IMG/VR virus record: IMGVR_UViG_3300042516_005298
Location: 1 to 29,564 of that record
DNA: 29,564 nt
Direction: 5' to 3' (one strand)
DNA from: a virus
Part shown: positions 1 through 29,564 of the stretch, in pieces
Layout of the letters: the number at the start of each line of letters is the position of its first letter
Position numbering within the stretch: the first letter of the stretch is position 1
Notes under the pieces: generated by a model
Database searches by the model: none
What the model saw: the letters and a program-made list of their open reading frames with translations, nothing else
Told to the model about the DNA's origin: nothing
Position numbers and translations under genes: made by a program

Positions 1-1
1 A

Positions 2-346
2 GGAAATGACATACAGGCCTCGGATGGTAATGTCAATATCACAATGACATCCAATACACTGACCGAGGTTAAGGGTGATCTACAAGTTACAGGTAATGAT
101 ATTAAGGGCAGCAGTGGCACAACCAACATTTCTCTCAATTACAGTGCCACGCCAGGCGATGTCCAGGTAGCTGGTAATCTCTGGTCAGGACAGGGCATTA
201 TCGTTGGAAGCAACCAGATTAAAGCTTCTAACCAGAGCCTCTGCATTACACTGGATGGCACTGATGGATCGATCGCGGTCAACGGTGATCTTACAGTCTC
301 TGGAAATGACATAAAGTCAAATGGCGGCACAACAGCAATCACCCTC
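2..346 (+). repeat. Imperfect coding repeats in tail fibre (GNDIK units)
   Basis: Three in-frame copies of a unit of about 14-15 codons begin at 2, 92 and 302 (GNDIQASDG, GNDIKGSSGTT, GNDIKSNGGTT). The second and third are preceded by GDL.V(T/S), and a further GNLTVNGTTTT unit starts near 371. The spacings of 90 and 210 bases keep frame. Such repeats are typical of trimeric beta-helical fibre shafts, and they can shorten or lengthen by recombination. Confidence 0.7.
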
Positions 347-1438
347 AGTGGTGATAATGTGACGATACCTGGTAACCTCACAGTCAACGGTACAACAACG
401 ACAGTCAACACAACAAATCTGATTGTTGAAGACCCACTTATCTATATGGCTTCATCAAGTGCGCCAGGTACGGTAGGGTATGGTGGTATCGCAATCGCCT
501 CAGGTTCTGGTGTAACAAATCAAGCACTTGTCTTTGTGAAGGACACAAACGGGACAGAAGCAGTCTGGTCATCCGGACGTCAGGACGTCAATGCTGGATC
601 TGAAACAACAAACACGGGCTTGACATATCTTCCCATCCGCGCCAGTAAGTTTGAAGTGGGTGGAACGCTCGGTGCAGCTGGAAGATCTTTCATATCATCA
701 TCTGATGGTAGCGTCCTCTCAGCAGTCGCAGGTGGTGATCTCTTCTTGAATGCAGCAGCCGGCCCACCAGGATCAAATGGAAATGTTGTATTTGAAGTTG
801 CAGGAACAGACTACCTCCAGGTATCAGGTAGCGCAGGCAACAAAGTTGAATTTAAGGCACCTGCACTGATAGTTTCTGCTAGCATTTTAGAAACAACTGT
901 AGAAGATGTGCGTGCTTTTAGCGCAGCGACATTCATTCGTCTAGGAGCAACCAGCGGTGCAACAACAACCATTAGAGGTGGAACTCTTAATGGTAATCAA
1001 ACAACGCAGAACATCTTCAACACTACAGCGACAACGGTTAACTTTGCAGGAGCAGCAACTACACTTAATGTTGGTGGTGCAACAGGAAACTCAACAGCAA
1101 ACATCGCTGTAAGTGATCCAGGTGTAGGCAATACTAAGACGATCAACATTGGAACGTCTGGCGGTGCTAACTCTACTACAAACATCAACTTAGGATCTAG
1201 CGCCGGCGGAACAATCACTGCTAACAGAAGCCTTATTCCTAGCGTTGATGTAACCTATAATCTTGGCGGAGCAAACAACCGTTGGGCAAACATCTACACA
1301 GGTGACTTACACTTGAAGAATGATCGAGGTGACTACACCCTGATCGAGGAAGAGGATTTCCTTTCAATCCGCTTCAACAAGACGGGTAAGCGCTACAAGT
1401 TCGTCCTCGAACCAGTTCCTGAGCTTGATGAGAAGTAG
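2..1438 (+). CDS. Phage tail fibre protein, C-terminal part (5' end outside window)
   Basis: The frame is open to the left window edge. Codons from base 2 read GNDIQASDGNVNIT before the first ATG at 44, and this matches the repeat found later in the protein, so the real start lies upstream. The visible part is low-complexity, rich in Gly, Thr, Asn and Ser, and built of beta-type repeats (GNDIK...GTT.I.L). A segment VNGTTTTVNTTNLIVEDPL is of a kind common in fibres of T4-like cyanophages and relatives. The C-terminus changes character (NNRWANIYTGDLHL, then a charged tail ending PVPELDEK), as in fibre tips or chaperone-type ends. Its role would be virion attachment to the host surface. Phage fibre identity is fairly sure, but receptor and exact position on the tail cannot be read. 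A 16-bp hairpin follows the stop. Confidence 0.8.
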   Translation, partial: GNDIQASDGNVNITMTSNTLTEVKGDLQVTGNDIKGSSGTTNISLNYSATPGDVQVAGNLWSGQGIIVGSNQIKASNQSLCITLDGTDGSIAVNGDLTVSGNDIKSNGGTTAITLSGDNVTIPGNLTVNGTTTTVNTTNLIVEDPLIYMASSSAPGTVGYGGIAIASGSGVTNQALVFVKDTNGTEAVWSSGRQDVNAGSETTNTGLTYLPIRASKFEVGGTLGAAGRSFISSSDGSVLSAVAGGDLFLNAAAGPPGSNGNVVFEVAGTDYLQVSGSAGNKVEFKAPALIVSASILETTVEDVRAFSAATFIRLGATSGATTTIRGGTLNGNQTTQNIFNTTATTVNFAGAATTLNVGGATGNSTANIAVSDPGVGNTKTINIGTSGGANSTTNINLGSSAGGTITANRSLIPSVDVTYNLGGANNRWANIYTGDLHLKNDRGDYTLIEEEDFLSIRFNKTGKRYKFVLEPVPELDEK

Positions 1439-1454
1439 ATTATTTTAATCTGAT

Positions 1455-1487
1455 CATATCAGCCTCGGCCAGGCCGAGGCTGATATG
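1455..1487. terminator. Perfect 16-bp hairpin between fibre genes (possible terminator)
   Basis: The arm CATATCAGCCTCGGCC (1455-1470) is followed by one base and its exact reverse complement (1472-1487). It lies in the 66-base gap between two fibre genes. The GC-rich core would fold strongly in RNA. No T-run follows on either side, so it is not a textbook intrinsic terminator. It could also be an mRNA-protecting 3' end or a recombination site between fibre modules. Confidence 0.55.
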
Positions 1488-1504
1488 TATTATGAGAGGC
1501 TAAA

Positions 1505-2755
1505 ATGGCTCTAATTGGAACTATCTCTGGAAGTGTTGGATCAGGTGGCGTTTTAACATCAAGAAACGCAATAACAGGAACACTCGTGGTGGCAAACACT
1601 TCTACAAGCTTCCCTGTAATCCCTACAGATCCAGTTGATGCTGTCTTGTACACACAAGGGTCGATCGTCGCTACGAATGAGATCCACGCAAGTGGAACTA
1701 TACGCTTGATGAACTCTTCTGGAGACGAGGGCGGAGAGCTCTTCCTCAACAAAGCAGTCACCAACACGACTCTTAATGGGGGCGTCACAATTGACGTCTA
1801 CCGGAACTTGGTTCGTTTCTTCGAACAAGGAGGAACAGCTCGAGGTTATTATCTCGACATCAGCAATGGTGGAGCCGGAGTATCAACTAATCTTAGTTTC
1901 TCAACAAGCTATACAAACGCAATTTTTGGTGACGGATCAGACGGTGATGTTACAATCAGCGCCTCTACGACTATGACGCGTGAGCAGCACTACAATAACC
2001 TCACTATCGGTACAACCGGCATCCTAAAGCCCCGCGGCTTCCGCATCTTTGTGAAAGGAACGCTCACTATCGAATCCGGAGGATCTATTAATGATGATGG
2101 AAACAATGCAACAGGCGGCACACCAGGCACAGGGCTTGGCGCAACCGGTTTTCTTGATGGACAGTCAAGCGCTGGAGGAAATTCTCGCGGTTCACTTGGC
2201 GCTGGAAATGCTGGGGTTGCTTTAGGATCAACAGTATCACTCAATAGCAACGGAGTGCTGCCCGTGGGCGGCGCCGGGGGCGCGAGCGGCACCGGGCAGG
2301 CGGGCGGAGCTGGTGGAACATGCACACAAATCACACCGTCTCAACGCTGGTCGTCAACCGCAGTACAATACGCGGGGCGCGCGGCAGGATCAGCACAGTG
2401 GAAAGGAGGATCCGGAGGCGGCGGCGGAGGCGCCGATCCAACTGGCGGAACATGCGTCAGTGGCGCGGGTGGAGGAGGCGGAGGCCTTGTTTATATCGCT
2501 GCAAATACGATTACCAACAATGGCACAATCTCTGCTAACGGAGGCAATGGAGGCAACGCATCATTCACAGGAACTGCTAATGCAGGCGGCGGTGGGGGCG
2601 GCGGAGCGGGACATGTGTGTGTCGTAACTAAGACAAATACATCTTTAGGCACAATTACTGCAAATGGTGGAACGGGTGGAGCCGGAGCCGGAGCCTCAGG
2701 CTTGCCAGGAGGCGTAGGTACATCAGGAACAGTTGTAACCATGGTGGTGACATAA
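1505..2755 (+). CDS. Glycine-rich tail fibre / adhesin-like protein
   Basis: This is a 416-residue protein with a good ribosome site (GAGAGG just upstream). Residues about 1-200 look like a fibre shaft. A segment near residues 78-120 (GGELFLNKAVTNTTLNGG, then VYRNLVRFFEQGG) resembles a motif seen in other phage fibre proteins. From about residue 200 to the end it becomes extremely Gly-rich, with runs such as GGSGGGGGGAD and NAGGGGGGGAGH separated by short loops, three of which hold Cys (GGTC, GGTC, GHVC). This layout recalls the polyglycine type II helix bundles of T-even gp38-type tip adhesins, where variable loops set receptor specificity. Homology to gp38 is inferred from pattern only. It overlaps the next start by one base (TAATG). 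Confidence 0.75.
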   Translation: MALIGTISGSVGSGGVLTSRNAITGTLVVANTSTSFPVIPTDPVDAVLYTQGSIVATNEIHASGTIRLMNSSGDEGGELFLNKAVTNTTLNGGVTIDVYRNLVRFFEQGGTARGYYLDISNGGAGVSTNLSFSTSYTNAIFGDGSDGDVTISASTTMTREQHYNNLTIGTTGILKPRGFRIFVKGTLTIESGGSINDDGNNATGGTPGTGLGATGFLDGQSSAGGNSRGSLGAGNAGVALGSTVSLNSNGVLPVGGAGGASGTGQAGGAGGTCTQITPSQRWSSTAVQYAGRAAGSAQWKGGSGGGGGGADPTGGTCVSGAGGGGGGLVYIAANTITNNGTISANGGNGGNASFTGTANAGGGGGGGAGHVCVVTKTNTSLGTITANGGTGGAGAGASGLPGGVGTSGTVVTMVVT

Positions 2756-2946
2756 TGACTGGAAAATGGATCATATTCTCAAATGACGTAAGTCAAAATT
2801 TAATAGACACTTGGATGAACATGCATCCCGATGTCAATGGCTACTATGTTGGAATTCCTCCCTTTCTTTTGGAAAAATCATTATTAGAAAACTGGACGCT
2901 ACCGAGAATTTGGGAAGAAATTCCAGAAAACAACTTAAATCCATAG
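2755..2946 (+). CDS. Small hypothetical protein downstream of adhesin
   Basis: This is a 63-residue protein whose ATG overlaps the stop of the Gly-rich fibre gene by one base, which suggests translational coupling. It is aromatic-rich (three Trp near WIIF, TWMNMHP and ENW) and acidic toward the C-terminus, with no signal peptide or membrane helix. No family is recognised. The position behind a fibre gene would suit an assembly chaperone or accessory tip protein, but this is only context. Coding is likely from the tight coupling. Confidence 0.55.
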   Translation: MTGKWIIFSNDVSQNLIDTWMNMHPDVNGYYVGIPPFLLEKSLLENWTLPRIWEEIPENNLNP

Positions 2947-2982
2947 CGGCGTTCAAATTTCAATGTTAAACATCGAGGCAGT

Positions 2983-3192
2983 ATGAAAGACGAAATATTA
3001 AATCTCCTTAAAGACGAGGAAGGCCAGTCCACCGTCGAGTACATGCTGCTCATCAGCGTGATCGTCATCGCCATCGTCGCCGCGGCATACGTCTTCATCG
3101 ATCCGTTCAGGCAGGGTGTTCTGGATCTGGCGAAAGACATCAAGAAGATCCTATCAGACGGCAAGATAGGAAGAGTAGGCACAACTCGTTAA
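2983..3192 (+). CDS. Type IVb (Flp-type) pilin-like protein
   Basis: This is a 69-residue protein. A short charged leader of 14 residues (MKDEILNLLKDEEG) precedes QSTVEYMLLISVIVIAIVAA. This has the hallmarks of a type IV prepilin: cleavage after Gly, Glu at mature position +5, then an unbroken hydrophobic helix of about 20 residues. The small size and the Q-x3-EY start fit Flp/Tad pilins; similar small pilins are common in Myxococcota and other former deltaproteobacteria (from memory, unchecked). A clear GAGG ribosome site stands four bases before the ATG. The codons are GC-rich compared with the AT-rich small gene before it, suggesting recent gain from a host. A pilin in a phage late region is unexpected. 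It could alter host pili or be an unrelated small membrane protein with a look-alike N-terminus. Confidence 0.75.
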   Translation: MKDEILNLLKDEEGQSTVEYMLLISVIVIAIVAAAYVFIDPFRQGVLDLAKDIKKILSDGKIGRVGTTR

Positions 3193-3222
3193 CTACAATG
3201 AGGCCAGAAATACAATCTGTTC

Positions 3223-5094
3223 ATGGAAAAACAGATTATCTTTGTTGCTGACCTCTTTGCAGAACAATATGCCGGCGGTGCCGAACTAACTTCAGATGCA
3301 CTGATTGAAGCATCACCCACACTTGTCAAGAAAGTTCATGCAAAGAACTTAACAGTTGAGTTCTTACAGCAGAACGTTGATGCTTTCTGGATCTTTGGCA
3401 ATTTCTCATCCATCAACTGGTCGCTGATCCCAGTCATCGCAGCCAATCTTCGTTATGCAGTGCTTGAGTATGACTACAAGTTCTGCCTCCACCGCTCAAT
3501 TGAGAAGCACAAGCATGAGACAGGACAGGAGTGCGACTGCCACAAGCGCCAGCTAGGTCAAATGGTTGCAGGCTTCTACCAGGCTGCGGATGCGATCTTC
3601 TGGATGTCTGAGCAGCAGCGCGCTCGCTATACAGAGCGGTTCCCCAATCTGCTGGGTCACAGGAATTCGCATGTCCTAAGCTCTGTATTTGATAGTCGCT
3701 TCTTTGAGAAGATTGAGCAGCTTAAGAGCAAGACAACTGATAGAAGCGGTTGGATTGTCCTCGGGTCACAGTCGTGGATCAAAGGCTATGAAGACGCTGT
3801 GAAGTGGTGTGAGGACAACGGAAAGAAGTTCCAGAGCTACTGGGATGTCCCATATGAGGAGCTACTTGACGTCATGTCAAGATCTGAGGGATTTGTCTAC
3901 CTCCCACGCGGCGGCGACACATGCCCAAGAATGGTGATCGAGGCAAAGCTTCTTGGATGCGAAGTCGTCACCAACGATAACGTGCAGCATGCAGCAGAAA
4001 AATGGTGGAATGCCAACCCAGATGACGTCTGTGATTATTTGAAGGGTAGGCCTGATGTGTTTTGGGCGGCCATAAATAATGTGATCCAGCAGCAACCGAC
4101 GCTGTCTGGTTACAGCACGACCTACAATTGTGTCGATCAAAACTATCCATTCGTCGAGTCGATCACGTCTCTTCTGGATGTCTGCGATGAGGTTGTTGTC
4201 GTCGACGGGGGATCGACAGATGGTACCTGGGATGTCCTAACTGCGATGTCAAATGAGAACCCAAAGCTCAAGATCAAGCAGATCGAGCGTGACTGGAACC
4301 ATCCACGACACTCTGTCTTTGATGGTATGCAGAAGGCAGCTGCTCGTGATCTCTGCACGGGTGACTTCTGCTGGCAGCAGGACGTCGACGAAGTAATACA
4401 TGAGAATGATTACCAGAAGATCCGCAATTTGCTCACATCGACACCCAAGAGCGTCAATCTCATCTGTCTACCTGTTACAGAATTCTGGGGAAGCAAGGGT
4501 AAGATCCGGATCGACATTAATCCCTGGAAGTGGCGTCTGAGTAGAAACCACCCAGAGATCACACATGGCATTCCTGCAAGTCTACGTCGACAAGATGAGA
4601 ATGGTGACCTCTACTCTGCACCAGGATCAGATGGTTGTGATTACATCACACGAAGCACTGGTGACTTAGTTCCAAATGTCAACTTCCACACGCAGCAGAC
4701 AGAACAATTGCGTCAAGCTGCTGCGAGAGATCCTGCAGCAAGGCAGCAGTATGTCCAATGGCTGACAGCAGTGATCCAGAACTTACCTGGTGTCTACCAC
4801 TATTCATGGTTCAATCTTCCTCGCAAGATTAGAACTTACAAGAACTACTGGTCACGTCACTGGCAGAGCATGTACAACATCAGTCAGGATGATACAGCAG
4901 AGAACAACATGTTCTTCAATAAGCCTTGGGCTGACGTAAGTGATGATGAGATTGACCAGCTTGCTGCCCGCCTTGAGCAAGAGATGGGTGGCTGGATCTT
5001 CCACCGTAAGATTGATTGGAACAATCCCACGCCGAGTGTTATGATTGAAAGCATCAAACACCCAGATGTTATGAGAGAGTGGATTGATATCTAA
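3223..5094 (+). CDS. Two-domain glycosyltransferase (GT4-like + GT2)
   Basis: This 623-residue protein appears to fuse two transferases. Residues 1 to about 285 look like a GT-B/GT4-type enzyme (AGGAELTSD near 17-25, GSQSWIKGYEDA near 181-192, and a degenerate RGGDTCPRMVIEAKLLG in place of the usual E-G-F-G-x-x-x-x-E motif). Residues about 296-520 are a GT-A/GT2 domain with the nucleotide-binding VDGGSTDGT (327-335) and the metal-binding QQDVDE (385-390). Its GC content resembles the phage backbone rather than the AT-rich island that starts right behind it. Donor and acceptor are unknown. No Shine-Dalgarno sequence is close to the ATG. Confidence 0.8.
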   Translation: MEKQIIFVADLFAEQYAGGAELTSDALIEASPTLVKKVHAKNLTVEFLQQNVDAFWIFGNFSSINWSLIPVIAANLRYAVLEYDYKFCLHRSIEKHKHETGQECDCHKRQLGQMVAGFYQAADAIFWMSEQQRARYTERFPNLLGHRNSHVLSSVFDSRFFEKIEQLKSKTTDRSGWIVLGSQSWIKGYEDAVKWCEDNGKKFQSYWDVPYEELLDVMSRSEGFVYLPRGGDTCPRMVIEAKLLGCEVVTNDNVQHAAEKWWNANPDDVCDYLKGRPDVFWAAINNVIQQQPTLSGYSTTYNCVDQNYPFVESITSLLDVCDEVVVVDGGSTDGTWDVLTAMSNENPKLKIKQIERDWNHPRHSVFDGMQKAAARDLCTGDFCWQQDVDEVIHENDYQKIRNLLTSTPKSVNLICLPVTEFWGSKGKIRIDINPWKWRLSRNHPEITHGIPASLRRQDENGDLYSAPGSDGCDYITRSTGDLVPNVNFHTQQTEQLRQAAARDPAARQQYVQWLTAVIQNLPGVYHYSWFNLPRKIRTYKNYWSRHWQSMYNISQDDTAENNMFFNKPWADVSDDEIDQLAARLEQEMGGWIFHRKIDWNNPTPSVMIESIKHPDVMREWIDI

Positions 5095-5112
5095 TAAGAC
5101 CCGAGAGAACCT

Positions 5113-5276
5113 ATGAAAGGTGTTATACTTGCAGGAGGCACATGTAACCGCCTCTATAAAATTACAAAAATAATAAATAAGTGCTTTGTACCCGTTTGTA
5201 ATTAGCCAATGATTTTTTTGATCACGTCACCGAAGAGATTATAAAATCATCACATCAATTCAAAAGAGATTTTAAA
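5113..5276 (+). pseudogene. Broken remnant of a sugar-nucleotide pyrophosphorylase (rmlA-like)
   Basis: From ATG 5113 the frame reads MKGVILAGGTCNRLYKITK and continues to CFVPVCN before a TAG at 5203-5205. This is the N-terminus of glucose-1-phosphate thymidylyltransferases (family pattern MKGIILAGGSGTRLYPIT...PVYNKPMIYY). The stop sits where the family has Lys (AAG to TAG), and the next codons read PMIF, so homology continues past the stop. About 20 bases on, LITSP in one frame and EEIIKSS in another suggest an internal deletion and a frameshift. Conserved nucleotide-binding residues (the second Gly and Thr of GGSGTR) are already changed. The fragment fills the 182-base gap between the backbone transferase and the first island gene. 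A TATAAAAT near 5240 could serve as a promoter for the island, but such motifs are cheap in AT-rich DNA. Confidence 0.75.
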
Positions 5277-5996
5277 ATGACACCAAAAGTTTGTGTTGCA
5301 ATTTGCAATTACAATCACACTAGGTTTTTGAAAGAATCAATACAAAGTATTGTCAACCAGAAGTACAGCAATTTAGACATTGTGGTTGTAGATGATGGCT
5401 CTAAAGATCAAGATGTTGTTAGAGAAATTATAAATTTAATTAGTGATAATAGAATTAGATTTATTCCAATATCAAAAAATTCAGGAAAGTGGAATGCTTT
5501 AAATACGGCATTTGCCTCGACAGATGCAGTAATCTGCACATCACATGATGCAGATGACATTTCGCTAGGATGGAGAATCGGCGCACAACTTGAGGCTCTT
5601 GTATCTACAAAAACTGCGCATAATCTATGCGGTTTTATTTCATGCTGGTCAGAAGAAGAAGTAATTCAAGGAAAAGAAATCCTGGAACCAAAGACTTTGC
5701 GTTTTGGGCATGGACCAGAAATACAGCAGCTAGTCATAAAGGGATTTGAAACACCTGGCATCAATCATTATTTTACGGGAAATTTTGAAACAGCAGGTGT
5801 AAGTGCCATGTTCTACAAAAGAATTTGGGACTTAGGTTATAGATTCAACCCACCAAATTGCGGTATAAGAGTACTGCACAGTGAAGACTCTGATTTTAAT
5901 TTTAGAGTTACAGCAAATTTAGGATTGACATCAATTTTAGCTGAAACTCCTTACCTTTATCGTAGAAATACTAGCACCAACTTTGAGGAAAAATAA
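5277..5996 (+). CDS. GT2-family glycosyltransferase
   Basis: This is a 239-residue GT-A fold transferase. Its N-terminal strand KVCVAICNYNHTRFLKESIQS, the nucleotide-binding VVDDGS (37-42) and the metal-binding HDADD (90-94) are all in canonical order. A later HSEDSDFNFR probably supplies the catalytic acidic ED motif. At about 240 residues it is a single-domain enzyme without a membrane segment. The gene opens the AT-rich part of the island and is the first of three neighbouring but clearly divergent GT2 genes. The donor sugar cannot be inferred. Confidence 0.85.
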   Translation: MTPKVCVAICNYNHTRFLKESIQSIVNQKYSNLDIVVVDDGSKDQDVVREIINLISDNRIRFIPISKNSGKWNALNTAFASTDAVICTSHDADDISLGWRIGAQLEALVSTKTAHNLCGFISCWSEEEVIQGKEILEPKTLRFGHGPEIQQLVIKGFETPGINHYFTGNFETAGVSAMFYKRIWDLGYRFNPPNCGIRVLHSEDSDFNFRVTANLGLTSILAETPYLYRRNTSTNFEEK

Positions 5997-5997
5997 A

Positions 5998-6744
5998 GTG
6001 CATTTTAAATTAGTTGTCCCTGCTTTTAACTGTGAGAATTGGATTGAAAAATGTCTTTTTTCAATCAAAAATCAAGTGCATCAAGATTTTGAGTGCATTA
6101 TCTATAATGATGCAAGTACCGACAATACTGGTGCAAAAATTGATAATTTATTAAATTATTTTGATGATCCAAGGTTTAGAGTTGTGTGCAATGATCATAA
6201 TCGAAAAGCATTACACAATATCGTAGAAGGTTTCAAAATACTTAAAAGTCATGAATCACCTGATGCAATTTTAGCAGTAGTTGATGGGGATGACTATCTG
6301 TTTTGTGAGTATTCTCTTGCGCTTATTAATCAAGTGTACGAGCAGAGAAATGATTTGATGTTGACGTATGGAAGCTTTGTAATGTGGCCAACAGGTGAAC
6401 TCTCATTTCCAAGAGAGTTCCCACAAGAAATTATTAAAAGAAATGATTATCGAAAGCACCCATTTATTTCTAGTCATTTGAGAACCTTCAAGAGCAAGTT
6501 GTGGAATGCAATAGATGATAAAGATTTGCGAGATGAAGATGGTGAATATTTTAAAGTAGGATGGGATGTTTCATTTATGATACCTATGCTAGAGATGGCA
6601 GCGGGGCGGTATCAATACATTCCAAATATTTTGTATGTTTATAATCGCTGGAACCCAATAAGCGACGACGTCATCAACTCAAAAGAGCAGCAAAGAGTTG
6701 ACAACCTCATAAGAACAAGATCAATTTACCAACCCTTAACATAA
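5998..6744 (+). CDS. GT2-family glycosyltransferase (GTG start)
   Basis: The frame can be opened at TTG 5983, but the GTG at 5998 is preferred. It has GAGG nine bases upstream and lies one base after the stop of the preceding gene, and translation then starts directly at the first beta strand (MHFKLVVPAFNCENWIEKCL). The 248-residue product carries a GT2 core with YNDASTDNT (36-44) and the DxD-type VDGDDY (95-100). A Trp-rich C-terminal half (VGWDVSFMIPMLE) probably binds the acceptor. It probably acts with its two GT2 neighbours in building one glycan. Family call sure, specificity unknown. Confidence 0.85.
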   Translation: MHFKLVVPAFNCENWIEKCLFSIKNQVHQDFECIIYNDASTDNTGAKIDNLLNYFDDPRFRVVCNDHNRKALHNIVEGFKILKSHESPDAILAVVDGDDYLFCEYSLALINQVYEQRNDLMLTYGSFVMWPTGELSFPREFPQEIIKRNDYRKHPFISSHLRTFKSKLWNAIDDKDLRDEDGEYFKVGWDVSFMIPMLEMAAGRYQYIPNILYVYNRWNPISDDVINSKEQQRVDNLIRTRSIYQPLT

Positions 6745-6750
6745 AACAAC

Positions 6751-7437
6751 ATGATGTTTAGTATTGTTATTCCAACTTATGAGTATGGTGGAAAAGCTTG
6801 TGAAATGCTTGAAGATTGCCTAAAAAGCATAGAAAGTCAAACTTTTCAAGATTATGAAATTATCGTTACAGATCACTCTAAAGACGATGTTATTAAAGAC
6901 TATTTGTGCAAGTGGAATCTTCCTATTAAATACTACAAGAATGATCGAGGTGTTGGAAACAGTTCGATCAACATGAATGAAGGTATTTTGAAATCAAATG
7001 GTAAGTACATCAAAATAATGCACATGGATGATTGGTTTTGCAATGTAAGAACACTAGAAATTATTTCTGATGCAATTGATAAAAATCCTGATAAAAAATG
7101 GGGCGGTGTAAGTTTCAATCATTACTACCAGAACCAGAGTTTAATAACAAGATTCATTCAAGCACATGTAAATGAGGATATAAAAACTCTGCTAGGGTGT
7201 CCATCTGTATCTTTCTTCATAAATGATAAAGATAACCTGAATTTATTTGATGAGAATCTAGTCATTATTAATGATTCTGACATGCACATAAGATTAGGAA
7301 AGAAATATGGAAATCCAATTTTAATAAGTACTTTTTGCGTTACTGTAAGAATGCATGATATGCAAGTATCTAATAACGTAACAAGCCAAAAACATCAATG
7401 GGAAATTAATTATTATAAGAGGAAAAATTTTGTATGA
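6751..7437 (+). CDS. GT2-family glycosyltransferase
   Basis: This 228-residue protein starts MMFSIVIPTYEYGGKACEML, typical of GT2 enzymes. It has IVTDHSKDD (38-46) at the nucleotide-binding site, where His replaces the usual second Asp/Gly, and HMDDW (91-95) at the metal site. INDSDMHIRLG near residue 175 may be the catalytic-base region. A second ATG follows immediately (6754) and either could start translation, since no strong ribosome site is present. The end overlaps the next gene by four bases. Third of the GT2 trio. Confidence 0.82.
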   Translation: MMFSIVIPTYEYGGKACEMLEDCLKSIESQTFQDYEIIVTDHSKDDVIKDYLCKWNLPIKYYKNDRGVGNSSINMNEGILKSNGKYIKIMHMDDWFCNVRTLEIISDAIDKNPDKKWGGVSFNHYYQNQSLITRFIQAHVNEDIKTLLGCPSVSFFINDKDNLNLFDENLVIINDSDMHIRLGKKYGNPILISTFCVTVRMHDMQVSNNVTSQKHQWEINYYKRKNFV

Positions 7438-8120
7438 GTACAGATTATTTGACTTTTCTTGCAAACAAATATGCATCTGATAAGGGCACGCAGGCACCTG
7501 AGCATGGACATCACGGTCCACGACTACACTTTACAACTGTGTATTCACAGTACTTTGCTCCTATTAGAGAAAAAGAGCTTACAATTCTTGAAATTGGAGT
7601 TGGCGGTGGGCCATCTCTAAAGATGTGGTATGATTTTTTTCCAAATTCTCGTATATTCGCATTTGATATAGATGATCAAAAACATCATGAAAATGATAGA
7701 GTTCTAACAATTAGATGCGATCAATCAAATCGACAACATCTCGACCACATTATGCAGCAAATTGGAGAAGTTGATATTGTTATAGATGACGGTTCACACG
7801 TTGTATCGCACCAACAAATTAGCTTTGGGTCAATATTTCCATTTGTAAAAAAAGGTGGTCAATATTGGATTGAGGATTTACATACATCAGATCGAAGTGT
7901 CTGGAATGGAAAATCTCTGTATGGCTACGATATGTCAGTAAGACCCGGCCATTCAACGGTAGAAGTAATTGAAGACTACATGACGACAAAAAATTTTAAT
8001 AGTCCCTATCTTACAGAACTAGAAAACGATTATCTTACACAAAATATTAATGATTGCAAAATTTTTGATTTACCAGCCACAATGTGGGGACTTAATAAGC
8101 TAGCATATTTTTCAAAGTGA
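7434..8120 (+). CDS. Class I SAM methyltransferase, MycE-like sugar O-methyltransferase type
   Basis: This is a 228-residue protein. The start FLANKYASDKG, then a His-rich stretch, ILEIGVGGGPSLKMWYDFFP (51-70), AFDID (76-80) and VIDDGSHVVSHQ (116-127) follow the pattern of the metal-dependent MycE/8-demethyl-rhamnosyl tetracenomycin O-methyltransferase family, which methylates sugar hydroxyls. LEIGVGGG is the SAM loop, and the DDGSH...H segment is the likely metal/catalytic site. It overlaps the preceding GT2 by four bases and is followed by another methyltransferase. Probable role: O-methylation of a sugar in the island's glycan. Confidence 0.75.
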   Translation: MSTDYLTFLANKYASDKGTQAPEHGHHGPRLHFTTVYSQYFAPIREKELTILEIGVGGGPSLKMWYDFFPNSRIFAFDIDDQKHHENDRVLTIRCDQSNRQHLDHIMQQIGEVDIVIDDGSHVVSHQQISFGSIFPFVKKGGQYWIEDLHTSDRSVWNGKSLYGYDMSVRPGHSTVEVIEDYMTTKNFNSPYLTELENDYLTQNINDCKIFDLPATMWGLNKLAYFSK

Positions 8121-8127
8121 GGGTAAT

Positions 8128-8802
8128 ATGAGTTTCGCATATTCAGGTGATATTGTATCGTCTAATGCTAATTTAGGCTTTATGACAGAAGATAGATTTA
8201 TTGCTGCCTATGATGGTGTTCTTAAGACAGACTTCATGAGGTATCTCGGAAATTATGACATACGATGGAGGATACACACGATCTGTTGGGCAGCTGAACA
8301 CGCTCTAAAATTTGATGGTGATTTCATAGATTGCGGAGCAGGATTTGGTTATTTTGTTTCATCTATTTACTCATTTACAGACTTTGAAAAAGTAAACAAG
8401 AAATATTATGCATTGGATAGCTTCAAAGGTCTAAGTCCTGCTTATCATGATAGAAATACCTTTAGCGATTATGGTGATTGGTACGATAAGTTCTTTGAGC
8501 ATCATGGCACAAAAAAGAACTTAGAAATAGTCAGAGGTTACGTTCCTGATACACTAACAAAAATAAATTCTGAAAAAATTGCATTTCTATCTGTTGATTT
8601 AAATTCTGTTCAACCTGAAATTGATTGTCTACAGCATCTTTGGGATAGAATAGTTCCCGGCGGGATAGTAGTTCTTGATGACTATGGATTTCCAGGATGT
8701 GAGCACCAGCGCGCTTCTCATAACGCATTTGCAGCCAGCAAGTCTCATTTTATACTTTCAATGCCGACTGGACAAGGCGTATTGATCAAGGGTGCAAAAT
8801 GA
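8128..8802 (+). CDS. TylF/MycF-type methyltransferase
   Basis: This 224-residue protein has a strong ribosome site (GAGGG before ATG 8128). Motifs: FIDCGAGFGYF (67-77) as the SAM loop, YALDSFKGLSP (94-104) binding the SAM ribose, FLSVDLN near 153-160, and VVLDDYGFPGCEHQR. These are features of the TylF (macrocin O-methyltransferase) family, which acts on deoxysugars in antibiotics and on surface glycans. With the MycE-like gene it forms a pair of putative sugar O-methyltransferases from two families. It overlaps the next gene by ATGA. Confidence 0.78.
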   Translation: MSFAYSGDIVSSNANLGFMTEDRFIAAYDGVLKTDFMRYLGNYDIRWRIHTICWAAEHALKFDGDFIDCGAGFGYFVSSIYSFTDFEKVNKKYYALDSFKGLSPAYHDRNTFSDYGDWYDKFFEHHGTKKNLEIVRGYVPDTLTKINSEKIAFLSVDLNSVQPEIDCLQHLWDRIVPGGIVVLDDYGFPGCEHQRASHNAFAASKSHFILSMPTGQGVLIKGAK

Positions 8803-9332
8803 GCATGTCTGTAGGTCCTTACACATATGGACATCAAAACATTAAGATTGTTTTTTCACAAGAATTTCCAAGTGTCAATGTTATAATTGGAAAATTTTGT
8901 AGCATTGCGTCAAACATTAAAATTTATGCAGGACATGGCTATCATGATTCTAGAAATGTTTCAACTTACCCTTTTGGGTTTGTAGAAATGCAAACTTTTG
9001 GACATGATAGGTTTTGCCATGGAACAACCAATGGTGATGTTGTCATTGGTAACGATGTTTGGATTGGTGACAATGTGTCTATAATGTCAGGTGTAAAGAT
9101 TGGTGATGGCGCAATAATTGCAACAAATTCTCATGTTGTGAAAAATGTTGAGCCATACAGCGTCGTGGGTGGTAATCCTGCACAATTAATAAAGAAAAGA
9201 TTTCGACAAGATGTTATTGACAAATTGCTTGAAATCAAGTGGTGGGATAAGAGTAATAGCGAAATCATGAACTTAAAAAAACTTTTGAATAGCCAAAACA
9301 TTGATGAATTTTTAGATAAAATTTCTAAATAA
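8799..9332 (+). CDS. Left-handed beta-helix (hexapeptide) acyltransferase, CatB/XAT type
   Basis: This is a 177-residue protein. Hexapeptide repeats are visible (VIIGKFCSIASNIKI; VVIGNDVWIGDNVSI; VKIGDGAIIATNSHVV), along with the diagnostic loop GHGYHDSRNVSTYPF (45-59), whose His is the likely catalytic base, and the exit motif YSVVGGNPAQLIKKRF. This matches xenobiotic/serine-type O-acetyltransferases of the CatB-NodL group. In this setting it probably acetylates a sugar hydroxyl or amino group. A second ATG lies two codons in (8805). It shares bases with both neighbours (ATGA at the start, TAATG at the end). Confidence 0.85.
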   Translation: MSMSVGPYTYGHQNIKIVFSQEFPSVNVIIGKFCSIASNIKIYAGHGYHDSRNVSTYPFGFVEMQTFGHDRFCHGTTNGDVVIGNDVWIGDNVSIMSGVKIGDGAIIATNSHVVKNVEPYSVVGGNPAQLIKKRFRQDVIDKLLEIKWWDKSNSEIMNLKKLLNSQNIDEFLDKISK

Positions 9333-10369
9333 TGAAAGCTTTAGTAACAGGCGGCGCAGGTTTCATAGGAAGCAATCTCATCAAAAAAATTGCCAAGATT
9401 GGCTGGGAAGTTGACGTTATCGATATTTTGAGTGATCAAGTTCACGGTAAAGATCCAGCAATAACATCTCCAACTTATGCGAGCATCAGCAGCATCTCAA
9501 ATATTATTGTAGGAGATGCTGCTGATGTTGACACATATTCACCGTTGATGAACAAAACTTACGATTCTATAGTTTGTTTGGCTGCAGAAACTGGAACAGG
9601 GCAGTCCATGTATGAAGCAGAGAAGCACTGCAGATCTAATATTGTGTCAATTGCTGTTCTAAACGATCTCATTGTCAATAAAAAGATAAAAACAAAAAAT
9701 ATTGTTCTCGCGTCAAGCCGATCAGTCTATGGTGATGCAATTTTAGACGCTGTAGGAAATCCAAAGGCTTCTAAAGAAACTGACTTAACTGAGCCTAGAT
9801 CAATATACGCAGCATCTAAGTTAGCACAAGAAAATTTGTTGTCGATAGGATTTGGTGATATTCCAGCTGTAATGTTTCGTTTTCAAAATGTTTATGGGCC
9901 TGGGCAATCTTTAGTTAACCCATACACGGGTATCTTGTCAATATTTACAACATCAATTCTCAATAAAGAGCCGATCAATATTTTTGAAGATGGTCTAATG
10001 AGCAGAGATTTTATTTTTATTGATGATATTGTAGAGGGACTTATCTTAGGAATGTCATACAATAAGAATCAAAAGATCATTGTTAATCTTGGATCTGGAA
10101 CAAGAAAAACTGTTCTTGACGTCGTTAATGAATTATCACGACATTTTGATGTAATGCCTCCTGTTCAAGTAACTGGTCAAAAAAGAGCAGGTGACATTAG
10201 GCATAATTTTGCAGACCTAACACGTGCTAATGAATTAAGTTTTTCTCCTAAAGTTAATTTTGAGGAAGGTATCAGAAGATTTGTTGATTGGGCAAAAACA
10301 CAACCCATTGCTGAAAGTAATTATGAAAAAAGCTTGTCTGAGATGAGGCATAAAGGATTGCTTAAATGA
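9332..10369 (+). CDS. NAD-dependent nucleotide-sugar epimerase/dehydratase (extended SDR)
   Basis: This is a 345-residue protein. The Rossmann motif TGGAGFIG (6-13), a catalytic Ser region ASSRSVYG (127-134), Y159xxxK163 (YAASK) and RFQNVYGPGQS mark an extended SDR. The substrate-side AAETGTGQSMYEAEKH resembles dTDP-rhamnose 4-epimerase and UDP-sugar 4-epimerase relatives. The substrate cannot be fixed from sequence alone. A 15-bp perfect inverted repeat lies inside the gene (9484-9527). It sits between the acyltransferase and the GT10 gene with overlapping ends. Confidence 0.8.
   Translation: MKALVTGGAGFIGSNLIKKIAKIGWEVDVIDILSDQVHGKDPAITSPTYASISSISNIIVGDAADVDTYSPLMNKTYDSIVCLAAETGTGQSMYEAEKHCRSNIVSIAVLNDLIVNKKIKTKNIVLASSRSVYGDAILDAVGNPKASKETDLTEPRSIYAASKLAQENLLSIGFGDIPAVMFRFQNVYGPGQSLVNPYTGILSIFTTSILNKEPINIFEDGLMSRDFIFIDDIVEGLILGMSYNKNQKIIVNLGSGTRKTVLDVVNELSRHFDVMPPVQVTGQKRAGDIRHNFADLTRANELSFSPKVNFEEGIRRFVDWAKTQPIAESNYEKSLSEMRHKGLLK
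9484..9527. repeat. 15-bp perfect inverted repeat inside the epimerase gene
   Basis: CATCAGCAGCATCTC (9484-9498) is followed after 14 bases by its exact reverse complement (9513-9527). The arms are less AT-rich than the surrounding DNA and encode the ordinary-looking segment SISSISNIIVGDAADV. It would form a stable RNA or DNA hairpin within the operon. Confidence 0.6.
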
Positions 10370-11178
10370 GCTATCCTATCAAGATATTCTGTGATTTTGT
10401 GTCGTTTGATTTAAATTGTTCTCAACAGATTGAGCTGTATGTTAATGAAATTCCTACAGCATCTAAAAGCGATGATGTTTTACGTTTTGTCTATCTAATC
10501 GAACCAAATGATATTCAAGATGAACGTAATCGTGCAATCTTTTTTTACAAAAAGACATATGATGTTCTTTTGACTCACGATGATTTTTTATTACAACGAA
10601 TCCCTGATGCTCATTTGTTAGAGTTTGGATCGTGTTGGGTCAAGAACTATGTTCCCGCTCAAAAAGATTTTGCCGTATCATTTGTTTGTGGTGGAAAAAT
10701 AATAACGAAAGGGCACATGTTGAGACGTGCAATTTGGGAAAATGAGAATGCTATAACAAGTATTAAAAAGAATTTTTTTATATCAGGTAATTTTTCAGGA
10801 AATCTAACAAATCCTAAAAATTATCCCATACTAGAGAGTGACAAGAGCGTCTTGTTCAATAGTCAATTTCACATATGCATAGAAAACAGTCGCCAAAAAA
10901 ACTTCTTTACAGAAAAATTAATAGATGCTATCTACACAAAAACAATCCCAATCTACTACGGGTGTGATAACATCGCAGACTGGTTTGATACTAGAGGTTT
11001 AATTTTAGTGAATTCACTAGAAGCGACAATTAATGCAGTTAGAAATCTTAAAGAAGACACTTACGATCAAATGCTTCCTTATGTTGAAGAAAACTACGCA
11101 AGATCTTTAAAATTTGTTGATTTTAGTGCACACGTAAAGAAAAAAATTGTTGAGATTGTGGAGAAATTAAAAATATGA
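10366..11178 (+). CDS. GT10-family fucosyltransferase-like glycosyltransferase
   Basis: This is a 270-residue protein. The C-terminal half carries the family signature FHICIENSRQKNFFTEKLID (168-187) followed by IPIYYG (194-199), the GDP-fucose-binding core of GT10 alpha-1,3/4-fucosyltransferases. It is shorter than most bacterial GT10 enzymes and has a divergent N-terminal acceptor domain. The next gene is a GDP-fucose-synthase homologue, so its donor is probably GDP-L-fucose or a close relative such as GDP-colitose. It starts in an ATGA overlap and ends overlapping the next start. Confidence 0.8.
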   Translation: MSYPIKIFCDFVSFDLNCSQQIELYVNEIPTASKSDDVLRFVYLIEPNDIQDERNRAIFFYKKTYDVLLTHDDFLLQRIPDAHLLEFGSCWVKNYVPAQKDFAVSFVCGGKIITKGHMLRRAIWENENAITSIKKNFFISGNFSGNLTNPKNYPILESDKSVLFNSQFHICIENSRQKNFFTEKLIDAIYTKTIPIYYGCDNIADWFDTRGLILVNSLEATINAVRNLKEDTYDQMLPYVEENYARSLKFVDFSAHVKKKIVEIVEKLKI

Positions 11179-12095
11179 AAAAAATACTTGTAACAGGCAG
11201 CACAGGTCTTGTCGGTAAAAATTTTGTAAATCACTCTCAATCATCACAATACCAAATCTTGGCACCGAGGCACTCTGAATTAGACTTACTCAATTCTCAA
11301 GACGTAATGACGTATTTGAAAGAAAACAAACCAGATGTTATTGTTCATTGTGCAGCTCGCGTTGGTGGAATAAAATCAAATATGAATAACCTTTTCGGTT
11401 ATCTCTATGATAATGCCGCAATGGGATTTAATTTGATAAATGCGGCAAAGCATGCAGGTATAGATGAGATCATAAATTTAGGAAGCTCTTGCATGTACCC
11501 AAAAGACGCAGTTAATCCTCTTGTCGAAAAAGATCTTCTATCAGGCAAACTAGAGGAAACTAACGAAGGTTACGCTATATCAAAACTGGCTGTTACAAAG
11601 CTTTGCTTATACGCAACGCAACAATTAAATTTAAATTACAAGACACTAATTCCATGCAATCTTTACGGACTTTGGGATAAATTTGATGTAGAAAGATCAC
11701 ACATGCTACCTGCAGCAATTAGAAAAATTCATTTTTCAAAATTGACTAATGACAATGTTGAGATATGGGGTTCTGGTACAGCACGACGTGAATTCATGTT
11801 TGCAGAAGATTTAGCCAATTTTATCTACTTTGCATTGGATAATTTCGACAAAATACCGTCTATAATGAACGTAGGCACAGGTAAAGATCACACAATTTTA
11901 GAATATCATGAAATTGTTAGAAATGTGCTAAATGCTGATGTAAGATTTGTGACAAATCAAGAAATGCCTGACGGAATGAAGCAAAAAGTTTTAGATGTGT
12001 CTATCCAGCAAAATCTAGGTTGGTCACCGAGCACAAGTTTAACATCAGGAATTGAAAAAACTTACAAACATTTTTTGGAAGTCGTCAATGAATAG
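11175..12095 (+). CDS. GDP-L-fucose synthase homologue (or GDP-colitose synthase)
   Basis: This is a 306-residue extended SDR of the usual length for the family. TGSTGLVG (7-14) binds NADP, SSCMYP (104-109), Y133xxxK137 and RSHMLP with H176 follow. Set against E. coli Fcl (S107, C109, Y136, K140, H179), all positions fit with a constant offset of three. Both epimerisation residues (C106, H176) and the reductase triad are therefore present. The enzyme would turn GDP-4-keto-6-deoxymannose, made by GMD, into GDP-L-fucose. The neighbouring ColD-like gene raises the alternative ColC role, acting on the 3-deoxy intermediate to give GDP-L-colitose. Sequence alone does not separate the two. Confidence 0.85.
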   Translation: MKKILVTGSTGLVGKNFVNHSQSSQYQILAPRHSELDLLNSQDVMTYLKENKPDVIVHCAARVGGIKSNMNNLFGYLYDNAAMGFNLINAAKHAGIDEIINLGSSCMYPKDAVNPLVEKDLLSGKLEETNEGYAISKLAVTKLCLYATQQLNLNYKTLIPCNLYGLWDKFDVERSHMLPAAIRKIHFSKLTNDNVEIWGSGTARREFMFAEDLANFIYFALDNFDKIPSIMNVGTGKDHTILEYHEIVRNVLNADVRFVTNQEMPDGMKQKVLDVSIQQNLGWSPSTSLTSGIEKTYKHFLEVVNE

Positions 12096-13251
12096 CATCA
12101 AACTAGTTTCTGATACCATTGATAAAAATGACATTAATCGCTTAGTCAATTGGCTGCAATCGGATCCAATACCGCGCCTGACTAAGGGGCAGATTACAAT
12201 TGACCTAGAAGAGAAGTGGTCACGTTATTTAGGAGTAAAGCACACAACTTACGTAAACTCAGGATCATCAGCAATTCTCTTGTCTCTTGCAGCGTTGCAG
12301 CAATATGGTCTAAGAAATAATAAGGTTGTAGTGCCAACACTCAGTTGGTTAACAGACGTGTCATCAGTCATGCTTTTAGGGATGAATCCCATCTTGTGTG
12401 ATTGCAATTTGACAGATTTATCTGTAGATATTGAACATTTGACGCAAATCTTTGAAAAAGAAAAGCCATCAGCATTGATACTAGTGTCTGTTTTAGGATT
12501 AGTTCCTGACATGGATAAGATCATTGAATTGTGTGAGAAGCACGATGTGATCTTAATCGAAGATGTTTGTGAAAGCATGGGATCTAAGTTTAAAAATAAA
12601 AAACTAGGTTCTTTTGGAAAAATTTCACTATTTTCTATGTATTACGGCCATCACTTAAGCTCAATTGAAGGTGGTTTTGTGTGCACAGATGATTCTGATT
12701 TACATAAAATTATTCACTCAATGAGGTCACACGGTTGGGCAAGAGATTGGTCAAAAGACATCCAGGAAGAGTATCGTACAAAGTACAACATCAATCAATT
12801 TGATGAATTGTACACATTTTATTATCCAGGCATGAACGTTAGATCAACAGATTTGCAGGCATACATTGCAATTGGACAAATTGATAAGCTTGATGACTTC
12901 TCTAAGAAGAGAAATAACAATTTTTTGACGTATGAGTCACATCTCACTAAAAATCTTCTAAAAATTTGCAGAAGACCTGATGATTTTATCTCAAATTTTG
13001 CATACCCGTATGTGTCTAACAATAGAATGAAAATTGTTGAAATCTTGCAAAAGCATGGTATAGAGGTTAGACCGCTTATAGCAGGTTCAATGGCTAGACA
13101 ACCATTTTGGACGCGTGTGTACGGCACATGCAATTTGAAAAATGGTGATATTATCAATGCACAAGGATTTTATTTACCAAACCATCAAGATTTATCAGGT
13201 GCAGACATAGATTACGTTTGCAATATCATAAATCAGGTAGAAAAGCTATGA
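12088..13251 (+). CDS. ColD-like PLP/PMP-dependent sugar 3-dehydratase (DegT/StrS family)
   Basis: The start is ATG 12088 (ribosome site TTGGAAG), which overlaps the stop of the previous gene; a TTG further up would only add residues read from that gene's frame. The 387-residue protein has the fold-type-I aminotransferase layout: NSGSSAILLSL (57-67), IEDVCESMGS (157-166, with Asp159 for the PLP ring) and SMYYGHHLSSIEGG (183-196). The invariant Schiff-base Lys of the family (S-F-x-x-x-K) is His188 here. This is the hallmark of GDP-4-keto-6-deoxymannose 3-dehydratase ColD, which also uses His188, and of the related E1 dehydratases. It therefore probably removes a 3-hydroxyl rather than transaminates. 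GMD and an Fcl/ColC homologue in the same island supply the matching steps. Confidence 0.82.
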   Translation: MNSIKLVSDTIDKNDINRLVNWLQSDPIPRLTKGQITIDLEEKWSRYLGVKHTTYVNSGSSAILLSLAALQQYGLRNNKVVVPTLSWLTDVSSVMLLGMNPILCDCNLTDLSVDIEHLTQIFEKEKPSALILVSVLGLVPDMDKIIELCEKHDVILIEDVCESMGSKFKNKKLGSFGKISLFSMYYGHHLSSIEGGFVCTDDSDLHKIIHSMRSHGWARDWSKDIQEEYRTKYNINQFDELYTFYYPGMNVRSTDLQAYIAIGQIDKLDDFSKKRNNNFLTYESHLTKNLLKICRRPDDFISNFAYPYVSNNRMKIVEILQKHGIEVRPLIAGSMARQPFWTRVYGTCNLKNGDIINAQGFYLPNHQDLSGADIDYVCNIINQVEKL

Positions 13252-13988
13252 TAGTCTCTGCCGTGAAGGGTGGCTTAGGAAACATGATGTTTCAGATCGC
13301 AGCAGGGTCATCTTTGGCTAAAGATGTGGGAACTGATTATGCGTACACGTATGATCTATGGGGATCTTCAACGTCTTATGACATCGCAAAATATCCCACA
13401 ACTATTTTTAAGAATATTTCTAAAGTTTCTGTTAATAACTTGAAAGTTAACGAATACAGGAAATATGTTGAACCATCTTTTGAATATCAAAAAATACCAC
13501 AAATTGATAATTTACTACTTGATGGGTATTTTCAATCTCAAAAATATTTTGGAAATAAAGAAGATTACATACGTAAATTATTTGTAGTTGATATTAACGA
13601 TCTATACAAAGATTACACGTTTTTGCATGTAAGAAGAAAGGATTATCTTAAATTCAAGGATGTTCATCCTGTATGTACGGTTGATTACTACAATAAAGCT
13701 TTAGAATTTATTACGCCAGAAAAATGCATCATTATAAGTGATGACATACAGTGGTGCAAGGAAAATTTTACCTCATCTCAATTTGAATTTAGCGAATCAA
13801 TTGATGATCTGCAAGATTTAAGCACAATGAAGTCTTGTAAAAATGGAATTATTTCAAATAGCACATTCAGTTGGTGGGGAGCAGCACTAAGTGAAAAACA
13901 AAAAGTTGTAGCACCTTCCGTTTGGTTTGGACCACAAGGACCAAAATCATGGAGTGATGTGTATTGTAATACTTGGAAAATAATTTAA
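13248..13988 (+). CDS. GT11-family alpha-1,2-fucosyl(colitosyl)transferase
   Basis: The start ATG 13248 overlaps the preceding stop (ATGA) and puts the family motif at the very N-terminus; an upstream TTG is not needed. The 246-residue protein shows KGGLGNMMFQIAAG (7-20), the HxRRxDY signature as HVRRKDY (127-133), SNSTFSWWGAAL (203-214) and a final Trp-rich GPKSWSDVYCNTW. These are GT11 motifs in order. Known members transfer L-fucose from GDP-fucose, and a colitosyltransferase of E. coli O55 (WbgN) also belongs here. Slightly short for the family, but complete. Confidence 0.9.
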   Translation: MIVSAVKGGLGNMMFQIAAGSSLAKDVGTDYAYTYDLWGSSTSYDIAKYPTTIFKNISKVSVNNLKVNEYRKYVEPSFEYQKIPQIDNLLLDGYFQSQKYFGNKEDYIRKLFVVDINDLYKDYTFLHVRRKDYLKFKDVHPVCTVDYYNKALEFITPEKCIIISDDIQWCKENFTSSQFEFSESIDDLQDLSTMKSCKNGIISNSTFSWWGAALSEKQKVVAPSVWFGPQGPKSWSDVYCNTWKII

Positions 13989-14026
13989 ATAAATTAATAT
14001 GACAAGACATACTGATTAAGAGGAAA

Positions 14027-14824
14027 ATGCGTCTAGAAATGCCAGATATTATTAATAGACACGCAGGAAAAACTGCTTATGTAGTTGGAAATGGTCCTAG
14101 CGCGAAATCCACAATAGAGCAGTTAATAACTTCCAAAAGAAATTATGATGAAAATAGAGAAGTTGTATTATGCTGTAATGACATAGACATTTTACTGGAA
14201 AACATTGGTTTTAATTTAGATGATTTAAGACCCAATTATTGGGTGCTTGCAAACCCAGGCATGACAGTTGAAAATTACTATAATAGATTCAACTCTATGA
14301 AGACATACGGAGGTTGCCTATTGAACGGTGATAGTGTCATGTATTCAGGAAGCACTGATTTAATTGACATCTCAGATGAAATTTTAGAAGTTGATTTTTT
14401 AGGCTATGATCAGCGTCATTTTGAGGGAAAAACATGTCCTAATGTTGCACCTTGTTGCATTAAAAATATGAAAAACATCATAAAAGGAAGAAAAACTATC
14501 CAAGAAACATTACAGGAATACACAGGTCATTCCATACGATATGGAAGTGGAAGTACTGTAGCTGTTCATATGTTAGCTTTTGCAGTCATTATGGGCTGTA
14601 AAACAATATACATTTCAGGTGTTGATTTAGACTATAATCTTGGTTATCTTGATAGAATAACAGTTAATCACGATAGGTTTGATATCTGGCCAGACATACC
14701 TATAGATTTTTCAATTATCGGTGATAGTGCAGTCAAAGTTGGCACAAAGATTATTAATCTAAGTCAAACATCAATCTTAAGAAATATCTTTGAGACAAAG
14801 AAAATGAAAGATCAGCATGACTAA
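14027..14824 (+). CDS. Maf/DUF115- or GT42-like protein, candidate nonulosonate transferase
   Basis: This 265-residue protein has the ribosome site AAGAGGAAA just before the ATG. The N-terminus AYVVGNGPSAK (17-27) and the central GSTVAVHMLAFAVIMG...TIYISGVDLDYN (175-204) form the two halves of a Rossmann-like nucleotide-binding core. It is shared by the DUF115/motility accessory factor (Maf) proteins and, more distantly, by GT42 sialyltransferases such as CstII (GNGPS...YLSGIDFY). Both groups are linked to transfer of sialic, legionaminic or pseudaminic acids. Immediately downstream, overlapping by eight bases, lies the CMP-sugar synthetase gene, which supports this role. Motif similarity is clear, but the choice between families is not. 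Confidence 0.65.
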   Translation: MRLEMPDIINRHAGKTAYVVGNGPSAKSTIEQLITSKRNYDENREVVLCCNDIDILLENIGFNLDDLRPNYWVLANPGMTVENYYNRFNSMKTYGGCLLNGDSVMYSGSTDLIDISDEILEVDFLGYDQRHFEGKTCPNVAPCCIKNMKNIIKGRKTIQETLQEYTGHSIRYGSGSTVAVHMLAFAVIMGCKTIYISGVDLDYNLGYLDRITVNHDRFDIWPDIPIDFSIIGDSAVKVGTKIINLSQTSILRNIFETKKMKDQHD

Positions 14825-15512
14825 ACAGGCAAAAAAAATTGTGTGTATTATCCCAGCAAGAGGAGGAAGCAAAGGTATCCCAAAGAAGAATATTATTAAT
14901 TTTTTGGGAAAACCTCTAATTCAATTTTCAATTGAAAATGCAAAAAAATCTAAATACGACATCGATGTCTATGTCAGCTCAGACTGTGATGAAATTTTAG
15001 GAATTGCACAGGAATTTGGTGCCAAATCAATAAAAAGACCAAGTGATTTGTCAAGTGATGTAGCAACATCAGAATCAGCGTTGCTGCATGCCATCGACAC
15101 AATAGAAAGGCACAGCGATTTTGATGTTTGCGTCTTTTTGCAAGCAACATCACCCCTCAGACACGCGCGTGATATAGATGATGCAATTGACAAGTTGATA
15201 GTAGAAAATCTTGATGCTGTTTTTTCAGGTGCATTATTAGAAGATTTTTTGATATGGCAAAAAAATAGCAAAGATACTCTTGAGAGTGTCAATTACGATT
15301 ACACAAATAGACAACGACGTCAAGATAGAAAACATCAATTTGTAGAGAATGGATCAATTTACGTATTTCGAAAAGATTCTTTTAAAAAAACAAAAAACAG
15401 AATACATGGAAAATTTGATGTTTCTTTGATGGAACCATGGAAAAATTTTGAAATAGACAGTTTAAATGATTTAGAAATCTGCGAATTAATTTATAATAAG
15501 AAGATGAGCTAA
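14817..15512 (+). CDS. neuA: CMP-nonulosonic acid cytidylyltransferase (NeuA-type)
   Basis: This 231-residue protein is of usual length for single-domain NeuA/PseF/LegF enzymes. CIIPARGGSKGIPKKN (10-25) is the CTP-binding signature, FLQATSPLRHARDID follows at about 102-116, and ENGSIYVF lies in the second half. The reaction is CTP plus a nonulosonic acid to CMP-sugar and pyrophosphate in the cytoplasm. Which acid (Neu5Ac, legionaminic, pseudaminic or other) is not readable by eye. It overlaps the Maf/GT42-like gene, and neuB is about 3.5 kb downstream in the same run of genes. Confidence 0.88.
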   Translation: MTKQAKKIVCIIPARGGSKGIPKKNIINFLGKPLIQFSIENAKKSKYDIDVYVSSDCDEILGIAQEFGAKSIKRPSDLSSDVATSESALLHAIDTIERHSDFDVCVFLQATSPLRHARDIDDAIDKLIVENLDAVFSGALLEDFLIWQKNSKDTLESVNYDYTNRQRRQDRKHQFVENGSIYVFRKDSFKKTKNRIHGKFDVSLMEPWKNFEIDSLNDLEICELIYNKKMS

Positions 15513-15514
15513 CA

Positions 15515-16123
15515 ATGAAATACCAAGACTATGTGATTAAAGATGGTAATCTGATTGGCAAGTTTGACGAAATGTATAAGATTTTTGATGATCCTTGGGA
15601 ACAATCTACTAGAGAACGCAATAGTAATGAAAAATTAATTGGCTTAGAAATCTTGAAAAGAAATAATCATAAAAGCGTCTTGGAATTAGGGTGCGGTCAC
15701 GGACACTACACCAAAAAAATATCAGAAATTACTGACAGATGCGTAGGAGTTGATATATCAGAAAATGCAATCATTAAAGCAAGAACGCTCTACCCAGATT
15801 GTAATTTTATCAAATCACACATTATAAATAAAGATCTATACAGGGATGTAGATTGCATCATGATGATGGAAATAACGTGGTACGTGCTTGATAGCCTCAA
15901 AGACTTTAAGAAAATAATCGTAAATCACGGCGGGGTCGGATTTTTTCACGCGCTTAACACCTATCCCGAGGCATCTCAAACGTATGGAAAAGATTTTTTT
16001 ACAAATCATGATCAAATACTGAATTATTTTTCTGATGTAATTCACATAGAAGAGTCAGGTATTTTTTCAAAAAAAGAATACAATGGTTGTTTAAGAACTT
16101 TCTTTTATGGAAAAATTAAATAG
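15515..16123 (+). CDS. SAM-dependent methyltransferase (class I)
   Basis: This is a 202-residue protein with a standard SAM site VLELGCGHGHYTKKI (55-69), GVDISENAI (about 78-86) and DCIMMMEITWYVLDSL, the position of the post-III motif in small-molecule methyltransferases. WEQSTRERN near the N-terminus is reminiscent of NodS-like and other sugar-associated methyltransferases. It starts two bases after neuA, so methylation of the nonulosonic acid or of its precursor is plausible. Substrate not established. Confidence 0.75.
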   Translation: MKYQDYVIKDGNLIGKFDEMYKIFDDPWEQSTRERNSNEKLIGLEILKRNNHKSVLELGCGHGHYTKKISEITDRCVGVDISENAIIKARTLYPDCNFIKSHIINKDLYRDVDCIMMMEITWYVLDSLKDFKKIIVNHGGVGFFHALNTYPEASQTYGKDFFTNHDQILNYFSDVIHIEESGIFSKKEYNGCLRTFFYGKIK

Positions 16124-16131
16124 GCAAACAA

Positions 16132-17091
16132 ATGAGAAAAGTATTCTATAACGGTAATTTTATCAACGAAGATGAAGCCAAGATATCGATATATGATTCA
16201 GCACTAATGTTTGGCGACATGGTGTTTGAGATGACACGCTCTTTTAATAAAAAGCAATTTAAGTTGAGAGAACATCTTGAAAGACTCTATGCGTCAATTA
16301 ATTTCATTCGCATTCCTGTTCAAATGTCCATTGATGAAATGGAAGATGCTGTCTTCAGAACAATTGATGTCAATAATCATCTATTTGAAGATTATGATGA
16401 ACACAGAGTAATGATAAATGTCTCCCGGGGCATTATGCCAATTTATGAAGGACGGGTTGGTATTAGTCCTGGACCAAATGTGATTATTGCGACATACCCA
16501 CTTAGGTGGACGGTTCAAAATTTATCTCATCTCTACGACACAGGTATCAATCTTGTCTTAGTATCGCAGCGTGCTATTCCTGCTCAATTGCTTGAACCAA
16601 AAATCAAGAATAGAAGCAGAATACACTACCAAATGGCAAACATACAGGCTTCGTTATTTGAAGGAAAAGATAACTGGGCTATGATGATCGACCCAGATGG
16701 CTATATTGCTGAAGGGCCGGGTGATAATATCTTTATTGTCAAAAATGGAACAGTCATAACGCCAGAAGGGCGAAACATTTTGAGAGGAATCAGCAGACAG
16801 TATATTTTTGATATTTGTAATCAGCTTGGGATTCAATGCATTGAGAAGAATATTGATCCATATGACCTGCTGAATGCAGACGAGAGCTTTGTGACTGCAA
16901 CACCTTTTTGTATTTTGCCTGTCATGAGATATAATGGTCAAAAAATAGGTGATGGTAGCTATGGACCTATCACTCGAATGATTATGAAAAAATGGAGTGA
17001 TAACGTGGGTCTTGATATTGAAGGACAGCTGAGATTTTACGACACAATTAAAGGCAAAGAAGGCTCAGGATATCAGCTGAGGTACAAATGA
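16132..17091 (+). CDS. Class IV (BCAT/D-amino-acid type) aminotransferase-like protein
   Basis: This 319-residue protein starts MRKVFYNGNFINEDEAKISIYDSALMFGD, the usual opening of fold-type-IV PLP enzymes (branched-chain aminotransferase, D-alanine aminotransferase, ADC lyase). EPKIKNRSRIHYQMANIQA (155-173) holds the probable Schiff-base Lys159, and YIAEGPGDNIFIVKNG the PLP-binding Glu. FVTATPFCILPV matches the C-terminal loop. The enzyme therefore looks active. A fold-IV enzyme within a nonulosonate cluster is unusual, because amino groups in these sugars normally come from DegT-type enzymes. It might make an amino-acid side group or act on an acyclic sugar. Confidence 0.8.
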   Translation: MRKVFYNGNFINEDEAKISIYDSALMFGDMVFEMTRSFNKKQFKLREHLERLYASINFIRIPVQMSIDEMEDAVFRTIDVNNHLFEDYDEHRVMINVSRGIMPIYEGRVGISPGPNVIIATYPLRWTVQNLSHLYDTGINLVLVSQRAIPAQLLEPKIKNRSRIHYQMANIQASLFEGKDNWAMMIDPDGYIAEGPGDNIFIVKNGTVITPEGRNILRGISRQYIFDICNQLGIQCIEKNIDPYDLLNADESFVTATPFCILPVMRYNGQKIGDGSYGPITRMIMKKWSDNVGLDIEGQLRFYDTIKGKEGSGYQLRYK

Positions 17092-17858
17092 ATCTTGGCA
17101 TTGTTCAAGGGCGCTTGAGTAGACCAATTGAAGGTTTTCAAGAATGTCCTGTAAAGTGGCAAGATGAGTTTGATCAACTTGAAAGTGCAGGTTTAAAACA
17201 CATTGAGTGGATTGTTACTAAAAAATCATTTAATGATAATCCCATCTTCACACATGATCTTAGTAAATTTCCAATATCAAGCATCTGTGCAGATCACGTT
17301 GTTGATGATCAAATTGCAAATGAAAATTTTCTAATTTATTCGCTTGGGCCAGTTTGCGATGCCGCTAGAAGATCAGGTATTAAAAGAATCACAATTCCTC
17401 TACTTGAAGATTCATCAGTTGAAGATGACAATAAACGTAGCGAATTTATAAAGATTTTTTTTAATTTTGCAGAAGAAAATTATGATATAAATTTTTCTTT
17501 AGAAACAGAGCTTTCTTTGAAAAAAATACCAAGTCTTTTAACACGTAATAACATAACTTTGACATATGATATTGGAAATACAACAGCATGTGGACTAGAT
17601 CATCAAACATATATACAAAATTTTTATGATAAGATCAGCAATGTTCACCTTAAAGATAGAAAGATACACGGAAAATCAGTAGAACCAGGAACAGGTGACG
17701 CAGATTTTCACACTATTTTTAATCTCTTGATCACCAAAGGATATGATAGAGACTTTACAATGCAATTTTGTAGAGGATCTGACGGGAATGAACTAGCACA
17801 GTGTAAAAAACATGCAGACTTTGTAAGATCTCTGTATGTCAACATTGAAAAAATTTGA
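17088..17858 (+). CDS. Xylose-isomerase-like TIM-barrel protein (sugar isomerase/epimerase superfamily)
   Basis: This is a 256-residue protein with features of the AP-endonuclease-2/xylose-isomerase-like barrel: LGIVQGRLSRP at strand 1, FSLETEL (about 142-148) with the first metal Glu, LTYDIGNT near 164-171, NVHLKDR (His metal ligand) near 190-196, and a final TMQFCRG strand. Family members isomerise, epimerise or dehydrate sugars and inositols with a divalent metal. It overlaps both neighbours (ATGA at the start, 23 bases at the end). Its substrate is probably a sugar or keto-sugar in the nonulosonate route, which is inference. Confidence 0.75.
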   Translation: MNLGIVQGRLSRPIEGFQECPVKWQDEFDQLESAGLKHIEWIVTKKSFNDNPIFTHDLSKFPISSICADHVVDDQIANENFLIYSLGPVCDAARRSGIKRITIPLLEDSSVEDDNKRSEFIKIFFNFAEENYDINFSLETELSLKKIPSLLTRNNITLTYDIGNTTACGLDHQTYIQNFYDKISNVHLKDRKIHGKSVEPGTGDADFHTIFNLLITKGYDRDFTMQFCRGSDGNELAQCKKHADFVRSLYVNIEKI

Positions 17859-18657
17859 TTTAACAGGAAAAAGAGCAATTATAACAGGTGCAGCAGGACT
17901 TTTAGGGCCAAAACATGCTGAGGCTCTTATCGATGCAGGTGCGTTTGTTGTTCTAACTGATCATCATGCTGATCTTGTTCAAAAGAGATCAAATGATTTA
18001 AATAATAAGTATGGTAAAGATGTAACATCATGGTTTAAGATGGATGTTACAGATAAAAATGAAGTACAAGATGTTTGCCAAAAATGCGGACCAATTGATA
18101 TTTTAATTAATAATGCCGCTAAAGACCCAAAAGTCAAAAAAGATGGAGGTCTTACGGTTGCATCTAGATTTGAGAACATGACTCTTGATTACTGGAAAGA
18201 AGGAATAGATGCTGCAATGAATGGAACGTTTATTTGTTCTCAAGTATTTTCAAATCAAATGAAAGAAAGAAAGAGTGGTGTAATACTAAATGTCGCATCA
18301 GACCTAGGTGTTATCGCACCAGATCAAAGAATTTATCGTAAGATTGGTCTACCCGAAGAGCAGCAAAACGTTAAGCCCATTACGTATTCGGCAGCAAAAT
18401 GGGCAATCATTGGTATGACAAAATATCTAGCTGTCTACTTTGCAAAAGAAGGAATTAGAGTAAATTGCATTAGCCCAACAGGTGTATTCAATAATCATCC
18501 CGAAGACTTTGTTGAGAAATTATCATCAATAATTCCTATGGGAAGAATGGCGCATATTGATGAATACAAGGGCGCCGTCGTATTTTTATGTTCTGATGCA
18601 AGCTCTTATATGACAGGAGAAAACGTTGTGATTGATGGAGGTAAGACGGTATGGTAA
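17836..18657 (+). CDS. Short-chain dehydrogenase/reductase (PtmA-like)
   Basis: This 273-residue classical SDR has TGAAGLLG (17-24), NNAA (92-95), NVASDLG with Ser155, Y184xxxK188 (YSAAK) and the C-terminal signature YMTGENVVIDGG (258-269). The fused N-terminus MSTLKKFDLTGKRAIITGAAG and an extended insertion before the Tyr (DQRIYRKIGLPEEQQ) resemble PtmA-type SDRs found next to neuA/neuB homologues in flagellin glycosylation loci of Campylobacter. It is expected to oxidise or reduce a sugar intermediate with NAD(P). The gene overlaps the TIM-barrel gene by 23 bases and the cupin gene by seven. Confidence 0.82.
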   Translation: MSTLKKFDLTGKRAIITGAAGLLGPKHAEALIDAGAFVVLTDHHADLVQKRSNDLNNKYGKDVTSWFKMDVTDKNEVQDVCQKCGPIDILINNAAKDPKVKKDGGLTVASRFENMTLDYWKEGIDAAMNGTFICSQVFSNQMKERKSGVILNVASDLGVIAPDQRIYRKIGLPEEQQNVKPITYSAAKWAIIGMTKYLAVYFAKEGIRVNCISPTGVFNNHPEDFVEKLSSIIPMGRMAHIDEYKGAVVFLCSDASSYMTGENVVIDGGKTVW

Positions 18658-19001
18658 AAATGCACCACGTTGATAAAGGTTGGGGATATGAAAGGTGGAT
18701 TGTCAATAAGACGGAATACTGTGGTAAGCTACTGTTCTTCAATGAAGGCAAGAAGTGCTCATGGCACTACCATAAAATAAAAGATGAAGTTTTCTATCTA
18801 CAATCAGGCAAAATGATAGTAAAATATTCTGAACAAGATAGCATTGAAAATGCGAAAGAAGTAATCTTGAATCCAGGTGATGGCTTTCACATTTATGTGG
18901 GTCTACGACATCAGATGATTGCTCTCGAAGACTCAGAATTATTTGAGTTCTCAACTCAGCATTTTGATGAAGACAGCTACAGAGTTATAAAAGGTGATTG
19001 A
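18651..19001 (+). CDS. Single-domain cupin
   Basis: This 116-residue protein opens with HHVDKGWGYERWIVN. SWHYHKIKDEVFYLQSG (37-53) supplies metal-binding His39, His41 and Glu46, and LRHQ supplies His87, the full cupin metal set. It resembles the mannose-6-phosphate-isomerase-like cupins often fused to or neighbouring NeuB and sugar cytidylyltransferases. It could isomerise a phosphosugar or act as an epimerase, and the sequence does not decide. It overlaps the end of the SDR gene and is followed by a 48-base gap before neuB. Confidence 0.75.
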   Translation: MVKMHHVDKGWGYERWIVNKTEYCGKLLFFNEGKKCSWHYHKIKDEVFYLQSGKMIVKYSEQDSIENAKEVILNPGDGFHIYVGLRHQMIALEDSELFEFSTQHFDEDSYRVIKGD

Positions 19002-19049
19002 AATTTAAACTCTATTTGATTGATTGATAAAATAATTTTAGAGGAAGAT

Positions 19050-19886
19050 ATGTCAAAGATCTACGTCATTGCAGAAATTGGTATAAATCATAACGGAAGC
19101 GTTGATATTGCTAAGCAGCTTATTCTAAAGGCAAAAAAATCAGGATGTGATGCAGTTAAATTTCAAAAGAGAGATATTAACTCTGTCTATACACAAGAAG
19201 AGTTGGATGCGTTACGCGAAAGTCCATGGGGTAAGACCAATAGAGATCAGAAGATAGGACTTGAGCTTTCTATAGATGATTATGTGGATCTTTACAGCTA
19301 CACTAAGCAATTAGGTTTAGACTTTGGCGTGTCTTGTTGGGATCTTGTATCTCTCCAGTTAATTGAAAATCACTTAAATGTTGACTTCCACAAAGTCGCA
19401 TCGGCACTTTTGACTCACAAAACATTTTTGAATGCTCTTGTAGAAACAAGAAAGCCAATCATCCTCTCGACAGGTATGTCGACGCAAGAAGAAATAGACA
19501 AAGCAGTTGATATATTGGGAAATAATTTGACTCATGTTCTAGCATGCACAAGTACCTATCCATCTAAACCTGACGAGATCAACTTAAGGTATATTGATAC
19601 ACTCAAGTATCGCTATCCTAATAAGAAAATTGGTTTCTCAAATCACTACAATGGACATGACGCGTGCATTGCTGCTACGGCAAGATCTGCTGAGTGTATT
19701 GAGTTTCACATTACATTAGATCGTACAATGTATGGATCTGACCAGTCAGCGTCAATTGAGAATGCAGACGTGCTAGTCTCTGGGATCAGAAATATTGAGA
19801 AAATGATTGGAACGGGCGAAAAGATCGTCTATGATGCAGAAGTTCCAATTTTGAAGAAGCTTAGGAAGGTATCTGATCTTGCCTAA
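19050..19886 (+). CDS. neuB: NeuB-type nonulosonic acid synthase lacking the SAF domain
   Basis: ATG 19050 is chosen because GAGGAAG lies at 19041-19047; a TTG 30 bases earlier would only add a poor leader. The 278-residue product has AEIGINHNGS (8-17), VKFQKR (36-41), ILSTGMST (138-145), GFSNH (195-199) and EFHITLDRTM (218-227). His199 and His220 have the same spacing as the metal-binding His215 and His236 of meningococcal NeuB. The reaction would be condensation of PEP with a six-carbon sugar. The protein ends after [13 protein letters not shown], where family members (about 350 residues) continue into the antifreeze-like SAF domain that helps bind the substrate. That domain is absent, and another gene begins there. 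Confidence 0.87.
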   Translation: MSKIYVIAEIGINHNGSVDIAKQLILKAKKSGCDAVKFQKRDINSVYTQEELDALRESPWGKTNRDQKIGLELSIDDYVDLYSYTKQLGLDFGVSCWDLVSLQLIENHLNVDFHKVASALLTHKTFLNALVETRKPIILSTGMSTQEEIDKAVDILGNNLTHVLACTSTYPSKPDEINLRYIDTLKYRYPNKKIGFSNHYNGHDACIAATARSAECIEFHITLDRTMYGSDQSASIENADVLVSGIRNIEKMIGTGEKIVYDAEVPILKKLRKVSDLA

Positions 19887-20181
19887 AGTAATTTATGTTG
19901 ACATAGACGAGACAATCTGTTTTTACAATACAAAACAGCGAAATTATGAAAAGGCGATCCCAGTCCTCGATAAAATTGAAAAGATAAACAATTTGTATGA
20001 TCAAGGTAATACTATTGTCTATTGGACAGCAAGAGGAAGTACAACAGGGATCGATTGGCATGATATTACTAAGCAGCAGCTTGATTTGTGGGGTGCAAAA
20101 TATCACAGATTAAGATGTGATAAGCCGTATTATGATATTTTTATTGATGATAAAACATTAAGTAACATAGATGACTTATGA
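19879..20181 (+). CDS. HAD-superfamily phosphatase, small (TTG start)
   Basis: This is a 100-residue protein. TTG 19879 is the only sensible start: AGGAAGG lies nine bases upstream, and the catalytic strand [10 protein letters not shown] begins at residue 4. HAD motifs are D8xD10 (nucleophile and acid), Thr50 in YWTARG, Lys82 in DKPYYD and the acidic pair D90-D91. No cap domain is present, as in capsule-biosynthesis and polynucleotide 5'-kinase-associated HADs. It overlaps neuB by eight bases. In KDN-type or phosphorylated nonulosonate pathways a HAD removes the 9-phosphate, which would suit a position directly behind neuB. That is inference. Confidence 0.78.
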
Positions 20182-21155
20182 CAAAAAAAGCTTTGATAAC
20201 AGGAATAACGGGTCAAGACGGAAGTTATCTAGCAGAACTATTGCTTGATAAAGGATATCATGTTGTCGGCATGAAGAGAAGAACATCACTTCTTGCCACA
20301 GATCGCATTGATCATCTTCTAGAGAATCCAAACTTTAAGCTTGTCTACGGATCTATGAACGATTCGGGTGCTTTTTATCGCCTCTTCTCGACGCAAAAGT
20401 TTGATGAAGTCTATAATTTAGCTGCACAATCACATGTTCGTGTCTCATTTGATGTTCCAGAAGAGACAGTTGATGCGGTTGCTATGGGCCCATTGCGTCT
20501 TCTAGAGTGCATTCGTACCGTCCAGCCTGAATGTCGCTTCTATCAGGCATCATCTTCAGAGATGTATGGTGATAATCCTGAACATCCTCAAAATGAGGAG
20601 ACTCGTCTAATGCCGGCTTCACCCTATGCTTGTGCCAAGGTTTTTGCTCATGGACTCACAAGAAATTACCGAGAAGGACACAAGCTGCACGCATCATCTG
20701 GCATCCTGTTCAATCACGAGAGTCCTCGCCGCGGTGAGACATTCGTCACTCGCAAGATCACGCTTGCTGCAGCACGAATCAAGCTCGGCCTGCAAGACAA
20801 GATTGCTCTCGGTAACCTCGACGCGCTTCGCGACTGGGGATACGCCAAGGACTACGTCGAGGCAATGTGGCTCATGCTCCAACAGGACAGGCCTGACGAC
20901 TATGTCGTTGCTACTGGAGAAACCCACACTGTTCGCGAGTTTCTAGACGAAGTTTTCCAGATTGCAGGTCTTGATGTCGACAAACATCTGGTCATTGACG
21001 AGAGGTTAAGACGACCTCATGAAGTTCCTTGGCTTGAGGGCGACTGTTCTAAAGCAAAGGAGAAGCTTGGATGGACACCAAAAACAACTTTCAAGGGTCT
21101 CGCAAAGCTCATGTATGAGGCTGACTTAAAAAATGAAATGGCGAAGCTAAAATGA
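20178..21155 (+). CDS. gmd: GDP-mannose 4,6-dehydratase
   Basis: This is a 325-residue protein. [10 protein letters not shown] (9-18), MKRRTS (32-37), SSSEMYG (125-131), Y150xxxK154 (YACAK) and [16 protein letters not shown] (179-194) are GMD signatures; the family is usually 340-370 residues. It converts GDP-D-mannose to GDP-4-keto-6-deoxy-D-mannose with bound NADP, the common precursor of GDP-fucose, GDP-colitose and others. No GDP-mannose-forming gene is in the window, so host GDP-mannose is presumably used. Composition shifts inside the gene: up to about 20.65 kb codons are AT-rich like the island, and afterwards GC-rich third positions like the phage backbone appear. This suggests a recombination joint within gmd. 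Confidence 0.92.
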
Positions 21156-22108
21156 GCATAGCTGTCATTGGTCAAGGATTTGTAGGAGGAAGTCACACTA
21201 CGGTCTTTACTGAGCGTGGATTTGACGTCTATGCCTACGATAAGACAGGAAGATACGCAAAAGGTGCATTACCTAGTCATGGTGACTTCGCTGCAGGTTA
21301 TCCAAGCTCCATCAAAGAGTTGGTACTAGATAATGAAGGTGGCGGAACGCCAGGTTTCTCGAACGTGTACTTTGTCTGCCTACCTACGCCCATGTTCGAA
21401 GACGGTTCAGCAGATCTCAGTATTGTCGAGAGCGTCCTTGAAGAATTAGCTGCAATTCCAGGAGAAAGAATTGCAGTTGTTAAGTCTACAGTGCCCCCAG
21501 GATCTACAGAAATGTGGAATGAAAGATATGGCCCGCAAGGGCTTCATGTCATTTTCAATCCTGAATTTTTGACAGAAGCAAACGCATTGGAAGACATGCG
21601 AAATCAAAATCGAATTATCCTTGGTGGTCCCCGCCCGTGGATTAATGAGGTAAAACAGATCTTCCAGACAGCATTCCCAAGAGTTCCTGTTATTAAGACA
21701 TCTTCTACTACAGCAGAGATGGTAAAGTATGTAACAAATTGTATGCTCGCTGTGAAGGTCTCATTTGCAAATGAAGTTGCACAGATCTGCGAAGCTCTTG
21801 ATAAAGATGGGCACAACATTGATTATGATAAGGTTGTTGAATATGCTAAAGTTGATTGTCGCCTCGGAAATACACATTGGTCAGTACCCGGACCTGTTCC
21901 TACTCACGATGGTCGATATGTTCGAGGCTTCGGTGGACACTGCTTCCCAAAGGATATTAATGCGCTCATGAGCGTTGCACGCCAACATGGAATTGATCCA
22001 AAGGTAATGCAGGCTGCTTGGGATAAAAATCTTGAAGTTCGTGCCCCAGATGATCGTGACTGGGAGCGGCAAGTGGGACGTGCTGTGTCCAAGAAGAATA
22101 AATCTTAG
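21152..22108 (+). CDS. UDP-glucose/GDP-mannose dehydrogenase-family protein, short form
   Basis: This 318-residue protein has the NAD site [11 protein letters not shown] (3-13), [14 protein letters not shown] (76-89), STVPPGS, NPEFLTE (136-142), K192 and N196 of the catalytic helix, and the thiohemiacetal Cys264 in [10 protein letters not shown] (259-268). The set is complete for a sugar-nucleotide 6-dehydrogenase. Usual enzymes run to about 390-450 residues. This one stops after the central helix ([10 protein letters not shown]), so most of the C-terminal nucleotide-sugar-binding domain is missing. It may be a reduced phage version, or it may need a partner. It overlaps gmd by ATGA, with backbone-like composition. 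Confidence 0.78.
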
Positions 22109-22124
22109 TTTAGCATACTAAGAT
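22102..22124. terminator. Short hairpin at the end of the dehydrogenase gene
   Basis: ATCTTAGT (22102-22109) pairs exactly with ACTAAGAT (22117-22124) across a seven-base loop, spanning the stop codon and the 22-base gap before the nuclease gene. No T-run follows. It is a weak stem and may be chance. Confidence 0.3.
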
Positions 22125-22130
22125 AGATAA

Positions 22131-22946
22131 GTGACTACGTTCCCAACTGGCAAACCACACGTATCCTACTCTGAAGTCAAGACATGGAAGGAGTGTCCAT
22201 GGCGACACAAGCTTGTCTATATCGACAAGGTTGACATGTTCAAACCAAGCCCAAATATTGACTTTGGAACAATTGTCCACGCTGAACTTGAGGATTATCT
22301 AGAGCATAGAACATTTAACCTTGACCGCATGCGCAATGCCATCACTACGACATGGCAGCAGAAGGGTTTTGAGAAGCCAGAAAACTGGATCAAGGAAGCC
22401 GAGCAGATCCTATCTGAGATCCCGCAGTTTCTCGACGACACATTTCCTGATTGGCAGTTCATGGCGTCAGAACATGAACTCTATGAAGAGATACCAGGTT
22501 CTGATGTCAAGTTCAAGGGTTTCGTTGACGCGATGTTTCGAGCAAAGAACTCGCGCGGTAAAGAGATCCTCTGGATCGCTGACTGGAAGACAACATCTGC
22601 ACGTGGCTGGTCGACTGATAAGAAGCAGGATTTCATCTACCAGGCGCAAATTGCACTCTACAAGTACTTCTGCTCAAGAAAGTTTGATCTTGATGCTAAG
22701 GAAATCAAGTGCGGCTTCGTCCTTCTAAAGCGCGGAGCAAAGCCAGGTAAGGCATGCGAGCTTGTCGAGGTGTCTGTAGGCCCAAAGGCGTTCGAGAAAG
22801 CAACCAAGATGGTTAATTCTATGATCTCAGGCGTCAAGGCAAACAAGCCGATCAAGAATAGGATGTCTTGCACTTACTGTGACTACAAAAATACTGAGCA
22901 TTGCAGTGGCTCAAGTGAGTTTGCAGCGTTTACCTCTTATAAATAG
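22131..22946 (+). CDS. PD-(D/E)XK nuclease, Cas4/RecB-like with four-Cys iron-sulfur site
   Basis: This is a 271-residue protein with a GTG start. VSYSEVKTWKECPWRHKLVY (11-30) with Cys22, His50 (GTIVHAELE), FVDAMF with Asp133, IADWKTT with Asp151 and Lys153, and QAQIALY (171-177) form the RecB/Cas4 nuclease core in the right order. Cys247, Cys250 and Cys258 (SCTYCDYKNTEHC) with Cys22 make a likely Fe-S clamp as in Cas4, AddB and DNA2. It probably acts as a 5'-3' exonuclease in phage replication or recombination. Its position amid glycosyltransferase genes seems unrelated to sugars. The late-promoter motif for the next gene overlaps its last codons. Confidence 0.83.
   Translation: MTTFPTGKPHVSYSEVKTWKECPWRHKLVYIDKVDMFKPSPNIDFGTIVHAELEDYLEHRTFNLDRMRNAITTTWQQKGFEKPENWIKEAEQILSEIPQFLDDTFPDWQFMASEHELYEEIPGSDVKFKGFVDAMFRAKNSRGKEILWIADWKTTSARGWSTDKKQDFIYQAQIALYKYFCSRKFDLDAKEIKCGFVLLKRGAKPGKACELVEVSVGPKAFEKATKMVNSMISGVKANKPIKNRMSCTYCDYKNTEHCSGSSEFAAFTSYK
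22938..22945 (+). promoter_or_regulatory. T4-type late promoter motif TATAAATA
   Basis: There is an exact match to the T4 late promoter consensus, overlapping the stop of the nuclease gene and 25 bases upstream of the next ATG. It lies in the GC-richer backbone, where such an octamer is less likely by chance. The window also encodes a gp55-like late sigma factor that would read it. Transcription would start about six bases downstream, near 22951. Confidence 0.6.
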
Positions 22947-22969
22947 GTGGTTATTATTGAAATAACCAC
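22947..22969. promoter_or_regulatory. 9-bp hairpin abutting the start codon of a glycosyltransferase gene
   Basis: GTGGTTATT (22947-22955), a five-base loop and the exact complement AATAACCAC (22961-22969) end directly before ATG 22970. No Shine-Dalgarno sequence is present. In transcripts read through from upstream, the fold would cover the start region. Transcripts from the late promoter would begin inside the 5' arm and could not form the full stem. A switch between early and late translation is a possibility. Confidence 0.45.
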
Positions 22970-24214
22970 ATGCAGAAGAAAAAAATCATCGTCCTATCGG
23001 ATCATGCGCTCTCAACATCTGGCGTAGGCACACAGACACGACACTTGCTCAACGGCCTTGTCAAGAAGGGTGAGTGGACGTTTAGACAGTTCGGTGCCGC
23101 CATGAAGCACAACGACTACCGAACTATCGTCGTGAATGAAGATCTCATTATCAAGCCAATTGATGGTTTTGGTAATAGAGATCTTATTCGTGTTACACTC
23201 GCAACTGAGAAGCCAGATGCTATTCTGATCTTCACAGATCCACGTTTTTTCATCTGGCTCTTTGAGATGGAGGATGAGGTGCATCAGATGTGCCCTATCC
23301 TCTGGTGGCACGTTTGGGATAATCATCCATATCCAAAGTTCAATGAGACGCTGTACCAATCCACAGATTTGATCAACTGTCACTCGTACATGACGTATGA
23401 GATGATTAAGGATCGTTTTCCTGACCGGACGAACTTTATTCCCCATGCAATTCCTGATGATGTTTTCTTTCCATTGAATGATGTAGAGCGCGCCAACTAT
23501 AAGCGAAACTTGCTCGGCTCCAATAGAATGGATCATTTCGTTGGCATCTGGGTCAACAGAAATGCAAGACGGAAGCGTCCATCAGACGTCCTTGCAGCAT
23601 GGAAGCAGATGCTCGATAAGATGCAGAGAGAAGACGGTCACAAGAAAGCAACGTTGATCATGCACACAGATCCGCTCGATCAAGAGGGGCCAAATCTCTT
23701 TGCCGTCGCCGAAGAGTTTGGCATCATGGACAACGTGTTCTTCTCAAAGGATCGCATTGAATTTGACAAGATGAACGTCCTATACAATATCTCAGATTGC
23801 TGCATCAACATATCCTACGCCGAGGGCTTCGGTTTAGGCACCCTCGAAGCAATGCAAGCAGGAACACCGATTGTTGCTGTCAAGACAGGCGGCTTAACAC
23901 GCCAAGTTGTGGATCACAGAGACGGTTCAGAGAACGGGGTCGCCCTGCCTGTAGAACTCCAGACACTCGTAGGCTCACAGATGGTGCCCTATATCTACGA
24001 GGATTACGTCACTATAGAAACTGCTGCCGAAGGCCTCTATAGGCTCTTTAAGAAGTCGCCTGAAGAGAAGAATGAGCTTCGCAAGAAGGTGAGAGATTAT
24101 GCGCTATCTCAATTTTCTTACCAGAAGACGGTTGATGACTGGCACCAGACAATGAAAGATACAATAGAGAACTGGAGAAACACCTACAAGCGCTGGGAGG
24201 CCAAGGAGATCTAA
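22970..24214 (+). CDS. GT4-family (GT-B) glycosyltransferase
   Basis: This is a 414-residue protein. The N-terminal domain begins KKIIVLSDHALSTSGVGTQT with the Gly-rich acceptor loop. The C-terminal domain shows VGIWVNRNARRKRPSDVLAAW, as expected at the start of the donor domain, and the EGFGLGTLEAMQAGTPIVA motif (about 285-303), whose two Glu seven residues apart hold the donor. The length is typical. It has backbone-like GC, and it and the next gene form a pair separate from the AT-rich island. Possible targets are phage DNA bases, virion proteins or host glycans, with no evidence to choose. Confidence 0.85.
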   Translation: MQKKKIIVLSDHALSTSGVGTQTRHLLNGLVKKGEWTFRQFGAAMKHNDYRTIVVNEDLIIKPIDGFGNRDLIRVTLATEKPDAILIFTDPRFFIWLFEMEDEVHQMCPILWWHVWDNHPYPKFNETLYQSTDLINCHSYMTYEMIKDRFPDRTNFIPHAIPDDVFFPLNDVERANYKRNLLGSNRMDHFVGIWVNRNARRKRPSDVLAAWKQMLDKMQREDGHKKATLIMHTDPLDQEGPNLFAVAEEFGIMDNVFFSKDRIEFDKMNVLYNISDCCINISYAEGFGLGTLEAMQAGTPIVAVKTGGLTRQVVDHRDGSENGVALPVELQTLVGSQMVPYIYEDYVTIETAAEGLYRLFKKSPEEKNELRKKVRDYALSQFSYQKTVDDWHQTMKDTIENWRNTYKRWEAKEI

Positions 24215-25371
24215 TGAAGAAGGTAATTGTAAGAGCACCACTCCTCAGCGTCTCAGGTTACGGTGAGCATTCTAGACAAATTTTCCAGTGGGCTAAATCT
24301 ATTGATACGTGGACAGTTCAGACACAAGTTTTGAACTGGGGCAATACATCATGGATAATCAATCCAGCTGCTGAGAATGGCCTCATCAAAGAGATCATGT
24401 CATGCTCGACAAATCAGCCATCAGGATTTGACATCTCTATCCAGGTTCAGCTCCCAAATGAATGGGATCCCAAGATCGCAAGTTATAACATTGGTGTAAC
24501 AGCTGCTGTTGAAACTGATCGATGCAACCCAGCTTGGATCGAAGCGGTCAATAAGATGAACGTTGTCATAGTTCCTTCTGAGCACGTCAAGAAGACACTT
24601 GTATCATCTGGTAATGTGACAACACCCATCCACGTGATCGGTGAGTGGTACATGCCTGAGATTGATAATGCACCTTCATTTGATTTGCCACTTTCAACTA
24701 GCTTCAATTTTCTGATTGTCTCACAAATGACAGCACAGAATAGCTTGGATGATCGGAAGAATATTTTAGACACATTGAAGTGGATGCTTGACGTCTTCAA
24801 GGACAGCAAGGACGTCGGCATCGTCTTAAAGACAAACTTTGGGCGTGGCACAAGAATTGATCGGAAGTACACGCAAGATAACATTGAAAAGTTTATCAAC
24901 CAGAATAGACGCGGCCCATACCCACGTATCCATATTCTGCACGGCAACCTGACGTCGTCTGAGATCGCAGGGCTGTACAGACACCCAACCATTAAGTGCC
25001 TAGTTAGCCTGACAAGAGGCGAAGGGTTTGGCTTGCCCCTCCTCGAGGCATCTGCTTCAGGATTACCTGTCATTACGACGAACTGGTCAGGTCACCTTGA
25101 CTTCATGAAGCTAGGAAAGTTTATCCCAGTTGACTTTACGCTGGTTGACATTCCAGCATCTCGAGTTGATAATAACATCTTTATGGCAGGCACAAAGTGG
25201 GCACAGCCTCTTGAGGCAGATTTCAAGAAGCGGCTAGCAAAGTTCAAGGAGAGCTATATCACTCCTCGTCAATGGGCCGAAGAGCTTGCTGTAAAGTGCC
25301 AAAAAACTTTTTCAAGATCTGCAATACTTGATAATTATGCAAAGCTCACAGATGCTTTGGGGATTAGATAA
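24214..25371 (+). CDS. GT4-family (GT-B) glycosyltransferase
   Basis: This 385-residue protein starts at a TAATG overlap with the preceding transferase. The N-terminus IVRAPLLSVSGYGEHSRQIF carries the acceptor-side Gly loop (SGYGEH), and NFLIVSQMTAQNSLDDRKNI opens the C-terminal domain. TRGEGFGLPLLEASASGLPV (268-287) is the GT4 donor motif, with Glu270 and Glu278. It is divergent from its neighbour, so this is not a recent duplication. It has the same backbone-like composition and probably acts in the same pathway. Confidence 0.85.
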   Translation: MKKVIVRAPLLSVSGYGEHSRQIFQWAKSIDTWTVQTQVLNWGNTSWIINPAAENGLIKEIMSCSTNQPSGFDISIQVQLPNEWDPKIASYNIGVTAAVETDRCNPAWIEAVNKMNVVIVPSEHVKKTLVSSGNVTTPIHVIGEWYMPEIDNAPSFDLPLSTSFNFLIVSQMTAQNSLDDRKNILDTLKWMLDVFKDSKDVGIVLKTNFGRGTRIDRKYTQDNIEKFINQNRRGPYPRIHILHGNLTSSEIAGLYRHPTIKCLVSLTRGEGFGLPLLEASASGLPVITTNWSGHLDFMKLGKFIPVDFTLVDIPASRVDNNIFMAGTKWAQPLEADFKKRLAKFKESYITPRQWAEELAVKCQKTFSRSAILDNYAKLTDALGIR

Positions 25372-25682
25372 TGCTGGTTGCGTTTCTGATCATAACGTGT
25401 CTAATCTTGTCAACCTTGCTAGGCATTTCTGTTTACTATAATTACAAGTTTGGCAAGATAATCATCAATGTTGAAGACACGATTGAAAGCTCTCTTGATG
25501 AGCTTGATGTCATCTACGGAAGGATCTCTAAGATTTTAGAGATCCCTGTTTTTTTCGACTCTGTTGAGGTTCGACAGGTCATTGCAGACATTGAAGTCGC
25601 ACAGCAAACTATTCTCAAGATTGCAGGTGCTTTAACACAAACGCTAAGGGACAATGATGACACACAAGAAGAAGACAGTTAA
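25371..25682 (+). CDS. Small single-pass membrane protein
   Basis: This is a 103-residue protein. Residues 3-22 (VAFLIITCLILSTLLGISVY) form one membrane helix at the N-terminus. The rest is a soluble, probably helical, acidic region ending DDTQEEDS. Its start overlaps the preceding stop by one base, and its end overlaps the sigma-factor gene by 29 bases. No family is recognised with confidence; small membrane proteins of this design occur in T4-like genomes. A terminator-like hairpin with a T-run lies inside its coding sequence. Confidence 0.65.
   Translation: MLVAFLIITCLILSTLLGISVYYNYKFGKIIINVEDTIESSLDELDVIYGRISKILEIPVFFDSVEVRQVIADIEVAQQTILKIAGALTQTLRDNDDTQEEDS
25522..25555 (+). terminator. 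Intrinsic-terminator-like hairpin inside a coding region upstream of gp55
   Basis: GGATCTCTAA (25522-25531) pairs perfectly with TTAGAGATCC (25536-25545) over a four-base loop. It is followed by CTG and seven T (25549-25555), which has the form of a rho-independent terminator on the + strand. It lies within the small membrane-protein gene, about 100 bases before the late sigma factor start. The stem is moderately AT-rich, so its strength is uncertain. Confidence 0.5.
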
Positions 25683-26385
25683 ATCATCGTCCCCGGGCGG
25701 TATGAAGCTTTACTTCCACGCAGGCACTCATGATGCTATTGTGAGATTTCAAAGCGAGACATGTGATGATGAGAGAGAGGCTATCTACGTTCAAGAGATA
25801 CTTCCGGCATTTGATAAACTTGTAGAAAATCTGATCTTTATACAGGGTTTCAATGTGACACATGGAAACTTTGATGATCTTAAGAACGATTGCATCACAT
25901 TCTTGTTTGAGACGCTGAAGAAGTTTGACGCTACACGTGGCACAAAGGCGTTCAGCTATTTCAACGTCGTCGCCAAAAACTGGCTCATTGTCAAGAGTCG
26001 CCAGCGTGCGAAGGCTGCCAAGAGGATGTGCAGCATCGATGACAAGGATGCAATCAGCGAGATCGATCTGATTGATCTTGAGAATTACTCAGTCGATCAG
26101 AACCAAGATGCCAATTTGATTAAAGAGGACACGACTACTAACATCTTTGTCCTACTTGAAGACATCCGGTCAGATATGACGTGTGAGAATGAGATCAAGT
26201 GCATTGAAGCAATTAAGAAGATCTTTAATGAGATCGATGACGTGGAGATCCTCAACAAACGGGCAATCTTTGTCTACGTTAGAGATATCACAGGTTTGAC
26301 ACCAAAGCAGCTCTCAATCTCAATGTCAAGCATCAGAAAGCGTTATAAAGATCTGATGGTAACCGGCGAATATGATATTTTCTAG
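25654..26385 (+). CDS. 55: Late-transcription sigma factor (T4 gp55-like)
   Basis: This is a 243-residue protein. The central part DDLKNDCITFLFETLKKFDATRGTKAFSYFNVVAKNWL (about 75-115) is sigma region 2: core-RNA-polymerase binding, then the promoter -10 recognition helix. The following SRQRAKAAKRM is basic. The C-terminal QLSISMSSIRKRYKDLM resembles a short helix-turn-helix-like end. In T4, gp55 directs host RNA polymerase to TATAAATA late promoters with gp33 and the sliding clamp. A match to that motif is present at 22938. Start ATG 25654 has AAGGG upstream; a second ATG follows at once. Confidence 0.8.
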   Translation: MMTHKKKTVKSSSPGGMKLYFHAGTHDAIVRFQSETCDDEREAIYVQEILPAFDKLVENLIFIQGFNVTHGNFDDLKNDCITFLFETLKKFDATRGTKAFSYFNVVAKNWLIVKSRQRAKAAKRMCSIDDKDAISEIDLIDLENYSVDQNQDANLIKEDTTTNIFVLLEDIRSDMTCENEIKCIEAIKKIFNEIDDVEILNKRAIFVYVRDITGLTPKQLSISMSSIRKRYKDLMVTGEYDIF

Positions 26386-26394
26386 GAGCTTGCA

Positions 26395-26754
26395 ATGTCA
26401 TCGATAGACAAGTCACTTGACACGCTTAATGATAAAGAGAAGAAGATCAAGCAATTCTCAGATATTCTTGATAGTTTGACATCAACGGAAGATAAGAAGA
26501 AGATGCTTTGGAAGGAAGTGTACGAGAATGCTGTTAATGACCGTGAGAATGCTGGCATCCTGTTTACTGACACGCTGATGCAGATCAAGGGCAATGCAGC
26601 AAATCACAACATCTTGGGCCCAGTAGTTGTCAAATACATCGAGCGCATGTCACGTGCTAACGATCAAATCCTTAAACTTGCTGAACTTATCGCGCAGGAA
26701 GAGAGCAAGGAGATGAGTATGGATGCTATCTATGATAAGATCGGTGAGAGCTGA
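26395..26754 (+). CDS. Small conserved-looking protein downstream of gp55 (possible late co-activator)
   Basis: This is a 119-residue protein with a good ribosome site (TAGGAG). It is highly charged and helical, with a heptad-like N-terminus (LDTLNDKEKKIKQFSDIL) and a second half reading KYIERMSRANDQILKLAELI. There is no membrane segment. The position directly behind gp55 and the size (T4 gp33 is 112 residues) fit a gp33-like late co-activator, but no diagnostic motif is visible and other T4-like structural or terminase-associated roles are equally possible. It ends in a TGATG overlap with the spike gene. Confidence 0.55.
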   Translation: MSSIDKSLDTLNDKEKKIKQFSDILDSLTSTEDKKKMLWKEVYENAVNDRENAGILFTDTLMQIKGNAANHNILGPVVVKYIERMSRANDQILKLAELIAQEESKEMSMDAIYDKIGES

Positions 26755-28178
26755 TGTCTCTTTTAACTAGAGCAGCGGGACCATTTGTCATCCCAAGTAT
26801 TGACCGTGGTGATAGGCAGACAAATGCTCAAAACACAGCAACAAGCGGTACTGGATTTATCACGGCAAAGGTGATAGATTTTATATCAGATCCAAAGGCT
26901 TTGAGTGAGGAAAGAGTTGACCTCATTAAATCGTCTATTGTCAACAGCGCACATGTCAATGCAATGCCTATCAACTCTATCTGGTGTCAGATAATTGAGG
27001 CAAATCGTCTTGACCAACACATTGCATACCCATTTTTCCCGGCACATCTTTGCTTTCCTATAAAGCCTGCTGAGCAAGTTTGGATTTTCTACTCAGCAGT
27101 AGATCAAACATACTACTGGATGTGCCGCAAGCCGGGTGACTATATTTCCGAAGATGTAAACTACACGCACATCGATCGAATTGTTAATCAACCAAGCACA
27201 GCTGGTGGCGCAGGTGTCGAACGACAAATTGGTGCTAGAAGTGCCTTTAATGGAACAACCCAAAATGCAGCCAGCTTCCCACAAGGCAAGACAGACAGCG
27301 TATATGAGAAGACGTCAGGCGCATTTCTCAATGATGATCAAATCATCGCACAGTCGGAAGAGTACCAGGAAAAATTTATCCAAGAGGCAGTTCCAAGGTT
27401 GGTTAGGCAGCCAGGCGACTTTGTTGTCCAAGGCTCCAATAACGCATCAGTTTTGCTTGGATCGTCTACAAATTCACCTGGCCAAGGAATTGTTGACATT
27501 GTTGCAGGACACAAGATAGAGACAATACCAGTCAGAAACACGCGCGGCAACCAAGAAATTGACAAGACGCAGGCGGCAATCACCGACAGTGCTACTGACT
27601 TCATACTTGACAAGTCAAGATTATACCTTGCGATGAATGATAACCCAGACAGCAATTTCTTCATCAACATTGAAGGCATCAATGGGAGTGGTGAGGGTGC
27701 TAGCGCTGTTATCAAGAGCGATCAAGTAAGATTAGTTGCAAGAAACGATGTCAAGATAAAGGCAGAGAATTCCAATGCTGCTGTCGTCATTAGATCGAAT
27801 GGTGATATAGTTGTCGTTCCAGGAAGTGAGGGGAAGGTATATCTGGCAGGGACATCATCAGATCAACCCTACCTCAGATATGATCAATTTTCTGATATTA
27901 TTAACAGAATTTTAGATATAACAGCAGTATTGCAATCAGGTATTGAGGCTGTTGCTGCAGATACTTCGCAGATAGCGTCTGCGTTTGCAGCTGTGTCTGC
28001 TGCAGCAACACCCGCCGATATTGCAGCTACCAATGCAGCAGCAGCATTATCACTTCCTCCTGTTGTCGCAAATTTGACACTTATTCCTACGGTACTTTCA
28101 ACACCAATTGATCCTTATACAGCACAAATCAACGACGCGCTGGAAAGCATAAAATCAAGTATAATTCTGGGATCTTAG
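26754..28178 (+). CDS. Baseplate hub/spike protein, gp5-like OB-fold without lysozyme domain
   Basis: This is a 474-residue protein. Residues about 30-130 look like the OB-fold of T4 gp5-type spike proteins (ITAKVIDFI...PINSIWCQIIE...CFPIKPAEQVWIFY). They are followed by GDFVVQGSNNASVLLG near residue 225 and by beta-repeat sequence (IKSDQVRLVARNDVKIKAE, ...SNGDIVVVPGSEGKVYLAG), as in the spike's beta-helix. No lysozyme catalytic region is seen between them, unlike T4 gp5. The C-terminus is Ala-rich and helical. It would form the central membrane-piercing spike or hub. Position directly before gp25 supports a baseplate role. Confidence 0.75.
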   Translation: MSLLTRAAGPFVIPSIDRGDRQTNAQNTATSGTGFITAKVIDFISDPKALSEERVDLIKSSIVNSAHVNAMPINSIWCQIIEANRLDQHIAYPFFPAHLCFPIKPAEQVWIFYSAVDQTYYWMCRKPGDYISEDVNYTHIDRIVNQPSTAGGAGVERQIGARSAFNGTTQNAASFPQGKTDSVYEKTSGAFLNDDQIIAQSEEYQEKFIQEAVPRLVRQPGDFVVQGSNNASVLLGSSTNSPGQGIVDIVAGHKIETIPVRNTRGNQEIDKTQAAITDSATDFILDKSRLYLAMNDNPDSNFFINIEGINGSGEGASAVIKSDQVRLVARNDVKIKAENSNAAVVIRSNGDIVVVPGSEGKVYLAGTSSDQPYLRYDQFSDIINRILDITAVLQSGIEAVAADTSQIASAFAAVSAAATPADIAATNAAAALSLPPVVANLTLIPTVLSTPIDPYTAQINDALESIKSSIILGS

Positions 28179-28201
28179 CAGTCGAATACTTATAAACTGA
28201 G

Positions 28202-28672
28202 ATGGCAGAACGCAGCTTTAAAAATATCGGGACGACGGTCACGCAGCTTAGAACAGCTACGCCCGCTGTTCCTGTATTTCCAATTGGCATCAAGACACCG
28301 ATGTCGCTCGGGGGCAATGGTAATCCATACCAGATGCACACGTCTGTTGCTGAACAGGTTCAGGACAACTTACGCAACATGATCATGACAAACTGGGGTG
28401 AGCGTCTAGGCCTGTACGACTACGGCGGTAATCTTAGGCTAATTTTGGCAGATTATTCGACCAACTCAGACATTGAGACGACAGTCATGCAGTCAATCAT
28501 GCGAACGGTTGAGAAGTACATGCCGTTCGTCACACTTGACACATTTGACATGCAGAACCTCCCGTCGACAAGAAACGGGCAGGCAAAATTTCAAATCATA
28601 GTAAATTACAGCGTCCCAAAGATCGGCGCAAATAACCAGAAAGTTAAGATCATACTAGAGGTGATGGGATAA
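28202..28672 (+). CDS. 25: Baseplate wedge protein gp25
   Basis: This 156-residue protein matches gp25/GPW family features: an N-terminal extension, then VAEQVQDNLRNMIMTNWGERLGLYDYGGNL (109-residue core region near 49-80), where gp25 proteins carry the LLTxxGERxxxPxxGxxL pattern. A C-terminal beta part (FQIIVNYSVPK...VKIILEV) follows. It is a wedge component that nucleates sheath assembly in contractile tails. TATAAACT at 28191 is only a weak promoter-like match and too close to the ATG to be its own late promoter. It overlaps gp6 by one base (TAATG). Confidence 0.88.
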   Translation: MAERSFKNIGTTVTQLRTATPAVPVFPIGIKTPMSLGGNGNPYQMHTSVAEQVQDNLRNMIMTNWGERLGLYDYGGNLRLILADYSTNSDIETTVMQSIMRTVEKYMPFVTLDTFDMQNLPSTRNGQAKFQIIVNYSVPKIGANNQKVKIILEVMG

Positions 28673-29564
28673 TGGCAACAATTCAGCAAAAACTCCGCCA
28701 ACAGCGCCAGAGATCTTACCTTGGCAAAGATTTTGATGCCCTTAGAGACAATCTTGCAACCTACGCAAAGAGCTACTACTCTGACCAGATTAAAGATGTG
28801 TCAGAGAGCTCTGTTGCGGGCATGTTCATTGACATGGCTGCGTACACGGGTGATGTCCTGTCATACTACCTTGACTACCAGTTCAATGAGTTAGATCTCT
28901 CATCAGCAACTGATGTAAATAACGTCGAGAGGCTGATCAGAAGAGCGGGAGTCAAGATCGGTGGTGCATCACCTGCCATAGTCAATGTCAATTTTTATGC
29001 AGTAATTCCAGCACAAGTTGTCAATGGCAACTATCAACCTAATACACAATATCTCCCAATTATTCAGGCAGGAACTCAAGTTACTTCAAACTCTGGGATC
29101 GTGTTTGAGTTGACAGAAGATGTTGATTTTGGCGTCGTTGATAGCAATGGAAATCTTACCACAGAATACAAGATCTTCTCGCAGGATGCTGTAGGAAATC
29201 CTACACGATTTGTCATGAAGGGTGTGGGTATCTGCTCATCAGGACGCATTGCAACAGAAACTTTCACCATTGATGACAGCTTTGTTCCTTTTAGAACAAT
29301 AACTCTTGCCAATCAGAATGTGTCTGAGATTATTGGTGTAACTGACAGCGACGGTAACCAATACTATGAAGTCGAATCGCTTACACACGACGTCGTCTAC
29401 AAGGCAATGACAAACACTAAGTACGATGCAGATGTCGTAGAAGATGCACTGTCAGTTATACCTGCGCCGCGCCGCTTCACATCAAGCGGCAGCCGTGTGA
29501 CAGGTAGGACAACTTTGACTTTCGGATCGGGTGATGCACAGTCACTCGATGATGATGTCATACC
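28672..29564 (+). CDS. 6: Baseplate wedge protein gp6, N-terminal part (3' end outside window)
   Basis: The frame opens at ATG 28672 in a TAATG overlap and stays open to the window edge, giving 297 codons. The N-terminus (KLRQQRQRSYLGKDFDALRDNL, with the polar residues of the wedge-binding helix) leads to DVSESSVAGMFIDMAAYTGDVLSYYLDYQFNE, the typical start of T4 gp6/gpJ-like baseplate proteins, in which ...A...G..L.YY.D...NE is conserved. IRRAGVKIGGASPA near 97-112 continues the pattern. gp6 forms the inner ring joining baseplate wedges. The order gp25 then gp6 is as in T4-like phages. Confidence 0.85.
   Translation, partial: MATIQQKLRQQRQRSYLGKDFDALRDNLATYAKSYYSDQIKDVSESSVAGMFIDMAAYTGDVLSYYLDYQFNELDLSSATDVNNVERLIRRAGVKIGGASPAIVNVNFYAVIPAQVVNGNYQPNTQYLPIIQAGTQVTSNSGIVFELTEDVDFGVVDSNGNLTTEYKIFSQDAVGNPTRFVMKGVGICSSGRIATETFTIDDSFVPFRTITLANQNVSEIIGVTDSDGNQYYEVESLTHDVVYKAMTNTKYDADVVEDALSVIPAPRRFTSSGSRVTGRTTLTFGSGDAQSLDDDVI

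Follow-up and report, generated by a model that had tools for sequence, protein, structure and literature searches.

We report a phage family whose members encode an Flp-type pilin. The pilin gene is at positions 2983-3192 of the window, which is the whole stretch of lake-phage DNA that we analyzed (IMG/VR record IMGVR_UViG_3300042516_005298; 29,564 nucleotides). Judging from its sequence, the gene product is firmly an Flp (type IVb or Tad) pilin. As a tentative explanation, we propose an ancient acquisition: T4-like phages that infect freshwater Myxococcota obtained this pilin from their hosts and kept it as a working pilin, which may exclude other phages or change the receptor. Phages that inhibit host pili are already known, but neither the annotated phages nor the open literature that we searched yielded a family with a pilin gene of its own. 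(An exact-phrase search of the open literature, with most subscription journals outside its reach, gave no description of phage-encoded pilins.) What stands out is the combination of a phage pilin that is under strong selection, is linked to the phage's own adhesins, and is often paired with a gliding subunit. The finding also points to freshwater Myxococcota as the likely hosts of a deeply branching T4-like lineage.

The pilin gene and its surroundings

These are the features of the window around the pilin gene:

44..1438, + strand: tail-fiber-like structural protein of cluster c1, which clusters with fiber proteins from L003, L006, L009, L012, and L015
1505..2755, + strand: glycine-rich putative fiber protein or adhesin, 416 amino acids (phrog_13336, E = 1.5e-8, unknown function)
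2755..2946, + strand: 63-amino-acid ORF between the adhesin and the pilin, without a Pfam or PHROG match
2975..2978, + strand: GAGG, a probable ribosome-binding site for the pilin gene, as judged by its sequence
2983..3192, + strand: Flp-type (type IVb/Tad) prepilin, 69 amino acids (ORF with ATG, viral and bacterial orthologs, dN/dS)
2983..3024, + strand: leader peptide MKDEILNLLKDEEG, with a predicted prepilin-peptidase cut after Gly14 (Gly14 and Gln15 invariant; Class_IIIsignal)
3025..3090, + strand: N-terminal part of the mature pilin, which includes Glu19 (+5), Tyr20, and the hydrophobic helix (invariance of E19 and Y20; AlphaFold helix)
3091..3189, + strand: amphipathic helix and C-terminal tail with the phage-specific residues P41, D59, R64, and V65 (alignment)
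3223..5094, + strand: glycosyltransferase (GT2), directly 3' of the pilin (PF00535, E = 7.1e-9; cluster c6)

The full translation of the 2983-3192 ORF is MKDEILNLLKDEEG followed by QSTVEYMLLISVIVIAIVAAAYVFIDPFRQGVLDLAKDIKKILSDGKIGRVGTTR, with the predicted cut between the two. The member of cluster c1 from L012 matches a tail fiber family (phrog_16641, E = 2e-15). The composition and position of the 1505..2755 product suggest that it is a fiber protein or adhesin. The c6 glycosyltransferase is also found behind the pilin in L003, L005, L006, L007, and L009.

Behind the pilin, positions 5277-25371 of the window contain about two dozen genes on the same strand in one long array. All four of the genes that we tested from this region encode glycosyltransferases or nucleotide-sugar enzymes (a GT2, a GDP-mannose 4,6-dehydratase, and two of GT4 type). 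The GC content behind the pilin is 32-39% up to about 20.4 kb and 42-50% after that. Arrays of similar-sized genes also follow the pilin in L003, L005, L006, L007, and L009.

Assignment to the Flp family

As originally predicted, the 69-residue ORF has a leader, a glycine at -1, a glutamate at +5, and a hydrophobic helix; with a tyrosine at +6, the pilin signature is complete. No variation at G14, Q15, E19, or Y20 occurs among the 37 aligned relatives from phages and bacteria. A search against Flp/Tad families, which had been put forward as a check, gave weak matches in Pfam, with E-values of 0.0021 for Flp1_like, 0.0057 for Class_IIIsignal (residues 14-38), and 0.051 for Flp_Fap. The scores of 13.8-17.9 bits are below the curated cut-offs (32-33.5 bits for Flp_Fap and Flp1_like), which is a scoring convention. 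We also looked for a better match to a phage membrane protein family, and no family in PHROGs matches the pilin at E = 0.1. Because the Pfam matches are weak and PHROGs gave none, the family assignment rests mainly on the relatives, which include pilins from tad operons. The window pilin is 41-46% identical to Flp proteins inside host tad clusters, and the relatives in L036-L038 and L040 are near RcpC- or secretin-type genes.

Like the Flp/Tad pilins (PF04964, PF16982; Caulobacter PilA), the window pilin has a 14-residue leader and E19 and Y20, and its mature part is short and entirely helical. In Caulobacter, too, the pilin leader is 14 residues long, and Glu19 and Tyr20 take part in assembly contacts (PMC11067988). 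Unlike those pilins, the window pilin is encoded by a phage, has no tad genes around it, and belongs to a Myxococcota subtype, with scores of its own under the Pfam cut-offs. AlphaFold predicts two helices (residues 2-38 and 40-58) with a break between them at residue 39, and then a loose tail (pLDDT 83; 96-98 across residues 21-50). A sequence-profile search of the PDB with the pilin gave nothing meaningful, and Foldseek found no match for the model in the PDB, so we do not count the fold as evidence; it is just consistent with Flp.

The alignment also separates the phage pilins from their relatives. P41, D59, and R64 are fixed in all 14 of the aligned phage copies and V65 is present in 13 of them, while most host pilins differ at these positions. 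Three of the four are near the C-terminal end. In the Tad pilus of Caulobacter, this end of the pilin faces outward, and phage PhiCb5 binds the pilus (PMC11067988).

Orthologs in T4-like phages

Related phages do keep the gene: among 2.9 million IMG/VR contigs, we found an ortholog of the pilin in 16 others (best segments 84-94% identical), and a profile scan recovered the same 16 contigs. The 13 sister copies that we aligned are 78-91% identical to the window pilin over its full length. Using tblastn, we found neither the pilin nor CglF (see below) in the 50,697 annotated phage records of INPHARED.

Could the contig be a chimera, or the pilin a chance ORF? The GC3 of the window pilin (0.72) does depart from the mean of the contig (40% GC). 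But the 16 independent contigs come from separate metagenomes and have differing flanks, which excludes a wrong join of host and phage DNA, and AT-rich phage copies code for the same protein. We consider both ideas refuted. The original prediction had also noted the GC-rich codons. These are real in the window, but they are no general mark of the gene, as the GC3 of the phage copies ranges from 0.19 (L002) to 0.88 (L010) for a near-identical protein. We therefore rejected GC-rich codons as proof of a recent transfer.

Between phage pilins, dN/dS has a median of 0.042 over the 58 C-terminal codons, and divergence at silent sites reaches 100% (saturation). The low dN/dS, the divergence at silent sites, and the spread of GC3 together argue for long residence in phages under purifying selection, and not for recent capture. 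As far as sequences can tell, the long residence is firm. The phage pilins form one clade with support of 75/72, which is weaker than for the clade of phage CglF proteins.

Four of the sister records contain a T4-type gp23 above the cut-off. None of the named relatives of these gp23 proteins exceeds about 51% identity; the nearest come from an uncultured phage, Flavobacterium phage immuto, Microcystis phage Mel-JY01, and RM378. Other sister records contain an RnlA-type RNA ligase (phrog_562) or a phage DNA ligase (phrog_114). The window, a fragment of 29.6 kb, shares its c1 fiber-type protein and c6 with L003 and L009, both of which are gp23-positive. The pilin-bearing phages belong to a deep T4-like lineage that lacks close relatives among named phages.

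Likely hosts

We scanned 84,980 species genomes and found 28 bacterial and archaeal loci with relatives of the pilin, several of which are in real tad operons. The closest cellular pilins are from freshwater metagenome-assembled genomes titled "Deltaproteobacteria" or "proteobacterium" (L018-L035) and share 62-76% identity with the window pilin along its full length. Like the window pilin, these Flp proteins stand alone, outside any tad cluster. They differ in being chromosomal, and most of them differ at P41, D59, R64, and V65. The locus is conserved: OmpA-like protein, aldehyde dehydrogenase, pilin, metallophosphoesterase, TPR/sulfatase, and DNA ligase.

We also examined the tad regions of five host genomes with the orphan pilin; these regions are away from the orphan gene. 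The one that was annotated, in L072, encodes ATPases, a prepilin peptidase, Flp, RcpC, a secretin, a MinD-TadA ATPase, and a T2SSF platform protein. The other four regions share gene clusters with it. Glt clusters are present in the host genomes as well. The original suggestion that the phage pilin marks a host with a Tad pilus is supported, because its closest relatives in cells, the orphan Flp proteins, come from Myxococcota with tad clusters.

The GTDB phylum draw that contains G005 also contains the Myxococcota-titled record L040 (G019), but not the Desulfarculus genome G018. At E = 1e-10, CglF is present in 129 of the 237 genomes from that phylum and in none of 14 control genomes. The pilin subtype is found in only 17 of the 237. 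The link of the pilin to Myxococcota is firm, and its sequence relatives indicate that the hosts of the pilin phages are likely freshwater Myxococcota. From the gliding and tad genes, we infer that these hosts may be predators.

The orphan pilin of the hosts may be compared to KilP (MXAN_5121), a protein of 97 amino acids that is the major pilin of the Kil predation pilus of Myxococcus xanthus (PMC12075869). Both are orphan Flp genes outside the clusters of the machine, in gliding bacteria, and the host copies share the context of KilP in that each stands alone while a tad-like machine is encoded elsewhere in the genome. KilP is longer than the window pilin (97 vs. 69 amino acids). The orphan position had suggested orthology with KilP; a profile search across nine genomes with strong CglF hits gave a best E-value of 2.8e-4, which does not establish it.

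Three of the loci with pilin relatives (L024, L031, and L032) are titled Klebsiella pneumoniae. Their gene content groups them with the freshwater Myxococcota, so these are apparent mislabels. One bacterial genome, G016 (L034 and L036), has seven Flp-like matches, including two neighboring pilins in a tad operon as well as an orphan copy.

A probable CglF in sister phages

Ten of the 16 sister contigs have a second host-derived gene, for a probable CglF (GltF), mostly adjoining the pilin. L065 encodes CglF too, and has no pilin within the 12 kb that we examined. CglF is a periplasmic or inner-membrane part of the gliding machinery of Myxococcus (PMC4488436). The phage proteins have 78-90 amino acids and a signal peptide, and where tested they match NCBIfam CglF with E-values of about 1e-15. 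More precisely, their matches to NF033764 have E-values of 4e-15 to 2e-16 and scores of 56-60 bits, under the cut-off of 90, and host CglF genes inside glt clusters score no better.

The phage and host CglF proteins are mostly 65-73% identical. In the hosts, CglF is in a glt cluster with GltC (5e-79), GltE (1.6e-41), GltG (3e-96), and CglE. The phage CglFs form one clade among the host CglFs (support 100/99), and their dN/dS is 0.056, with most pairs saturated. In L002, L014, and L012, the stop codon of CglF overlaps or abuts the start of the pilin. CglF was not found in the window or in records L003-L007 and L009, most of which are fragments. Apart from the pilin and CglF, the phage DNA that we examined (for most records, only part of the contig) yielded no subunits of the tad or glt machines.

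The pilin moves with tail adhesins

That the pilin lies beside tail-fiber genes was correctly noted for the window, and the association is stronger in the sister phages. In L005, L006, L009, L010, and L015, the stop codon of an adhesin gene is followed immediately by the ATG of the pilin. This adhesin is of the GLEYA/PA14 type (cluster c5), and further upstream, where the contigs extend that far, are a lectin-like Laminin_G gene (c8) and fiber genes. L006 and L015 are 88.6% identical over 2,214 nucleotides, which comprise the end of the fiber gene, c8, c5, and the pilin, and the similarity ends at the pilin's stop codon. There is no other similarity between these records (20.2 and 14.2 kb). 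L006 and L010 share 1,007 nucleotides, ending inside the 3' end of the pilin. Adhesin and pilin thus travel together as a block.

In L003, the gap between c8 and the pilin (1836-1908) contains what appear to be the last codons of a c5-like adhesin, and the rest of c5 is missing. It looks as if c5 was deleted and the pilin was retained.

What the pilin may do for the phage

We predict that the phage pilin is processed and assembled by the host and that exclusion is the benefit. Expression of the pilin would be coupled to that of the adhesin gene, and the host's prepilin peptidase would cut the phage prepilin. The product would then join the pool of pilins in the inner membrane and would either be incorporated into the host's Tad pilus or act as a competitor in it. 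Because there is no other pilus gene in the phage DNA examined, the phage product should use the host's Tad machine. The altered pilus might change the adsorption of related phages (superinfection exclusion), or progeny might be spared from sticking to spent cells. The target would be the surface organ that the phage family itself putatively adsorbs to.

The original prediction had raised pilus interference and phage exclusion. The place of the gene, which abuts adhesins and moves with them, favors this, while the effect on pili is a prediction. Among several potential roles, exclusion seems the most likely. In phage T5, llp adjoins and lies downstream of the receptor-binding gene pb5, and it causes exclusion (PMC9586334). 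The position of the pilin directly behind tail adhesins, and its movement with them, suggest a similar role. T5 Llp and phi80 Cor are also small envelope proteins. T5 Llp binds a receptor, whereas what the window phage would supply is an altered version of the organ's own subunit. Other phage proteins act on a receptor pilus: Gp05 (D3112), Aqs1 (DMS3), and pVII (Pf4) inhibit pilus proteins (PMC11436027) but are not pilins, while the window protein is one. P41, D59, R64, and V65, which distinguish the phage pilins from most host pilins in sequence, suggest that the phage copies alter the pilus. Three observations speak against exclusion: strong conservation near the host sequence also fits maintenance of the pilus; CglF, as a periplasmic or inner-membrane part, is no obvious receptor; and several phages (L002, L008, L012-L014, L016, and L017) have no adhesin beside the pilin.

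The main rival is a serious one, although we think it somewhat unlikely to be correct: the pilin and CglF could be auxiliary genes that keep the Tad pilus (perhaps a predation pilus) and the gliding motor running under host shut-off, so that the infected cell continues feeding or moving. Cyanophages do likewise with psbA. In its favor, the phages encode proteins of two machines, with near-host sequences, an intact leader or signal peptide, and strong purifying selection. Also, A-motility is coupled to the Tad-like Kil pilus when Myxococcus kills prey (PMC8460266), and labeled KilP given in trans enters the native pilus (PMC12075869). But the phage DNA examined holds only one subunit of each machine, the pilin is linked to tail adhesins and ends a recombining adhesin block, and the phage-specific residues are fixed.

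Alternatively, the proteins might jam pilus assembly and gliding and so halt the host's movement or killing, with other phages being irrelevant. KilP A96C alone fails to restore predation, so a slightly altered pilin can lose function (PMC12075869), and Pseudomonas phages disable pili via other proteins (PMC11436027). We consider this idea quite improbable: full conservation of E19 and Y20 and a dN/dS of 0.04 exceed the needs of a poison subunit, and there is no evident gain for the phage besides exclusion. It is less credible still that the protein has been repurposed as a virion, lysis, or membrane protein with merely inherited pilin features. It does have a single hydrophobic helix and its gene sits among structural genes, but all copies retain the cleavage glycine, the glutamate at +5, the tyrosine at +6, and nearly the whole mature sequence, and the absence of a PHROG match is a further point against this.

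In general, these results suggest that the phages remodel the cell surface of bacteria that glide and are probably predators. A broader proposal is that T4-like phages of gliding, predatory myxobacteria hold subunits of a Tad-type predation pilus and of the Glt motor, and that they reprogram the cell surface in both infectability and hunting; we view this as possible but doubtful. Whether lytic phages replace a receptor subunit to keep rivals out, or sustain motility and predation during infection, is a testable question.

Other genes of the pilin phages

In the records listed above that have no adhesin beside the pilin, the pilin is next to CglF, a HAD-like gene, or unknown ORFs. The stop codon of the pilin overlaps the HAD-like gene in L008, L012, L016, and L017. 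The HAD-like protein (DUF2608 or polynucleotide-kinase-like) is encoded at L008:10201-11124, L012:10189-11130, L016:10007-10945, and L013:10186-12114; in L011 and L013, it is fused to a second domain. Finally, L128:1489-2520, from phage record G032, resembles a conserved host gene (L075:1090-2565; about 41% identity) located next to a glt/ribosomal L3 region.
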